A stretch of 64,000 nt of DNA, taken from NCBI GenBank assembly GCA_017622215.1, contig JAGARO010000010.1:62001-126000 (forward strand), read 5' to 3'. This DNA is from Clostridia bacterium (lineage in GTDB: Bacteria > Bacillota > Clostridia > Monoglobales > Monoglobaceae). Both the position numbers and the translations under genes were made by a program. How positions within the stretch are numbered: the first letter of the stretch is position 1; each line of letters opens with the position of its first letter. Below are positions 1 to 64,000 of this stretch, one piece after another. Under the pieces are notes generated by a model. That model searched no databases, was not told the origin of the DNA, and saw only the letters and a list, made by a program, of their open reading frames with translations.

Positions 1-1812
1 GACGAATATATGAACCTTGATATGTATAGTCTCCGAAACCTTGAACTTGTTGAAACAATGAGGGATAAAAAGGCAAAGGGAAGCCTTTTAAATATTATAA
101 ATAAGACAAAAACCTCAATGGGTAGCCGTATGATGAGAAGATGGCTTATCCAGCCTCTTAAAAACTGCGTAAAAATAAGACAGCGCCACGACGCTGTTGA
201 AGAGCTTAAGAATAAGCCTATACAGAGAGAAGAAATAATAGAACTCCTTAAGGGAATTCAGGATATTGAAAGAATTATCGGACGAATTACATATAAAACT
301 GCAAACTGTAAGGATTTGCTTGCAATAAGAAATTCCTGCAGTTACCTCCCTGAAATCAAGAATATTCTTACAGGGCTTAAAGCAGGGGTTATAGAGGACC
401 TTGCAGAAAATTTGGATACCCTTTCGGATATAAGTGAGCTTATTGATATATCCATAAATGAGGAAGCTCCTATTTCTTTAAGAGAGGGCAATCTTATAAA
501 AACAGGCTACAATAAGGATATTGACTACTACCGTGAGGTTATCCGAGACGGAAAACAGTGGATAAAGGACTGTATCGACAGAGAAAGAGAAAAGACAGGT
601 CTTAAAATCAAAGAGGGATATAACAGGGTTTTCGGTTATTATCTTGAGATTACCAAGGCACAGAAAGCTGAAGTGCCTGAATATTTTATAAGACGACAGA
701 CCTTAGCCAACGCGGAAAGATATATTACCGAGGAAATAAAGTCCATTGAAGAAAAAATTGTTGAGGCAGAAAGTAAGATTGTTGCAATGGAATACGAAAT
801 GTTCTGCCAGATAAGAGACAGAATTTCCGAAAATGTTGCAAGAATTCAGGAGACAGTCTCAATCATAGCACAGGTGGACGTACTTTGCTCTTTGGCTTAT
901 GTTGCCGAGAAGAACGGCTACACTAAGCCATATATGAATATGGGCGATAAGATTATAATAAAGGACGGCAGACACCCTGTTGTTGAAAAGATAAATACGA
1001 AGAATATTTTTATTGCAAATGACACAAATCTTGACTGCGGAAACGACCAGATTTCTATTATAACAGGTCCTAATATGGCAGGTAAATCCACATATATGCG
1101 TCAGGTGGCGCAGATTGTGATTATGGCACAGATGGGTTCTTTTGTCCCTGCAAGCCATGCAGAGCTTGGAATAATAGATAGCGTTTTCACAAGAGTGGGA
1201 GCCTCCGACGATTTGTCAGCAGGCCAGAGTACATTTATGGTTGAAATGAATGAGGTTGCATATATTTTAGACAATGCAACCAAAAACAGCCTTATCATAC
1301 TTGATGAAATCGGCAGAGGTACAAGTACCTATGACGGTTTAAGTATTGCCTGGGCAGTTGTAGAGTTTATTGCAAACCATAAAAAGTGCGGTGCAAAGAC
1401 ACTTTTTGCAACTCATTACCATGAACTTACCGAGCTTGAAGAAAAAATTGAGAATGTTAAGAATTACTGTATAGCTGTAAAGAAAAACGGTGACGATATA
1501 ATCTTCCTCCGAAAGATTATAAGAGGGGGAGCAGACGGAAGTTACGGCATTGAAGTTGCAGGCTTGGCAGGCGTTAAAAAGGATGTTTTAAAGCGTGCAA
1601 AGGAAATTCTTTTAATGCTTGAAGAAAGAGACGGCAGAGAAATTACAGTTTCCAAAAAGAAAGAAAAGAGAGAAACAGGACAGCTTGGTTTTATGGGCAT
1701 AGAAGAAAATGAAATCATAAGTGAGATTGAGAATATGGATTTAGACTCAATGTCTCCTATGGATGCCCTGACAAAGCTGTATGCTATTAAAGCGAAGATA
1801 AAAAATATGTAA
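1..1812 (+). CDS. mutS: DNA mismatch repair protein MutS (5'-truncated by window edge)
   Basis: The reading frame is open from base 1, so the gene starts outside the window; about 603 C-terminal residues are visible. MutS binds mismatched DNA as a dimer and recruits MutL. The visible part begins in the core/lever domain and includes the clamp. The ATPase domain has Walker A GPNMAGKSTYMRQ near nt 1066-1104, then STFMVEMNE, Walker B LIILDEIGRGTSTYDG and the ATHYHEL switch. The C-terminal tail (residues FMGIEENE onward) is the short helical dimerisation region. mutL follows after 13 nt, so the pair is an operon as in most Firmicutes. Family assignment is certain; only the N-terminal mismatch-binding domain is not seen. 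Confidence 0.97.
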   Translation, partial: DEYMNLDMYSLRNLELVETMRDKKAKGSLLNIINKTKTSMGSRMMRRWLIQPLKNCVKIRQRHDAVEELKNKPIQREEIIELLKGIQDIERIIGRITYKTANCKDLLAIRNSCSYLPEIKNILTGLKAGVIEDLAENLDTLSDISELIDISINEEAPISLREGNLIKTGYNKDIDYYREVIRDGKQWIKDCIDREREKTGLKIKEGYNRVFGYYLEITKAQKAEVPEYFIRRQTLANAERYITEEIKSIEEKIVEAESKIVAMEYEMFCQIRDRISENVARIQETVSIIAQVDVLCSLAYVAEKNGYTKPYMNMGDKIIIKDGRHPVVEKINTKNIFIANDTNLDCGNDQISIITGPNMAGKSTYMRQVAQIVIMAQMGSFVPASHAELGIIDSVFTRVGASDDLSAGQSTFMVEMNEVAYILDNATKNSLIILDEIGRGTSTYDGLSIAWAVVEFIANHKKCGAKTLFATHYHELTELEEKIENVKNYCIAVKKNGDDIIFLRKIIRGGADGSYGIEVAGLAGVKKDVLKRAKEILLMLEERDGREITVSKKKEKRETGQLGFMGIEENEIISEIENMDLDSMSPMDALTKLYAIKAKIKNM

Positions 1813-1825
1813 GGAGGTAAAGGCA

Positions 1826-3625
1826 ATGGCGGAAATAAAGGTACTCCCAGGGTTAATTGCAGACAAAATCGCTGCAGGTGAAGTTGCAGAAAGACCAAGT
1901 GCAGTTGTAAAAGAACTTGTGGAAAATTCCATTGACGCAGGGGCAACAAAAATCTCTGTGGAAATCCGAAACGGCGGAATTAAATATATATCTGTTGAAG
2001 ATAACGGCAAGGGAATTAAAAAAGATGAAATTGAAACAGCTTTTCTTCGCCATGCCACATCAAAACTCCGTGAAATAGAGGATTTGGAAAAAATCCGTAC
2101 AATGGGCTTTAGAGGCGAGGCTCTTGCAAGTATAAGTGCAGTTGCACAGGTGGAGGTTATATCCAAAACTGCAGACGCTCCATCAGGCACATATATGAAA
2201 GTTGAAAGGGGAATTGCACAGCCAAAAGAGGATATTGCCTGTAATAACGGTACAATAATGGTTGTGGAAAATCTTTTTGAGAATGTTCCTGCAAGAATGA
2301 AGTTTCTTAAAAAGGACTCGACAGAGGCAGGCTACATAAGTGATGTTGTGTCAAGAATAGCTATGGCACATCCTGAAATAATGATAAAAATGACAGTTGA
2401 CGGAAAGGAACTGTTTGCCACCAACGGCGACGGAGATATTAAGAACGTAGTTTTAAATGTCTACGGAATTGATTATGCAAAGGCTTTAATTGAAGTTGAC
2501 TATAAAGAGGGCCCAGTGCATATTACAGGTGTAATCGGTAAACCTGAAATTGCAAGAGGCAACAGGTCAAGACAGACAATTTTCGTAAATAAAAGATATA
2601 TAAAAAATTACGGCGTCGCAAAGGTTGCCGAGGAAGCATACAGAAATGCAGTTATGGTGGGAAAATTCCCGTTCTTTGTGCTGAATATTGACTTGCCGTC
2701 GGAACTTGTTGATGTAAACGTTCACCCTGCTAAAACAGAGGTGAAATTTGCCAACGAAAAGGAACTTATGGAGGCAGTTTACCACTCAGTTAAAAATGCA
2801 CTCTTTAAGGATACAACTCCTGAAAAGGTGCAGGAAAAGAAAGCTGAAGAGGTAAAACCTGAGCCTGAAAATAACACAGTCCAGTTCCGTATGAACTTTA
2901 AGAGTAATTTTAAGAGAGAAGAAGCTTCGAAAAAAGAGATTGAAAATCTTCTTAGTTACACAGTAAGAGAGGAAACAGCTGAAGAAAAGTCGGAAAAGGA
3001 TTTTGAGGAGATTTTGGAAATTGTTGAAGAAAAAGAGCCTGAAATCCCTGTAAAGCTTGTGGGACAGCTTTTTGATACATATATCCTATACGAACAGGGA
3101 GAAAACTTTTTCCTCCTTGACCAGCACGCAGGCCACGAAAGACTGCGTTTTGAAAAGATTAAAGAGGATTATATTAATAAAAAGAAATTCGGGCAGGTCT
3201 TAATGATTCCTGTTGTAATGAATGTAACTTTATCCGAAATGGAAATCATAAAGGAATACGGCGAATACTTTGACCGTATGGGCTTTGAAATTGAGGAGTT
3301 TGGAAATGACGGAATTGTTATAAGACAGACCCCGATAATAACAGACGATAATGAAATTAAAGCCCTCGTTTCTGAGATTGTAACAGCCTTCGACGAAAAG
3401 AAAAAGATGGCTTTTGCAGACAGAGAAGAGGCTGCCCTTGATATGATTTCCTGTAAGTATGCTATAAAGGCCAACCATAAGCTTACAAGCTACGAAATGG
3501 AAGATTTGATTTTAAGAGTGAATGAACTTAAAGATAAAGGAATAACAACCTGCCCGCACGGCAGACCGATACAGGTTGAATATACAAAAACAGAAATTGA
3601 GAAAATGTTTAAGAGAATAGTATAA
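1826..3625 (+). CDS. mutL: DNA mismatch repair protein MutL (endonuclease type)
   Basis: This is a 599-aa GHKL ATPase that couples MutS recognition to strand incision. N-terminal motifs are ELVENSIDAGA, DNGKGI and GFRGEALASI, followed by the transducer domain with DVNVHPAKTEVKF. An acidic, low-complexity linker spans roughly residues 330-400. The C-terminal domain carries DQHAGHERLRFE, SCKYAIKANHKL and CPHGRPIQVEY. These are the metal-binding endonuclease motifs of MutL in bacteria that lack MutH, so nicking activity is inferred. It starts at an ATG preceded by AAGGAGG, 13 nt after mutS, and is followed after 11 nt by miaA. Confidence 0.97.
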   Translation: MAEIKVLPGLIADKIAAGEVAERPSAVVKELVENSIDAGATKISVEIRNGGIKYISVEDNGKGIKKDEIETAFLRHATSKLREIEDLEKIRTMGFRGEALASISAVAQVEVISKTADAPSGTYMKVERGIAQPKEDIACNNGTIMVVENLFENVPARMKFLKKDSTEAGYISDVVSRIAMAHPEIMIKMTVDGKELFATNGDGDIKNVVLNVYGIDYAKALIEVDYKEGPVHITGVIGKPEIARGNRSRQTIFVNKRYIKNYGVAKVAEEAYRNAVMVGKFPFFVLNIDLPSELVDVNVHPAKTEVKFANEKELMEAVYHSVKNALFKDTTPEKVQEKKAEEVKPEPENNTVQFRMNFKSNFKREEASKKEIENLLSYTVREETAEEKSEKDFEEILEIVEEKEPEIPVKLVGQLFDTYILYEQGENFFLLDQHAGHERLRFEKIKEDYINKKKFGQVLMIPVVMNVTLSEMEIIKEYGEYFDRMGFEIEEFGNDGIVIRQTPIITDDNEIKALVSEIVTAFDEKKKMAFADREEAALDMISCKYAIKANHKLTSYEMEDLILRVNELKDKGITTCPHGRPIQVEYTKTEIEKMFKRIV

Positions 3626-3636
3626 GGATAGAGGCT

Positions 3637-4554
3637 ATGAAAAAGGTTGTTGCAATCGTAGGACCTACGGCGTCAGGAAAAACAAGTTTGTCCATTGAAA
3701 TTGCAAAAAAATTCGGTGGAGAGATTGTTTCCTTTGACTCAATGCAGGTCTATAAATATATGAATATTGGAACAGCAAAACCCACAGAGGAGGAAAAAGA
3801 GGGCATACCTCATTATATGATTGATGAAGTTGAGCCAACCGAACCTCTTAATGTTGTGGATTTTACAGCTAAAGCAAAGGCGTATATCGAGGATATTTTA
3901 GACAAAGGAAAGCTCCCTGTTTTAGTTGGAGGCACAGGTCTTTATGTTGATGCAATCGTAAATAACACAGAGTTTTCCGAAAGCAAAAGGGACGATGAAT
4001 ACAGAGAAAGTCTGATGAAGCTGGCAGAGGAAAAGGGCAATGCCTATGTCCACGAAATGCTTAAGGAAATTGATATAGACGCTTATAACTCTATCCACGA
4101 AAACAATATAAGACGAGTTATAAGAGCTCTTGAGGTTTATCATACTACAGGCAAAACCTTTACCCAGTCAAATATTGACTCCAAAAGGGACAGAGTTTAT
4201 GACGTGCTCTTTTTAGGACTTGATATGGACAGGGAAACTCTTTATGAAAGAATAAACAGACGAGTTGATATGATGCTTGATGAGGGACTTGTGGATGAAG
4301 TTAAAAGTATTATGGAAATGAATTTAGGAGAAGACTCCACAGCTATGCAGGCAATCGGCTATAAGGAAATTATAGAATGGCTTGAGGGAAGAGTAAGCTT
4401 TGAAGAGGCTGTGGAAACTCTTAAAATGGAGAGCCGTAGATATGCCAAAAGACAGCTTACATGGTTCAGGCGTAATAAAGAAATAAACTGGCTTGATTAT
4501 AAAAATGCAGTAGCTTTAGGGATAGAGCTGACTGAAAAATTTTTAGGTGAATAA
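3637..4554 (+). CDS. miaA: tRNA dimethylallyltransferase MiaA
   Basis: The protein has 305 aa. MiaA transfers a dimethylallyl group to N6 of A37 in tRNAs that read UNN codons. The P-loop GPTASGKTS lies at residues 8-16, followed by DSMQVYKYMNIGTAKP, VGGTGLYVDA, the DxxR-type core and the C-terminal MQAIGYKEI and RRYAKRQLTWFRR motifs. It sits in the common mutS-mutL-miaA order. The hfq gene often found next is absent here. Its stop codon lies just before the start of the next gene (ATG at 4556). Confidence 0.97.
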   Translation: MKKVVAIVGPTASGKTSLSIEIAKKFGGEIVSFDSMQVYKYMNIGTAKPTEEEKEGIPHYMIDEVEPTEPLNVVDFTAKAKAYIEDILDKGKLPVLVGGTGLYVDAIVNNTEFSESKRDDEYRESLMKLAEEKGNAYVHEMLKEIDIDAYNSIHENNIRRVIRALEVYHTTGKTFTQSNIDSKRDRVYDVLFLGLDMDRETLYERINRRVDMMLDEGLVDEVKSIMEMNLGEDSTAMQAIGYKEIIEWLEGRVSFEEAVETLKMESRRYAKRQLTWFRRNKEINWLDYKNAVALGIELTEKFLGE

Positions 4555-4555
4555 T

Positions 4556-5788
4556 ATGTCAAGAAAAAAGAAAAAAATGACGGGCAGTACCGTCGTTAAG
4601 GGTGTAATCTTAATATTTGCGCTGTATCTTATAGTGAGCTATATAATTTCTCTTGGTTCAAATACCAAGGAATATATAGCCCAGAGCGGACAGATTGAGG
4701 AAAGCGTAAGCACACACGGACTGATTTTCAGGAACCAGACTCTGGTTAAGTCCCCATACACAGGCTATATTGAATACAGCGTTTCCGATAACCAGAAGGT
4801 TCGCGTAGGGGAAAGGATTGCCTATGTTTATGAAAATGAAATCAATCCCGAACTTAATAATGAGCTTAAGGAAATAAATGAACAGATTGAAAAGCTTGAG
4901 GCAAGAAAAAGCGAGACGGAAATGTATATAAATGACCCGTCAAAAATTGAACAGTATATTTCCGGGGAAATAGGAAATATATACAGAGCCTCATACCATA
5001 AGGATTTTTCGGAAATAAGAGAAATTTCCACAGGGATTGAAAGTCAGGTTTCAGCGAAAAAAATTCTTCTCGGAGATATGAAAACTGACGACACAGAACT
5101 GAATAATCTTAAAGCTAAAAAGAAAGAACTTGAAGCAAATACAAGCAATAAAAAATACGGTATCTACGCACCGATTTCGGGAAGCTTTATGTCAAAGCTT
5201 GACGGTATGGAAGAAAAGCTGACAGTCAAAGCAATGGAGGAGCTTACACCGAAGAGCCTGAATAAGCTTGATAAGGAAAAGATAGAGAATAAGTCGGAAA
5301 ACAAGGCTGAAAAGGATAAAAACTTCTGTAAAATTGTAGATACATATAAGTGGTATTACGCCGCAACCATTCCTGCAAAGGAAGCAGAGGTTTTTTCTAC
5401 GGGAGAAAGCGTCAAGCTTCGTTTTTCAAATATATCGGGAACTGCAGTTGACGGAAAAGTGCATAAAATTTCCGAAGAAGAGGGCGGAAAGGTTGTTATA
5501 GTAATCTCCTCGGATAAGTACGTGGAGTCAGTTTATTCAATGTCAGAGGCAGATGCAGACATAATAAGAAGAACATATTCAGGAATAAGAATTCCGTCAA
5601 AGGCAATTCGTATAAAAGACGGAGTAAAGGGTGTGTATGTTGTAAGAAACAGCACCGTAAAATTCGTTGAGGTTGATGTGCTTTATGCTGACGGCGGATG
5701 GACAATTGTAAGAGAAAATAAGGGCATAAAGATTTATGATAATGTTATAGTAAGCGGACGAAATCTGTTTGACGGAAAGGTGCTTTGA
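4556..5788 (+). CDS. HlyD-like membrane-anchored adaptor protein
   Basis: The protein has about 410 aa. After a very basic N-terminus (RKKKKM) there is one transmembrane segment at about residues 13-35, then a lipoyl/biotinyl-like half-domain (GYIEYSV...VRVGERIAYV). A charged coiled coil covers about residues 100-150. A second beta-rich part with GIYAPISGSF and IRIPSKAIRIKDGVKGVYVV completes the HlyD/RND-adaptor layout. No transporter ATPase or permease is adjacent. The genes downstream are division genes, so a role in envelope or division assembly is possible but inferred. A GTG at 4547 is in frame, but the ATG at 4556 is better placed after TTTAGGTG. Confidence 0.75.
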   Translation: MSRKKKKMTGSTVVKGVILIFALYLIVSYIISLGSNTKEYIAQSGQIEESVSTHGLIFRNQTLVKSPYTGYIEYSVSDNQKVRVGERIAYVYENEINPELNNELKEINEQIEKLEARKSETEMYINDPSKIEQYISGEIGNIYRASYHKDFSEIREISTGIESQVSAKKILLGDMKTDDTELNNLKAKKKELEANTSNKKYGIYAPISGSFMSKLDGMEEKLTVKAMEELTPKSLNKLDKEKIENKSENKAEKDKNFCKIVDTYKWYYAATIPAKEAEVFSTGESVKLRFSNISGTAVDGKVHKISEEEGGKVVIVISSDKYVESVYSMSEADADIIRRTYSGIRIPSKAIRIKDGVKGVYVVRNSTVKFVEVDVLYADGGWTIVRENKGIKIYDNVIVSGRNLFDGKVL

Positions 5789-5789
5789 T

Positions 5790-6470
5790 ATGATAAGGGA
5801 AAATATTGAAACTGTCAGAGAAAATATAAAAAAAGCAGCTGAAAGAGCGGGGAGAACCCCTGAGGATATTTTGCTTATAGGCGTAACAAAAACAAAGCCT
5901 GTGGAGATGATGCAGGAGGCAATTGATGAGGGGATTACGGATATCGGGGAAAACCGTGTTCAGGAGATAATGGAAAAGTATGAGCATATTAAGGGTGAAC
6001 CCAAGTGGCATCTTATAGGCCATCTCCAGACAAATAAGGTTAAATATATTATAGATAAGGTTGACCTTATTCACTCGGTGGAAAGTATTTCTCTTGCAGA
6101 GGAGATAAATAAGAGGGCTGAAAAAATCGGCAAGGTACAGAAAGTTCTCCTTGAGGTAAATGTATCGGGAGAAGAAAGTAAGTTTGGAATAAGCCCTGAA
6201 AATATTATGGAATTCTGCGAAAAAATTTCAGGATTTAAAAACATAAGAGTCAGCGGACTTATGACAGTTGCACCATTTACAGAGGACGAGAAAATTCTGA
6301 GAAAGGTTTTTTCGGATTTGCGAAAAATTTCTCTTGACATTTCGACAAAATTTTATGATACTATATATATGGAAGAGTTATCAATGGGAATGACAAATGA
6401 CTATGAAATTGCAATCGAAGAGGGTGCAACAATGGTCAGGGTCGGAACAGGGATATTCGGAAATAGATAA
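5790..6470 (+). CDS. yggS: YggS/YlmE family PLP-binding homeostasis protein
   Basis: The protein has 226 aa. It is a fold-type III alanine-racemase-like protein without known catalytic turnover that controls pyridoxal-phosphate levels. The PLP lysine lies in LLIGVTKTKP. Also visible are DIGENRVQE, KWHLIGHLQTNKVKY, EVNVSGEESKFGI, GLMTVAPF, LSMGMTNDYEIAIEEGATMVRVGTGIFG. The ATG at 5790 follows GGAAAGGTG; an in-frame TTG at 5769 overlaps the previous gene and is less likely. The order yggS-sepF-(yggT)-ylmH-divIVA is the standard Firmicutes dcw-adjacent block; yggT is missing here. Confidence 0.95.
   Translation: MIRENIETVRENIKKAAERAGRTPEDILLIGVTKTKPVEMMQEAIDEGITDIGENRVQEIMEKYEHIKGEPKWHLIGHLQTNKVKYIIDKVDLIHSVESISLAEEINKRAEKIGKVQKVLLEVNVSGEESKFGISPENIMEFCEKISGFKNIRVSGLMTVAPFTEDEKILRKVFSDLRKISLDISTKFYDTIYMEELSMGMTNDYEIAIEEGATMVRVGTGIFGNR
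6334..6364 (+). promoter_or_regulatory. Possible internal promoter inside yggS for sepF
   Basis: A perfect -35 TTGACA (6334-6339) is followed after 17 nt by GATACT, or after 19 nt by TACTAT. It lies within yggS about 130 bp before sepF and could give sepF-ylmH-divIVA their own transcription. The -10 match is only 4 of 6, so the call is weak. Confidence 0.35.
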
Positions 6471-6494
6471 AATATAATCAGGAGGTTTTAAGAT

Positions 6495-6950
6495 ATGGGA
6501 TTTACAGACAAATTACTTAATATGATTGGACTTGGCGATAACGACGATATGCTCGAAGAGGAGTTTATTGAAAACAGCGAGGCAAAGAAAGAAGAAAAGG
6601 AAAAGAAGATTAACTTCGGCTTTGGCGAAGAAAAGAAGGATAAGGTTGTTAAAATCCATACTACAGCACAGCTTAACTTAGTTGTGATGCAGCCTGAAAA
6701 CTTTGAAGATGCAAGAGATATTGCAAACCACTTAAAGAATAAGAAGCCTGTTGTTATGAATCTTGAATTTGTTGAAAAGGAAGTTTCAAGAAGAATTGTT
6801 GACTTCTTAAGCGGTGCAGTTTACGCTGTTGACGGCAATATTCAGAAGGTTTCAAACGGAATTTTTGTTATCACACCATATAATGTTGGAATTATGGGCG
6901 ATTTTAAGGATGAGCTTGCAAGCAGGGGAATTTTCCCTTGGGGTAAATAA
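6495..6950 (+). CDS. sepF: Cell division protein SepF
   Basis: The protein has 151 aa. SepF bundles and membrane-anchors FtsZ filaments. The N-terminal amphipathic segment GFTDKLLNMIGL is the membrane-binding helix. An acidic/basic linker leads into the C-terminal SepF domain from about residue 60, with QPENFEDARDIANHL, KPVVMNLE and RRIVDFLSGAVYAVDG...ISNGIFVITPYNV-like residues. A strong AGGAGG precedes the ATG. The stop codon overlaps the start of ylmH by one base, so the two are translationally coupled. Confidence 0.96.
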   Translation: MGFTDKLLNMIGLGDNDDMLEEEFIENSEAKKEEKEKKINFGFGEEKKDKVVKIHTTAQLNLVVMQPENFEDARDIANHLKNKKPVVMNLEFVEKEVSRRIVDFLSGAVYAVDGNIQKVSNGIFVITPYNVGIMGDFKDELASRGIFPWGK

Positions 6951-7705
6951 TGCAGGTAACTGAAGAGGAAAAAATTCTTCTTGCCCGCGGAGAGGATACA
7001 GTAAGACTTGCGTCGAAACAGTATTCTGTTAAAACTCTGGGATTTTTAACTCCCGCCGAGGCAGTGTTCCTTGGTAAAAACATAAAGGCTCCCCTGGATG
7101 TAAAAATAATGTTCTACGGTGGCTATGAGGAGTGCGAAAGAACGCTTTTTATAGCTATGCCCGAGTTTTTTGAAGAGGAATATAAGGAAGAAATTTCAGT
7201 CCTTGAAATAACAGGCAGAAATATAAACGAGCTTTCCCACAGGGACTTTTTAGGTAGCCTTATGGGACTTGGCGTTGAGAGGAAGACTGTAGGAGATATC
7301 CTGGTTTATGAGGATAGAGCCTATGTTTTTATCCTTAAGGATATGGAAGATTATATCCTAGAAAACGTAGACAAAATCGGCAGACACGGTGTAAAAATCA
7401 GGAGTGTTATGCCTGATGAACTTGTTTTGCCTGAAAAAAAGACAGAGGAAATAACCGGAACAGTTTCTACTCCCCGCCTTGATGCGGTTGTTGCACTTTG
7501 CACGAGGCTGTCGAGAGGAAAGGCATCTGAGCTTATAGAAACAGAAAAAGTTTCTGTAAACTGGGAGGTTAAAAATCATATTTCCACAATGCTAAACGAG
7601 GGAGATTTACTTTCTGTTCGTGGCTATGGAAGATTTAAACTTGATAAAATTAACGGACTTTCAAGAAAAGGCAGAACTCATATTACAATACAAAAATATA
7701 TTTGA
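6950..7705 (+). CDS. ylmH: YlmH-like S4-domain RNA-binding protein
   Basis: The protein has 251 aa. The first ~170 residues match the YlmH N-terminal domain (SKQYSVKTLGFLTPAEAVFL, LGVERKTVGDILVY). The last ~70 form an S4 RNA-binding domain (RLDAVVALCTRLSRGKASELI...VNWEVKNHIST...GDLLSVRGYGRF). YlmH has been linked to rescue of stalled ribosomal subunits and to division. It overlaps sepF by one base and lies directly upstream of divIVA, its usual position. The small membrane gene yggT/ylmG that normally sits between sepF and ylmH is not present. Confidence 0.93.
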   Translation: MQVTEEEKILLARGEDTVRLASKQYSVKTLGFLTPAEAVFLGKNIKAPLDVKIMFYGGYEECERTLFIAMPEFFEEEYKEEISVLEITGRNINELSHRDFLGSLMGLGVERKTVGDILVYEDRAYVFILKDMEDYILENVDKIGRHGVKIRSVMPDELVLPEKKTEEITGTVSTPRLDAVVALCTRLSRGKASELIETEKVSVNWEVKNHISTMLNEGDLLSVRGYGRFKLDKINGLSRKGRTHITIQKYI

Positions 7706-7719
7706 TGGAGGCGGTTTTT

Positions 7720-8355
7720 ATGTTAACACCACTTGACCTTGAAACAAGGACTTTTGTAAAAAAATTCGGAAAGTATAAGGCGGAAGAAGTTGATGAGTTT
7801 ATGACTGCCCTCCGTGTAGAGTATGAGAAACTCTACAAGGAAAATCTTGCACTTAAAGATAAGGTATCTATGCTTTCTGATGCAATTAAGCAGTATAAGA
7901 GCATGGAGGATACACTCCAGAGTGCAATTATTGTTGCCCAGAACACAGGGGAAGAAGTTAAGCGTAATGCTTATGCAAAGGCGGAAAATATTGTTAATGA
8001 TGCTGAACTTAAGGCAAGTACAATTATTTCTGATGCTGGCAAAGAGGTTACAAGAATTAACTATCAGTTTGAAGAAATGAAGAGAAGTGTTGAGATTTAC
8101 AGAGCAAAGATGGTTTCTCTTATTTCATCACAGATGGATATCCTTAAGGGCTTTGACACAGAGGGAATAAATACAGAACTTTCTCATGAGGAATATAATA
8201 TTCCTGAATATGCAGAGGAACCTGCTAAAGAAACAGAAGTTCCTGAAATTGATGTAGAAGAAGTAATCGAAAAGATAAAGAGAGATACAATGGAACTTCC
8301 TAAAATCGTTATGAACGAAAATGGAGAGTATGTTCCTGCGGAGGAAATTGAATAA
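7720..8355 (+). CDS. divIVA: Cell division/polarity protein DivIVA
   Basis: The protein has about 211 aa. The N-terminal lipid-binding domain has LTPLDLETRTFVKKFGKYKAEEVDEFM, close to the DivIVA signature. Two coiled-coil stretches follow (about residues 25-65 and 75-140) and then an acidic tail. DivIVA recognises negative membrane curvature at septa and poles. The start is the ATG at 7720, eight bases after GGAGG; in-frame TTG/ATG at 7702-7705 sit on the ribosome binding site and are rejected. A terminator hairpin lies just downstream at 8367-8395. Confidence 0.95.
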   Translation: MLTPLDLETRTFVKKFGKYKAEEVDEFMTALRVEYEKLYKENLALKDKVSMLSDAIKQYKSMEDTLQSAIIVAQNTGEEVKRNAYAKAENIVNDAELKASTIISDAGKEVTRINYQFEEMKRSVEIYRAKMVSLISSQMDILKGFDTEGINTELSHEEYNIPEYAEEPAKETEVPEIDVEEVIEKIKRDTMELPKIVMNENGEYVPAEEIE

Positions 8356-8366
8356 GAAATTATAAA

Positions 8367-8396
8367 ATGTTTTGGGACGTAATGTCCCAAACATTT
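8367..8396 (+). terminator. Intrinsic terminator after divIVA
   Basis: ATGTTTTGGGAC pairs with GTCCCAAACAT across the loop GTAAT (11 bp with one bulged T), followed by TTTTT. It lies 11 nt after the divIVA stop and just before lspA. It probably partly separates the division genes from lspA. Confidence 0.8.
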
Positions 8397-8420
8397 TTGT
8401 TTACAGACAAGGTGATTTTT

Positions 8421-8945
8421 GTGATATATATTATATTTGCAATTTTAATATTCATCCTTGATTTTCTCTCCAAGAGATTTATGGTAGCCTTTCTTTTCGG
8501 GAAAGGCTTTTTGGAGGTTTTAGGGCTTTCAACCACAAACTTCGGTAAACTAATCGAAAACAGAGGCGGAGAAAGTTTTGAAATCATAAAGGATGTATTT
8601 AATTTCACATATATCGGTAATAAAGGTGCAGCCTGGGGGATTTTCGGCGGAAAGCAGACCTTTTTGATTGTTGTAACAGCTGTTCTCCTTGCGGTTATAG
8701 TAATAGTTGCATATAAATACCGAGGAAAATCCAGGACGCTGAGTACAGGCCTCTCCTTTGTAACAGGCGGAGCTTTAGGCAATCTTTTTGACAGAATTTT
8801 ATACGGAGAAGTAGTAGACTTTATTGATTTTGAAATAATTGATTTCCCGATTTTTAATGTAGCAGACATCTTTGTCTGTATCGGTGCAGGTCTTGTTTTA
8901 ATATATTTTATATTTTTGGAAAAAGAAGAAAATGGAAAAAATTGA
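8421..8945 (+). CDS. lspA: Lipoprotein signal peptidase LspA
   Basis: The protein has about 174 aa with four transmembrane segments; it is the aspartyl protease that removes signal peptides from diacylglyceryl-prolipoproteins. NKGAAWGIFGG, then TGGALGNLFDR and VDFIDF...FPIFNVADIFVC carry the two catalytic aspartates (in NLFDR and FNVAD). I place the start at the GTG at 8421, six bases after AAGGTG. The in-frame ATG at 8367 lies inside the left arm of a terminator hairpin and would add a charged peptide before the first membrane helix. The end overlaps the next gene by 14 nt. Confidence 0.93.
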   Translation: MIYIIFAILIFILDFLSKRFMVAFLFGKGFLEVLGLSTTNFGKLIENRGGESFEIIKDVFNFTYIGNKGAAWGIFGGKQTFLIVVTAVLLAVIVIVAYKYRGKSRTLSTGLSFVTGGALGNLFDRILYGEVVDFIDFEIIDFPIFNVADIFVCIGAGLVLIYFIFLEKEENGKN

Positions 8946-9849
8946 ATTTATTAGCAGTGAAAACAATTCAATAAGAATAGATAAATTTCTTGCAGAGGAA
9001 ATGAAGGAACTTACCCGTTCCCATATACAAAAACTGGTGGATGAGGGCTTTGTTTTGCTTAACGGAACTGTGCCAAAGAGCAATGCAAAGGTAAAGCAGG
9101 GGGATAAAATCGAGGTGAGCATACCTGATGCAGAGGAAATTGACGTGGTACCTGAGGATATTCCTCTTGATATTGTATATGAGGACGACTGTATGCTTGT
9201 AGTAAATAAACCACAGGGCATGGTAGTGCACCCCGCCGCAGGAAACTATACAGGAACAATGGTAAATGCTCTCCTTTATTATTGCGGAGATTCTCTGTCA
9301 GGGATAAACGGTGAAAAACGCCCGGGGATTCTTCATAGAATTGATAAGGATACAAGCGGACTTTTACTTGTGGCTAAAAATGATATAGCCCATATAAAAC
9401 TGTCGGAACAGATTAAGGAGCATAGTCTGACAAGAGAATATTTTGCTCTGGTTCATGGCAATATTAAGGAAGACAGCGGTACAATCGACGCCCCAATCGG
9501 CAGACACCCTGAGGATAGAAAGAAAATGACTATAACAGATAAAAACTCAAGGGAAGCCGTAACTCACTATTTTGTGGAGGAGAGATTCGGTAAATATACT
9601 CTGGTAAGATGCAGACTTGAAACAGGAAGAACACATCAGATAAGAGTGCATATGTCGAAGAATGGACATCCAATTGTAGGGGATAAAACCTATGGCGTGA
9701 AGAAAGAGGAGTTTTCCTTAAAGGGACAGCTTCTCCACGCTCATAAAGTAGGATTTATTCACCCAATAACAGAAACATATATGGAATTTTCAAGGGAAGT
9801 TCCGGAGTATTATGAAGAAGTTTTAAGAAAACTCAGGAGTAGATTGTAA
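8932..9849 (+). CDS. RluA-family 23S rRNA pseudouridine synthase (RluD-like)
   Basis: The protein has 305 aa. An N-terminal S4 domain (about residues 14-60: IRIDKFLAEEM...SRSHIQKLV-like) is followed by the RluA catalytic domain with HRIDKDTSGLLLVAKN, whose Asp is the nucleophile, and ETGRTHQIRVHM near the C-terminus. Architecture and length match RluD, which modifies helix 69 of 23S rRNA, but the exact target is inferred. The start overlaps lspA by 14 nt and the stop overlaps radC by one base. Confidence 0.93.
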   Translation: MEKIEFISSENNSIRIDKFLAEEMKELTRSHIQKLVDEGFVLLNGTVPKSNAKVKQGDKIEVSIPDAEEIDVVPEDIPLDIVYEDDCMLVVNKPQGMVVHPAAGNYTGTMVNALLYYCGDSLSGINGEKRPGILHRIDKDTSGLLLVAKNDIAHIKLSEQIKEHSLTREYFALVHGNIKEDSGTIDAPIGRHPEDRKKMTITDKNSREAVTHYFVEERFGKYTLVRCRLETGRTHQIRVHMSKNGHPIVGDKTYGVKKEEFSLKGQLLHAHKVGFIHPITETYMEFSREVPEYYEEVLRKLRSRL

Positions 9850-10526
9850 TGGATAAAAATTATCATGAGGGACATAGACAAAGGCTGAATGAAAAGGCAA
9901 GGGTAACAGGCCTTGAACTGCTCCCTGAACATGAACAGCTTGAGAAAATCCTCTTTGCAGTAATACCAAGAGGAAATACAAACGAAATTGCCCATAGCCT
10001 GCTTGATAGGTTCGGCTCAATCGCAGGGGTGCTGAGAGCTGATAAGGAAGAACTTAAAGAGATTGAGGGCGTAGGCGAAAAGACAGCTGAATTTTTAACA
10101 GATTTGCCTGTGATTTTAGGAATAGTTGAAAGAAAAATGTCTGAAAAGGCAGAAATTTTAGATACAATCGAAAAACGCGGACGCTATTTGAAAAGTTTGT
10201 TCTTCGGAAAGCTTGTGGAGAATGCCTATATGGTAAGCCTGACTTCTGGATTTGAAGTAATTAAGATAAATAAACTGTCCGAGGGAGTAACAGACGAAAC
10301 CTATATTTATAACAGAAAAGTTGCCGAGCTTGCAATAAAGGATAAGGCACATTATGTAGTTTTAGCCCATAACCATCCGGGCGGAACGTTGAAAGCGTCA
10401 GCCTCGGATGTGGCAAACGCAATGGGGCTTAAGAAAGCCTTAAAACAGTTGGGGATAGAAATGCTTGATATGTTTGTAGTTGCAGGCGGAGAATATTTAA
10501 GTATGGCAAAGGAAAGACTTATATAG
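9849..10526 (+). CDS. radC: RadC/JAB-domain DNA repair-associated protein
   Basis: The protein has 225 aa. Helix-hairpin-helix residues (LLDRFGSIAGVLRADKEELKEIEGVGEKTAEFL) span about 45-80. The JAB/MPN metalloprotease-like domain follows, with the zinc motif AHNHPGGTLKASASD near residue 175. The family name comes from an old repair assignment; the biochemical role is unclear. Note the N-terminus YHEGHRQRLNEKA, also typical of RadC. TAATG overlaps the previous gene, and uvrB follows after 15 nt. Confidence 0.93.
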   Translation: MDKNYHEGHRQRLNEKARVTGLELLPEHEQLEKILFAVIPRGNTNEIAHSLLDRFGSIAGVLRADKEELKEIEGVGEKTAEFLTDLPVILGIVERKMSEKAEILDTIEKRGRYLKSLFFGKLVENAYMVSLTSGFEVIKINKLSEGVTDETYIYNRKVAELAIKDKAHYVVLAHNHPGGTLKASASDVANAMGLKKALKQLGIEMLDMFVVAGGEYLSMAKERLI

Positions 10527-10541
10527 TAAGGAGATGAAATT

Positions 10542-12485
10542 ATGCCTTTTGAAGTTGTTTCAAAATATAAGCCGTCAGGGGATCAGCCAAAGGCTATCCG
10601 TGCGCTTACAGAAGGAATTGAAAAGGGCGAAAGATTTCAGACACTCCTTGGTGTAACAGGCTCAGGAAAAACCTTTACAATGGCAAATGTTATTGCCAAT
10701 GTGAATAAACCAACTCTTATTCTTGCTCATAATAAAACTCTTGCAGCCCAGCTTTGTAGCGAGTTTAAGGAGATTTTTCCCAATAATGCTGTGGAATATT
10801 TTGTAAGCTATTATGATTATTACCAGCCTGAAGCTTATATTCCCCATTCAGATACATTTATCGAAAAAGATGCCCAGACCAATGATGAAATAGATAAATT
10901 AAGACACTCTGCAACAGCAGCCCTTTTTGAAAGAAAAGACGTAATTATTGTTGCATCAGTGTCCTGTATTTACGGTCTTGGCGACCCTATTGACTATAAT
11001 AATATGGTGGTGTCTTTAAGACCGGGAATGGTTAAAGACAGAGATGAAATTATTGCAAAGCTTATTGAAATTCACTATGAGAGAAATGATTTTGAATTTA
11101 CAAGAAATAAATTCAGGGTTCGCGGAGATGTCCTTGATGTTTTCCCGTCGGATGCCCACGAAAGTGCAATAAGAATTGAATTTTTTGGTGATGAGGTTGA
11201 AAGGATTTGCGAGATAAATCCCGTAACAGGAGAAGTTACAGCAATCCGTAAGCATTGTGCAATCTACCCAGCCTCCCACTATGTAACAACCCGTGAAAAA
11301 ATGGACAGGGCAATCGTTACGATTAAGGAAGAACTCAGGGAAAGAGTAAAAGAGCTTGAGGAAATGGAATGTTTTGTTGAGGCACAAAGACTTCAGCAAA
11401 GAACAATGTATGATATAGAAATGATGTCGGAGGTAGGCTTCTGTCAGGGCATAGAAAACTACTCAAGACATATAAGCGGACGAGAGCCGGGAAGCCCGCC
11501 ATTTACACTCCTTGACTATATGCCAAAGGATTTTCTTTTGATGGTTGATGAATCCCATGTAACAATCCCACAGGTAAGGGCGATGTTTGCAGGGGACAGA
11601 GCGAGAAAAGAGAACCTTGTAAAATATGGTTTCAGACTTCCAAGTGCTTTTGATAACAGACCGCTATGCTTTGACGAATTTTATGAAAGAATAAATCAGG
11701 CAGTGTTTGTAAGTGCAACCCCTGCTGATTTTGAAAAGGAAAGGTCAGCACGAATTGTAGAGCAGGTTATAAGACCGACAGGACTTTTAGACCCGAGAGT
11801 TGATGTAAGACCTGTTAAGGGACAGGTTGACGATTTGTATAAAGAGATAAGACAAAGAACTGAAAAGGGAGAGAGGGTACTTGTTACAACTCTTACAAAG
11901 AAAATGGCTGAACAGCTTACAGACTATTTTCAGGAAATGGGAGTTAAAGTCCGCTATCTTCATTCAGACGTTCATACTATCGAAAGAATGGAAATTATAA
12001 GGGACTTAAGACTTGGAGAATTTGATGTCCTTGTGGGAATAAACCTTCTCCGTGAGGGACTTGATATACCGGAGGTTTCTTTAGTTGCAATTTTAGATGC
12101 TGATAAAGAGGGCTTTTTGCGTTCAGAAACCTCCCTTATACAGACAATCGGTCGAGCAGCCCGAAATGCAGAGGGCACAGTTATAATGTATGCAGACGAA
12201 ATAACTGCCTCAATGAAAAGGGCAATTGACGAAACAAACAGACGAAGACAGATTCAGGAAGAATATAACCGTGAGAATGGAATTGTACCTGAAACAATCA
12301 AGAAAAATGTTCACGAAATTATTGAATCCACAGTTTCGGGAAAATCAACTGTTCCAAAGACAAAGTCTAAGGATAAGGACAGCGTAATTAAGGAACTGAC
12401 CATAGAAATGAAGAAAGCAGCCGAACTCCTGCAGTTCGAGCTTGCAGCACAAATCAGAGATGAAATTGAAAGATTGAAGGGTTAA
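10542..12485 (+). CDS. uvrB: Excinuclease ABC subunit B
   Basis: The protein has 647 aa. UvrB is the damage-verifying helicase-like subunit of nucleotide excision repair. Walker [13 protein letters not shown] lies near residue 40. The beta-hairpin [13 protein letters not shown] inserts between the DNA strands. [38 protein letters not shown] and QTIGRAARN are the other motifs. A C-terminal UVR motif ([21 protein letters not shown]) binds UvrC. The ATG follows AAGGAGATG. uvrA starts two bases after its stop; uvrC is not in the window. Confidence 0.98.
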
Positions 12486-12486
12486 T

Positions 12487-15318
12487 ATGCAGAAAAATCT
12501 TATAATTAAAGGTGCAAGAGAAAATAACCTGAAAAATATTGATATAACAATCCCAAAGGATAAGCTTGTGGTTTTTACAGGTCTTTCAGGTTCGGGGAAA
12601 TCCTCCCTTGCCTTTGACACAATCTATGCCGAGGGACAGAGAAGATATGTAGAGTCCTTGTCCTCTTACGCAAGAATGTTTTTGGGAAGAATGGAGAAGC
12701 CTGATGTAGATTCTATTGAGGGACTTTCCCCTGCAATTTCCATTGACCAAAAGACAACAAGTAAAAATCCCCGCTCAACTGTGGGCACAGTTACAGAAAT
12801 CTATGACTATTTAAGACTGCTTTTTGCAAATATCGGCGTGCCCCATTGTCCAAAGTGCGGAAAGACAATTAAACCAAGGTCTGTTGACCAGATTATAGAC
12901 GCTGTGGTGTCTTTGCCTGAAAGGACAAGGATACAGGTTTTAGCCCCTGTCATAAGAGGTAAAAAGGGCGAACATATGAAAGTTTTCTCCGATGCAGTTA
13001 AAAACGGTTTTGTAAGAGTGAGAATAAACGGGGAAACTACGGAACTGACAGGTGAAGAAATACGCCTTGATAAGCAGAAAAAACATAATATTGAAATAGT
13101 GGTAGATAGGCTTGTGATTAAGCCTGATATGGGGAAAAGACTTTCTGATTCTCTTGAAACAGCTTTAAAAATGGCAGGCGGTCTTGTTATAATTGATGTA
13201 ATTGACGGAGAGGAAATGCTTTTCAGTGAAAATTATGCCTGCGAGGACTGCGGAATATCTTTGGAAGAGCTTTCTCCGAGAATGTTCTCCTTTAATACTC
13301 CGTATGGTGCCTGCCCTGAATGTATGGGACTTGGTGAGGTTACAAAGATTGACCCCGACAGGATTTTTGTAAATCCTGAACTTAGCATAAATGAGGGCGG
13401 AATTTCAGCATCAGGCTGGTCAGGAACAAGAGATAATTCCATATCCAAGATGTATTTTAAGGGGCTTGCGAAACATTTTGGTTTTAGCCTTGATACACCG
13501 ATTAAGGATTTGTCCGAGGAAGTTAAAAATATAATTCTTTACGGAACACAGGGTGAAAAGGTTCACCTAACCTACGAAACAAGGTTCTCTAAAGGGGAAC
13601 AGTACAGTGCCTTTGAGGGAATTATTCCAAATATGATGAGGAGATTTGACGAAAGTAACTCCGAATGGACAAAACGTGAAATTGAAGAAAAAATGGTAGT
13701 TTCCAAGTGCCCGAAATGTAAGGGTACACGCCTTAAGCCTGAAGTTCTTGCAGTTACAGTAAAAGATAAAAATATAAATCAGGTAACAGACCTGTCTGTT
13801 TCAAAGGCATTTAAGTTCTTTGAGGAACTTGAACTTACAGAAAAAGAGGAAATTATTTCCAGGGCAATACTTAAGGAAATAAGGGAAAGACTTAATTTCT
13901 TAAATAATGTAGGTCTTGATTATCTGACACTCTCTCGTTCTGCAGGCACACTTTCAGGGGGCGAGGCACAGAGAATCCGACTTGCTACCCAGATAGGCTC
14001 AGGTCTTACGGGAGTGCTTTATATTCTTGACGAGCCAAGTATCGGTCTGCACCAGAGGGATAATGATAAACTTATACAGATGCTAAAACGCCTCCGTGAT
14101 TTAGGAAATACCCTCGTGGTTGTTGAACATGACGAGGAAACAATGCTTTCTGCCGACCATATCGTAGATATCGGTCCCGGTGCAGGTATCCACGGCGGAA
14201 AAATTATAGCAGAGGGCAACGCGGAAACCATAATGAAATGTAATGACTCTGTAACAGGTCAATACCTTTCAGGAAAGAAAAAAATTCCTGTTCCGACAAG
14301 CCGAAGAAAAGGCAGAGGAGAATTCTTAGAAGTCTTTGGAATGGAACAGAATAACCTGAAAAAGGTTGATGTAAAAATTCCGCTGGGCACATTCACCTGC
14401 GTAACAGGGGTTTCAGGAAGCGGTAAAAGTTCTTTTGTAAATGAAATTCTCTATAAGGAGCTTGCAACAAAACTGAACCGTGCAAAGATTAAATCAGGTA
14501 AATTCAGGGAAATGAAAGGTCTTGAATATCTTGACAAGGTAATTGATATTGACCAGTCTCCGATTGGCAGAACCCCAAGGTCAAACCCTGCAACCTATAC
14601 AGGACTTTTCGGAGATATCCGTGAGCTTTTTGCCTCAACACAGGATGCAAAATCAAGGGGCTATAAGTCAGGCAGATTCAGCTTTAATGTTAAAGGCGGA
14701 AGATGTGAGGCCTGCTCAGGCGACGGAATTATAAAGATTGAAATGCACTTTTTACCTGACGTTTTCGTGCCTTGTGAGGTTTGCGGAGGCAAGAGATATA
14801 ACCGTGAAACCCTTGAGGTAAAGTATAAGGGAAAGAATATAAATGATGTTCTTGAAATGACAGTTGAAGAGGGACTTAAGTTCTTTGAAAATATCCCGAA
14901 AATTGCAAGAAAGCTTAAAACCCTCTATGATGTAGGTCTTGGCTATATTAAAATCGGCCAGTCCTCCACGACTCTGTCAGGTGGCGAAGCCCAGAGAGTA
15001 AAACTTGCAACAGAGCTTAGTAAAAGGGACACAGGCAAAACAATTTATATTCTTGACGAGCCTACAACGGGACTTCATTCGGCTGATGTTCATAAGCTGA
15101 TTGAGGTTCTTCAGAAGCTTGTGGAATCGGGAAATACAGTTGTAGTTATCGAACATAACCTTGACGTAATTAAAACAGCAGATTATATTATAGATATGGG
15201 CCCTGAGGGTGGCGATAAGGGTGGCACAGTTGTAGCCACAGGCACGCCTGAAGAGGTTGCAAAATGCAAAAAGTCATACACAGGACAGTATCTTAAGAAA
15301 ATTTTGAAAGGAAACTAA
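12487..15318 (+). CDS. uvrA: Excinuclease ABC subunit A
   Basis: The protein has 943 aa. It is a tandem ABC ATPase that scans DNA for lesions. The first Walker A is [20 protein letters not shown] near residue 31 and the second is [13 protein letters not shown] near residue 640. Signature motifs [13 protein letters not shown] and [13 protein letters not shown] are followed by [13 protein letters not shown] and [13 protein letters not shown]. Zinc-binding cysteines are seen in CPKCGKT, CEDCG...[17 protein letters not shown] and CEACSGDG...CEVCGGKRY. It is immediately downstream of uvrB and almost certainly co-transcribed. Confidence 0.98.
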
Positions 15319-15322
15319 AATT

Positions 15323-16270
15323 ATGAAACCAATTAAATTAACACCTGCCTTTAAGGATTATCTTTGGGGCGGTACAAAATTAAGAACAGAATTCGGAAAG
15401 GACTGCGACTTTGAGAAGATTGCAGAAAGCTGGGAACTTTCAACTCATAAAGACGGAGAAAGCACAGTTGTAACAGGTGAACATAAGGGCAAAAAGCTTT
15501 CTGAATATATTGAGATAATGGGCAAGGAAGTTTTAGGAAAGAATGCTGAAAAATTCAGCTATTTCCCAATTCTTATAAAGTTCATTGACGCCAAGGACAA
15601 TCTTTCAATTCAGGTTCACCCTGACGATGAATATGCCCTTAAAAACGAGGGAGAATACGGCAAAACAGAAATGTGGTATATTTTGGACTGTGAAGAGGGA
15701 GCTTTCCTTTATTACGGTTTCAATAAGGAAATCACAATGGATGAATTTGCAGAAAGAATTAAGAATAACACAATTTTAGAGGTACTTAATAAGGTTGAGG
15801 TTAAAAAAGGAGATGTATTCTTTATTAAAGCAGGTACAGTCCATGCTATCGGCAAGGGAATTGTTATCTGCGAGATACAGCAGAACTCAAATACAACCTA
15901 TCGTGTTTATGACTACGACAGACGAGATAAGGACGGAAACGCAAGACCTCTTCACACAGAGAAAGCAATTGAGGTTTCAACCTTTACTAAGGCTCCTGAA
16001 AATTCAGGGGTTACAAAAATCAGCGAAGATGAAATGTGCCTTGCAAAGTGCGAATATTTCACAGTTGATAAGGTTGATGTAAAGGGAGAGAAGAAGATAA
16101 AGATTGACGAAAACAGCTTCCGTTCAATTATTATCACAACAGGAAATGCAAAGCTTTATTCCGATGGAGAAGAAATGGAGCTTAAAAAAGGCGACAGCGT
16201 ATTTGTTCCTGCCTTTAACGGCGAAATCGAACTCGAGGGTGAGTGCGAGGCTGTAATTTCTTATGTATAA
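15323..16270 (+). CDS. manA: Class I mannose-6-phosphate isomerase
   Basis: The protein has 315 aa; a zinc enzyme interconverting mannose-6-phosphate and fructose-6-phosphate. YLWGGTKLRTEFGK near the N-terminus, SIQVHPDDEYA (zinc His), GKTEMWYIL (zinc Glu) and KAGTVHAIGKGI are cupin-core motifs of the short bacterial type. It lies four bases after uvrA and is the last gene before a terminator, so it is probably read with uvrBA although unrelated in function. Confidence 0.93.
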   Translation: MKPIKLTPAFKDYLWGGTKLRTEFGKDCDFEKIAESWELSTHKDGESTVVTGEHKGKKLSEYIEIMGKEVLGKNAEKFSYFPILIKFIDAKDNLSIQVHPDDEYALKNEGEYGKTEMWYILDCEEGAFLYYGFNKEITMDEFAERIKNNTILEVLNKVEVKKGDVFFIKAGTVHAIGKGIVICEIQQNSNTTYRVYDYDRRDKDGNARPLHTEKAIEVSTFTKAPENSGVTKISEDEMCLAKCEYFTVDKVDVKGEKKIKIDENSFRSIIITTGNAKLYSDGEEMELKKGDSVFVPAFNGEIELEGECEAVISYV

Positions 16271-16280
16271 TTAAAAATGC

Positions 16281-16309
16281 CCCCTGCAGATTGCAGGGGT
16301 TATTTTTTT
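16281..16309 (+). terminator. Intrinsic terminator after manA
   Basis: CCCCTGCA and TGCAGGGG pair across GAT, followed by TTATTTTTTT. It lies 11 nt after the manA stop. Confidence 0.92.
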
Positions 16310-16332
16310 GCCTAAAAAGTTTGCCTTTTCTA

Positions 16333-16361
16333 TTGAAATGTACCTTAAAATGTGATATAGT
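16333..16361 (+). promoter_or_regulatory. SigA promoter for lon
   Basis: TTGAAA (16333-16338), a 17-nt spacer and TATAGT (16356-16361) lie about 50 nt before the lon start and downstream of a terminator. No CIRCE or CtsR-type repeat was recognised around it. Confidence 0.75.
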
Positions 16362-16412
16362 ATATAAGATTATAGTGGTTTATTATGTAAATTTACCGAA
16401 AGGGTGAAATAT

Positions 16413-18725
16413 ATGGCAACAAAGAAAAAGTCAATCCCCCTTATTCCCTTAAGAGGATTGATTGTTTTTCCGGGAATGATTCTGCACTTTGATGTAGGCA
16501 GAAGAGCCTCAAAAAACGCAATAGAAGAAGCAATGTCAGGGGATAGACTTATAATGCTCAGTTTCCAGCCTGATATGCTTATTGAAACACCGAAAAAAGA
16601 AGATGTTTCCAAAATCGGAACACTTGCCGAGATAAAACAGGTTTTAAAGCTTCCTGACGGAAATATTAGGGTGCTTGTCGACGGTATAAAAAGAAAGAAA
16701 ATCACAAGGTTTTACGATGGCGAGGATGCACTCCATGTTACAGTTGATGATGTAAATGAGCTTCCTTTTGATGATGCTCTTTATGAAAAGGTGCTTATGC
16801 ACAGGATTCAGCATCTTTTAGAGGATTATCTTGAATTATATGACAGAATTACCCCTGAAACCATAAATGCAATTATATCAGTGGAAGACCCTGGCGAGCT
16901 TGCAGATGTTACAGCTGCAAACTTCCCTCTTAAAGCTGAACAGAAGCAGGAAATTTTAGAGGAAACTGATGTCCGTGCAAGACTTGAAAAGCTTATCTCA
17001 ATTCTTGAAGAGGAAATTCAGGTTTTAGAGGTTGAACGACAGATTGCAAAGAAAACACAGGATGCAATTGATAAAAATCAGAGAGAATATATGCTCCGTG
17101 AACAGATGAAAGTGCTTCAGGGCGAGCTTGAAGAATACGGAGATAAAAGTGATGTAAAGAAATTCAGGGATATCCTTGATAAACACGAACTTCCCCAGGA
17201 GGTTGAAAAAAAACTCCGTGAAGAAACAGATAAAATGTCCAAACAGCCTGCACATTCACAGGAATATGGCGTTATACAGACTTATATCGAATCTGTTTTA
17301 GCACTTGAGTGGACAAAAAAATCTCCTGAAATTACAGATGTCAAAAAGGCTGAAAAGATTTTGGAGAGAGACCATTACGGTCTTGAAAAGGTTAAGGAAA
17401 GAATACTTGAATATATTGCAGTAAAACAGCTTAAAGAGGACGAAAAGGGTACAATTTTATGCTTAGTAGGCCCTCCGGGAACAGGTAAAACCTCTGTTGC
17501 AAAATCTCTTGCAGAGGCTTTGGGCAGAAAGTATGTAAGAATAAGCCTTGGGGGAGTCAATAACGAAGCTGAAATAAGAGGCCACAGAAAAACTTATGTA
17601 GGCGCAATGCCGGGCAGAATTATGGATGCTATGAAAAAGGCAGGAACAAAGAATCCGCTTATTCTCCTTGACGAAATTGATAAGATGTCAAGCGATTATA
17701 AGGGCGACCCGCAGTCCGCAATGCTTGAGGTTCTGGACCCTGAACAGAACAAGAATTTCAGGGACCATTATATCGAACTTGAATATGATTTGTCCGATGT
17801 AATGTTTATTACCACAGCCAACACGGTTGAGAATATCCAGAGACCGTTGCTTGACAGAATGGATGTTATTGAGATTTCAGGCTATACAAATGACGAAAAG
17901 CTGAATATTGCAAAGAAATATCTTCTGCCGAAACAGAGAGAAAAGCACGGCTTAAACGGAAAACAGCTTAAAATTTCCGATAAGATGCTTATGGAAATTA
18001 TTGACGGCTACACAAGAGAATCAGGGGTAAGAAACCTTGAAAGAAAAATTGGTACAGTCTGCAGAAAGACTGCAAGGGATATAATCGAAAATAAGGCTGA
18101 AACAGTTTCTTTAAATGAAAAAACCTTAAGAAAATATCTCGGCAAGAGAGTTTATACATACGATAAGGTTGCAGATAAGGAAATAGTCGGCGTAGCCAAC
18201 GGACTTGCCTGGACAGAAGTTGGCGGAGACACCCTTTCCATTGAAGTAAATACAATGAAAGGCAGCGGAAAGCTTGAGCTTACAGGAAATCTTGGAGATG
18301 TAATGAAAGAGTCTGCTAAAACAGCCTTAAGCTTTATAAGAGCCAACAGCGACGATTTCAAAATTGAGGACAGCTTCTATAAGGAAAAGGATATTCATAT
18401 CCACGTTCCTGAGGGTGCAATTCCAAAGGACGGCCCGTCAGCAGGCATCACAATGGCAACAGCCCTTGTGTCTGCTTTATCAGATGTGCCTGTTAAGGCT
18501 GATGTAGCTATGACAGGTGAAATTACTCTGCGAGGCAGAGTTCTCCCTATCGGCGGACTTAAGGAAAAGACGCTGGCAGCATACAGAATGGGCATTTCCA
18601 AGGTAATAATTCCTTATGATAATAAAAAGGATTATGAGGAACTTCCTGAAAAGATAAAGAACGGAATGGACTTTGTTTTTGCAAAGGATATGGATACAGT
18701 GCTTAAAAATGCGCTGAAGAAATAG
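16413..18725 (+). CDS. lon: ATP-dependent protease La (Lon)
   Basis: The protein has 770 aa. The N-terminal substrate-binding domain begins IPLIPLRGLIVFPGMILHFDVGR. A coiled-coil linker leads to an AAA+ module with Walker A GPPGTGKTSVAKS and LILLDEIDKMSSDYKGDP. The C-terminal S16 protease domain carries the catalytic Ser in PKDGPSAGITMATA and the catalytic Lys about 43 residues later in GGLKEKTLAA. The ATG at 16413 sits six bases after AAAGGGTG; the GTG at 16404 is inside that site. engB follows closely, as in many Firmicutes. Confidence 0.97.
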   Translation: MATKKKSIPLIPLRGLIVFPGMILHFDVGRRASKNAIEEAMSGDRLIMLSFQPDMLIETPKKEDVSKIGTLAEIKQVLKLPDGNIRVLVDGIKRKKITRFYDGEDALHVTVDDVNELPFDDALYEKVLMHRIQHLLEDYLELYDRITPETINAIISVEDPGELADVTAANFPLKAEQKQEILEETDVRARLEKLISILEEEIQVLEVERQIAKKTQDAIDKNQREYMLREQMKVLQGELEEYGDKSDVKKFRDILDKHELPQEVEKKLREETDKMSKQPAHSQEYGVIQTYIESVLALEWTKKSPEITDVKKAEKILERDHYGLEKVKERILEYIAVKQLKEDEKGTILCLVGPPGTGKTSVAKSLAEALGRKYVRISLGGVNNEAEIRGHRKTYVGAMPGRIMDAMKKAGTKNPLILLDEIDKMSSDYKGDPQSAMLEVLDPEQNKNFRDHYIELEYDLSDVMFITTANTVENIQRPLLDRMDVIEISGYTNDEKLNIAKKYLLPKQREKHGLNGKQLKISDKMLMEIIDGYTRESGVRNLERKIGTVCRKTARDIIENKAETVSLNEKTLRKYLGKRVYTYDKVADKEIVGVANGLAWTEVGGDTLSIEVNTMKGSGKLELTGNLGDVMKESAKTALSFIRANSDDFKIEDSFYKEKDIHIHVPEGAIPKDGPSAGITMATALVSALSDVPVKADVAMTGEITLRGRVLPIGGLKEKTLAAYRMGISKVIIPYDNKKDYEELPEKIKNGMDFVFAKDMDTVLKNALKK

Positions 18726-18737
18726 GGGGACTGTGAA

Positions 18738-19343
18738 ATGGAATTTATAAATGCAAATATAGAAATTTCGGCAGTTATGCCAAGTCAGTACCCTGATACA
18801 TCAATCCGTGAGGTTGCCCTTGTGGGCCGTTCAAATGTAGGAAAGTCATCTCTGATAAATTGCCTTTGCAACCGTAAAAGCCTTGCAAGAACAAGTGCTA
18901 CACCGGGGAAAACTGCAACAGTAAATTTCTATAATATTGACGGCAGATACAGACTTGTTGACCTGCCGGGATATGGATATGCAAAACGCTCAAAGGCCGA
19001 GATTGAAAAATGGGCAGGAATGATTGAAACCTATCTTAAAAAGAGAGAAAATCTTTACGCAGTAATCCAGCTTGTGGATTCAAGACACGCTCCGAGTAAG
19101 GATGATATAATGATGGTTGACTGGATAAGAAATTCAGGATATGACCCCATTGTAGTTGCTACAAAAATGGACAAACTTAAGAAGTCTGAAATCGAGCCGA
19201 ATTTAACAAGAATTTACGAAGATTTAGAACTTGACGATTCAGTTTTAATCCCTTTTTCCTCTGTAACAAAAGAGGGAAGAGAGGAAATACTTGAACTTAT
19301 TGAAATGGCAGTCAATAAGGGTAAGGAGGACAATAATGATTAA
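18738..19343 (+). CDS. engB: Ribosome biogenesis GTPase EngB/YsxC
   Basis: The protein has 201 aa; a TRAFAC GTPase required for assembly of the 50S subunit. G1 GRSNVGKSSLIN at about residue 30, G3 DLPGYGYAKRSKAE, G4 ATKMDKLKK, and the G5-like PFSSVTKEGREE are visible. It is in the common lon-engB pair. Its 3' end overlaps hisS by 8 nt. Confidence 0.96.
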   Translation: MEFINANIEISAVMPSQYPDTSIREVALVGRSNVGKSSLINCLCNRKSLARTSATPGKTATVNFYNIDGRYRLVDLPGYGYAKRSKAEIEKWAGMIETYLKKRENLYAVIQLVDSRHAPSKDDIMMVDWIRNSGYDPIVVATKMDKLKKSEIEPNLTRIYEDLELDDSVLIPFSSVTKEGREEILELIEMAVNKGKEDNND

Positions 19344-20589
19344 CAAACCAAGAGGAACAGAGGATGTTCTCCCAAAGGACAGCGGTCTCTGGCAGAAGGT
19401 AGAGAATATTGCAAGAGAAACTGCAGGTCTCTTTGGTTATAAGGAAATAAGAACACCTGTTTTTGAAAGCACAGAGCTTTTCCAGAGAGGTGTAGGAGAT
19501 ACAACTGACGTTGTGCAGAAAGAAATGTACACCTTCGAGGATAAGGGCGGACGTTCAATCACATTAAAGCCTGAGGGCACAGCTTGTTTAGTTAGAAGTT
19601 ACATTGAGAACTCGCTCTATGCAAACCCACAGCCAACAAAGCTTATGTATATAATTCCGTGCTTCAGATATGAGAAGCCACAGTCAGGAAGACTCCGTGA
19701 ATTTCACCAGTTCGGAATTGAATGCTTTGGTGCTGAAAATCCTACAACAGATGCCGAGGTAATCTCCCTTGCAAGTATGTTCTTAAAGAACGCAGGAGTT
19801 AAGAATGTTAAGCTTAATATTAACAGTATCGGCTGTCCTGAGTGCAGAGGAAAGTATAACGAAAGCCTTAAGAATTATTTTAATTCAAATAAAGGGGAAC
19901 TTTGCGAAACATGTCTTGAAAGACTTGAAAAGAATCCAATGAGAATTCTTGACTGTAAGTCCCCTGTTTGTAGCAAGATTGCGGAAAATGCACCAAAGAT
20001 GATTGATTATCTTTGTGAGGAATGTTCAAACCACTTTGAGTCGGTTAAAGCAAGACTTGACAAAATGGGTATTGAATATTTTGTAAATCCTGATATTGTA
20101 AGAGGTCTTGACTATTACACAAAGACAGTTTTTGAGTTCACCTCCGACGCTTTAGGAGCCCAGTCCACAGTATGTGGCGGCGGAAGATACAGCGGTCTTG
20201 TTGAGGAGCTTGGCGGAAAGCCTGCAGAGGGCATCGGCTTTGCAGTAGGTCTTGAAAGACTTATTCTTATTATAAAGAGCCAGAACGAAGATGCTGAAGT
20301 TACAAAGACACCGGATATATTCTTCGCTACAATTGGAGAAAATGCTGAAGCAGAAGCACAGAAACTTATTTATGAACTTCGCAAAATGGGAGTTTATGCT
20401 GAACAGGATTTGTGCGGAAGATCAGTTAAAGCACAGATGAAATATGCTGATAAGCTTGGTGCGAAATACAGCGTTGTTTTAGGTGATGACGAAGTAGCAA
20501 AGGGCGTTGCAAATCTTAAGAATATGACAGACGGCGAAACAAAGGAAATTAAGATAAATCCTGATGAAATCGTAAAGGAGATAAAATAA
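19336..20589 (+). CDS. hisS: Histidyl-tRNA synthetase
   Basis: The protein has 417 aa; a class II synthetase. N-terminal [13 protein letters not shown], motif 2 [23 protein letters not shown], the histidine-A signature [13 protein letters not shown] and [14 protein letters not shown], then motif 3 [11 protein letters not shown]. The C-terminal anticodon-binding domain starts near residue 325. The ATG at 19336 follows AAGGAGG and overlaps the end of engB by 8 nt; an upstream in-frame ATG at 19291 lies within engB and is rejected. The last base of its stop codon is the first base of tyrS. Confidence 0.97.
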
Positions 20590-21809
20590 TGGAAAACGTA
20601 TATGATATTTTACTTGAAAGAGGTCTTATTGCACAGACCACACACGAAGAAGAAATAAGAGAATTGCTCGGTAAGGAAAAGGTTACTTTCTATATTGGAT
20701 TTGACCCAACAGCTGATAGTTTGCATATCGGACATTTTCTCCAGATGGTAGTTATGCGCCATATGCAGCTTGCAGGCCATAGACCAATTGCCTTGGTTGG
20801 TGGCGGTACAGCCATGATTGGCGACCCATCAGGAAGAACAGATATGCGTCAGATGATGACACCTGAAACAATCAGACATAATAGCGAATGCTTTAAGAAA
20901 CAGCTTTCCTGTCTTGTTGATTTCAGCGAGGGACAGGCTCTTATGGTTAATAATGCTGACTGGCTTTTAGACCTTAACTATGTAGAATTCTTAAGAGAAA
21001 TCGGTGCTCACTTCTCAGTAAATAAGATGCTCACAGCAGAATGCTTTAAGCAGAGACTCGAAAAGGGACTTTCATTCCTTGAATTTAACTATATGTTAAT
21101 GCAGAGCTATGACTTCCTTATGCTTAACGAAAAGTATGGCTGTAAGATTGAGCTTGGCGGTGATGACCAGTGGAGTAATATTATCGGCGGTATCAACATC
21201 GTAAGAAAGAAGAGAGGGGAACAGGTTTACGGTATGACCTTTACTCTCCTTACAAACAGCGAAGGCAAGAAAATGGGTAAGACAGCCAAGGGTGCTCTCT
21301 GGCTTGACCCTGTAAAGTGCACACCTTATGATTTCTACCAGTACTGGAGAAACGTAGATGATGCAGATGTTTGCAGATTCTTAAGACTTGTAACTTTCGT
21401 TCCAATGGACGAAATCCGTGAAATGGAAAAGTGGGAAGGTTCTGACCTTAATAAGGCAAAGGAACGTTTAGCTTTTGAAGTTACAAAAATGGTACATGGC
21501 GAAGAAGAAGCCCTTAAGGTACAGGAAGCTGCCAAGGCAGTATTCGGCGGTGGCGGAAATAACGCAGATATGCCAACAGCTGAAATTGAAAATATCGGAG
21601 ATGGTATGAATATCCTTGACCTTTTAACAATTACAAACCTTGCTCCATCAAAGGGCGAAGCAAGAAGACTTGTCCAGCAGGGCGGTATCTCTGTAAACGG
21701 CGAAAAGGTTACAGATACAGCTCATATGGTAACTGGTGCTGACTTTACAGACGGCGAATGTATTGTTAAAAAGGGTAAGAAAGTATTCCTTAAGGTTATT
21801 TGTAAATAA
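20589..21809 (+). CDS. tyrS: Tyrosyl-tRNA synthetase
   Basis: The protein has 406 aa; a class I synthetase. The HIGH motif is in ADSLHIGHF, the KMSKS motif appears as KKMGKTAKG, and an S4 domain forms the C-terminus ([23 protein letters not shown]). The [12 protein letters not shown] and [13 protein letters not shown] residues bind tyrosine/adenylate. It is read directly after hisS (TAATG overlap). No T-box leader is present because no promoter separates the two genes. Confidence 0.97.
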
Positions 21810-21857
21810 TGCACAAAAAATATAGTGGCAATTTGGAAAAATGTACTAAATTGTCAA

Positions 21858-21886
21858 TTGAAATCGAAAAAGAGTAGTGGTAAAAT
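21858..21886 (+). promoter_or_regulatory. SigA-type promoter with no coding gene behind it
   Basis: TTGAAA (21858-21863), 17 nt and TAAAAT (21881-21886). The next strong feature is a terminator about 75 nt on (21957-21980), so it would make a short untranslated RNA. Confidence 0.55.
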
Positions 21887-21892
21887 ATAAAC

Positions 21893-21981
21893 ATACCACA
21901 ACTAACAAACTTTTTTTCATTTCCATCTATGATGTATTACTTCATAGAAAGCAAGGAGGCCGACGTCGTCGGTCTTTTTTG
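21893..21981 (+). ncRNA. Candidate small RNA between tyrS and the M42 genes
   Basis: A promoter ends at 21886 and an intrinsic terminator ends near 21980, framing about 90 nt. The 5' part is unpaired and rich in A and C, followed by a run of T. Then comes a hairpin (TCTATGA at 21926-21932 with TCATAGA at 21942-21948), an AAGGAGG sequence, and the terminator stem. No Rfam family is recognised. An ORF beginning at the ATG near 21930 runs through the terminator and is not convincing. Confidence 0.4.
21957..21980 (+). terminator. Intrinsic terminator
   Basis: AGGCCGAC pairs with GTCGGTCT across a three-base loop (one G-U pair), followed by TTTTTT. It ends the candidate small RNA and any read-through from hisS-tyrS. 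Confidence 0.85.
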
Positions 21982-21998
21982 TTATATGCAATTTTTTA

Positions 21999-22027
21999 TT
22001 GAATCGGGAAAGAATATGGTGTATAAT
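21999..22027 (+). promoter_or_regulatory. SigA promoter for the M42 peptidase cluster
   Basis: TTGAAT (21999-22004), 17 nt and perfect TATAAT (22022-22027), about 17 nt before the ATG of the first peptidase gene; the 5' leader would be about 10 nt. Confidence 0.75.
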
Positions 22028-22043
22028 CAAAGTAGGTGATTTT

Positions 22044-23066
22044 ATGAACGTAAAAGAAAAACTTTTTGAATTGGTAAAACTTCAGGGCGTTTCAGGATTC
22101 GAATTTGAAATTGCAGAATATCTTAAAAACGAGCTTGAAAAAGTATGCCATAAAGTATGGATAAATAAGCATAAATCTGTAATCGGCTGTATAAAGTCCG
22201 AAAAGGAAAATGCGAAAAAAATAATGATAGATGCCCACCTTGACCAGATAGGAATGATGGTTAAAGGGATTGATGATAAGGGCTTTGTTTCATTTACAAA
22301 TATCGGCGGAATAGACGAGAGAATTTTGCCTGCGTCAGAGGTTTTTATTTTAGGAAAAGAAAAGGTTTACGGAGTAATCGGCGCAAAGCCTCCGCACCTT
22401 TTAACAAAAGAGGATGCAGAGAAAAATCCGCAGATTAAGGATATGCTGATTGATGTAGGCATGGATAAGGAAGAGGCTGAAAAGGTTATAGAAGTCGGTG
22501 ATGCAATCATAATGAAAAGCGAAGCCGTAGAGCTTTTAGAGGATAAGGTTTCCTCAATGGCACTTGATAATAGGGCGGGAATAGCGTCAGTTTTATACGC
22601 AATAGAAAACTTAAAGTCCGATTATGATGTGTATGTGGTTTTCTCTTCACAGGAGGAAACAGGACTTCAGGGTGGCTACACAGCTGCCGCTGAAATCCAG
22701 CCTGACCTTGCAATTGTAATTGATGTAACTCACGGTGAAACTCCTGATGTAAAGGATAAAGCAGGGGTGTTCCCTCTTGGCTCGGGCGCAGTCATCTGCC
22801 GTGGTCCAAACCTTGATTATGAAAAGACCTTAAAGCTTGTTGAAATGGCAAAGGAAAATAATATAAAGTTTGAAATTGAAGTTGCAGAGGGCTCAAGCGG
22901 AACAAACGCATGGCTTATGCAGACCTGCCGTCAGGGAGTTCCATGTGTTTTGATTTCAATCCCACTTCGCTATATGCACACCTCAGTTGAAACAGTTTCC
23001 ATTGAGGATATTGAGGAAACAGGAAAGCTTATCGGGGTTGCCTTGGGAGGTGATATCCTTGCTTAA
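22044..23066 (+). CDS. M42 family metallo-aminopeptidase (first of three)
   Basis: The protein has 340 aa. M42 enzymes form large tetrahedral dodecamers that trim peptides. All expected metal-ligand motifs are present: IDAHLDQIGMM (His, Asp), SSMALDNRAGI (bridging Asp), SSQEETGLQGG (catalytic Glu pair), VIDVTHGETPD and RYMHTSVE (C-terminal His). An ATG at 22044 follows TAGGTG; a longer in-frame start coincides with the -35 box and is rejected. It heads a run of three M42-type genes, overlapping the second by 8 nt. Confidence 0.93.
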   Translation: MNVKEKLFELVKLQGVSGFEFEIAEYLKNELEKVCHKVWINKHKSVIGCIKSEKENAKKIMIDAHLDQIGMMVKGIDDKGFVSFTNIGGIDERILPASEVFILGKEKVYGVIGAKPPHLLTKEDAEKNPQIKDMLIDVGMDKEEAEKVIEVGDAIIMKSEAVELLEDKVSSMALDNRAGIASVLYAIENLKSDYDVYVVFSSQEETGLQGGYTAAAEIQPDLAIVIDVTHGETPDVKDKAGVFPLGSGAVICRGPNLDYEKTLKLVEMAKENNIKFEIEVAEGSSGTNAWLMQTCRQGVPCVLISIPLRYMHTSVETVSIEDIEETGKLIGVALGGDILA

Positions 23067-24048
23067 AACTTTAACAGAATTAAATGGAATATCAGGTAAC
23101 GAAAAACAGGTAAGGGACTATATCATCTCACGGATAAAGGATTATTGTGATGAAATAAAAGTGGATAATATGGGAAACCTGATAGCCTTTAAAAAAGGTA
23201 AAACAGATAAAAATTTAATCCTTTCAGCTCATATGGATGAGGTAGGCTTTAGCGTAACAAAAATCACAGACGACGGTTACTTGAAATTTGCTGCTGTTGG
23301 TGGAATTGACACAAAAATTCTCCCGTCCTCAAGGGTTACAAACGGCGAAATTTCAGGTGTAATTTCCTTTAAGGCAACCCATCTTACAACAAAAGAGGAA
23401 AGAGAGAAGAAATATAGCATTGATGCTTTGTATATTGATATCGGTGCAGAAAGCAAAGATACAGCACGAAAATATGTAATGGAGGGAGATTATTTCTCCT
23501 TTGATTCAGAATACAGAGAGTTTGGCAGAAAGATTAAGGCGAAAGCTCTTGACGACAGAGCAGGCTGTAAAATTCTCATTGAAGCACTGAGGAAAGAAAA
23601 TACTCCAAATTTATATTGCATTTTCAATGTTCAGGAAGAGGCAGGTCTTCGCGGTGCAAAGATTTCAGCTTTCGGAATTGAGGCTGACGAGGCAATAGTA
23701 ATCGAGGCCACAACCTGTAGCGATATGACAGGCACCCCTGAAAATCTTCAGGTTACAGTGCAAGGGGACGGCCCTGCCATATCAATAATTGACTCTGCAA
23801 GCACAGCCCACAGAGAACTGTCAGAGAAAATAATTGCTTGTGCAGAGAAAAATAATATCAAGTGGCAATATAAAAAGTCCAATCGCGGAGGAAATGACGG
23901 AGGCTCAATTTATATTTCAAATGGCGGAATTAAAACTGTGTCAGTGTCAGTCCCAACAAGATATATCCATTCTCCTGTTTGTGTAATGGACAGGGCAGAT
24001 TTTGAAAATACAGAAAAGCTGATATTAAAATATATTGAGGAGAAATAG
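23059..24048 (+). CDS. M42 family metallo-aminopeptidase (second of three)
   Basis: The protein has about 329 aa. The motifs LSAHMDEVGFSV, KALDDRAGCKI, NVQEEAGLRGA, VIEATTCSDMTG (Glu in place of the Asp of the first gene) and RYIHSPVCVM indicate an intact binuclear metal centre. I choose the TTG at 23059, which lies eight bases after GGGAGG and overlaps the end of the first peptidase; the protein then begins LLKTLTELNGISGNE, typical of the family. The third paralogue follows after 6 nt. Confidence 0.9.
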   Translation: MLKTLTELNGISGNEKQVRDYIISRIKDYCDEIKVDNMGNLIAFKKGKTDKNLILSAHMDEVGFSVTKITDDGYLKFAAVGGIDTKILPSSRVTNGEISGVISFKATHLTTKEEREKKYSIDALYIDIGAESKDTARKYVMEGDYFSFDSEYREFGRKIKAKALDDRAGCKILIEALRKENTPNLYCIFNVQEEAGLRGAKISAFGIEADEAIVIEATTCSDMTGTPENLQVTVQGDGPAISIIDSASTAHRELSEKIIACAEKNNIKWQYKKSNRGGNDGGSIYISNGGIKTVSVSVPTRYIHSPVCVMDRADFENTEKLILKYIEEK

Positions 24049-24054
24049 TTTGCT

Positions 24055-24882
24055 ATGGAAATTTTGAATACAGTTTCCCCAACAGGCAGGGAACAGATTA
24101 AAATAGAAAATGCAAAGACAGATAAATTCGGTAGCCTCACAAAAGGCGAGGGAAAGACTCTTTTTGTTTGTGGTATAGACGAGCCGGGCGTTATGGTAAC
24201 AACCACAGGAGATAAAATCTGTGTTGTTACAGTAGGCAACCAGAAGGCGGATGCCCTTGTAAATAAGAAAATAACATTTACAAATAACGCCACAGCCATA
24301 GTAGGATGTGAAAAGAAAGAAGAAATAAAGGATACAGATTTAACCCTTGAGCTTCTTTCAGGTCAGGTAAACACAGGAGATTTTGGCGCAATCTCCCCTG
24401 AAGCCATAATTAATGAAACAGAGATAATCGGAAATAATTTATCTTTTAAAATCGGTGCTTTTATTTTAAAAGATATGGAAAAGGGCAAGGTTTTGTATGC
24501 CTGTGAGCATAATTTTGGCTTTAAGGGACTAAGGGCTCACCTGAGCGAAAACGATTATGAAAGAGTTATTATAATTTCCACAACTGAAAGAGAAAAAATC
24601 GGTATTTTGGCAAAGGATAAGTCAGCAGTAGCAGACGTAAATCTCCGTGATACAATGAAGATTATTGCCGGGGAAATGGACATTCCTGTTGATGTGGAAA
24701 TTTCAGAAGAAAATTTAGGACTTTCAGTTCCTCAGACAACAGGAAATGGTGCAATTTCAGGCGGAATTTTAATTCCTGTTAAGAATAAAGGAAAAATGTA
24801 TGAAAGTTGCAGTATTAAAACGGCGGAAAATGTTAAAAGATTACTATTGAAAATCGTAGAGAAATATGATAATATAGACTAA
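24055..24882 (+). CDS. Catalytically degenerate M42 peptidase paralogue
   Basis: The protein has 275 aa, shorter than its two upstream relatives. The family pattern can still be followed (LNTVSPTGREQIKI at the N-terminus, KFGSLTKGEGKTLFVCGIDEPGVMV, then LSGQVNTGDFGAI and NLGLSVPQTTGNGAISGGILIPV). The metal ligands, however, are gone: the AHxDE His is Gly in CGIDEPG, and the ALDxRAG, QEE and C-terminal RYxH motifs have no counterpart. It is an open, uninterrupted frame in the same operon with good codon use. I therefore read it as a non-catalytic subunit rather than a decaying pseudogene. Function is inferred. Confidence 0.7.
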   Translation: MEILNTVSPTGREQIKIENAKTDKFGSLTKGEGKTLFVCGIDEPGVMVTTTGDKICVVTVGNQKADALVNKKITFTNNATAIVGCEKKEEIKDTDLTLELLSGQVNTGDFGAISPEAIINETEIIGNNLSFKIGAFILKDMEKGKVLYACEHNFGFKGLRAHLSENDYERVIIISTTEREKIGILAKDKSAVADVNLRDTMKIIAGEMDIPVDVEISEENLGLSVPQTTGNGAISGGILIPVKNKGKMYESCSIKTAENVKRLLLKIVEKYDNID

Positions 24883-24897
24883 AAAGAGGTGTTTTGA

Positions 24898-25071
24898 ATG
24901 GATAAAAAAGAATGTGTATTATATGACAGACCCTGCATAAATTGCGGAGAATGTGATATGTGCGATTTAAATCCAAAAAAAACTTGTGATAATTGCGGAA
25001 AGTGTATTGAAGATGACGCATTTTTCCGTTCAATAACTTTTGGTATGGGAGCTGACAATGATGAAAATTAA
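24898..25071 (+). CDS. 57-aa cysteine-rich protein of unknown function
   Basis: A 57-codon ORF starting at the ATG at 24898 after AAAGAGGTG. Cysteines are arranged C(6), C(13), CxxC at 16/19, C(22), then CDNCGKC at 30/33/36, giving eight in all. The INCGECDMC and DNCGKC pieces look like paired zinc-ribbon or ferredoxin-like knuckles, but no family is recognised. It lies 15 nt after the M42 trio and overlaps the next gene by 14 nt, so translational coupling is likely. Cysteine conservation and position argue that it is a real gene. Confidence 0.75.
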   Translation: MDKKECVLYDRPCINCGECDMCDLNPKKTCDNCGKCIEDDAFFRSITFGMGADNDEN

Positions 25072-26119
25072 GGAATACCTGAAGAAAAAGGGAGTAGAAG
25101 TATCCCTGAAAAAGTACGGAATTGATGCAATGGGTGCTATGGCACAGGGTTTGTTTGCATCACTTCTTGTGGGGACAATTCTTGATACTTTGGGGGCACA
25201 GTTCGGAATAGCCCTCCTTAGTGAAATCGGAGGCTTTGCAAAGAGTGTTTGCGGACCTGCTATGGCAATTTCAATAGCCTATGCCCTTCAGGCACCAATG
25301 CTTGTTCTTTTCTCTCTTGCAGCAGTAGGCTACGCTGCAAACTCTTTAGGCGGGGCAGGTGGCCCTCTTGCAGTTTTTGTAGTTTCAATTTTAGCTACAG
25401 AGCTGGGTAAACTTGTTTCAAAATCAACAAAAGTAGATATATTAGTTACTCCGATTGTTACAATTGTAGCAGGCGGACTTTTGGCTAAATGGTGGGCTCC
25501 GGGAATTGGTGCAGCCGCAAGTTCGATAGGTAGTGCGATTATGTGGGCAACCGAGCAACAGCCATTCATTATGGGAATTGTAGTGTCGGTTATCGTGGGA
25601 ATTGTATTAACACTGCCGATAAGCTCTGCGGCAATCTGTGCGGCTTTAGGACTTACAGGTCTCGCAGGCGGTGCAGCGGTAGCAGGATGCTGTGCCCAGA
25701 TGGTAGGCTTTGCGGTAATGAGCTTCAGAGAAAATAAGTGGGGCGGACTTGTAGGTCAGGGAATCGGAACAAGTATGCTCCAGATGGGAAATATCGTAAG
25801 AAACCCTAAAATCTGGCTCCCGCCGATTATTGCCTCGGCAATAACAGGTCCTGTTGCAACCTGTGTGTTTAAGCTCCAGATGAATGGTGCGGCAATTTCT
25901 TCAGGTATGGGAACCTGTGGATTTGTGGGACAGATTGGTGTTTATACAGGTTGGCTCAGTGATATTGCCAATGGAGCAAAAACTGCTATAACAGCTTTTG
26001 ACTGGACAGGCCTTATACTTATTTCTTTTGTGCTTCCTGCAATACTTACATGGCTTTTCGGACTTTTCTTCAGGAAGATTGGCTGGATTAAGGAAAACGA
26101 CTTAAAGCTTGATATTTAA
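25058..26119 (+). CDS. PTS EIIC-like membrane protein (PTS_EIIC_2 type)
   Basis: The protein has about 353 aa with roughly ten hydrophobic segments and a very Gly/Ala-rich composition (GLFASLLVGTILDTLG, AAVGYAANSLGGAGGP, SSAAICAALGLTGLAGGAAVAGCCAQMVGF). This matches the EIIC-like family annotated as PTS sugar transporter subunit IIC. No EIIA, EIIB, HPr kinase or sugar gene is nearby, so phosphotransfer-driven uptake is doubtful and the substrate is unknown. The start ATG at 25058 (or 25061) lies after GGGAG and inside the end of the cysteine-rich gene. Confidence 0.8.
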   Translation: MMKIKEYLKKKGVEVSLKKYGIDAMGAMAQGLFASLLVGTILDTLGAQFGIALLSEIGGFAKSVCGPAMAISIAYALQAPMLVLFSLAAVGYAANSLGGAGGPLAVFVVSILATELGKLVSKSTKVDILVTPIVTIVAGGLLAKWWAPGIGAAASSIGSAIMWATEQQPFIMGIVVSVIVGIVLTLPISSAAICAALGLTGLAGGAAVAGCCAQMVGFAVMSFRENKWGGLVGQGIGTSMLQMGNIVRNPKIWLPPIIASAITGPVATCVFKLQMNGAAISSGMGTCGFVGQIGVYTGWLSDIANGAKTAITAFDWTGLILISFVLPAILTWLFGLFFRKIGWIKENDLKLDI

Positions 26120-26136
26120 TTTAAGGAGGAGAAGAG

Positions 26137-27636
26137 ATGTTTAGAAAGGTTTTAGCTTTTATTGTTGCGATAATGCTTGTGCTTTCCTGCGTAAATGTTA
26201 TGGCAACAGAGAAAACAACAATCACAGTATCTTCGGCGAATTGTCATCCGGGAGATGTTGTAACATTGAACATTGAAATACATAATAACACAGGCTTTAC
26301 AGCTCTTGGTTTAAAGGTTCAGTATGATTCGAATGTATTAACACCGGTGTTGGTTACAACAGGTAGCCTTTTAGAAAATGGTTATACTTCTTCAACTTTA
26401 GATAACGAGGAAGCTGATTTAACGGAACTTAACTATATAAAGATTTTTTCGGCATCAGCTGATGAAATAACAGGCGACGGACGCTTGTATTCTGTAAAAT
26501 TCAAGGCAGGAGAAACCACGGGAAAAACATCTGTTGTAGCAACAGTAACAGATGACAGTTTTATAAACGGAAATTATGAGTCCATTTCATATACCCGTAA
26601 GGATTCCATTGTTAATATAACAGAGAATGTGTTTAACGGTGAGGGTGAAGAGGACGATACAGACTATATAAAGATTACAACAACTGTTAAGGAAAACGAG
26701 GATGGTTCTACAACAACTACAACAACTGAAGAAAACGAAGAAACAGGTGAAGTTACAATCACTACACGAACAGAGTATGAAGACGGTACTTATGAGGAAA
26801 TAGTTGAAAAGGTTAATAAGAACGAGCTTGAAAACCCTGTAGGAGAAAATCCTGAGTTTGTAGAAGAAAAAGTAGTTATTTCTCAGACAACAAACGTAAA
26901 TAGCTTTAACAATGTAACATATACCTATGACATAAAGCCTGATATATCAACAGTCAGCAAAGTTGCTGTAAAGGGTGATACAAGTGAGTATAATCTTGCT
27001 CTTAATATTGCAAACCTTGGAAATGTTAAGTCGGTAACACATTTTAAGGTACGAGATGAGCTTGGCAAGAGTGTTCTTGATAAGGTTTGTGCAGTAACTT
27101 TCGGTAATACAATCGAAACAATTTTTAATTCCTTTAACTATTGTAGCCACCTTAAGAATATTGTTATTCCGGCAAATGTAAAGGCAATAAACTCAAGTTT
27201 TATTGAGCTTTCACCTGATGCAGTAATTTACGCAAAGCCTGGCTCATACGCGGAGCATTACGCTAAAGAAAAGGGAGTTAAGGTAGCTGAGCTTATTGAT
27301 GTTGAGGTAAACGGAAAGAAACTTTTCTTTGATCAGCCTGCAATGATAATAAATGACAGAACTTTAGTTCCTATGCGAGTGATTTTCGAGGAGCTTGGAG
27401 CAACAGTGAGTTGGGATAATGCCACAGAAACTGTTACAGCTGTTAAGGACGGCAAGACAATCAAGCTTAAAATCGGAAGCAATATAATGACAATTAACGG
27501 CGAAACAAAGACACTTGATGTTTCTGCTTCAATAAAGAATGACAGAACAATGGTACCTGTAAGAGCAGTCTCCGAAGCCCTTGGCGCAAAGGTTGAATGG
27601 GACGGCGTAAACAGCAGAGTAATCATAAATAAGTAA
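26137..27636 (+). CDS. Secreted cohesin-domain and stalk-domain protein
   Basis: The protein has 499 aa. A signal peptide (residues 1-24, ending NVMA) leads to a cohesin-like beta-sandwich at about 25-165 (ISV-type start TTITVSSANCHPGDVVTLNIEIHN, GLKVQYDSNVL, LYSVKFKAGE). A Thr/Glu-rich linker covers about 180-240. There is one BspA-like leucine-rich repeat piece (LKNIVIPANVKAI, then YAKPGSYAEHYAKEKG). The end is a copper amine oxidase N-terminal/stalk domain: VEVNGKKLFFDQPAMI, RTLVPMRVIFEELGA, then the second copy RTMVPVRAVSEALGA. No dockerin or anchoring motif is seen. A surface or matrix role is inferred. Confidence 0.85.
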   Translation: MFRKVLAFIVAIMLVLSCVNVMATEKTTITVSSANCHPGDVVTLNIEIHNNTGFTALGLKVQYDSNVLTPVLVTTGSLLENGYTSSTLDNEEADLTELNYIKIFSASADEITGDGRLYSVKFKAGETTGKTSVVATVTDDSFINGNYESISYTRKDSIVNITENVFNGEGEEDDTDYIKITTTVKENEDGSTTTTTTEENEETGEVTITTRTEYEDGTYEEIVEKVNKNELENPVGENPEFVEEKVVISQTTNVNSFNNVTYTYDIKPDISTVSKVAVKGDTSEYNLALNIANLGNVKSVTHFKVRDELGKSVLDKVCAVTFGNTIETIFNSFNYCSHLKNIVIPANVKAINSSFIELSPDAVIYAKPGSYAEHYAKEKGVKVAELIDVEVNGKKLFFDQPAMIINDRTLVPMRVIFEELGATVSWDNATETVTAVKDGKTIKLKIGSNIMTINGETKTLDVSASIKNDRTMVPVRAVSEALGAKVEWDGVNSRVIINK

Positions 27637-27637
27637 G

Positions 27638-27670
27638 AAAAAATCCCTTGGAAAACCCAAGGGATTTTTT
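27638..27670. terminator. Bidirectional terminator between convergent genes
   Basis: TCCCTTGG pairs with CCAAGGGA around AAAAC, flanked by a run of A on the left and a run of T on the right. It can end the + strand gene at 27636 and the - strand gene ending at 27669. Confidence 0.9.
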
Positions 27671-27908
27671 AATCTATTGAAAAATCATCGCTGGAGAATC
27701 TTGAGAAATCAAGAGCTTGCTTTTTCGGTTGCTCCATAAAACGGTTGAGGAAATATTTTTTACAGATGTAATCCTCGGACACAATGCCGTGTTTTGAGCA
27801 AAGATATTCACCTGTGGAAAGCTTTTTTGAAAAGGTACAGGTGGCACAGATTTTTGATATATCATCGCGTTCGTTGAAGAGACCGCGTTCTTCTTTTTTG
27901 TTCTTCAT
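27669..27908 (-). CDS. 79-aa four-cysteine protein of unknown function
   Basis: It is read leftward from the ATG at 27906-27908. Four cysteines occur as CATC, then C in EYLCSKHG and C in DYICKKYFL. This spacing suggests a zinc knuckle. The N-terminus is basic (MKNKKEERG) and the C-terminus ends in an acidic DFSRFSSDDFSID tail. It has its own promoter and ribosome binding site (GAGGTG five bases before the ATG) and a terminator. I do not recognise a named family. An isolated one-gene unit facing away from tmk. Confidence 0.75.
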   Translation of the reverse strand: MKNKKEERGLFNERDDISKICATCTFSKKLSTGEYLCSKHGIVSEDYICKKYFLNRFMEQPKKQALDFSRFSSDDFSID

Positions 27909-27925
27909 AAATACACCTCAAGGTG

Positions 27926-27954
27926 AGTATATAACAGAATAAAAATAAAATCAA
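27926..27954 (-). promoter_or_regulatory. SigA promoter for the 79-aa gene
   Basis: Reading the - strand: TTGATT (27954-27949), 17 nt, TATACT (27931-27926). About 18 nt separate it from the ATG. It is divergent from the tmk promoter, with the two -35 boxes only about 9 bp apart. Confidence 0.7.
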
Positions 27955-27962
27955 GTTTTTTG

Positions 27963-27991
27963 TTGAAATTTCAGAGAAAGTGGTATATAAT
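27963..27991 (+). promoter_or_regulatory. SigA promoter for tmk-metK
   Basis: TTGAAA (27963-27968), 17 nt, TATAAT (27986-27991), about 32 nt before the tmk start codon. Confidence 0.82.
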
Positions 27992-28023
27992 AGTTAGACA
28001 GACCAAATTATTTGGGGGAAACT

Positions 28024-28638
28024 ATGAAAAACAGATTTATTGTTGTGGAGGGTCTTGACGGCTCAGGGAAAAGTACACAGATAAAAATGCTTAAGGAATA
28101 CCTTGAGTCAATGGGCGAAAAGGTTTTTATGACAGCGGAACCAAGTGAGGGAAGAGTTGGAAAAACCCTCCGCGAGATGTTGAGCGAGGATATTCCGACA
28201 GATATGTATTTCCAGGCGGGAATGTTTTTGGCTGACAGAATTGACCATTGCACAAACCCTGTAAACGGAATAAAGAAGATGCTTGAGGAGGGTTATACAG
28301 TAATCTCCGACAGGTATTATTATTCAACTTTTGCATATCAGGGTACAAAAAGCGATATGGACTATATTATGAAAATAAACCTTGATTGTCCTGCTATTTT
28401 AAAACCTGATGTTTGTATCTTTTTAGACCTGAATCCCGAAATCTGTAAGGGCAGAATTGACACAAACAGAGGCAAAACTGAAATGTATGAAAAGAACATA
28501 GAGGTTATGAAAAGCATAAGAAAGAATTTTCTTGATGTGCTTACTTCCTTAAAGGACAGGGAAAATATAAAGATAATAAATGCTGAGGGAAGCATTGAAG
28601 ATATACAAAAGGCCATAAGAGAGGCAGTGGAGGAATAG
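28024..28638 (+). CDS. tmk: Thymidylate kinase
   Basis: The protein has 204 aa; it phosphorylates dTMP to dTDP. P-loop [17 protein letters not shown] at residues 7-23, [22 protein letters not shown] (DRY/H motif) and [13 protein letters not shown] are visible. The ATG at 28024 follows GGGGGA; the TTG at 28012 is upstream of that site. metK starts two bases after its stop, an unusual pairing that puts nucleotide and S-adenosylmethionine synthesis under one promoter. Confidence 0.95.
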
Positions 28639-28640
28639 AT

Positions 28641-29819
28641 ATGGAATACAAGAGATTGTTTACATCAGAATCAGTTACAGAGGGACATCCTGATAAAATA
28701 TCGGATATAATTTCCGATGCAATTTTAGATGCAATTATGAAAGAGGATAAGAATGCAAGAGTTGCCTGTGAAGTTACAGTTACAACAGGTCTTGTTTTAG
28801 TTGTTGGTGAAATCAGCACAACAGCATATATCGATATCCAGAAAATTGTTCGCGAAACAGTTCGCGAGGTAGGCTATGACAGAGCTAAGTATGGCTTTGA
28901 CTGTGATACCTGTGCGGTAATTACAGCTATCGACGAACAGTCAGGGGATATTGCAATGGGCGTTGATAAGGCTCTTGAATTTAAGTCAGGAGACGAGGGC
29001 GACGGCTTTGGTGCAGGGGACCAGGGTATGATGTTCGGTTATGCCTGCGACGAAACACCTGTGCTTATGCCAATGGCAATTTATCTTGCTCATAAAATGG
29101 CAATTAAGCTTACAGAAGTAAGAAAAAGCGGAAAGCTTCCATATTTAAGACCTGACGGAAAGACACAGGTTACAGTTGAATATAACGAAGATAATACAGT
29201 AAAAAGAATTGATGCAGTCGTAGTTTCAAGTCAGCACGACGAGAATGTTTCTATGGAACAGCTCCGTGAAGATATCTTAAAGTATGTAATTAAAGACACA
29301 ATTGACGAAAAGCTTTTAGATGAAAACACAAAGTATTATATCAACCCAACAGGCAGATTTGTAATCGGCGGACCACAGGGTGACTCAGGCCACACAGGTA
29401 GAAAGATTATTGTTGATACCTACGGCGGATATGGTCACCACGGCGGCGGAGCATTCTCAGGTAAGGACTCTACAAAGGTTGACCGTTCAGCAGCTTATGC
29501 TGCCCGCTATGTAGCTAAAAATATTGTAGCGGCAGGACTCGCTAAAACCTGTGAGGTACAGCTTGCCTATGCAATCGGCGTTGCAAAGCCTGTATCATTA
29601 AGAATTGATACTTACGGCACAGGTAAGGTTTCCGAGGCAAGACTTTGCGAGCTTGTTGATAAGCACTTTGACTTAACACCAAGTGGAATTATAAGAACAC
29701 TTAGCCTCCGTGAACCAATCTTTAAGCAGACAGCAGCCTACGGCCACTTCGGAAGAGAAGATGTAGAACTCCCATGGGAGAGAACAGATAAGGCTGAAAT
29801 TCTTAAAGCAGAGGCTTAA
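28641..29819 (+). CDS. metK: S-adenosylmethionine synthetase
   Basis: The protein has 392 aa; makes SAM from methionine and [19 protein letters not shown] at the N-terminus, [27 protein letters not shown], the [22 protein letters not shown] segment and [20 protein letters not shown] are signature regions. It is directly coupled to tmk. No SAM riboswitch is visible in front of it. Confidence 0.98.
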
Positions 29820-29825
29820 AAACAT

Positions 29826-29861
29826 AATAAAAAGGGTAGCTTTAGCTACCCTTTATTTTTT
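29826..29861. terminator. Bidirectional terminator between metK and the M50 gene
   Basis: AAAGGGTAGC (29831-29840) pairs with GCTACCCTTT (29845-29854) across TTTA, with a T-rich stretch on the right and an A-rich stretch on the left. The stop codon of the reverse gene (29842-29844) lies in the loop. Confidence 0.92.
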
Positions 29862-30666
29862 TGAATGTGATATTTATGTCCTCGTTGATAATCCCTTTGA
29901 TTACCTGCGTTTCAGTCAAAGTTTTCACAATACAGTTACTGCTGTCCACTACATCAACATTAAGGAAATAATCATAAGATAAAAGATTAAGAATAGATTT
30001 TGCCTTTGCATTTTCCGATACAGTGTAGGTTTTAGTTTTGTGAATTTTATCAATGCTGATTTTATTTTCTGACTTTAAAATTTCCTTTAAGGTGATAAGG
30101 GTTAAGTTGTTTTTCTCCTGATACATATTCCCGAAAAGGAAAGCGGAAATAAGAATAAGAGAAAAGTTGAAATGGCTTAAAACTGCAACGCACACGGAAG
30201 CAATAAAAATAAGACATAAAAAAATTCTGCTTATTTTAATTGCGAAGTTGTAGGCTCGGATTATGCCCTGCTGACCTGCAAGAATAGTTTTGAGTATCCG
30301 TCCGCCGTCCAAAGGCAGACAGGGAAGAAGATTTATAATTCCCATTGAAATGTTTATATAGTAAAGAAAATCCAGATGAAAAAGGACACAAAAAAGCCCT
30401 GCCAAAATGTTGAATAAAGGCCCTGACAGAGCAATAATAAATTCTTTTTCAGAGGATTTTATGTAGCCATCCTCAAAGGATATGCAAATCCCAAAGGGGA
30501 GAATTTTTATTTCTTGAGTTTTGACGCCAAGTAGCTTCGCAGACCAGTAGTGTGCCATTTCATGTAGAAATGAAACAAGAAAAGCAAGTAAATATTCGGT
30601 TAAATAGTTGTGCAGATAAGAGAAGAAAAGGATGATAAATATAAGTGGATTCACCTTAAATTTCAT
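29842..30666 (-). CDS. SpoIVFB-like M50 intramembrane metalloprotease
   Basis: The protein has 274 aa with several membrane segments. The zinc motif HEMAH lies at residues 36-40 and the third ligand in NLLPCLPLDGGRIL near residue 135. A C-terminal CBS-like stretch (IDKIHKTKTYTVSENAKAKSILNLL...) follows. This layout is that of SpoIVFB, the protease that activates pro-SigK in the mother cell; some clostridial homologues have other roles. The ATG at 30664-30666 gives the family-typical N-terminus MKFKVNPLI and overlaps the preceding small gene by 11 nt; a TTG further upstream is less likely. Confidence 0.85.
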   Translation of the reverse strand: MKFKVNPLIFIILFFSYLHNYLTEYLLAFLVSFLHEMAHYWSAKLLGVKTQEIKILPFGICISFEDGYIKSSEKEFIIALSGPLFNILAGLFCVLFHLDFLYYINISMGIINLLPCLPLDGGRILKTILAGQQGIIRAYNFAIKISRIFLCLIFIASVCVAVLSHFNFSLILISAFLFGNMYQEKNNLTLITLKEILKSENKISIDKIHKTKTYTVSENAKAKSILNLLSYDYFLNVDVVDSSNCIVKTLTETQVIKGIINEDINITFKKIKGS

Positions 30667-30889
30667 GGCTGAAAAAGTCTGTATTTGATACAGTTTCAAG
30701 GATTTTTGTTATAAATTCCTCGTTGTTTTCGGAGAATAGTCTGCGCCTGATAATTGGCGCAAGGTCCCCATTGATTTCCACAGCCGAACTTATGGTTATA
30801 AAAATTATGAGAGAAACAGCCCCCTTAATAATAAGCTCCTTAAAATATCTTCGTATAAAGCTGTTTTTTTTCTCAGTTTTCTCTGCCAC
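30656..30889 (-). CDS. 77-aa single-pass membrane protein upstream of SpoIVFB-like gene
   Basis: A short protein with a basic N-terminus (AEKTEKKNSFIRRYFKEL), one transmembrane segment (about residues 24-40, LIIKGAVSLIIFITISSA) and an extracytoplasmic tail of about 35 residues. The GTG at 30889 lies eight bases after AAGGAG; a GTG at 30898 overlaps that site. Its position just before the M50 protease is that of spoIVFA, whose product holds SpoIVFB inactive, but there is no M23/LytM domain. SpoIVFA-like function is inference from context only. Confidence 0.6.
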   Translation of the reverse strand: MAEKTEKKNSFIRRYFKELIIKGAVSLIIFITISSAVEINGDLAPIIRRRLFSENNEEFITKILETVSNTDFFSHEI

Positions 30890-30928
30890 ATAAATCACTC
30901 CTTAAGACATTTATATTTTGAAAATCAC

Positions 30929-30957
30929 TTGAATATTCGTACAAGTTGTAGTATCAT
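30929..30957 (+). promoter_or_regulatory. SigA promoter for the radical SAM/DUF2344 pair
   Basis: TTGAAT (30929-30934), 17 nt, TATCAT (30952-30957); about 28 nt before the start codon, in the gap between divergent genes. Confidence 0.6.
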
Positions 30958-30985
30958 AGAAATAGCTATAAAAACGGAGGAAGTT

Positions 30986-32830
30986 ATGTACGAAACAATT
31001 TTTGAAAAAATTCTTACCAAGGTTCAGAAACCTGCAAGATATATAGGAAATGAGTTTAACAGCGTTCATAAGGAATTCACGGGAAAGGAAATGACCTTTG
31101 CTTTTTGTTTTCCTGATGTTTACGAGGTTGGAATGTCCCATTTAGGTATGAAAATTTTGTATCATATGTTAAATGAGAGAGAGGACACTATCTGCGAAAG
31201 AGTTTACGCTCCATGGGTTGATATGGAAGAGGAAATGCGTAAGGCAGGGATGCCTCTTTTATCCCTTGAAAGCCATAGACCGATTAAAGAATTTGATATG
31301 GTGGGCTTTACTCTTCAGTACGAAATGAGCTATACAAATATTATAAATATGCTTGATTTAGCAGGGATTCCCCTCTGCACAAAGGATAGAGGAATAGATA
31401 GCCCGTTTGTCTGTGCAGGAGGCCCATGTGCCTATAACGGAGAGCCAATTGCAGATATGATTGACTTCTTCATTTTAGGTGAGGGCGAAGAAGTAAATAA
31501 TGAAATAATGGATGCCTATAAGGAATGGAAGGGCACATCGGAAGACAGAAACACATTTCTTGAAAAGATAGCTGAAATAGAGGGGGTATATGTTCCGTCA
31601 TTTTATGATGTGGAATATAATGAGGACAATACAGTAAAAAGTATTACTCCAAACAGACCTTGTGCAAAGGCGAAAATCAAGAAAAGAATTATAAAGAATT
31701 TAGACGATTGCTTTATCCCTGAAAAGCTTATAGTTCCATTTATGGATATAGTTCATAACAGAATTATGCTCGAAATTTTCAGAGGTTGTATAAGAGGCTG
31801 TCGCTTCTGTCAGGCAGGGTATCTTTATAGACCTGTAAGAGAAAGAAGTGTGGACAGGCTCACAAAGGTTGCTGAAAATGCAATTAAAAATACAGGCTAC
31901 GAGGAAATGTCTTTGTCATCACTAAGTACAAGTGACTATACCTGCCTTAAGGATTTAACAGATAAACTTTTAGAGTTCACAGAGGAAAGAAAAATAAGTC
32001 TGTCTTTGCCATCATTGAGAGTTGATAATTTTTCAATGGAGCTTATGGAAAGAACCCAGAAAGTAAAGAAAAGCGGGCTTACTTTCGCACCTGAAGCGGG
32101 AACGCAGAGACTTCGTGATGTAATAAATAAAAATGTTTTGGAAGAAGATTTGTTAAGAACAGCCAAAATCGCATTTGACGGCGGATATAACAGAATAAAG
32201 CTTTATTTTATGATAGGACTTCCTACTGAAACAGACGAGGATGTATTGGGAATTGCCCACCTTGCAGAAAAGGTGCTGAATGTATTTTATGATATACCTA
32301 AAGAAGAGAGAAAGGGCAGAGGCGTTAATATTACAGTAAGTACATCATCTTTCGTGCCAAAGCCGTTTACTCCATTCCAGTGGGAACCACAGAACAGCAT
32401 AGATGAGCTTGTCAGAAAGCAGAAAATGCTCAAGGACGCAATAAAATCAAGAAATATAACATATAACTGGCATCAAAGTACAGTAAGCTTTTTAGAGGCA
32501 GTTTTTGCAAAAGGCGACAGACGCCTGGGTAATGTTTTGATTTCAGCAGTGAAAAACGGTTGTCGTTTTGACGGCTGGGATGAGCACTTTAACTATGAGG
32601 GCTGGATGAAAGCCTTTGAGGAAAACGGAGTTAACCCTGATTTTTATTGTTATAGAAAGATCGACCATAGCGAAGTTCTCCCTTGGGAACATGTTGATGT
32701 GGGCGTAACAAAGAATTTCCTTATGAAAGAGCACGATAAGGCTTATGAGGAAGTTACAACCCCATCCTGCAGGGATAACTGTGCAGGCTGTGGTGCAGCC
32801 TGCTTCGGAGGAGGTGTTTGCTTTGAGTAA
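30986..32830 (+). CDS. TIGR03960-family B12-binding-like radical SAM protein
   Basis: The protein has 614 aa. An N-terminal cobalamin-binding-like domain (FCFPDVYEVGMSHLG, LESHRPIKEFDMVGFTLQYE) is followed by a radical SAM barrel with the 4Fe-4S motif CIRGCRFCQAG (CxxxCxxC). A second cysteine cluster closes the protein: CRDNCAGCGAACFGGGVC. The ATG at 30986 follows CGGAGG. In Clostridia this gene is usually paired with the DUF2344 gene near rplU, as here. The reaction is unknown; RNA or ribosome modification has been suggested from context only. Confidence 0.9.
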   Translation: MYETIFEKILTKVQKPARYIGNEFNSVHKEFTGKEMTFAFCFPDVYEVGMSHLGMKILYHMLNEREDTICERVYAPWVDMEEEMRKAGMPLLSLESHRPIKEFDMVGFTLQYEMSYTNIINMLDLAGIPLCTKDRGIDSPFVCAGGPCAYNGEPIADMIDFFILGEGEEVNNEIMDAYKEWKGTSEDRNTFLEKIAEIEGVYVPSFYDVEYNEDNTVKSITPNRPCAKAKIKKRIIKNLDDCFIPEKLIVPFMDIVHNRIMLEIFRGCIRGCRFCQAGYLYRPVRERSVDRLTKVAENAIKNTGYEEMSLSSLSTSDYTCLKDLTDKLLEFTEERKISLSLPSLRVDNFSMELMERTQKVKKSGLTFAPEAGTQRLRDVINKNVLEEDLLRTAKIAFDGGYNRIKLYFMIGLPTETDEDVLGIAHLAEKVLNVFYDIPKEERKGRGVNITVSTSSFVPKPFTPFQWEPQNSIDELVRKQKMLKDAIKSRNITYNWHQSTVSFLEAVFAKGDRRLGNVLISAVKNGCRFDGWDEHFNYEGWMKAFEENGVNPDFYCYRKIDHSEVLPWEHVDVGVTKNFLMKEHDKAYEEVTTPSCRDNCAGCGAACFGGGVCFE

Positions 32831-33485
32831 GAGAAGACTTAAGTTTTCAAAACTTGGTATGGGAAAATATATCTCCCACCTTGATTTGCTCAGGACATTC
32901 CAAAGGTCAATTGTGAGGGCTGAGCTTCCTGTTAAGTTCACACAGGGCTTTAACCCACACCAGATTATAAGCTTTGCATTGCCTCTCCCAATCGGAGTTA
33001 CATCAGAGACAGAGTTTGTGGATATTGACTTTGACGAAAAGTGCAGTAACGAAACAATCATAGAAAGACTTAACGAAAATCTTCCTTATGATTTGAAGAT
33101 AGTAAGCGCAGATGAACCAAAGATTCACCCAAAAGAAATTACATATTGCCAATATGAAATAAAAATTCTGTCAGAGGGACTTGAGGAAGAGAAGATAAAG
33201 AATTTTTTTGAAGAAAAAGAAATTCTTGCAATGAAGAAAACCAAAAAGGGTGAAAAAGAAATAAATATAATGGATATGATTAAAGAGGCTGAAATCATAT
33301 CCATATCCCCTGAAACCGCAGAGCTTAAGCTGATTTTGTCGGCAGGCGAAATGAATAGCTTAAAGCCTGATGTTGTAACAAAATCCCTTGAAAAATATCT
33401 TGGAATTGAGGAGTTTGAAAGCACACAGATTCACAGAACAAAGATATTTTACGGAGAAGAAGAAAAAATTAAAGAATTTTGTTGA
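32823..33485 (+). CDS. DUF2344/TIGR03936 family protein
   Basis: The protein has 220 aa. LKFSKLGMGKYISHLDLLRTFQRSIVRAELPVKFTQGFNPH near the start is the family signature. The TTG at 32823 lies six bases after GGAGGAGGTG and overlaps the radical SAM gene by 8 nt, so the two are translationally coupled and probably act together. In some genomes they are fused. A ribonuclease G gene often found next in this cluster is absent. Confidence 0.88.
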   Translation: MSKRRLKFSKLGMGKYISHLDLLRTFQRSIVRAELPVKFTQGFNPHQIISFALPLPIGVTSETEFVDIDFDEKCSNETIIERLNENLPYDLKIVSADEPKIHPKEITYCQYEIKILSEGLEEEKIKNFFEEKEILAMKKTKKGEKEINIMDMIKEAEIISISPETAELKLILSAGEMNSLKPDVVTKSLEKYLGIEEFESTQIHRTKIFYGEEEKIKEFC

Positions 33486-33510
33486 CAAATAAATCCACAT
33501 GTGTTATTAT
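33482..33510 (+). promoter_or_regulatory. Strong SigA promoter for rplU
   Basis: Perfect TTGACA (33482-33487), 17 nt, TATTAT (33505-33510). The -35 overlaps the stop codon of the preceding gene. Confidence 0.88.
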
Positions 33511-33516
33511 ATTACG

Positions 33517-33598
33517 GTAACCGCGCAAAAAAGGCTTGTAAATGTCCAAGTGGACTGCCTCAGTTGGCGAGTCTTGGGTAATAGGAGGGATTACGAAT
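33517..33598 (+). ncRNA. Ribosomal protein L21 leader
   Basis: About 80 nt between the promoter and rplU contain paired segments (GTCCAAGTGGAC at 33544-33555; GCCTCAGTTGGC and GTCTTGGGTAATAGGAGGG follow). Position and composition fit the Firmicutes L21 leader, an autoregulatory element sensed by a ribosomal protein. The ribosome binding site is in its last part. Family assignment is by recall and context. Confidence 0.6.
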
Positions 33599-33910
33599 AT
33601 GTACGCAATTATTGAAACAGGCGGAAAGCAGTATAAGGTACAGGAAGGCGATTTCGTTTTCGTTGAAAAGCTTGAAGTTGAAGCTGGTGCTACTGTTGAA
33701 ATCGATAAGGTTTTAGCTGTTGGCGACGGTGCTGAAGTTAAGTTTGGTGCTCCTTATGTTGAAGGTGCTAAAGTTACTGCTGAAGCTGTTAAGAATGGTA
33801 AGGACAAGAAGATCATTGTTTACAAGTATAAGCCAAAGAAGGGCTATCACAAGAAACAGGGTCATAGACAGCCTTACACAAAGCTTGAAATCAAGGCAAT
33901 CAATGCCTAA
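33599..33910 (+). CDS. rplU: 50S ribosomal protein L21
   Basis: The protein has 103 aa. [17 protein letters not shown] at the N-terminus and [21 protein letters not shown] at the C-terminus are L21 signatures. The ATG at 33599 follows TAGGAGGG; an in-frame ATG at 33542 lies inside the leader RNA and is rejected. Next comes rpmA after 36 nt, with no room for the prp (ysxB) protease gene usually found between them. Confidence 0.97.
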
Positions 33911-33946
33911 TCCTATAATTTGAAATTAGTTAGAGAGGTGAGTTAA

Positions 33947-34207
33947 ATGGCTCATAAGAAAGGTGTCGGTAGTACTAAGAATGGTAGAGATTCTGAGGCT
34001 AAACGACTTGGCGTAAAGAAGGGCGACGGTCAGCACGTTCTCGCTGGTAACATTCTTGTAAGACAGCGTGGAACAAAGATTAACCCTGGTACTAACGTTG
34101 GTAAGGGTAGCGATGATACATTATTCGCACTGGTTAACGGTAGTGTTAAATTTGAACGAGTAGGTAAGAATAAGAAGCAGGTTTCTGTTTACGAAATCGT
34201 TCAGTAA
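33947..34207 (+). CDS. rpmA: 50S ribosomal protein L27, without N-terminal extension
   Basis: The protein has 86 aa. It starts [20 protein letters not shown], as in Escherichia coli, whereas most Firmicutes L27 begin with about nine extra residues ending in QFF that are removed by the Prp protease. The L27 N-terminus reaches the peptidyl transferase centre. A GAGAGGTG site lies before the ATG, and no in-frame extension encoding a Prp site is found upstream. A terminator hairpin separates it from obg. Confidence 0.97.
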
Positions 34208-34217
34208 TTGACTTATG

Positions 34218-34246
34218 AGGTGTACGTTTCTTGCGTACACCTTTTT
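34218..34246 (+). terminator. Hairpin terminator between rpmA and obg
   Basis: AGGTGTACG and CGTACACCT pair (9 bp) across seven bases, followed by TTTTTG. No promoter fits in the 20 nt before obg, so it is probably a partial terminator lowering obg relative to the ribosomal genes. Confidence 0.82.
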
Positions 34247-34265
34247 GTTTGAAGGGAGAAACAGT

Positions 34266-35534
34266 ATGTTTAAGGATACCTCAACAATTTTTATACAGGC
34301 AGGCAACGGTGGAAACGGAGCCGTTACTTTTCATAGAGAAAAGTACGTAGCAGCAGGCGGTCCTGACGGCGGAGACGGCGGAAAGGGCGGAAATGTTGTA
34401 GCGGTAGCAGACAAAAATGTAAGCACCCTGCTTGATTTTAAGTATAAGAAAAAGTATATAGCTGAAAACGGCGGAAATGGAATGGATAGCCGTCGTTCAG
34501 GCAAGAACGGTGAAGACCTTGTTATAAAGTTCCCTTGCGGAACAATAATCCGTGACGCTGAAAGCGGAAAAGTTATCTGCGATCTTAAAAAGGACGGAGA
34601 CAGTGCAATTATTGCAAGAGGCGGAAGCGGTGGATGGGGAAACAGCCATTTTGCAACTTCCACAAGACAGACCCCGAAGTTTGCCAAAGCAGGTCTTAAG
34701 GGCGACGCAAGAGATGTAACCCTTGAACTTAAGCTTATTGCAGATGTAGGTCTTTTGGGCTTCCCGAATGTTGGTAAGTCAACTTTTCTGTCAATCGTAT
34801 CCGATGCAAAACCAAAGATTGCAAATTATCACTTTACAACACTCCAGCCAAACCTCGGAGTTGTAAATATGGGCGACGGTAGTTTTGTAATTGCAGATAT
34901 CCCTGGAATTATAGAGGGTGCTTCCGAGGGTGTAGGTCTTGGCCACGACTTTTTAAGACATGTTGAAAGAACAAGAGTCCTTCTCCATTTTGTAGATGTT
35001 TCAGGCTGTGAAGCGAGAAATCCCCTTGAGGATTTTGACACAATAAATACAGAGCTTGAAAAGTACAGCCCGAAGCTTGCTGAAAAGCCACAGATTGTAG
35101 TTGCAAACAAGATGGATATTCCTACATTCTTCGATAATTTTGAGGCGTTTAAGAATGAACTTGAGGGCAGAGGCTATAAGGTGTTCGGAATTTCAGGGGC
35201 CACAAAACAGGGCGTTACAGAGGTTCTTAACTATGCTTATGAAATGCTGTCTAATTTACCTGCTGAAGAGGAAGAAGAGTACGAATACTTTGACTTTGAA
35301 GAGGTTAAGAGAGATGACTCCTTTGAAGTGTTTGTAGATAACGGAGTTTATGTAGTTGAAGGGGACAGAATTGAAAATCTTGTAAACTCCACAAACTTTG
35401 ATGACTATGAATCTCTGCAGTTCTTCCAGAGAATGCTCCGTAAGCTTGGAGTAATCTCCGAACTTGAAAAAGCAGGTATAAACGAGGGCGACCCTGTATA
35501 TATGTATGGAGTAGAATTCGATTTTGTAAAATAA
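34266..35534 (+). CDS. obg: Obg family GTPase CgtA
   Basis: The protein has 422 aa. An Obg fold with many glycines (GNGGNGAVTFHREKYVAAGGPDGG) is followed by the G domain: G1 GFPNVGKSTFLS, G3 DIPGIIEGASEGVGLGHDFLRH and G4 VANKMD. A C-terminal OCT domain ends GDPVYMYGVEFDF. Obg works in late 50S assembly and stress signalling. The ATG at 34266 follows AAGGGAG; the frame is open upstream to 34215, but that part includes the terminator. Confidence 0.97.
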   Translation: MFKDTSTIFIQAGNGGNGAVTFHREKYVAAGGPDGGDGGKGGNVVAVADKNVSTLLDFKYKKKYIAENGGNGMDSRRSGKNGEDLVIKFPCGTIIRDAESGKVICDLKKDGDSAIIARGGSGGWGNSHFATSTRQTPKFAKAGLKGDARDVTLELKLIADVGLLGFPNVGKSTFLSIVSDAKPKIANYHFTTLQPNLGVVNMGDGSFVIADIPGIIEGASEGVGLGHDFLRHVERTRVLLHFVDVSGCEARNPLEDFDTINTELEKYSPKLAEKPQIVVANKMDIPTFFDNFEAFKNELEGRGYKVFGISGATKQGVTEVLNYAYEMLSNLPAEEEEEYEYFDFEEVKRDDSFEVFVDNGVYVVEGDRIENLVNSTNFDDYESLQFFQRMLRKLGVISELEKAGINEGDPVYMYGVEFDFVK

Positions 35535-35549
35535 TTTACAAAAAAGTAT

Positions 35550-35578
35550 TGCTTTTTATAAATTTATATGATATACTA
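35550..35578 (+). promoter_or_regulatory. SigA promoter for rplS
   Basis: TTGCTT (35550-35555), 17 nt, TATACT (35573-35578), followed by an 80-nt leader before rplS. Confidence 0.75.
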
Positions 35579-35585
35579 TCAAAGT

Positions 35586-35666
35586 TGAAAAAGAGACAGT
35601 CCGCTGACGTGAGCTTTTGTTCTGGCTTTTAGGTTATGAATGTCTGCTAAGAAAGGATGTTTAGAA
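35586..35666 (+). ncRNA. Ribosomal protein L19 leader
   Basis: An untranslated leader in which AGACA (near 35595) can pair with TGTCT (near 35641), enclosing GTCCGCTGACG and a T-rich segment, followed by GCTAAGAAAGGATG with the ribosome binding site. It occupies the position of the Firmicutes L19 leader, an autoregulatory element. Assigned by context and general resemblance only. Confidence 0.5.
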
Positions 35667-36008
35667 ATGAACGTATTGGAACAGATTACACAGGAACAGA
35701 TTAGAACTGACTTACCTGAACTTATTGTGGGTGACACAGTAAAGGTTTATGTAAAGGTTAAGGAAGGTTCAAGAGAAAGAATTCAGATGTTTGAAGGAAC
35801 AATCATCAAGAAGAACCACGGTGGTATTCAGGAAACATTTACAGTAAGACGTGTATCTTACGGCGTAGGTGTTGAAAGAACATTCCCTGTTAACTCACCA
35901 AAGATTGATAAGATTGAAGTTTCAAGAAGAGGTAAAGTTAGACGTGCTAAGCTCTTCTACATTCGTGAAAGAGTTGGTAAGGCAGCTAAGGTTAAGGAAA
36001 AAATTTAA
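35667..36008 (+). CDS. rplS: 50S ribosomal protein L19
   Basis: The protein has 113 aa. [27 protein letters not shown]-type core, [29 protein letters not shown] and [25 protein letters not shown] are typical of L19. The ATG at 35667 follows AAAGGATG; the upstream in-frame ATG at 35640 is part of the leader. It is the first gene of a block (lepB, rbgA, rnhB, yraN) that in Bacillus subtilis is continuous with rpsP-rimM-trmD, which here lies about 24 kb away. Confidence 0.97.
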
Positions 36009-36019
36009 CATTGAATTCC

Positions 36020-36048
36020 GCAGTGGTGGTCTTTTAGGTCACCACTGT
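36020..36048 (+). other. Hairpin between rplS and lepB
   Basis: CAGTGGTG pairs with CACCACTG around an 11-nt loop. Only a weak T-stretch follows (TAATTTC), so it is more likely an mRNA stabiliser or weak attenuator than a full terminator. Confidence 0.5.
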
Positions 36049-36073
36049 AATTTCTATATGGAGGAAAATCGTT

Positions 36074-36697
36074 ATGGAAAATATGGACGAGAAAAATATT
36101 CCTGAAATTGAAAATGAAGTAGAAAACGAAGAAGCAGAGAAGAAAACAGACTGGAAGAAAGAACTTCTTGACTGGGTTTTCTCAATTGTTATAGCGGTAG
36201 TTATCGCAATGGTGCTTAGAAACTTTGTGCTGACACTTGTAAAGGTGTCGGGTGCAAGTATGGAGCCAACTCTTTATGACGGCGACAGACTCTATGTAAA
36301 TAAGCTTTTCTATGAGCCTGAGCGCGGAGATGTTATTATTTTCGAGCCTGCCCAGGACCCGAATAGACCTTATGTAAAGAGAGTAATCGCAGTTGGTGGA
36401 GATACAGTATATATTGATTTTGCAAATAGTGAAATCTATGTAAACGGCGAGCTTATCGAGGAAGACTATACACAGGGCCCAACATCAAACCCCGAGGGAT
36501 ACTTCTCAAGACTGATTTTAGAGGGCGAATACGACGAGGAGCACCCTGTTGTAATACCTGAGGGCTATGTTTTTGCCTTGGGCGACCATAGAGATAATAG
36601 CCGAGACAGCCGTGATTTAGGACCAATCCCAGAAGAAGAGATTATGGGAGAAGCAGTATTCAGATTCTGGCCGTTAAATGATATGGGAACATTATAA
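36074..36697 (+). CDS. lepB: Type I signal peptidase
   Basis: The protein has 207 aa. After an acidic cytoplasmic start (about 30 residues) there is one transmembrane segment (LLDWVFSIVIAVVIAMVLR). The catalytic Ser lies in VSGASMEPTLYDGDRL and the Lys in YVKRVIAVGGD; GDHRDNSRDSRDLGPI is the Box E region. An S26 serine protease removing signal peptides on the outer face of the membrane. It lies between rplS and rbgA, a common Firmicutes position. Confidence 0.96.
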   Translation: MENMDEKNIPEIENEVENEEAEKKTDWKKELLDWVFSIVIAVVIAMVLRNFVLTLVKVSGASMEPTLYDGDRLYVNKLFYEPERGDVIIFEPAQDPNRPYVKRVIAVGGDTVYIDFANSEIYVNGELIEEDYTQGPTSNPEGYFSRLILEGEYDEEHPVVIPEGYVFALGDHRDNSRDSRDLGPIPEEEIMGEAVFRFWPLNDMGTL

Positions 36698-36712
36698 AAA
36701 GGAGGATTAGCT

Positions 36713-37567
36713 ATGCAACTTCAATGGTTTCCGGGACATATGGCGAAAACAAGAAGAATGATAACGGAAAACTTAAAGCTTGTTGATGTTGTCATAGAGC
36801 TTGTTGATGCGAGATTACCTCTTGCGTCCAGAAATCCCGAAATAGATAAAATAGTTAAGAATAAGCCAAGAATTATTGTGCTTAATAAGTGCGATATGGC
36901 TGATGAAGAAACAAATAAAAAGTGGATAAAGTATTTCAGAGACAGAAACCTTTGTGCAATGCTTGCGGATAGCCAAAGTGGTTTTGGTGTTAAAGAGCTT
37001 GGCAGATGTATTGAAACAGTGCTGAAAGAGAAGTTCTTAAAGGACGAAGCAAGAGGAATACAGCGCCACGCCGTAAGAATGATGATTGTGGGAATTCCGA
37101 ACGTTGGGAAATCCTCATTTATCAATCGAATTTCAGGCAGAGCAGCCACTAAAACAGGGGACAGACCAGGAATTACACAGACAAAGCAGTGGATAAGAAT
37201 TGCAGGGAAATACGAGCTATTAGATACCCCGGGAATTTTGTGGCCGAAGTTTGAAGACCCGCTTACAGCGCGAAAAATTGCATACACAGGCGGAATTAAG
37301 GACGAGATTATTGATGTAGAAGAACTTGCCTTTTTCCTCCTTAAGTTCTTGCAGAAATATTATAGCGAGATGTTAGACACAAGATATAAAATTGAAAACA
37401 CAGAGGATTTCGATGCCTATGATTTGTTAGAGGAAATAGGCAGGAAACGAGGCTGTATGATATCAGGGGGAAATGTAGATATGATGCGTGCATCAAATCT
37501 TGTCCTTGACGATTTCCGTTCAGCCCGTATCGGAAGAATATCACTTGAAACCCCACCTGAAAAATAA
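36713..37567 (+). CDS. rbgA: Ribosome biogenesis GTPase RbgA (YlqF)
   Basis: The protein has 284 aa; a circularly permuted GTPase: G4 LNKCDMAD comes before G1 GIPNVGKSSFINR and G3 DTPGILWPKFED. The N-terminus QLQWFPGHMAKTRR is the family mark. RbgA drives late assembly of the 50S subunit around L16. AAAGGAGG precedes the ATG. A terminator follows at 37572-37599. Confidence 0.96.
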   Translation: MQLQWFPGHMAKTRRMITENLKLVDVVIELVDARLPLASRNPEIDKIVKNKPRIIVLNKCDMADEETNKKWIKYFRDRNLCAMLADSQSGFGVKELGRCIETVLKEKFLKDEARGIQRHAVRMMIVGIPNVGKSSFINRISGRAATKTGDRPGITQTKQWIRIAGKYELLDTPGILWPKFEDPLTARKIAYTGGIKDEIIDVEELAFFLLKFLQKYYSEMLDTRYKIENTEDFDAYDLLEEIGRKRGCMISGGNVDMMRASNLVLDDFRSARIGRISLETPPEK

Positions 37568-37571
37568 TTCT

Positions 37572-37599
37572 GATGCCTTGAAATACAGGCATCTTTTTT
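37572..37599 (+). terminator. Intrinsic terminator after rbgA
   Basis: GATGCCT pairs with AGGCATC across eight bases, followed by TTTTTT. rnhB begins 14 nt later with no separate promoter seen, so read-through is likely. Confidence 0.82.
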
Positions 37600-37612
37600 A
37601 TAGGAGAAAATT

Positions 37613-38215
37613 ATGCTTGAGATTGAAAAAGATTTGTACGAAAGAGGATATAAAAATATAGCAGGAGTAGATGAAGCAGGCAGAGGCCCACTTGCAGGTC
37701 CAGTTTGTGCTGCTGCAGTGATTCTCCCTGAGGGACTTGTAATTGAGGGAATAAATGACTCAAAGAAGCTTACAGAAAAAAAGAGAGAAAAACTTTTTGA
37801 TGAAATTATAAATAGTGCAGTTGCCTATTCAATCCAGTACGCAAGCCCTGAGCTTATCGACAAAATCAATATAAAGGAAGCTACAGATTACGCTATGGCA
37901 GAGGCAGTAAAAAGCCTTCAGGTTCCTGCAGATTACGTTATTGTTGACGGCAACGATAATAAGCCTTATGAAATCCCATATAGCTATATAATCAAAGGTG
38001 ATGCCAAGTCCCAGACCATTGCTGCAGCCTCAATTTTAGCCAAAGTCAGCAGGGACAGGCTTATGATAAAAATGGCAGAAGAGTACCCACAGTACGGCTT
38101 TGAAAAGCATAAGGGTTATGGCACAAAGGCACACTGCGAGGCAATACAGAAGTACGGCGTAACAGAGGTCCACAGAAAGTCATTTATGACAGATAAAGTG
38201 CTTGGAAAGGCGTAA
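37613..38215 (+). CDS. rnhB: Ribonuclease HII
   Basis: The protein has 200 aa; cleaves RNA in RNA-DNA hybrids and at single ribonucleotides. GVDEAGRGPLAGPVCAAAV carries the first two acidic ligands; NDSKKLTEKKREKL, YVIVDGNDN and KVSRDRLM are further conserved blocks. It follows rbgA as in Bacillus, and yraN starts two bases after its stop. Confidence 0.97.
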   Translation: MLEIEKDLYERGYKNIAGVDEAGRGPLAGPVCAAAVILPEGLVIEGINDSKKLTEKKREKLFDEIINSAVAYSIQYASPELIDKINIKEATDYAMAEAVKSLQVPADYVIVDGNDNKPYEIPYSYIIKGDAKSQTIAAASILAKVSRDRLMIKMAEEYPQYGFEKHKGYGTKAHCEAIQKYGVTEVHRKSFMTDKVLGKA

Positions 38216-38217
38216 AA

Positions 38218-38586
38218 ATGTTTAAGGATATGTATCGGAAGAACCTTGGAAAAACAGGTGAAAGCCTTGCCTGTGAATACTTGAGAGCAAACAAAATAAA
38301 GGTTCTCCATAAGAATTATAAGAATAAAATTGGCGAAATTGATATTATAGCTAAAGAGGGCGACACAGTAGCTTTTATTGAGGTTAAAACAAGGTCTTCA
38401 TATATTTTCGGCACACCTGCCGAGGCAGTTAATTATAGAAAACAGCAAAAAATAATTAAAACAGCCCTTAAGTGGATGACGGACAAAAACTATGAGGACG
38501 ATATAAGATTTGATGTAATTGAAGTTTTAATAAACGAAACAGGCGCACCTGACATAAACTATATAAAGAATGCGTTTGGAGGCTGA
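38218..38586 (+). CDS. YraN family (UPF0102) nuclease-like protein
   Basis: The protein has 122 aa. GKTGESLACEYLRANKIKVLHKNYKNKIGEIDIIAKEG and FIEVKTRSSYIFGTPAEAV give the PD-(D/E)XK-like core (E, D, ExK). The family is widespread and usually next to rnhB; the biological role is not settled. It starts two bases after rnhB and ends just before the dipeptidase. Confidence 0.92.
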   Translation: MFKDMYRKNLGKTGESLACEYLRANKIKVLHKNYKNKIGEIDIIAKEGDTVAFIEVKTRSSYIFGTPAEAVNYRKQQKIIKTALKWMTDKNYEDDIRFDVIEVLINETGAPDINYIKNAFGG

Positions 38587-38588
38587 AT

Positions 38589-39503
38589 ATGATATTTGAC
38601 GCACACTCGGACACAATGTATGAGATTATGAAACAGGGGTATTCCTTTAGGAAAAATAATCTCCATATTGATATGGAACGCCTTGAAAAATATGGCGAGT
38701 ACATACAGGTTTTTGCAGCTTTCGTAGATACAGATGAAATAGATTGCACCCCAAAGGAACAGGTTGATAAAATCATTTCTGTTTATATGGAAGAAACAGA
38801 GAAAAACGGCATAAACAGGTGCAAAAACGCCAATGAAATACAAAGAGGAGAGATAAACTCAATCCTCTCAATAGAGGGCGGAGAGGCGCTTATGGGAAGC
38901 CTTGAAAATCTTGAAAATTACGCCGAACAAGGCGTAAAAATAATAACTCTTACCTGGAATCATAATAACGAAATTTCCCATAGTATAACCTCGGATGAGG
39001 GACTTGGTTTGACAGCTTTCGGGAAAAAGCTTGTTAGAGAAATGAATAAAAAAGGGATAATAATTGACTTGTCCCATATCTCAGTTCAGGGCTTTTGGGA
39101 CACACTTGCCATAACAGAAAAACCAGTTATAGCATCCCATTCCTGTGTAAAAAGTTTGTGCAACCACTCAAGAAATCTAAGTGATGAACAGATTAAAGCA
39201 ATCATAAAAAACAGAGGGGTAATCGGAGTGAACTTCTATGCCGATTTTCTCTCGGAAGAAAATTGCACAACTGATAAAATATTAGAACATGTTGACTATA
39301 TAATTGCCTCAGGCGGAGTAGAAAATGTAGGTCTGGGCAGTGATTTTGACGGAATGGAAAGACTGCCCGAGGGGATGACAGGAATTGAGTCAATGAAAAA
39401 TCTTACAGAGGCAATTTATAAGAAATATGGGAAAGAAGCTGGCGAAAAGATAGTTTTTGGAAACTTTTTAAGAGTTTTAAAAGAAAATTCAGCAAATTTA
39501 TAA
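38589..39503 (+). CDS. Membrane dipeptidase family (M19) protein
   Basis: The protein has 304 aa; a zinc-dependent (beta/alpha)8 dipeptidase, often able to cleave D-amino-acid-containing dipeptides. IFDAHSDTMYEI (zinc HxD), SIEGGEALMG (bridging Glu), LTWNHNNE, IDLSHIS, ASHSCVKSLCNHSRNLSD and VGLGSDFDGME form the M19 active site. The start overlaps the rnhB-yraN transcription unit (2-nt gap). No signal peptide, so it is cytoplasmic. Confidence 0.92.
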   Translation: MIFDAHSDTMYEIMKQGYSFRKNNLHIDMERLEKYGEYIQVFAAFVDTDEIDCTPKEQVDKIISVYMEETEKNGINRCKNANEIQRGEINSILSIEGGEALMGSLENLENYAEQGVKIITLTWNHNNEISHSITSDEGLGLTAFGKKLVREMNKKGIIIDLSHISVQGFWDTLAITEKPVIASHSCVKSLCNHSRNLSDEQIKAIIKNRGVIGVNFYADFLSEENCTTDKILEHVDYIIASGGVENVGLGSDFDGMERLPEGMTGIESMKNLTEAIYKKYGKEAGEKIVFGNFLRVLKENSANL

Positions 39504-39510
39504 AAAAATA

Positions 39511-39539
39511 TTGCAATTTTCGTCAATATGTATTAAAAT
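39511..39539 (+). promoter_or_regulatory. SigA promoter for the aminotransferase-proC pair
   Basis: TTGCAA (39511-39516), 17 nt, TAAAAT (39534-39539), starting 8 nt after the dipeptidase stop. Confidence 0.7.
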
Positions 39540-39573
39540 AAAGCGTTATGATTTTATTATAGGGAGGCAGTAT

Positions 39574-40770
39574 ATGCAACCGTTTATTTCAGAAAAAGCA
39601 AAGAAAATCAGTCCGTCGCCTACACTGGCGCTGGACGCAAAATTCAAACAGATGAAGAAACAGGGAATCCCGGTGGTTGGCTTCGGTGCAGGCGAACCTG
39701 ATTTTGAGACCCCTGAAAATATAAAGAAAGCCGGAATCAAGGCAATTGAAGAGGGCTTTACAAGATACACACCGGCTTCAGGTACAGTTGAACTTAAGGA
39801 AGCAGTTTGTGCAAAGTTCAAGAGAGATTTAGGACTTGACTATAAGCCTGAAAATATTGTTATAAGTAACGGTGGTAAGCATTCCCTCACAAACATTTTT
39901 ATGTGTATTTGTGAACCTGGGGATGAGGTTATTATCCCTGCACCATTCTGGGTAAGCTATCCCGAAATGGTAAAGATGGCAGACGGTAAGCCTGTTTATC
40001 TTAACACAACAGAAGAAAATGATTTTAAGTTCACAGCAGAAGAACTCAAAGATGCTATAACAGATAAAACAAGAGCTTTAATTCTTAACTCTCCAAGTAA
40101 CCCAACAGGTATGGTTTACACAAAGGAAGAGCTTGAAGAAATTGCAAAGGTTGTAGTTGAAAAGGATATTTATGTAGTTTTCGACGAAATCTATGAAAAG
40201 CTTGTTTATGAGGGAACTCATACAAATATTGCAACTCTTGGTGAAGACATTAAGGAAAAGACAATTATCGTAAACGGTCTTGCAAAGGCTTATGCTATGA
40301 CAGGCTGGAGAATTGGATATACAGCCAGCAGTGCGGCTCTTGCAAAGGCAATGGGAAATCTCCAGAGCCATGCTACATCAAACCCTAACTCAATTGCACA
40401 GGCTGCAGCTGTGGAAGCTTTAAACGGCGACCAGAGCTCAGTTAAAGTTATGTTTGATGAATATATCAAGAGACGCGACTATATGGTTGAAAGAATTTCA
40501 AAGATTGAGGGAATAAGCTGTGTAAAGCCAAACGGTGCTTTCTATGTATTTATTAACCTTAAGAATGTTTTAGGTAAGGAATACTATGGAAAGGTTATCA
40601 GCACAGCAAGTGAGATGTGTGATGATATGCTTGAAAAGGCACTTGTAGCTTTAGTTCCAAGTGAAGGCTTCGGAATTGACGGATATGCAAGACTTTCCTA
40701 TGCAACATCAATGGAAACAATCGAAGAAGGACTTAACAGAATAGAGAAGTATTTAAAGGGTGAATGCTAA
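39574..40770 (+). CDS. Class I aspartate aminotransferase
   Basis: The protein has 398 aa; a fold-type I PLP enzyme. SPTLALDAKFKQMKKQGIPVVGFGAGEPDFETPENI at the start, SNGGKHSLTNIF, LNSPSNPTGMVY, VFDEIYEKLVYEG, and the PLP lysine in VNGLAKAYAMTGWRIGY are subgroup Ib (AspC/AspB) features. Aspartate with 2-oxoglutarate is the likely substrate pair. The ATG at 39574 follows GGGAGG. proC follows one base after its stop. Confidence 0.92.
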   Translation: MQPFISEKAKKISPSPTLALDAKFKQMKKQGIPVVGFGAGEPDFETPENIKKAGIKAIEEGFTRYTPASGTVELKEAVCAKFKRDLGLDYKPENIVISNGGKHSLTNIFMCICEPGDEVIIPAPFWVSYPEMVKMADGKPVYLNTTEENDFKFTAEELKDAITDKTRALILNSPSNPTGMVYTKEELEEIAKVVVEKDIYVVFDEIYEKLVYEGTHTNIATLGEDIKEKTIIVNGLAKAYAMTGWRIGYTASSAALAKAMGNLQSHATSNPNSIAQAAAVEALNGDQSSVKVMFDEYIKRRDYMVERISKIEGISCVKPNGAFYVFINLKNVLGKEYYGKVISTASEMCDDMLEKALVALVPSEGFGIDGYARLSYATSMETIEEGLNRIEKYLKGEC

Positions 40771-40771
40771 A

Positions 40772-41560
40772 ATGAAAATAGGATTTATCGGTGCAGGAAA
40801 TATGGGTTCTGCCATAGTTAAAGGAATGATATCTTCAGGGAATTTTGATTCAGGGGATATTATTGTCTGTGATAAGAACCAGGAATCTCTCGGTAAACTT
40901 TCCGAAACAGGTGTAACAACTGATACAGACAATAAAACTGCTTTAAAAGCAGATGTGATTGTCCTTGCAGTAAAACCAAATATTCTTGAAAAAGTAATTG
41001 GTGAAATTGAAGATACGGAAAATAAAATTTTTATATCAATCGCTGCAGGAAAAACAGTTTCTTCCCTTGAAGAAATGTTTGGAAAGAGTGTAAAGCTTAT
41101 AAGAGTTATGCCAAACACACCTGCCAAGGTAAATTCAGGAATGGCGGTATTATGCCCGAATAAGAATATGACAGAGGAAGATACAAAAATCGTTGAAAAG
41201 ATTTTTAACTCTGTTGGTGAATCATTGGTCCTTGACGAAAAATATATAAATATTGCCACAGCTCTCCACGGAAGCAGTCCGGCTTACGTTTATATGTTTA
41301 TTGATGCAATGGCTGATGCAGGCGTAAAGTATGGTCTCCCAAAAGCAACAGCAATCCGCCTTGCTGCTAAAGCAGTGGAGGGTTCTGCAAAAATGGTTTT
41401 AGAGACAGGAGAACACCCTGAAAAGTTAAAGGATGACGTTTGTTCCCCTGGCGGAACAACAATCGCAGCTGTAGCAAGCCTTGAAGAAAATCAGTTCAGG
41501 GCAACAATCCAGTCTGCAGTTTCTGCCTGCGTAGAAAAGGCAGAAGAAATGTCCAAGTAA
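40772..41560 (+). CDS. proC: Pyrroline-5-carboxylate reductase
   Basis: The protein has 262 aa; last step of proline synthesis. The Rossmann motif GFIGAGNMGSAIVKGM begins at residue 4. VLAVKPNI, RVMPNTPAKVNSGMAVL and the C-terminal LHGSSPAYVYMFIDAMADAGVKYG and KDDVCSPGGTTIAA signature are clear. It starts one base after the aminotransferase stop (ATG at 40772; a GTG at 40760 overlaps). proA and proB are not in the window. Confidence 0.96.
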   Translation: MKIGFIGAGNMGSAIVKGMISSGNFDSGDIIVCDKNQESLGKLSETGVTTDTDNKTALKADVIVLAVKPNILEKVIGEIEDTENKIFISIAAGKTVSSLEEMFGKSVKLIRVMPNTPAKVNSGMAVLCPNKNMTEEDTKIVEKIFNSVGESLVLDEKYINIATALHGSSPAYVYMFIDAMADAGVKYGLPKATAIRLAAKAVEGSAKMVLETGEHPEKLKDDVCSPGGTTIAAVASLEENQFRATIQSAVSACVEKAEEMSK

Positions 41561-41580
41561 AAAGCATTTTTTCGGACATG

Positions 41581-41602
41581 CCTCATATTATTAAGTATGA
41601 GG
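41581..41602 (+). promoter_or_regulatory. Hairpin overlapping the spoIIM ribosome binding site
   Basis: CCTCATA (41581-41587) pairs with TATGAGG (41596-41602). The right arm supplies the first part of the GAGGAGG Shine-Dalgarno of spoIIM, so the stem would hide part of it. Confidence 0.5.
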
Positions 41603-41612
41603 AGGCCGTAAA

Positions 41613-42209
41613 ATGAAATTTCTAACACAAAAGAACTTTGTAAAAAACAAAAAATTTTCTTATCTTGTGGGAGCTCTTATGATTTTGTTTATAGGTATCG
41701 GTGCAGTTTATGCCGGGCTTATGGAAGAGGCGAAATCAACAGAACTCCGCGAGTATGTAAGGAATTTTATGTCTGTATATTCCATTGAGGGAGTAGATAA
41801 ATCCCAGGTGTTTTTATCCTCTCTCTACGGAAATATAAAGATACTTTTAATGATATTTATCTCAGGGCTGAGCATATATCTTCTGCCCCTGGGAGGAATT
41901 TTTATTCTTGCCAAGTGCTTCAGGCTGGGATTTACTTCAGCCTTTATTTTCAGAGCCCTTGGAGTAAAAGGAATATTATATTTGTTCCTGTCAGTTTTCC
42001 CTGTGAATATTATATTTTTGCCTTTGCTGGCAGTATATTATTCTTTTTGTATGGAAAATGCAGGAAAAACATCACTTTTGAGAAACGACACGAAATTTCG
42101 GATGAAAATTGTTGTCGCTTTTTTTGTTGCCTGTTTAGTGGGCACAGTATGCAGTTTCCTTGATGGATATGTAATTCCGTATTTTTTAAAAACAATGATA
42201 ATGATATAG
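41613..42209 (+). CDS. spoIIM: Stage II sporulation protein M (SpoIIM)
   Basis: The protein has 198 aa with about five transmembrane segments (YLVGALMILFIGIGAVYAG; ILLMIFISGLSIYLLPLGGIFILA; FIFRALGVKGILYLFLSVFPVNIIFLPLLAVYY; VVAFFVACLVGTVCSFLDGYVIPYF). SpoIIM with SpoIID and SpoIIP drives engulfment of the forespore. Its place before xerD matches other Clostridia. Suggests a spore-forming ancestry. No SigE promoter was convincingly identified. Confidence 0.9.
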   Translation: MKFLTQKNFVKNKKFSYLVGALMILFIGIGAVYAGLMEEAKSTELREYVRNFMSVYSIEGVDKSQVFLSSLYGNIKILLMIFISGLSIYLLPLGGIFILAKCFRLGFTSAFIFRALGVKGILYLFLSVFPVNIIFLPLLAVYYSFCMENAGKTSLLRNDTKFRMKIVVAFFVACLVGTVCSFLDGYVIPYFLKTMIMI

Positions 42210-42223
42210 AAAGGAGGGCGGAT

Positions 42224-43111
42224 ATGGAGAAAACAGTAGTAAAATACCTTAAATTTTTATCAGAGGAAAAAAGGTCATCTGCCAATACTTTAAGTTCATA
42301 CAGAAGAGACTTGTTAAGATTTGGAGAGTATTTGAAAGAGCATAAGCTTAACTACCTTTCAATCCATAATACAGACATTCTTACATATATGAGCAGAATG
42401 CAGGAAGACGGAATGTCCCCTGCTACAGTTTCCCGTAATCTCGCCTCAATCCGTTCTTTTTATATCTATCTTATGAGAAAGAAGAAGGTGTCGGAGGACC
42501 CAACCTTCAATATCCGTTCTCTCAAAAAGGAAAAGACCTTGCCTACAACCTTAACAGGTCCCGAGGTGGAGGTTTTACTTTCGATGCCAAAAACAGACGA
42601 GCCAAAGGGCTGTCGTGATAAGGCAATGCTTGAGGTGATTTACGCCACAGGCTTAAGAGTTTCAGAGCTGATTTCTCTTGATTTGGATGATATCAACCTT
42701 AAAATCGGCTATATAAACTGTGCAGGCAACGGCACAGCAAGAGTTGTGCCGATATACGCGGAAGCAATAAAAGCGGTTAAGGATTATCTCGAAAAATCAA
42801 GAAATATTTTGTGCTTTGACGAAAGCGTAAAGGCACTTTTTGTAAACATTAACGGAAAGAGAATGTCAAGACAGGGCTTCTGGAAAATTCTCAAGAAATA
42901 TAAGGAGGAGGCAGGAATTCCCAAGGAAATTACGCCTCATACTTTAAGACATTCTTTCGCGCTCCATCTTCTCGAAAACGGAGCAGATTTAAAGTCCATT
43001 CAGGAGCTTTTAGGCCACTCTGATATATCTTCCACACAGATTTATTCAGAGATAGCGAGTAAAAGATTGAAAGATGTATATAATAAGGCTCATCCGAGAG
43101 CCGGAAAATAG
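42224..43111 (+). CDS. xerD: Site-specific tyrosine recombinase XerD
   Basis: The protein has 295 aa. The N-terminal core-binding domain (YLKFLSEEKRSSANTLSSYRRDL) is followed by the catalytic domain with the Arg in IYATGLRVSELISLDLDDI, HTLRHSFALHLLENG (HxxR), LLGHSDISSTQIYSE (second His; Tyr nucleophile in IYSE). It resolves chromosome dimers at dif. XerD versus XerC-type cannot be fully separated by eye; only one copy lies in the window. Its stop codon is 3 bp before the inverted-repeat element. Confidence 0.93.
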   Translation: MEKTVVKYLKFLSEEKRSSANTLSSYRRDLLRFGEYLKEHKLNYLSIHNTDILTYMSRMQEDGMSPATVSRNLASIRSFYIYLMRKKKVSEDPTFNIRSLKKEKTLPTTLTGPEVEVLLSMPKTDEPKGCRDKAMLEVIYATGLRVSELISLDLDDINLKIGYINCAGNGTARVVPIYAEAIKAVKDYLEKSRNILCFDESVKALFVNINGKRMSRQGFWKILKKYKEEAGIPKEITPHTLRHSFALHLLENGADLKSIQELLGHSDISSTQIYSEIASKRLKDVYNKAHPRAGK

Positions 43112-43113
43112 AG

Positions 43114-43379
43114 AAAAACAGTCCAAAATGGGCGTCTTCTCACGGGGATAAGCCAACTTGAAACTTTGCATTTCGGCGTCGTACTGCGAAAAAAGCCTCG
43201 TCAATCCACAAAGGATTAACTGCGTTTTTTGTCTTGTCCGCCATCCAAAATGCTGTGTTTCAAGCAATGTTTGGATAAATAATATAACCCCTTGCAATAC
43301 TTAGTATTGCAAGGGGTTTTTTATCTTCAAATCCAAATTGACTTCCCCCTGTGAGAAGACGCCCGGTCGGACTGTTTTT
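43114..43379. repeat. 266-bp inverted-repeat (MITE-like) element
   Basis: The outer ends are imperfect inverted repeats of about 34 bp: AAAAACAGTCC, 4-5 variable bases, then GGGCGTCTTCTCAC and a G-run, at 43114-43147 and reversed at 43346-43379. Inside are a ~108-bp palindrome (43157-43264, CTTGAAAC...GTTTCAAG, centre AATCCACAAAGGATT) and a perfect 15-bp hairpin (43286-43318). No credible ORF is carried. No clear target-site duplication was found. It sits between xerD and the OLE promoter. Confidence 0.7.
43286..43323 (+). terminator. Strong hairpin with T-tract inside the repeat element
   Basis: AACCCCTTGCAATAC and GTATTGCAAGGGGTT pair perfectly (15 bp) across TTA, followed by TTTTAT. It would terminate transcripts from spoIIM-xerD before OLE. 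A second helix TTTGGAT/ATCCAAA may enclose it. Confidence 0.8.
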
Positions 43380-43382
43380 TAT

Positions 43383-43411
43383 TTGACAATATTAAGAAAA
43401 TAGGGTATAAT
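43383..43411 (+). promoter_or_regulatory. Consensus SigA promoter for the OLE RNA operon
   Basis: TTGACA (43383-43388), 17-nt spacer, TATAAT (43406-43411): a perfect match in both boxes and spacing, beginning 4 bp after the repeat element ends. Predicted transcription start is near 43418, at the 5' arm of the OLE terminal stem. Confidence 0.93.
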
Positions 43412-43417
43412 GTTATG

Positions 43418-44033
43418 CTAAGGGTAACAGTATTCTAGTCGAGCTTTTTTGTTCCCAGGGCGGGCCTAAAAATCCGCCGAAGGGCATATCGATGAAGTTT
43501 CTGGTGCGTGCTGCCAACGCCCAGTTGGGGGTATGTGCTGGGAGTTAAGGACTTTGGGCGATCCGCAATGGCATGCGGGCGTTGACCCATTTTCCGTGGA
43601 GACCTATGACCGTGTTTTGCAGTGCATTATGGGGTACGTCCCTTTAGTCCTGCATTATACGTATTAGGATGAAACCTGTCATGCGGTGCAACGAAAGTTG
43701 TGTTGTGGACAGCGTAGCCTGACTTGAGTGAATATGGAGGAGGACTGACAGATTTTCCTTTGCCGGCCAGCGAAGGGAAATTATAGCTTTACAAAACCAT
43801 ATTTGCAAAAGAGTCTAAGAACAAAATCAGTTCGTCGAGGAAAACTCCTAGACTGGTCGAAAGAGCCACGCATAGGATTAAGGTGCGTACTGAGTGGCAA
43901 TTCGGTAAAACGAGTGGCAACACCGTTTGCTGGTGCGTAATCGGAAACGGCCTTGCTGGCGACAGCTTGGTGCACCATCGGGAAATCCAACCGAACCTAT
44001 GACGCAAGATTTACTATGCGTGCTACCCTTAAG
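43418..44033 (+). ncRNA. ole: OLE RNA (Ornate Large Extremophilic RNA)
   Basis: About 615 nt without a credible ORF, starting right after a perfect promoter. The ends pair (TAAGGGTA near 43419-43426 with TACCCTTA at 44024-44031). Internal hairpins include GGCGGG/TCCGCC near 43460-43480, TTTCCTTTGC/GCGAAGGGAAA at 43754-43780, AGTCTA/TAGACT near 43812-43855 and GCCAC/GTGGC near 43866-43900. The length, the following OapA-like gene and the dxs-tlyA-nadK-recN neighbourhood are exactly those described for OLE RNA in Firmicutes. OLE forms a membrane-associated ribonucleoprotein with OapA and helps cells cope with stresses such as cold, alcohol and excess Mg2+; the role in this organism is inferred. 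Confidence 0.9.
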
Positions 44034-44057
44034 AGGAATTTTAAAAGAGGTTTTATT

Positions 44058-44606
44058 TTGAAGAATAAACAAACCCAGGAAAAAAAGAATAACTTCTGGA
44101 TACTTAAGACATTTATACTGACCTTTTCTCTTGCAATGGTTTTTGCTGTTGTCTCAGGTGAGGTCTTAGAAAAAGTAAATAATTTTGTTGCAGTTTTAAT
44201 ACTTCTTCTCATTATTTTGGTGGGTATTATCTTTGATATGCTTGGAGTTGCTGTAACAGCGGCAGAGGAAGCCCCGTTTAACGCAATGGCTACAAGGCAT
44301 ATAAAGGGTGCTAAAAGAGCGTTGAAGCTTATAAAGTCAAGGGATAAGGTATCCAATTTCTGTAACGACGTTATAGGTGATATCTGCGGAATTATAAGTG
44401 GTTCAGCCTCAGCCGCAGTAATCGCCCATATGGCTGTAAATATGGGAAACACAAAAGAATTTGTTTTCGACCTTGTGGTAACAGCGCTGGTTGCGGGACT
44501 TACAGTGGGCGGAAAGGCAATGGGAAAGAGCTTTGCCATAAAAAATTCAAAGGATATTGTATTCACAGCGGCAAAGGTGCTTTCAGTTTTTACTAAAGAA
44601 AAATAG
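44058..44606 (+). CDS. oapA: OLE-associated membrane protein OapA
   Basis: The protein has about 182 aa with four hydrophobic segments (about 14-34, 42-60, 112-128, 134-152) and a basic N-terminus. The conserved cytoplasmic stretch EEAPFNAMATRHIKGAKRALKLIKSRDKVSNFCNDVIGDICGIISG contains Asp at about 96, 104 and 108; conserved aspartates in OapA are reported to be critical. The TTG at 44058 lies seven bases after AAGAGG; the longer frame from 43953 runs through the 3' part of the OLE RNA and is rejected. OapA binds OLE and brings it to the membrane. dxs follows after 9 nt. Confidence 0.9.
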   Translation: MKNKQTQEKKNNFWILKTFILTFSLAMVFAVVSGEVLEKVNNFVAVLILLLIILVGIIFDMLGVAVTAAEEAPFNAMATRHIKGAKRALKLIKSRDKVSNFCNDVIGDICGIISGSASAAVIAHMAVNMGNTKEFVFDLVVTALVAGLTVGGKAMGKSFAIKNSKDIVFTAAKVLSVFTKEK

Positions 44607-44615
44607 GGATTAATT

Positions 44616-46451
44616 ATGGAAATTTTAAGTCAGGTGAAAAGACCTGAGGATTTAAAGAAACTGAATAAAGATGAACTAAAGGTTCTTGCACAGGAAATCA
44701 GAGATTTTCTTATTGAAAAGGTTTCAAAGACAGGGGGACATCTGTCCTCTAACCTTGGCGCAGTGGAACTTACAATTGCACTCCACAGGGTTTTTGATGC
44801 AGAAAAGGATAAAATTGTGTGGGATGTGGGACACCAGTCCTATGTACATAAGATTTTAACAGGCAGAAAAGATGCCTTTGACAGATTGAGACAGGACGGA
44901 GGGCTTTCGGGATTCCCTAAGAGAGATGAAAGCAGGGCTGACTCCTTTAATACAGGTCATAGCTCAACTTCCATTTCAGCGGCACTGGGCTTTGCGGAGG
45001 CAAACAGACTGTCTGGTGGAGATTCTTACGCAGTTGCAGTTATAGGCGACGGCGCTTTGACAGGCGGTATGGCTTTTGAGGCTATGAATCAGGCTGGAGC
45101 GTCTAAAACTCCGCTTATAATAATACTTAATGATAACGGAATATCTATTTCTAAAAACGTAGGCGGTTTATCAAAGAAGCTGACACAGATTCGTTCCAAT
45201 GCAGGTTATTATAATTTTAAGGACAGAATAAAAGGAATTTTAAGACATACTCCATTTATTGGCAAGTGGTTAGAGCTTCAGATAATTGATTTTAAAAAGG
45301 GAATTAAAAATATAATTTTCAAGAATGAGGTTTTTGAAAATTTAGGAATTGAATATATGGGTCCAATCGACGGACATAATATAGAAGATATGGAATTTAT
45401 TATGAATAGGGCAAAGAAAAGAGGGAAGCCCGTTTGTATTCATATTCATACAGTAAAGGGTAAGGGTTACAAGTTTGCAGAAGAAAATCCATCTAAATTT
45501 CACGGGATTGGAAAATTTAATCCTGAAAACGGAGAATATCTGTGCAAAACAGAGGAAACATATTCGTCTGTTTTTGGAAATAAACTTGTGGAAATAGCAG
45601 AGAAAAATGATAAGGTTGTTGGAATAACAGCAGCTATGCCTGAGGGCACAGGTCTTATGAAGTTCCGCAAGCAATTCAGGGACAGATTTTACGATGTGGG
45701 AATTGCAGAACAACACGCTGTAACCTTTGCAACAGGTCTTGCTTTGTCAGGATATACACCTGTTTTTGCGGTATATTCCACATTCTTGCAGAGAGCCTAT
45801 GACCAGATACTTCACGATACAGCTCTCCAGAATGCTCACGTCGTTTTTGCAATCGACAGAGCTGGTGCGGTAGGTAATGACGGAGAAACCCATCAGGGAA
45901 TTTATGATTTGTCATATCTTTCTCATATTCCGAATATGACAGTTTTAGCTCCAAAGGATGCAGATGAGCTTGAAGCAATGCTTGATTATGCAGTAAATGT
46001 ATGCACAGGCCCTGTGGCAATAAGATACCCAAGAGGCGAGGCAAAGCGTCAGGGCGAAAAGAAAGAAATTAAGGATAGTGCTCCGCAGATTTTAACCGAG
46101 GGAGAAGATTTGGTTTTAATCGGCGTTGGCACAATGACTGAAACAGCCGAAGAAGTTGCAAAAATGCTTAAGGAAGACGGGGTAAATGCCGAGGTTGTAA
46201 ATCCAAGATTTGTAAAGCCTGTAAATAAGGACTTTTATGAAAAGTATAGGGATAAAAAGATTTTTGTTCTTGAAGAAAATACAGAAATCGGCGGTTTTGC
46301 AGACACAATCCGAAGAATAACAGGCGGAGAGGTTTATGACTTTGCGTATAAAGACGAGGCTGTTCTTCAGGGCACAATAAATGAGATAAAAGAAAGATAC
46401 GGACTAAATGCAAAGTCTGTATATAAAACTATAAAAGAATTGGTGAAATAA
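44616..46451 (+). CDS. dxs: 1-deoxy-D-xylulose-5-phosphate synthase
   Basis: The protein has 611 aa; thiamine-diphosphate enzyme joining pyruvate and glyceraldehyde-3-phosphate at the entry of the MEP isoprenoid pathway. SKTGGHLSSNLGAVELTIALH, WDVGHQSYVHKILTGR, GDGALTGGMAFEAMNQAG (ThDP/Mg binding), GIAEQHAVTFATGLALSG, DRAGAVGNDGETHQGIYDLSYL and PRGEA are hallmark motifs. Located between oapA and tlyA, as in other OLE operons. The next gene starts immediately after its stop. Confidence 0.98.
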   Translation: MEILSQVKRPEDLKKLNKDELKVLAQEIRDFLIEKVSKTGGHLSSNLGAVELTIALHRVFDAEKDKIVWDVGHQSYVHKILTGRKDAFDRLRQDGGLSGFPKRDESRADSFNTGHSSTSISAALGFAEANRLSGGDSYAVAVIGDGALTGGMAFEAMNQAGASKTPLIIILNDNGISISKNVGGLSKKLTQIRSNAGYYNFKDRIKGILRHTPFIGKWLELQIIDFKKGIKNIIFKNEVFENLGIEYMGPIDGHNIEDMEFIMNRAKKRGKPVCIHIHTVKGKGYKFAEENPSKFHGIGKFNPENGEYLCKTEETYSSVFGNKLVEIAEKNDKVVGITAAMPEGTGLMKFRKQFRDRFYDVGIAEQHAVTFATGLALSGYTPVFAVYSTFLQRAYDQILHDTALQNAHVVFAIDRAGAVGNDGETHQGIYDLSYLSHIPNMTVLAPKDADELEAMLDYAVNVCTGPVAIRYPRGEAKRQGEKKEIKDSAPQILTEGEDLVLIGVGTMTETAEEVAKMLKEDGVNAEVVNPRFVKPVNKDFYEKYRDKKIFVLEENTEIGGFADTIRRITGGEVYDFAYKDEAVLQGTINEIKERYGLNAKSVYKTIKELVK

Positions 46452-47249
46452 ATGGCAAAAGTCAGACTTGACGTTTTCCTGACAGAAAACGGCTATGCGA
46501 AAAGCAGAACAAACGCCCAGTCCTTAATTATGGAGGGTAAGGTTTTCATAAATAACCAGAAAGCCATGAAGGCAGGGGATATGATAAATGGAACTGAAAA
46601 CATAGAGGTAAGGGGTAAAACTCTTGAATATGTAAGCCGTGGCGGTCTCAAGCTTGAAAAAGCAATAAAAAACTTTGACCTGACTCCTGAAAATAAGGTT
46701 TGTATGGATATAGGAGCCTCCACAGGCGGTTTCACAGACTGTATGCTTAAAAACGGTGCAGTAAAAGTTTATTCAGTTGACGTAGGCTACGGACAGCTTG
46801 CCTGGAGTTTAAGAAACGACCAGCGAGTTGTGAATATGGAGAGAACAAATATCCGTAATGTTACAAGAGATGATATAGAAGATGACCTTGACTTTTTCTC
46901 AGTTGATGTATCTTTCATTTCCTTAAAGCTGGTGCTTCCTGTTGCATATTCACTCCTTAAAGAAAAGGGCGAGGGAATATGTTTAATCAAGCCACAGTTT
47001 GAGGCAGGCAGAGAAAAGGTTGGAAAGAAAGGCGTAGTAAGGGATGTTGAGGTACATAAAGAGGTTATAAGAAATACCTTTGCCTTTACAGAAGAAATCG
47101 GCTTTACAATCTTAAATCTTGATTATTCCCCGATAAAAGGTCCCGAGGGTAATATTGAATATTTAATGCACATAAAGAAAACAGACGCCCCATCGGCAGA
47201 AATTGATATAGACAAGGTAGTAGAAGACTCACATAAATTAAATCTCTAA
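46452..47249 (+). CDS. tlyA: TlyA family rRNA (cytidine-2'-O)-methyltransferase
   Basis: The protein has 265 aa. An N-terminal S4 domain (RLDVFLTENGYAKSRTNAQSLIMEGKVFINNQ) is followed by an FtsJ-like SAM methyltransferase fold (VCMDIGASTGGFTDCMLKNGA, VYSVDVGYGQLAW, LIKPQFEAGREKVGKKGVVRD). TlyA proteins 2'-O-methylate 16S/23S rRNA; some relatives are haemolysin-annotated. Standard position after dxs. nadK follows after 14 nt. Confidence 0.94.
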   Translation: MAKVRLDVFLTENGYAKSRTNAQSLIMEGKVFINNQKAMKAGDMINGTENIEVRGKTLEYVSRGGLKLEKAIKNFDLTPENKVCMDIGASTGGFTDCMLKNGAVKVYSVDVGYGQLAWSLRNDQRVVNMERTNIRNVTRDDIEDDLDFFSVDVSFISLKLVLPVAYSLLKEKGEGICLIKPQFEAGREKVGKKGVVRDVEVHKEVIRNTFAFTEEIGFTILNLDYSPIKGPEGNIEYLMHIKKTDAPSAEIDIDKVVEDSHKLNL

Positions 47250-47263
47250 AAGGAGATGATTCT

Positions 47264-48040
47264 ATGAAAATTGCAGTAATTCCAAATTTAACAAAGGACC
47301 CTGAGCTTATTTATTCAAATAAGGTTAAGGAGTATCTTGCTTCGGAGGAAGCAGAGATAATTGACTATGGCAAAAGCCTTGAGGGTTATGATGTTGCAGT
47401 AGTAATAGGCGGCGACGGCACAATCCTTGAGATTGCAGGAGAGGCTGCAAGAACAAACACACCGATTATAGGAATTAACTTTGGAAATTTAGGCTTTTTA
47501 TCACAGATTGAAAAGGCTGACATAGAGAAAATAAAGAGTATTTTAAGTGATTTTAAGACTAAAGATGTAATGATGCTTTCAGGGAAAATAAATGGAGAAG
47601 AGGAAGTAAATGCCCTTAACGATATGGTAATAAGGGGCGATATTTCAAGAATGGTTTCCCTTGAAATTTATATTGACGGACAAAAGGCAGGGGAGTACTC
47701 AGCTGACGGAGTGATTTTCTCCACTCCCACAGGCTCCACAGCCTATTCCTTGTCTGCAGGCGGGCCGATAATTCATCCGAAAATGGACGGAATTTTAATA
47801 ACACCAATCTGTCCGCATAGTTTAGATGCAAGGTCGATGGTAATCCCACCGGATTGCAGGGTAGAGGTAAAAATTGTTCCGCCCTACAGGACAAAGCCTG
47901 TGCTCACAGCAGACGGAAAAACTGTAAAAACCATTGAAAATGATGACACAGTTGAAATAACAAGGTCAACGTTACGACTTAAGCTGATTGAGATTGATGA
48001 CAATAACTTTTTTGAGGTACTTGGACGAAAGATAAAGTAG
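47264..48040 (+). CDS. nadK: NAD kinase
   Basis: The protein has 258 aa; makes NADP+ from NAD+. GGDGTILE near residue 49 is the active-site motif; NFGNLGFLS, NDMVIRGDISRM and SADGVIFSTPTGSTAYSLSAGGPI are other conserved blocks. AAAGGAGATG precedes the ATG. The argR gene usually found between nadK and recN is missing; recN starts 15 nt on. Confidence 0.96.
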   Translation: MKIAVIPNLTKDPELIYSNKVKEYLASEEAEIIDYGKSLEGYDVAVVIGGDGTILEIAGEAARTNTPIIGINFGNLGFLSQIEKADIEKIKSILSDFKTKDVMMLSGKINGEEEVNALNDMVIRGDISRMVSLEIYIDGQKAGEYSADGVIFSTPTGSTAYSLSAGGPIIHPKMDGILITPICPHSLDARSMVIPPDCRVEVKIVPPYRTKPVLTADGKTVKTIENDDTVEITRSTLRLKLIEIDDNNFFEVLGRKIK

Positions 48041-48055
48041 AAAGAGGGTGCAAAA

Positions 48056-49762
48056 ATGCTCAGAGAATTGCATATTAAAAATATAGCAGTAATAGACGAA
48101 GCAAGAATTGAGTTTGAAAAGGGCTTTAATTCTCTTACAGGCGAAACAGGTGCAGGTAAGTCTATTTTGATTGACTCTATAAATATGCTTCTGGGTAATA
48201 AAACACCTAAAGATTTAATCCGTACAGGAGAAGAAAAAGCAGTTGTAAACGGAATATTCGACATAAACGAAAAATTAGCAGAAAAAATAACTGACGAACT
48301 TGGGATTGATGTTGAAGATAACGAACTTTATGTTTCAAGACAGATAAATACAGAGGGAAAGAATGTGTGCCGAGTAAACGGAATGACTTGCCCTGTGGCA
48401 CAGCTTAAAGAGATAGGCACATATTTAATTGATATCCACGGCCAGAGCGATAATCAGGCGCTCCTTAATCCAAAATTCCATATAGATTATTTAGACAGCT
48501 TCGCAGGAAACAGCGATGTTTTAGAGGAATACTTAAAGGAATATAAAGAAGTTAAAAGAATAAGGAAAGAAATTGAAGAAATAAATAAGACAAGAGAAGA
48601 GGCAGAATACCGCCTTGAAATTCTTGAATTTCAGATAAATGAAATTGAAAGTGCAAGACTGGTTTTAGGGGAAGACGAAGAGCTTGAGGAGAGAAGAAAC
48701 TTCTTAAGGAACGCAGAAAAGATTATGTCAGGTGCAGAGTCAGCCCACGAATATCTTTACAGCGGAAACGGAACTCAGCTATCTTCCTTTGACCTTTTGA
48801 TGAAAGGCGAGAAACAGCTTTCCGAGGTTAAAGAATACGATAAGGAACTTGCAGAATTGTATGAGAGAATGACCTCTGTAAGAGTTGAACTTGAGGATAT
48901 AACAGCCACTTTAAGCGACTATATAAGCAAGAGTAACTATGAAGCAGGGGAGCTTGATGTAATCGAAGAACGCCTTGACACTATAAACAATCTTAAGAGA
49001 AAGTATGGCGGAACAGTTGAAAATGTCCTTGAAAAGCTTGAGGAGCTGAAAAAAGAAAATACAAATATAACAGAGGGCGAAGAGATTTTAGCAGAGCTTG
49101 AAAAAGAGCTACAGCGTCATAAAACTGTTATGGTAAAAATGGGACAGCTTTTGTCCGAGAGAAGACGAAAGGCGTCAGCTGACCTTGAAAAGAAAATAAT
49201 GACAGAGCTTTCCGAACTTGATATGCCGAAAATTCGTTTTTCTGTTATGGTAACACCTGACGAAGATGAAGAGGGCGTAAGATATAGTTCTACAGGGGGA
49301 GATGTAATTGAATTTTTAATTTCCACAAACCCTGGGGAGAGCTTAAAGCCTATGAATAAGATTGCATCAGGGGGCGAGCTTTCCCGAATTATGCTCGCAA
49401 TGAAATCGGTTTTTGCTGATAAGGATGCAGTTGACACATTGATTTTTGACGAAATTGATACAGGTGTGTCAGGCAGAGCAGCGGAAAGAATAGCGGAAAA
49501 AATCTGTAAACTTTCAATGGAGAAACAGGTTCTCTGTGTAACCCATCTTCCACAGATTGCAGCTATGGCTGATACAAACTTCTTAATTGAAAAGGATACT
49601 GACGGAGAGAGAACAAGGACAAGTGTAATTAAGCTTGATGTTGAGGGTAAAACCGAAGAACTTGCAAGAATTATGGGTGGCGTTACTGTAACAGAGCTTA
49701 CAAAACAGAGTGCCTTTGAAATGCTGAAAATGGCAGAGGAATATAAGAAGGGTATAAGATGA
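48056..49762 (+). CDS. recN: DNA repair protein RecN
   Basis: The protein has 568 aa; an SMC-like ATPase in double-strand break repair. Walker A GETGAGKSILIDSINMLLG near residue 30, ABC signature ASGGELSRIMLAMKSVFA and Walker B LIFDEIDTGVSGRAAERI are clear; two coiled-coil arms span about residues 160-360. The ATG at 48056 follows AAGAGGGTG-like sequence. The end overlaps the rseC-like gene by 4 nt. Confidence 0.96.
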   Translation: MLRELHIKNIAVIDEARIEFEKGFNSLTGETGAGKSILIDSINMLLGNKTPKDLIRTGEEKAVVNGIFDINEKLAEKITDELGIDVEDNELYVSRQINTEGKNVCRVNGMTCPVAQLKEIGTYLIDIHGQSDNQALLNPKFHIDYLDSFAGNSDVLEEYLKEYKEVKRIRKEIEEINKTREEAEYRLEILEFQINEIESARLVLGEDEELEERRNFLRNAEKIMSGAESAHEYLYSGNGTQLSSFDLLMKGEKQLSEVKEYDKELAELYERMTSVRVELEDITATLSDYISKSNYEAGELDVIEERLDTINNLKRKYGGTVENVLEKLEELKKENTNITEGEEILAELEKELQRHKTVMVKMGQLLSERRRKASADLEKKIMTELSELDMPKIRFSVMVTPDEDEEGVRYSSTGGDVIEFLISTNPGESLKPMNKIASGGELSRIMLAMKSVFADKDAVDTLIFDEIDTGVSGRAAERIAEKICKLSMEKQVLCVTHLPQIAAMADTNFLIEKDTDGERTRTSVIKLDVEGKTEELARIMGGVTVTELTKQSAFEMLKMAEEYKKGIR

Positions 49763-50142
49763 TTCAATACGGACAGGTTGTTGAAACAGGAGAAAAAGCG
49801 AAGATAAGAATAAGCCGGGAGTCTGCCTGCGGAGGTAATTGCGGAGCCTGCAAAGGTTGCGACACAAACCTTTATATTGAGGTGGACAGGAATAATCTTA
49901 ATGTTGGAGACGGCGTTAAAATCACCCTTGACGATAAGATTTTCCAGAAGAATATTCTTTTGGGTTACGGCGGACTTACTTTTCTTATGATAGTGGGAGG
50001 AATACTGGGCTGGTATGTTGTTAAGACCCAGCTTGGCGCAGTCCTCTCCTTTAGTGCCTGTTTTGGTATAGGACTTTTAATTCTTAAGAGATTCAAGAAT
50101 AAGACAGAATATGTAATTGAAAAAATTGAGGAAGAAAACTAA
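49759..50142 (+). CDS. RseC/MucC-like membrane protein
   Basis: The protein has 127 aa. The N-terminal cysteine cluster SACGGNCGACKGCD (four Cys) may bind an Fe-S cluster. Two transmembrane segments follow (ILLGYGGLTFLMIVGGILGW and LGAVLSFSACFGIGLLIL), then a charged tail. This is the SoxR-reducing/RseC family layout. No rnf, rseP or soxR gene is near. ATGA overlap with recN and TAATG overlap with the ABC-F gene show translational coupling. Confidence 0.82.
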   Translation: MIQYGQVVETGEKAKIRISRESACGGNCGACKGCDTNLYIEVDRNNLNVGDGVKITLDDKIFQKNILLGYGGLTFLMIVGGILGWYVVKTQLGAVLSFSACFGIGLLILKRFKNKTEYVIEKIEEEN

Positions 50143-52046
50143 TGCTGATTTCCATAGAGGGCTTAAATAAAAGCTTTGGCGAAGAACAAATTTTATATGA
50201 CATAAATTTATCCATAGAAGAAAAAGGTCGCTATGGTTTAATTGGCGTTAACGGTGCAGGAAAATCCACTCTTTTAAACGTTATAATGGACGAGCTCGAC
50301 TTTGAAGATGGGGAGATTTACAGGTCAACAGGTCTCTCTGTGGGCTATCTTAAGCAGAATAACGGTTTAGAGAGAGATAACACAATTATAGAAGAAATGA
50401 GAGTGCCCTTTCAGGATGCAATAAACGCAGAGAAAAAGATGCGTGAACTTGAAAAAGAAATGGCGGGACTTATAGACCAGGAAAGTCCTGAGTATAAGAA
50501 AATTGCCTCTGAATATAACAGGGCACAGAATATTTTTGAAAGCAGGGATGGATATAATATTGATGTAAAAATCAAGACTATTTTAACAGGTATGGGCTTT
50601 GCCGATAAGGATATGGACACAGTTATAAATACCTTAAGCGGCGGAGAAAAAACAAGACTTGCTATTGCAAGACTTCTTTTGGAAGAACCAAATTTATTGA
50701 TACTTGACGAACCTACAAACCATCTTGATTTTAAGACGCTTAAATGGCTTGAAGAATATCTTATAAATTATAACGGTGCAATTTTAGTTGTGTCCCACGA
50801 CAGATACTTTTTAGATAAAACTGTGGATACGATTTTCGAAATTGAAAGAGGTAAGCTTGTTACATATAAGGGTAATTATTCGAAGTATCTTGTACTGAAA
50901 GAGGAAAGAATAACAAGACTTACCAAGGAATATGAGGCACAGCAGGAGGAAATTAAAAAACTCCGTGAATATGTAGATAAGAACTTGGTAAGAGCGTCAA
51001 CCTCAAATATGGCTAAATCAAGAATGAAAACTCTAGAGAGTATGGAGATAATTGAAAAGCCAGAGGGTGACCTTAAAAAGATGAAATTAAGATTTGATAT
51101 AACCCATGAGCCTTATAAGGATGTTCTCATGGTGGAGGACCTTGATGTAGAGGTAGGAGAAGAGAAAAAGCTTCTTGCAAAGGGCATAAATCTTGATATA
51201 AAAAGAAAAGAGAAGATTGCAGTCATCGGCGAAAACGGAATCGGCAAATCTTCACTTCTTAAAACAATTTTGGGAATAATCCCTCATACAAAGGGAGAAA
51301 TCGAATGGGGCAAAAATACAACCGTAAGTTATTATGAACAGGAGAATTTGAATCTTGACCCCGAGAAAATTGCCCTTGACGAATTGTGGGACAGATTTCC
51401 CGATATAAACGAAACAGAAATCCGTAAGGTTTTGGGAAGCGTGCTTCTTTCCCAGGACGATGTTTATAAGCCTGTAAAGGTAATTTCAGGTGGAGAAAGG
51501 GCAAAGCTTGCATTTGCAGAAATAATGCTTGAAAAGGCAAATGTAATGCTCCTTGACGAGCCTACAAACCATCTTGATTTGGTGTCGAAAGAGGTTCTTG
51601 AAAAAGCTCTTATGGACTATGAGGGGACATTGATTTTCGTGTCCCACGACAGATATCTATTAAATAAAGTTCCTGACAAAATCGTTGAAATAACAAGAAA
51701 CGGCGCAGTTATATATAACGGCGGATACGATTATTATATGGAGCATCTTCCAAAGGAAGAGGAGATTAAAAAACCAAAGGAAGAAAAAGAGAAGACGGAA
51801 AAAACAAAGAGCGATTATCGCTCCAAGGAACAGCGCAAGCTTGATGTTCAAAGGAAAAACAGGCTGAAAGAACTTGAGAAACTTATTGAAGAAACTGAAA
51901 CAGAAATAGCCGAAACAGAACAGGCTATGACAGATGAAGCAGTTTTTTCAGATTATGTAAAGATGAATGAGCTTTGCGAAAAGCTTGAGAATATGAAAAA
52001 CAAACTTGAAGAGTACTATGAAGAGTGGACTCTTTTAGGTGAGTAG
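50142..52046 (+). CDS. ABC-F family ATPase
   Basis: The protein has 634 aa with two ABC domains and no membrane segment. First Walker A GVNGAGKSTLLNVIM, signature LSGGEKTRLAIARLLLEEP and LDEPTNHLD; the second is GENGIGKSSLLKT, ISGGERAKLAFAEIM and LDEPTNHLDLVS. The interdomain linker covers about residues 235-320, and a C-terminal coiled coil (KLIEETETEIAETEQAMTDEAVFSDYVK) resembles Uup/YdiF. ABC-F proteins act on the ribosome; whether this one gives antibiotic resistance cannot be told from sequence alone. Confidence 0.93.
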   Translation: MLISIEGLNKSFGEEQILYDINLSIEEKGRYGLIGVNGAGKSTLLNVIMDELDFEDGEIYRSTGLSVGYLKQNNGLERDNTIIEEMRVPFQDAINAEKKMRELEKEMAGLIDQESPEYKKIASEYNRAQNIFESRDGYNIDVKIKTILTGMGFADKDMDTVINTLSGGEKTRLAIARLLLEEPNLLILDEPTNHLDFKTLKWLEEYLINYNGAILVVSHDRYFLDKTVDTIFEIERGKLVTYKGNYSKYLVLKEERITRLTKEYEAQQEEIKKLREYVDKNLVRASTSNMAKSRMKTLESMEIIEKPEGDLKKMKLRFDITHEPYKDVLMVEDLDVEVGEEKKLLAKGINLDIKRKEKIAVIGENGIGKSSLLKTILGIIPHTKGEIEWGKNTTVSYYEQENLNLDPEKIALDELWDRFPDINETEIRKVLGSVLLSQDDVYKPVKVISGGERAKLAFAEIMLEKANVMLLDEPTNHLDLVSKEVLEKALMDYEGTLIFVSHDRYLLNKVPDKIVEITRNGAVIYNGGYDYYMEHLPKEEEIKKPKEEKEKTEKTKSDYRSKEQRKLDVQRKNRLKELEKLIEETETEIAETEQAMTDEAVFSDYVKMNELCEKLENMKNKLEEYYEEWTLLGE

Positions 52047-52059
52047 AGAGGAGGAAATT

Positions 52060-55000
52060 ATGCTACTTAAGAGTGTTGAAATGCAGGGCTTCAAGTCCTT
52101 TGCAGACAAAATTTATCTGGATTTTAACCCTGGTATTACAGCGATCGTAGGACCAAACGGTTCAGGAAAAAGTAATATTTCTGATGCAATAAGATGGGTT
52201 ATGGGAGAACAGAGCATAAAAAATCTCCGAGGCAGTAAAATGGAAGATATTATCTTCTCAGGAACACAGACAAGAAAAGCCCTTGGCTATGCCGAGGTTA
52301 CATTAAACCTTGATAATTCCACAGGCTTTTTTCCTCTTGATTATGATGAAATTTCGGTAACAAGAAGAGTTTACCGTAATGGTGATGGGGAATATTACAT
52401 AAATAAGTCCCAGTGCAGACTTAAGGATATCCATGAACTGTTTATGGATACAGGTCTCGGCAGAGAGGGTTATTCCATCATCGGACAGGGTAAAATTGAC
52501 GAAATTTTAAGTAATAAATCCGAGGACAGACGACAGATTTTTGAAGAGGCAGCAGGAATTACAAAGTATAAGTACAGAAAGAATGAGGCGGAGAGAAAAC
52601 TTGCCTCTACAACTGAAAACTTGACAAGAGTTAAGGATATTATGTCCACCTTGGAGAGACAGGTAGAGCCTCTTCGCGAGCAGTCCGAAAAGGCGAAAAA
52701 GTATCTTAATTTCCGTGAGGAATTAAAGGGACTTGAAATTGATTTATCAGTTGTAAATATTGATAAAATCAAGGCTGAAACTGCTGAAATTGAGGTTGCA
52801 TTAAAGGATGCAGAGGAAAGCATTCAGGCAATCCGAAATGCAGTTGAAAAGAATGAAAATAAGATAAACGAAAGCTATAAGGAAATAGAAGAGATTGACG
52901 AAAAGACAGAGCTTCTTCGTACAAGCGAAAGAACGCTTTTAGGTGAAATTAACGAGTCTGATAATAAGATAAATATTAATAATGCAAATATTGAGCATAA
53001 TAAAGAAAATATTGCCAGAATTGAAGCTGAAATCAAGGGTTTAAATGACGAAACAGAGGACGCAAGAGGACAGCTTGCAAAAATTGAAGAGGACACCAAG
53101 GAAGTCCTTGGAAAAATAGAAGAAATTTCTGTTAAGATATCAGGAATTGAAGAGGAAATCAAGAATACAGATTTGTCCACAGGAGCAAAAAGCGAAGAGC
53201 TTGAGTCAATCAAGGCTGATATTATCAATAAACAGAACGATATAAACAGACTCCGCGAAAAGATACTGAACTCAAAGATTTTAACAGAGAATTTTGAAAA
53301 CAGAAAGAGAACAATAAATAACGAACTTTCTGAAAGACAGGGCGACTATGATAAGCTTTGTGAAAATGTTAAAAATCTTGAGACTGAAACAGGCAAAAAG
53401 GAAAAGGTTTTAGAGGACTTTAAGGCAGAGCTTGAAAAGGTTAAGACAGAGGCTGAAAATGCCGAAAGTATGCTTTCGGATATTACAATTGAAAGAGCTG
53501 ACCTTACTTTAGAGTTCAATAAACTTATTTCAAGAAAGAATGTTTTATCTGATTTAGAGAAAGAATATGACGGCTACGCAGGTTCAGTCAAAGCTATTAT
53601 GACAGCCTACGAGGGAAACGTACTCCGCAATAAGATTTACGGACCGCTTTCAAGACTTATAAATACGGATAATAAGTATATTGTTGCAATAGAAACAGCC
53701 CTCGGTAACGCGGGACAGAATATTGTTGTTGAAACAGAGGAAGATGCAAAGTCTGTAATTGAATTCTTAAAGCAGAAAAAAGCAGGAAGAGCCACATTCT
53801 TACCTTGCTCATCTGTTAAGGGTAGAAAAACCGATGTATCAGAATTTAAGAGCCTTAAGGGGTATATAGGAATTGCATCGGAGCTTGTTGAAACAGATAA
53901 AAAATATGCTGAAATCAAAAGAAGTGTGCTTGGTGCAATTATCGTATGCGATAATATTGATAATGCTGTTTTAATGGCAAGAAAAATAAACTATAAGTTT
54001 AAGATTGTAACTCTGACTGGTGAAGTGATTCAGGTTGGCGGTGCAATCACAGGCGGTAGTGTAAATAAGGCCACAGGCTTCCTGTCACGTACAGCTGAAA
54101 TTACAGCTATCGATAAGGAAATCGAGGAGATTTCTAAAAAGCTTGAGGAAAAGGCAAAGGCATACAGTAAGCTTTCTGAAGAAACAGAAGAATATAAGGC
54201 AAAGGCTGAAAAAGCTAGAGAAAATATTGCCATTTATAGTGAAGACTTTATTAAGCAAAAGGCTGAACTTGAGCATTCTCAGGCGTTCTTAAATTCACTT
54301 ACAGAGGGCAGAAACCAGCTTGAAGAAGAGCTTAAAACAATCAATGAACAGATTGAAAATATCGGAAAAACAGTTAATGATTGTGAAAAGGAAATTGCTG
54401 AAAATGAAAAGGCAATTTTAGACCTTGAAGAAAGCATCGGCTCAAAGGAAAATGACTTTGAAGCACTTCTTAAGGAAAATCAGAGATTAAGCGAAATTCT
54501 TCTTAAGCTTAACATTGAGAAAAACAGCCTTGAAAAAGATAGAGAAGTTCTTTATGAAAAGGGACAGTCTGTTGTTGAATATTTAAGTAAGTATAACGAG
54601 AAGATTGCGGAAAATAATAACGAAATACTTGCTCTTAACGAAAAGATTGGAACACTTTTAGCTGAAATTGAAGAAGCTACAGAGAAGATTAAAACAATGA
54701 AAGAAAATTCTTCGGATGCAACTTCAGAGGTTGAAAAGCTTACAAAGGACAGAAACGACAGAGAAGAAGAAATAAGAAAACTCCAGAAAGAGATTACAGA
54801 CACAAACGAAAGTATGTATGCTTTAAGTCAGCAACAGGCAAAGATGGAAGCAAAGAATACAAGACTTTCCGAAACTCTTGAGGGAATTTTCAATCACCTC
54901 TGGGAAGAGTATGAAATTACATATTCTGATGCAGTTGCAATAAAGGGCGATAAGGAAATCAATGTTGCTGAAACAGGCAAGGAAATAGCATCCTTAAAGC

Positions 55001-55620
55001 ATAAAATCAAGGCTCTCGGTAACATAAATATTGATGCAATTGAAGATTATAAGAATGTAAAAGAGAGATTTGATTTCTTAACTGAACAGACAAATGATTT
55101 GGAAAAAGCAAAGGCTGAACTTGAGAGAGTAATTGCCGATATGATGGTAATTATGAAGAAACAGTTCTCCAAGCAGTTCGAGGTTATAAATAAGAACTTT
55201 AATAAGGTGTTCTCCGAACTCTTTGGTGGCGGACAGGCAACATTATCTTTGGTTGACCCTGAAAATGTTCTTGAAACAGGCATTGAAATCGAGGCACAGC
55301 CACCGGGCAAGAAACTTCAGAGATTGTCCCTTTTATCAGGTGGTGAAAGAGCCTTTACGGCTATTGCACTTCTCTTTGCAATCCTGAATGTAAGACCAAC
55401 TCCGTTCTGTATTCTGGACGAAATTGAGGCGGCACTTGATGATGTAAACGTATTCAGATACGCAGAATACTTAAAGCGCTACGCAAGAGACACACAGTTT
55501 ATCGTTGTAACTCACAGACGAGGCACAATGGAAGCTGCAAATATCCTCTACGGTGTTACAATGCAGGAAAAGGGTGTATCAAAGCTTTTATCATTAAATA
55601 TTGACGAGGTAGTTGAATAA
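52060..55620 (+). CDS. smc: Chromosome segregation protein SMC
   Basis: The protein has 1186 aa. N-terminal Walker A [21 protein letters not shown] near residue 32, long coiled coils, a hinge at about residues 500-670 ([12 protein letters not shown]...[10 protein letters not shown]...[14 protein letters not shown]), then the C-terminal signature [21 protein letters not shown] and Walker B [12 protein letters not shown]. SMC with ScpAB condenses the chromosome. rnc and acpP, the usual upstream neighbours, are absent; here an ABC-F gene precedes it. The ATG at 52060 follows GAGGAGG. ftsY starts at its stop codon. Confidence 0.97.
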   Translation: [1186 protein letters not shown]

Positions 55621-56546
55621 TGGGAATTTTCAGCAAAATTAAAGAGGGACTTAGTAAAACAAAGAACTCCTTTAACGAAAAATTAGACAGCGTAATAAAA
55701 GCCTTCCGCACAGTTGACGAAGACTTGTTTGAAGAGCTTGAAGAGGTACTTATAATGTCTGATATAGGGGTAAATACTTCTATGGAAATTATTGAACGCC
55801 TCCGCGATACAGTCCTCACAAAGAATATTAAGGAGCCTGAGGCAGTTAAAAATGAGCTCCACGAAATTCTTGTAGGAATTTTAACTGAGGGCACAGACTC
55901 CAAAATCAAAACAGAGGGCAACCCTGCAGTTATAATGGTCATCGGCGTAAACGGCGTTGGAAAAACTACTTCTATCGGCAAAATCGCCGCAAATTATAAA
56001 AAGCAGGGCAAGAGCGTAGTCCTGGCCGCTGCAGACACTTTCCGTGCAGGAGCAATTGAACAGCTTGAGGTCTGGGCAGACAGAGCAGGAGCAGACATAA
56101 TAAAACAGCAGGAGGGCTCCGACCCTGCAGCAGTTATTTATGATGCTGTAAACTATGCAAAAAATAAAAAGGCAGATATCCTCCTCTGCGACACAGCAGG
56201 CAGACTTCATAATAAGAAAAATCTTATGGAAGAGCTTAAAAAGATTTATAAGATTTTGGATAGAGAACTGCCAAATTCCTCAAAAGAGGTTCTTTTAGTT
56301 CTTGACGCCACAACAGGCCAGAACGCAGTTATGCAGGCAAAACTTTTCAAAGAGGCTGCAGATATCACAGGCATTGTCCTCACAAAGCTGGACGGCACAG
56401 CCAAAGGCGGAATAGTTTTCGCTATAAAAAATGAGTACGACATTCCTGTAAAGCTTATCGGCGTAGGCGAAGGAATTGATGACCTGATGGACTTTGAAGC
56501 AGGGGATTTCGTAGATGCGATTTTAGAAACAGAAGAAAATGCCTGA
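55620..56546 (+). CDS. ftsY: Signal recognition particle receptor FtsY
   Basis: The protein has 308 aa; the NG domain only, with no acidic A domain. The N domain is followed by G1 GVNGVGKTTSIGKIA, DTFRAGAIEQLEVWA, G3 CDTAGRLHNKKNLMEEL, G4 TKLDGTAKGGIVF and the closing GVGEGIDDLMDF. It binds Ffh at the membrane for co-translational targeting. TAATG overlap with smc, the usual Firmicutes pairing. Confidence 0.97.
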   Translation: MGIFSKIKEGLSKTKNSFNEKLDSVIKAFRTVDEDLFEELEEVLIMSDIGVNTSMEIIERLRDTVLTKNIKEPEAVKNELHEILVGILTEGTDSKIKTEGNPAVIMVIGVNGVGKTTSIGKIAANYKKQGKSVVLAAADTFRAGAIEQLEVWADRAGADIIKQQEGSDPAAVIYDAVNYAKNKKADILLCDTAGRLHNKKNLMEELKKIYKILDRELPNSSKEVLLVLDATTGQNAVMQAKLFKEAADITGIVLTKLDGTAKGGIVFAIKNEYDIPVKLIGVGEGIDDLMDFEAGDFVDAILETEENA

Positions 56547-56552
56547 AAACCC

Positions 56553-56581
56553 TTGACAAAAGGGAAAAAATGTATTAAAAT
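56553..56581 (+). promoter_or_regulatory. SigA promoter for ylxM-ffh
   Basis: Perfect TTGACA (56553-56558), 17 nt, TAAAAT (56576-56581), starting 7 nt after the ftsY stop. The predicted transcription start (about 56588) lies inside the left arm of the hairpin at 56585-56614. Confidence 0.85.
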
Positions 56582-56584
56582 GCA

Positions 56585-56621
56585 TAAGTGTAAAGTATAT
56601 TTACTTTACACTTATTTTTTT
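56585..56621 (+). terminator. Hairpin with T-tract overlapping the ylxM transcription start
   Basis: TAAGTGTAAAGTA pairs perfectly with TACTTTACACTTA (13 bp) across TATT, followed by TTTTTTT. It looks like the terminator of the smc-ftsY unit, placed downstream of the ylxM promoter. Confidence 0.85.
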
Positions 56622-56634
56622 GGAGGCAGTTTCT

Positions 56635-56991
56635 ATGGAAAAAACTGTTGAAATCGGGCTTTTGATTGAGTTTTATAAAAACATTCTCACCGAGAAACAG
56701 GCGGAGGCGGTAAATCTTTATTATAATGACGATTTGTCTTTGGCTGAGATTGCAGACATCCTTGGAATAACAAGACAGGGCGTCCGTGATAATATTAAGA
56801 GGGCTGAAAATGTACTTTATAAGATGGAAGATGACCTGGGACTTGTTAAAAAATTTCTTGAAATAAAGAAAGATTTGGAAAAGGTAAGGGATATTTCCGA
56901 AACAGTTTATAAAAAGACAGACTCTGAAGAAATAAAGGAACTTATAAACGAAGTAATTGACGTTATTCAGGGCATAAACGATAAATATTAG
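56635..56991 (+). CDS. ylxM: YlxM family SRP-operon DNA-binding-like protein
   Basis: The protein has 118 aa. A sigma-region-4-like helix-turn-helix is visible (EKQAEAVNLYYNDDLSLAEIADILGITRQGVRDNIKRAENVL). YlxM precedes ffh in most Firmicutes and modulates SRP function in some species; no DNA target is known. ATG at 56635 follows GGAGGC; the earlier TTG at 56620 is in the T-tract of the hairpin. ffh follows after 14 nt. Confidence 0.93.
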   Translation: MEKTVEIGLLIEFYKNILTEKQAEAVNLYYNDDLSLAEIADILGITRQGVRDNIKRAENVLYKMEDDLGLVKKFLEIKKDLEKVRDISETVYKKTDSEEIKELINEVIDVIQGINDKY

Positions 56992-57005
56992 AAAGGATTT
57001 TTTCC

Positions 57006-58370
57006 ATGGCATTTGAAAGTTTAGCTGAAAAATTACAGAGTACTTTCAAGAAACTTAAGGGTAAGGGAAAAGTTTCCGAGAAGGACCTGAAAGATGCAAT
57101 GCGAGAGGTTAAACTTGCTCTTCTTGAGGCAGATGTTAACTTCAAAGTTGTAAAAGATTTTATAAATTCAGTATCCGAAAGAGCCAAAGGTGCAGAGGTT
57201 TTAGAATCTCTCACACCGGCACAGCAGGTTATTAAAATAGTTAATGAAGAGCTTGTAAAGCTTATGGGTGAGAAAGAGGAGAAGATACAGATTTCCTCTA
57301 AACCACCGACAATTATTATGATGACAGGTCTTCAGGGTGCAGGTAAAACCACTACTGCTGCAAAGCTTGGCGGAATTTTTAAGAAGCAGGGTAAAAGACC
57401 ACTTCTTTGTGCTTGCGACGTTTACCGTCCTGCAGCTATAAAACAGCTTCAGGTTGTAGGCGGACAGTTACAAATTCCTGTTTTCACAGTTGAAGGCTCA
57501 ACGGATGTTGTTGATATTTCAAAGCAGGCTTTAAGACACGCGGAGCTTCATTCCAATGATATTCTGATTATAGATACTGCGGGCAGACTTCATGTTGATG
57601 AAGAGATGATGCAGGAGCGTAAAAATATTAAGGCTGAAATAAATCCGTCAGAGATTTTGCTTGTTGTTGATGCAATGACAGGTCAGGATGCAGTTAATGT
57701 GGCGGAGAGCTTTAATAATGAGCTTGATATTGACGGTGTAATTTTAACAAAGCTTGACGGTGATACAAGAGGCGGTGCGGCGATTTCAGTCCGTGCAGTT
57801 ACAAATAAGCCGATTAAGTTCTGCGGTATGGGAGAAAAACTTACAGACCTTGAGGTTTTCCACCCTGACAGAATGGCGTCAAGAATTTTGGGAATGGGAG
57901 ATGTTTTATCTCTTATTGAAAAGGCTGAACAGGCTTTTGATGAAAAGAAAGCTGTAGAGCTTGAACAGAAAATGAGAACCCAGACCTTTAATTACAGCGA
58001 CTTCTTAGAACAGTTTGAACAGATGAAGAATATGGGCCCGTTATCTCAGATAGCAAAGATGCTTCCGGGAGTTGATGCAAGAGCCCTTGAAAATGCTGAT
58101 TTAGACGACAGAAAAGTTTTAAGAGTCGAGGCAATCATAAAGTCAATGACACCTGGGGAAAGAGAACTGAGAGATAAGATAACGCCAAAGCGTAAGGAAA
58201 GAATTGCCAAAGGTAGCGGCACAACAGTAGCCCAGGTAAATAATCTTATAAAGCAGTTTGAACAGATGCAGAAAATGCTGAAGCAATTTTCAGGAATGAA
58301 TATGAATAAGAAAATGAAAAGGCTAGGCAAAATGGGAATACCGAAGAATATGGGATTTCCGAAGTTTTAA
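57006..58370 (+). CDS. ffh: Signal recognition particle protein Ffh
   Basis: The protein has 454 aa. N domain, then G domain motifs GLQGAGKTTTAAKLG, CDVYRPAAIKQLQVVG, DTAGRLHVDEEMM, TKLDGDTRGGAA and GMGEKLTDLEVFHPDRMASRILGMGD. The C-terminal M domain is rich in methionine (QMKNMGPLSQIAKMLPG..., QMQKMLKQFSGMNMNKKMKRLGKMG) and binds signal peptides and SRP RNA. The SRP RNA gene is not in this window. Confidence 0.97.
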   Translation: MAFESLAEKLQSTFKKLKGKGKVSEKDLKDAMREVKLALLEADVNFKVVKDFINSVSERAKGAEVLESLTPAQQVIKIVNEELVKLMGEKEEKIQISSKPPTIIMMTGLQGAGKTTTAAKLGGIFKKQGKRPLLCACDVYRPAAIKQLQVVGGQLQIPVFTVEGSTDVVDISKQALRHAELHSNDILIIDTAGRLHVDEEMMQERKNIKAEINPSEILLVVDAMTGQDAVNVAESFNNELDIDGVILTKLDGDTRGGAAISVRAVTNKPIKFCGMGEKLTDLEVFHPDRMASRILGMGDVLSLIEKAEQAFDEKKAVELEQKMRTQTFNYSDFLEQFEQMKNMGPLSQIAKMLPGVDARALENADLDDRKVLRVEAIIKSMTPGERELRDKITPKRKERIAKGSGTTVAQVNNLIKQFEQMQKMLKQFSGMNMNKKMKRLGKMGIPKNMGFPKF

Positions 58371-58418
58371 CTAATGAAAAATAATTAATAAAATATATAT
58401 TTATGGAGGAACAAAATT

Positions 58419-58661
58419 ATGGCAGTAAAAATTCGTTTAAGAAGAATGGGTGCGAAGAAGGCTCCTTTCTACAGAGTAGTAGTTGCAGATTCAAGATACC
58501 CAAGAGATGGCAGATTCATCGAAGAAGTTGGAACATACAACCCAATGGTAGAACCTGCTGCTGTTGAAGTTGACGCTGAAAAGGTTCAGAAGTGGATTAA
58601 GAACGGTGCACAGCCAACAGATACAGTAAAGCGCCTTTTAAAGAACAAGGGCATCATCTAA
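58419..58661 (+). CDS. rpsP: 30S ribosomal protein S16
   Basis: The protein has 80 aa. [41 protein letters not shown] is the S16 signature. ATGGAGG lies upstream of the ATG. First of the rpsP-khpA-rimM-trmD block after ffh. Confidence 0.97.
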
Positions 58662-58681
58662 TTTTATAGGAGGGAATAACC

Positions 58682-58909
58682 ATGAAAGAACTTTTGGAAT
58701 TTATTGCAAAATCTATGGTTTCAGACCCTGATTCTGTTGAAGTTAAGGAAACTGTAAATGAAAACACAGTTGTTCTTGAACTTCACGTAGCAGACGACGA
58801 TATGGGAAAAGTTATCGGAAAGCAAGGAAGAATTGCCAAGGCAATAAGAACTGTTGTTAAGGCTGCTGCAAGCCACGAAAACAAAAAGGTAGTAGTGGAA
58901 ATAGTCTAA
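58682..58909 (+). CDS. khpA: KH-domain RNA-binding protein KhpA (YlqC)
   Basis: The protein has 75 aa. A single KH domain with the GxxG loop in VIGKQGRIAKAIRTVVKAAA. KhpA pairs with KhpB/Jag and binds RNA, affecting division and envelope. Standard position between rpsP and rimM. Start after TAGGAGGG. Confidence 0.94.
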   Translation: MKELLEFIAKSMVSDPDSVEVKETVNENTVVLELHVADDDMGKVIGKQGRIAKAIRTVVKAAASHENKKVVVEIV

Positions 58910-58921
58910 AAGACTTAAAGC

Positions 58922-58952
58922 GGAGAGGTTGTTTTTTACAAACAGCCTCTTC
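58922..58952 (+). other. Hairpin between khpA and rimM
   Basis: AGAGG-T-TGTTT pairs with AAACA-G-CCTCT across about five bases. No T-tract follows on the + strand, so it is not a proper terminator; may be an mRNA structure or processing site. Confidence 0.4.
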
Positions 58953-58979
58953 GTCATAATTAAAATTGTGGGGTTTATT

Positions 58980-59480
58980 ATGGAAAAAACTATTGAAATA
59001 GGTCAGATTGTAAATACAAGAGGCTTAAGAGGCGAACTTAAGGTTCAGCCCTGGTGCGACGATATGTATATGTACGACGACTTAAGTGAAGTTATTTTGA
59101 ATGATAAAAGCTTTGAAATTGAAAATGTAAAGTACCATAAAAACTGTGTTCTCTTGACGCTTAAAGGGATAAACACAATCGAAGAGGCTGAAAAATACAG
59201 GAATGTAAAGGTTGTTGTAAACAGAGCTGATTTGGGGGAGCTTCCCGAGGGAGTTCATTATATTTGCGACCTTTTGGGTTGCAGGGTTGTTACCTTAGAG
59301 GGCAGAGAACTGGGCACAATTGATAATGTCATTAAAACGGGAAGTAATGATGTATATGAACTTAAGTCTGATATACAGAAGAACTTGCTTATCCCTGTAA
59401 TTGATGATGTTGTAAAAGAAATTGATGTTGAAAATAAGATTGTTAAGGTTGAGCTTTTAAAAGGATTGATAGACGAATGA
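58980..59480 (+). CDS. rimM: Ribosome maturation factor RimM
   Basis: The protein has 166 aa. N-terminal beta-barrel (EIGQIVNTRGLRGELKVQPWCDD) and a PRC-barrel C-terminal part (LLGCRVVTLEGRELGTIDNVIKTGSNDVYELK, LLIPVIDDVVKEIDVENKIVKVELLKGL). Aids 30S head assembly by binding S19. The ATG at 58980 follows GTGGGG; a TTG at 58929 is in the hairpin region and is rejected. It overlaps trmD by 4 nt. Confidence 0.95.
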   Translation: MEKTIEIGQIVNTRGLRGELKVQPWCDDMYMYDDLSEVILNDKSFEIENVKYHKNCVLLTLKGINTIEEAEKYRNVKVVVNRADLGELPEGVHYICDLLGCRVVTLEGRELGTIDNVIKTGSNDVYELKSDIQKNLLIPVIDDVVKEIDVENKIVKVELLKGLIDE

Positions 59481-60211
59481 GATTTGATATTCTGACATTA
59501 TTCCCTGAAATGTTTGAAAGAACTCTCGGAGAGAGTATAATCGGACGAGCTAAGGATAAGGGAATATTTGAAATCAATTATACGAATATCAGGGATTTTG
59601 CAGGCAATAAGCATAACAGGGTTGACGACTACCCATACGGCGGTGGCGCAGGAATGGTTATGCAGGCAGAGCCTGTCTATTCAGCCTGGGAAAGTATAAC
59701 CAAACAACTTGACTATAAACCAAAAACTATATATTTATCACCACAGGGAAAGACCTTCAGACAGTCAACGGCAAAAAGACTTGCTAAAGAAAAGCATATT
59801 ATTTTGATTTGCGGACATTACGAAGGACTTGACCAGAGGGTGATTGACGAAATTGTTGACGAGGAAATTTCTATTGGCGATTTTGTGCTGACAGGAGGAG
59901 AGCTTGCGGCAATGGCTGTTGTGGATGCAACGGCAAGACTTCTTCCGGGGGTTCTGTCTTCCGAGGAAAGTTTTTCGGAGGAGTCTCATTTTGCAGGACT
60001 GCTTGAGTATCCGCAATATACAAGGCCTGCTGTGTGGCACGGGGAGCAAGTTCCCGAAACTTTGCAGAGCGGAGACCATAAGAAAATTGCCGAATGGAAA
60101 CGAAAAATGTCGATTTATATCACATTTAAGAAGAGAAGAGGAATGCTGAATAAAGCAAAGCTCACCGAAAAAGAGAAAAAGTTTGTGGAAGAATTAAGGG
60201 ATAATTTATAA
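59477..60211 (+). CDS. trmD: tRNA (guanine37-N1)-methyltransferase TrmD
   Basis: The protein has 244 aa; SPOUT-class methyltransferase. FDILTLFPEMFE, YPYGGGAGMVMQAEPVY, YLSPQGKTF, ICGHYEGLDQRV, EISIGDFVLTGGELAAM and the trefoil knot region lead to PAVWHGEQVPETLQSGDH. The usual next gene, rplS, is not here but at 35667. Confidence 0.97.
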   Translation: MRFDILTLFPEMFERTLGESIIGRAKDKGIFEINYTNIRDFAGNKHNRVDDYPYGGGAGMVMQAEPVYSAWESITKQLDYKPKTIYLSPQGKTFRQSTAKRLAKEKHIILICGHYEGLDQRVIDEIVDEEISIGDFVLTGGELAAMAVVDATARLLPGVLSSEESFSEESHFAGLLEYPQYTRPAVWHGEQVPETLQSGDHKKIAEWKRKMSIYITFKKRRGMLNKAKLTEKEKKFVEELRDNL

Positions 60212-60218
60212 TATTTTG

Positions 60219-60247
60219 TTGTAATTTAGGAAATTTTATGGTAAAAT
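60219..60247 (+). promoter_or_regulatory. SigA-type promoter for the zinc-ribbon/propeller protein
   Basis: TTGTAA (60219-60224), 17 nt, TAAAAT (60242-60247), about 34 nt before the start codon. Confidence 0.6.
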
Positions 60248-60281
60248 TTATTATAGAATAATTACCCGGGGAGGTATGATT

Positions 60282-62147
60282 ATGAAGTGCACAAATTGCG
60301 GAGCAGAATTATACGATGACGCAAGAAAATGCCCATTCTGTAAGGAAACTTTGGTGCAGGGCACAATCAATAAGTTTGACGGAGAAAATTCAGATTTTGA
60401 TATGACATACAATACAACAACCGACCAGGTTGATGTAATTAGAAATACTGTTGAAGAGGATGCGAAAGCAAAGCGCAGAACAAAGCGCCATAAGAGAAGA
60501 AGAGGCGCAAGAAAGAACTCTGTCAGAAGCAACAGAAGAAAGAGAAGAATTGCCAAAACAATTATAAGATTTATCTACGCTTTAATTCTTATTTTGCTTG
60601 TAGTTCTTTGCATCCGTGGTTGCGCAGGTTCAAGGAAAGAAGTTAATCCTCTTGTATATTCAAAGGGTAATTTCCTTTATATGGATTATGACGGAAAGTC
60701 TGTGCTTTTATCCAAAAAGTTTACTATTGACAATAAGGGAACACAGGTTATAGAATCCAACACTGATGCTGTGGAAAATCTTATAAAGGATAAGAAGATT
60801 GTTAAGGTTTCTGAAGACGGAACAAGAATGTTCTTCCTTGACAGATTTGATTTAACAAAGAACAGCGGTGTTTTATCCTATGTTAAAAACGGCAAGATAA
60901 AGAAGGCGAAGGTTGTATCAGAGGCTGTAAATGACTCCTTTGTTGTAACAAAGGACGGAAGGTCAGTTTTATTCCTTGCGAACACAAATGTTTCAGGGGA
61001 AATGGGTACACTCTACTTCTGGAGTGAGGGCGATAAAGAGCCTGTGAAGATTGCTGCAGATATGGATAAGGGAAGATATAAGTTCTCCGATGACGGAAAG
61101 GAAATTCTCTTTATCCAGAACTATAACAGAGGCGAGAATGCAGGCGACCTTTATACTGTTTCAGTAAAGAAGCTTGACGAAAAGATTAAGCTTGATACAG
61201 ATGTATATGCAATCTGGGGAAAAACAAACGATAATAAGAAATATATCTATTCCCAGAGCTATAATTCATCTCTTATGACATACGATATTTATCTTACAGA
61301 CGGCACAAACAAGACAAAGCTTTTTGCTAACGCTAAGTACAATCCAAGAATTCTTAAGAATTCAAATAAGCTTATTGTTCTTGGTGCAAATGATGATAAC
61401 TCCACAAATCTTTACATAGTAAATATCAAGACTGCCCAGAGCGAGAAAATTGCATCAGGGGTAAGTAATATTGAGTTCTTAACAGAGAACGAAAAGCAGA
61501 TATTATACAGAAAGATTTTCAGTAATAACATTTCTGACTACTATGTATATACTGAAGGTGGTACAGAGGTTAAGGTTGCTGACTCTGTTACACTTATAAA
61601 TAACGGAGATTTGGCTAAGTTTGACTATAACGAGGAACTTACAAAGTTTGTTTACATCAAGAAGTATGATGATGTAAAGAAGGGCGGAGAGCTTTATTTA
61701 GTCAAGAATAAAAAGGGCAACGTAAAGGAAACTAAGGTTGCTGACGATGTATATAGCTGTCGTATTCTTTCTGATTCAAAGATAATTTATGCAAAGGACT
61801 TCAGTAATAACCGTAAGGTTGCTGACCTTTATGCTTTTGAAGACGGAAATATTACACAGCTCCGTAACGAAATCAAGCCTGACTCATTCTCTGTTGCACA
61901 GGATAGAGGCATAGCTTACGTAATTGGAAGCTATGTGAATGAAAAGAGAACAGGAAAACTCTTCTCTTATAACGATAAGCTTGAAGAAACAGTTGTATCT
62001 GAAAATGTAAACAGCATTAAAATGAGAGACAACAAACAGCTCAGCTTTATCACATTGACTGATGCAAAGCGTTCAATTTATCTTGTAGATAAGAAGAATA
62101 ATCCTCAGTTACTTGACGAGGATGTTACAGATATATTCCTTTATTAG
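60282..62147 (+). CDS. Zinc-ribbon, single-pass membrane protein with beta-propeller-like domain
   Basis: The protein has about 621 aa. The N-terminal CTNCGAELYDDARKCPFCK is a zinc ribbon. An extremely basic segment at about residues 66-92 (KRRTKRHKRRR and RSNRRKRR) leads into one transmembrane helix (about 96-114, ending LCIRGCAG). The remaining ~500 residues are outside and consist of repeating beta strands with FSDDGKEILFI, YKFSDDG and IYAKDFSNNR type pieces, like TolB/DPP-type beta propellers. No enzyme motif. The ATG at 60282 is seven bases after GGGGAGG. Function is unknown; surface sensor or scaffold is conjecture. Confidence 0.72.
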   Translation: MKCTNCGAELYDDARKCPFCKETLVQGTINKFDGENSDFDMTYNTTTDQVDVIRNTVEEDAKAKRRTKRHKRRRGARKNSVRSNRRKRRIAKTIIRFIYALILILLVVLCIRGCAGSRKEVNPLVYSKGNFLYMDYDGKSVLLSKKFTIDNKGTQVIESNTDAVENLIKDKKIVKVSEDGTRMFFLDRFDLTKNSGVLSYVKNGKIKKAKVVSEAVNDSFVVTKDGRSVLFLANTNVSGEMGTLYFWSEGDKEPVKIAADMDKGRYKFSDDGKEILFIQNYNRGENAGDLYTVSVKKLDEKIKLDTDVYAIWGKTNDNKKYIYSQSYNSSLMTYDIYLTDGTNKTKLFANAKYNPRILKNSNKLIVLGANDDNSTNLYIVNIKTAQSEKIASGVSNIEFLTENEKQILYRKIFSNNISDYYVYTEGGTEVKVADSVTLINNGDLAKFDYNEELTKFVYIKKYDDVKKGGELYLVKNKKGNVKETKVADDVYSCRILSDSKIIYAKDFSNNRKVADLYAFEDGNITQLRNEIKPDSFSVAQDRGIAYVIGSYVNEKRTGKLFSYNDKLEETVVSENVNSIKMRDNKQLSFITLTDAKRSIYLVDKKNNPQLLDEDVTDIFLY

Positions 62148-62158
62148 AAGGTGATTTT

Positions 62159-62758
62159 ATCCGTATAGGAATATTGGGCGGAACTTTTGCTCCGCCACAC
62201 AAGGCACATATCCGTATTGCGAAAACCTGTCTTGATTATTTAGAGCTTGATAAGGTTTTGTTTATGCCAAACGGTCAGCCCCCTCATAAACAGGGAGAAA
62301 AGGTTGTTTCGGCAGAGCACAGGCTTAATATGACACGCCTTGGAATTGAAAAATATAATGAATTTGAAATATGTGATATTGAAGTGGAAGCGGAGGGGCT
62401 AAGCTACTCCGCTGACACTTTAGACAGACTTCATAATCTGTATAAAGATTGTGAACTGTTTTTTATTATCGGCGGTGATTCTCTTTGCGAGATTGAAAGC
62501 TGGTACCAGCCTGAGAGAATCCTAAAATCCACAAATATTGCAGTTGTGTCCCGTGAGGGAGCTGATATAGAAAAACAAGCCCGATACCTTACTGAAAAGT
62601 ACGGTGCAAGGATTTTTATTGTTCCAATGGAAAATTATGATATTTCGTCAACTATGGTGAGAAATAGTCTTGAAAAAGGTCTTGATATTTCTGAATATGT
62701 TGACGGAAAAGTTTTAGAATATATAAAAGAACACAATGTTTTTGGTAGTGAAAAATGA
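62159..62758 (+). CDS. nadD: Nicotinate-nucleotide adenylyltransferase NadD with apparent ATC start
   Basis: The protein has about 199 aa. It adenylates nicotinate mononucleotide in NAD synthesis. RIGILGGTFAPPHKAH is the first strand and nucleotidyltransferase motif, FMPNGQPPHKQGEK and IIGGDSLCEIESWYQPERIL follow, and ISSTMVRNSLEKG is the C-terminal motif. No ATG, GTG or TTG precedes the first beta strand. The codon aligned with the usual start Met is ATC at 62159, five bases after AGAAGGTGA. The first standard start (TTG 62174) would remove RIGI and is too far from the ribosome site. The motif HKAH replaces the usual HxGH. Confidence 0.88.
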   Translation: MRIGILGGTFAPPHKAHIRIAKTCLDYLELDKVLFMPNGQPPHKQGEKVVSAEHRLNMTRLGIEKYNEFEICDIEVEAEGLSYSADTLDRLHNLYKDCELFFIIGGDSLCEIESWYQPERILKSTNIAVVSREGADIEKQARYLTEKYGARIFIVPMENYDISSTMVRNSLEKGLDISEYVDGKVLEYIKEHNVFGSEK

Positions 62759-63335
62759 TTGCAGAGGAAATAATTGAAAAGCTTAAAGGTACTTTAAGTG
62801 AAAAAAGATTTAATCATACCATGGGAGTTGCCAAGGAGGCTGTACGCCTCGCAAAACACTATGGCGGAGACGAAGAAAAAGCTTATATTGCAGGGCTTTT
62901 ACACGACTGCGCTAAGGAAATTTCCTATGAGGACTCCCTGAAAATGATTGAAGAAAAAGGGATTGAAGCAGACGAGCTTTTAAGACAGTGCAGAGGCATA
63001 GTCCACGGCCCTGTGGGAGAGTACGTTGCAAAAGAAGAATATGGCGTTACAGATAAGGAAATACTATCTGCAATACGATATCACTCCACAGGCAGAAGCA
63101 ATATGACCCTGCTTGAAAAGATTATTTTTTTAGCCGACTTTATTGAGCCTGGAAGAAACTTTGAAGACATTGACAAGGCAAGGGAAATTGCTTATGAGGA
63201 TATAGACGATGCAATAATCTTTACCTGCAATAAAATTCTTACCTTTACAATAAATAATCATAAGATTATACACAATGACACGCTGGATACAAGAAATTAT
63301 CTCATTATTCAGAAAAGACTGGACGGAGGAAAAAT

Positions 63336-63339
<4 letters not shown>
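62755..63339 (+). CDS. yqeK: YqeK family HD-domain hydrolase
   Basis: The protein has 194 aa. RFNHTMGVAKEAVRLA (first His), GLLHDCAKE (HD motif), HGPVGEYVAKE, SAIRYHSTGRSNMTLLEKIIFLADFIEPGR are YqeK signatures. Members hydrolyse diadenosine tetraphosphate. Overlaps nadD and rsfS by 4 nt each, the conserved nadD-yqeK-rsfS order. Confidence 0.94.

Positions 63340-64000
<661 letters not shown>

Follow-up and report, generated by a model that had tools for sequence, protein, structure and literature searches.

OLE is a known bacterial RNA of large size that acts at the cell membrane and is still poorly understood; to our knowledge, it ranks among the largest structured RNAs in bacteria for which no biochemical function is known. 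By 2024, 2,822 OLE hits had been listed in Bacillota, and small gut genomes (TANB77, RF39) had been described with shortened OLE variants and loss of OapB and OapC (PMC11332333). The locus described here lies in another small genome (1,176,513 bases in 14 contigs, 93.6% complete), within a stretch of 64,000 nucleotides that was analysed as a whole and is called the window below. An earlier reading of the letters alone (the sequence-only reading) had taken this locus to be OLE RNA with its partner OapA in a Clostridia operon. Is it really OLE? Is the RNA complete, and are its partners still encoded? What does its presence tell us about the host family?

The first question is answered by an Rfam scan of the window, in which two matches reached the gathering score, one to the ribosomal protein L21 leader and the other to OLE. 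The L21 leader (RF00559, 33509-33584, 46.7 bits) is an ordinary cis-regulatory RNA. The OLE match (RF01071) spans 43406-44045 on the + strand with 473.6 bits (E 7e-136; gathering score 50 bits) and covers model positions 1-616 of 616, without truncation. In the Rfam alignment no deletion exceeds three model positions, the features of the full-length class (P7-P9 and the P13 region) are present, and the one 22-nt insertion relative to the consensus belongs to a hairpin at about 43600-43670, the P7 region being longer, not shorter. Alignment with 16 other OLEs shows that the highly conserved positions are intact. The fold of the 615-nt RNA beats those of 20/20 dinucleotide shuffles (z -4.7), and in the minimum-energy fold TAAGGGTA at 43419 pairs with TACCCTTA at 44024-44031, which bears out the hairpins and the pairing of the RNA ends that had been described earlier. 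The host genome has one OLE copy, a new copy of a known class and not a new kind of RNA.

The sequence-only reading had also noticed a perfect promoter, beginning the locus precisely at its -35 box. TTGACA at 43383 and TATAAT at 43406-43411 are indeed separated by a 17-nt spacer, and this 12/12 match is unique in the window when both strands are scanned. From its position, transcription is expected to start near 43418, and therefore 12 nt at the start of the Rfam match would belong to the -10 region, outside the RNA. No + strand reading frame of at least 50 aa lies within ole, except for the oapA frame, if that is extended upstream to TTG 43953; the non-coding character claimed earlier holds, and the length of about 615 nt is refined to about 614 nt. 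Of the family's nine distinct full-length OLE copies, seven have a perfect TTGACA-N17-TATAAT 70-77 nt 5′ of a conserved motif, GGGCNNNTCGATGAAG, and many Clostridium copies have 10-11 of the 12 promoter matches at equal distance from it. Judged by sequence, the ole promoter is conserved in the host family, and a strong promoter of this kind is suggestive, but no more, of an abundant and stable transcript of about 600 nt. The RNA and its elements are located as follows.

43383-43411, + strand: consensus sigma-A promoter of ole, TTGACA-N17-TATAAT, 12/12 consensus matches
43418-44031, + strand: OLE RNA (ole), full-length class, about 614 nt; probable start set by the promoter, probable end by the closing stem
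43420-43426, + strand: P1 closing stem, 5′ strand AAGGGUA, paired with 44024-44030 in the fold
43468-43472, + strand: AAAAA in the loop of the GGGCCUAAAAAUCC hairpin, matching bridge B1 of the dimer (L4, A-A pairs)
43480-43499, + strand: AAGGGCAUAUCGAUGAAGUU, J4a/5 region, OapC-binding k-turn by published role, sequence near-invariant
43548-43595, + strand: P6 hairpin, region reported to bind bS21, GGG/CCC core pairs retained
43765-43768, + strand: GGCC palindrome of the L9.3 loop, matching dimer bridge B3, a self-complementary kissing loop
44024-44030, + strand: P1 closing stem, 3′ strand UACCCUU, paired with 43420-43426 in the fold

The closing stem varies among lineages. Other Clostridia have GGUGGU/ACCACC, GGUGGC/GCCACC or AAUGGUG/CACCAUU, with both strands altered and pairing preserved, a covariation read by eye, without a statistical count, for a stem that is absent from Rfam's paired columns. 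The P1 strands were taken from the alignment; a plain complement search gave chance matches in some sequences. Other elements hardly vary. The AAAAA loop is invariant in 17/17 aligned OLEs, and the GGGCCUAAAAAUCC loop would correspond to L4, whose role in bridge B1 was seen in the cryo-EM dimer of C. acetobutylicum OLE (PMC12286853). The GGCC of L9.3, described as the kissing loop of bridge B3 (PMC12286853), is found in the window OLE and in nearly all aligned relatives. J4a/5, which forms the OapC-binding k-turn (PMC9723947, PMC12286853), is nearly invariant across the 17 aligned OLEs.

The surroundings of ole are those expected from the earlier reading, which had given the downstream order as dxs-tlyA-nadK-recN: family models match all four genes, and the order ole-oapA-dxs-tlyA-nadK is common to nine other genomes of the family.

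41613-42209, + strand: spoIIM, upstream neighbour (Pfam SpoIIM, 42.9 bits)
42224-43111, + strand: xerD, upstream neighbour (NCBIfam XerD equivalog, 350.2 bits, cut-off 329.6)
43112-43378, + strand: structured repeat, about 240 nt (43126-43366 by profile), separating xerD from the ole promoter
44058-44606, + strand: oapA, OLE-associated protein A, 182 aa, TTG start, four predicted transmembrane helices
44616-46451, + strand: dxs (NCBIfam dxs, E 4e-221)
46452-47249, + strand: tlyA (TlyA family, E 4e-77)
47264-48040, + strand: nadK (NAD(+) kinase models, E 2e-64)
48056-49762, + strand: recN (NCBIfam recN, E 2e-163)

The gene immediately 3′ of ole, whose start codon is preceded by AGAGG, had been described as encoding a four-helix membrane protein of about 180 aa; four long helices are predicted, and the size becomes 182 aa. 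This protein aligns along its length with 31 relatives from other Clostridia, ranging from Clostridium to Caloramator, most of which sit downstream of an ole motif. The alignment has 22 columns that are invariant in 32/32 sequences, including D104xxxD108, and the window protein retains all the invariant residues. D104 and D108 presumably correspond to D100 and D104 of H. halodurans OapA, a protein outside the alignment, in which both residues are altered in mutant PM1 (PMC9723947). Pfam CNNM matches at threshold (28.6 bits against a cut-off of 28.4), and the Pfam search found no CBS, CorC or other domain besides it. With the AlphaFold2 model (mean pLDDT 80.9; helices 2-39, 42-68, 95-126 and 131-162), the top five Foldseek matches are all CNNM/CorC transmembrane domains (top matches 7m1t, 7m1u and 7cff; E 0.005 to 1, probability 0.94-1.00). 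The CNNM-like four-helix transmembrane fold predicted in this way is in line with the relationship of OapA to MpfA described in the literature (PMC11332333). The alignment, the Pfam match and the Foldseek matches confirm the identity proposed for this protein. The sequence-only reading had named two grounds for giving up its interpretation, the lack of a significant match to the OLE covariance model and the failure of the downstream protein to match OapA; both searches were run, both gave matches, and the interpretation is supported.

The repeat upstream of the promoter is undescribed. It has eight copies in the host genome, seven near full length and one without its middle (the others are at G000:C1:109320, C1:211982, C1:275172, C10:106873, C9:21447, C3:57716 and C7:135941), and it is inserted at the same site in the sister species. 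Its consensus fold has 82 pairs with 97.4% of cells paired, and 21 pairs are changed on both sides, compared with 8.2 in shuffles (0/500 as high) and at most 4 with slid partners; the outer arms differ between copies while their complementarity is preserved. No Rfam family matches it at gathering score, and the weak matches, far below gathering scores and mostly on a terminator-like hairpin, were treated as chance. The repeat is a mobile element that takes up its fold in single-stranded form, or else it is a family of RNAs. Its inner terminator-like site (43286-43318), made up of a 15-bp hairpin and a T run behind it, could, as a guess, shield ole from xerD transcription.

Are the other partners of OLE encoded? 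A search for oapB and oapC, which the sequence-only reading had recommended, found both in the host genome, away from ole. OapB (KOW), 94 aa, is encoded between map and infA (G000:C3:61495-61776); in the PDB it matches OLE-associated protein B best (7k9b, E 1e-10). OapC (YbxF/L7Ae-like) is a 79-aa ORF directly upstream of rpsL-rpsG-fusA-tuf (G000:C5:29764-30000), with YbxF as its best PDB matches (E 9e-9). Spo0A is also present in the genome.

The situation of bS21 is different. It is reported from one form of the H. halodurans complex and to be needed there for cold and ethanol stress, not for Mg2+ or starvation (PMC12054373). bS21 (PF01165) was found in 35/36 other genomes of the family but not in either genome of the host genus (G000 and G016), which are drafts of 93.6% and 81% completeness; incompleteness alone would be expected to remove it from both in about 1% of cases. 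In relatives, rpsU belongs to a cluster that reads from sequence as rpsU-yqeY-yqeG-nfo, and in one of them (G026) the rpsU-yqeY region is about 17 kb downstream of ole. An rpsU-yqeY region near ole in the host was considered and rejected, as it is absent from the window and from the next 18 kb, and none of rpsU, yqeY, yqeG and nfo was found in the approximately 130 kb of host genome examined. In the RNA itself, the region reported to bind bS21 is the P6 hairpin (PMC12054373); near relatives have a GGGG/CCCC block there, and its outermost G-C pair is replaced by U-A in the window OLE. Decay of this site was rejected as support for bS21 loss: other lineages also have A-U or U-A at this pair, and therefore U-A here is no evidence for it. 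Since bS21 was not found in the host genus, the OLE complex of the host may be simpler, and a host free of bS21, if true, would fit an auxiliary role of this protein.

Could the RNA then be a decaying or partner-poor OLE, like those of the reduced TANB77 and RF39, kept by chance in a shrinking genome? The size of the host genome (1.18 Mb at 93.6% completeness) and the failure to find bS21 speak for such a history, but it is very improbable given that all model parts are present, with a longer P7 region and intact conserved positions, that OapA keeps all its invariant residues, and that OapB and OapC are encoded. Moreover, the sister species has the same RNA (459.3 bits) and an OapA that is 97% identical. 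Less probable still is that these 615 nt serve as a long regulatory 5′ leader of the oapA-dxs operon, without being an RNA in their own right. In favour of a leader, no intrinsic terminator precedes oapA, and the region and the gene would be expected to share a transcript; against it, the region matches OLE in full length, the stem that pairs its ends closes the RNA ahead of oapA, and OLE of H. halodurans is produced by processing, as an RNA of about 630 nt and very high abundance (PMC9723947). In addition, dxs holds its place without such a leader in an OLE-negative relative (G029). That the locus is a canonical full-length OLE locus is, in our judgment, nearly certain.

How would a canonical OLE locus work in this host? 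An outline can be drawn by analogy with H. halodurans and C. acetobutylicum. The strong sigma-A promoter would drive synthesis of a structured RNA of about 614 nt. No intrinsic terminator was found in the window between the OLE RNA and oapA, and therefore transcription probably continues into oapA; OLE may then be processed out of the joint transcript, as H. halodurans suggests. Most likely, the RNA adopts the bundle of parallel helices known for OLE and would dimerise via the A-rich loop and the GGCC kissing loop, with the J4a/5 k-turn presumably binding OapC and P12.2/P13 binding OapB. OapA would hold OLE at the membrane. Judging from H. halodurans genetics, its likely job is stress adaptation, including Mg2+ homeostasis. 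In the host family, the OLE machine may fill a niche otherwise held by MpfA, a CNNM-CBS-CorC Mg2+ transporter.

This last point can be approached by comparing 38 genomes of the family, many of them drafts and some less than 80% complete. OLE is present in 10 of the 38, namely both genomes of the host genus (g1) and 8/9 of another genus (g7). In the host genome the sole match of a CNNM search is OapA, and therefore MpfA was not found there. Full CNNM proteins (MpfA) occur in 27/28 OLE-negative genomes and 0/10 OLE-positive ones (Fisher p 2e-8, before phylogenetic correction). OLE-OapA and MpfA are mutually exclusive among the 38 genomes, with the caveat that the exclusion represents only two independent switches and draft genomes. 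The number of switches comes from a DXS tree that takes in OLE-bearing Clostridia from outside the family, with the caveats that dxs is a neighbour of ole and that the root is a midpoint. The OLE/MpfA label requires two changes on it, one on the branch to genera g3, g4, g5, g6 and g9 and the other at G029, whose position within g7 is well but less than fully supported. The dxs locus of G029 (L091) has kept dxs-tlyA-nadK, with argH upstream and ole-oapA absent. Its MpfA, a CNNM-CBS-CorC protein of 439 aa (L115:3945-5264), shares 76% identity with the G032 protein and 33-41% with six more (those of the remaining five family members checked and one other), which suggests that G029 acquired it. 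The G029 MpfA gene adjoins genes that read as a V-type ATPase operon. In G026, two OLE copies (L060, L066) were considered as paralogues and rejected, because their contigs (C1 and C20, with near-identical OLE-oapA-dxs) are 99.9% identical over 4.5 kb, and therefore they probably reflect strain or assembly duplication.

An anticorrelation of OLE and MpfA across Bacillota was reported by Fernando and Breaker in 2024 (PMC11332333). Exclusion within one family refines it, and the published idea that either system takes the other's place in Mg2+ homeostasis can be examined cleanly by comparing close relatives that carry OLE-OapA or MpfA. Tentatively, and with slightly more doubt than belief, we propose that the OLE complex of the host genus consists of OapA, OapB and OapC without bS21, and that OLE-OapA and MpfA are interchangeable in this family for the same need, having been swapped at least twice, once within one genus (G029).

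How does the window locus compare with known systems? One further full-length OLE copy changes little by itself. Like those of H. halodurans and C. acetobutylicum, it matches the whole model, has its own promoter and oapA directly downstream, conserves the k-turn and dimer-loop sequences, and is accompanied in its genome by the three core protein partners. It differs from them in the 22-nt insertion, in the closing stem AAGGGUA/UACCCUU, and in its host, an animal-gut Clostridia lineage with a genome of about 1.2 Mb and a genus in which bS21 was not found. With OLE variants 1 and 2 of TANB77 and RF39 it shares the small genome of an uncultured gut bacterium, but those variants have a short or missing P7-P9 and hosts largely without OapB and OapC (PMC11332333), all of which are present here. 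A genome of about 1.2 Mb thus keeps a full-length OLE and three core partners, and therefore genome reduction alone fails to explain the trimmed variants. As for MpfA/CorC/CorB, OapA shares with these proteins a predicted CNNM-like transmembrane fold, and MpfA occurs in OLE-negative relatives; they are CNNM-CBS-CorC Mg2+ transporters, whereas OapA has neither a CBS nor a CorC domain and works with an RNA.
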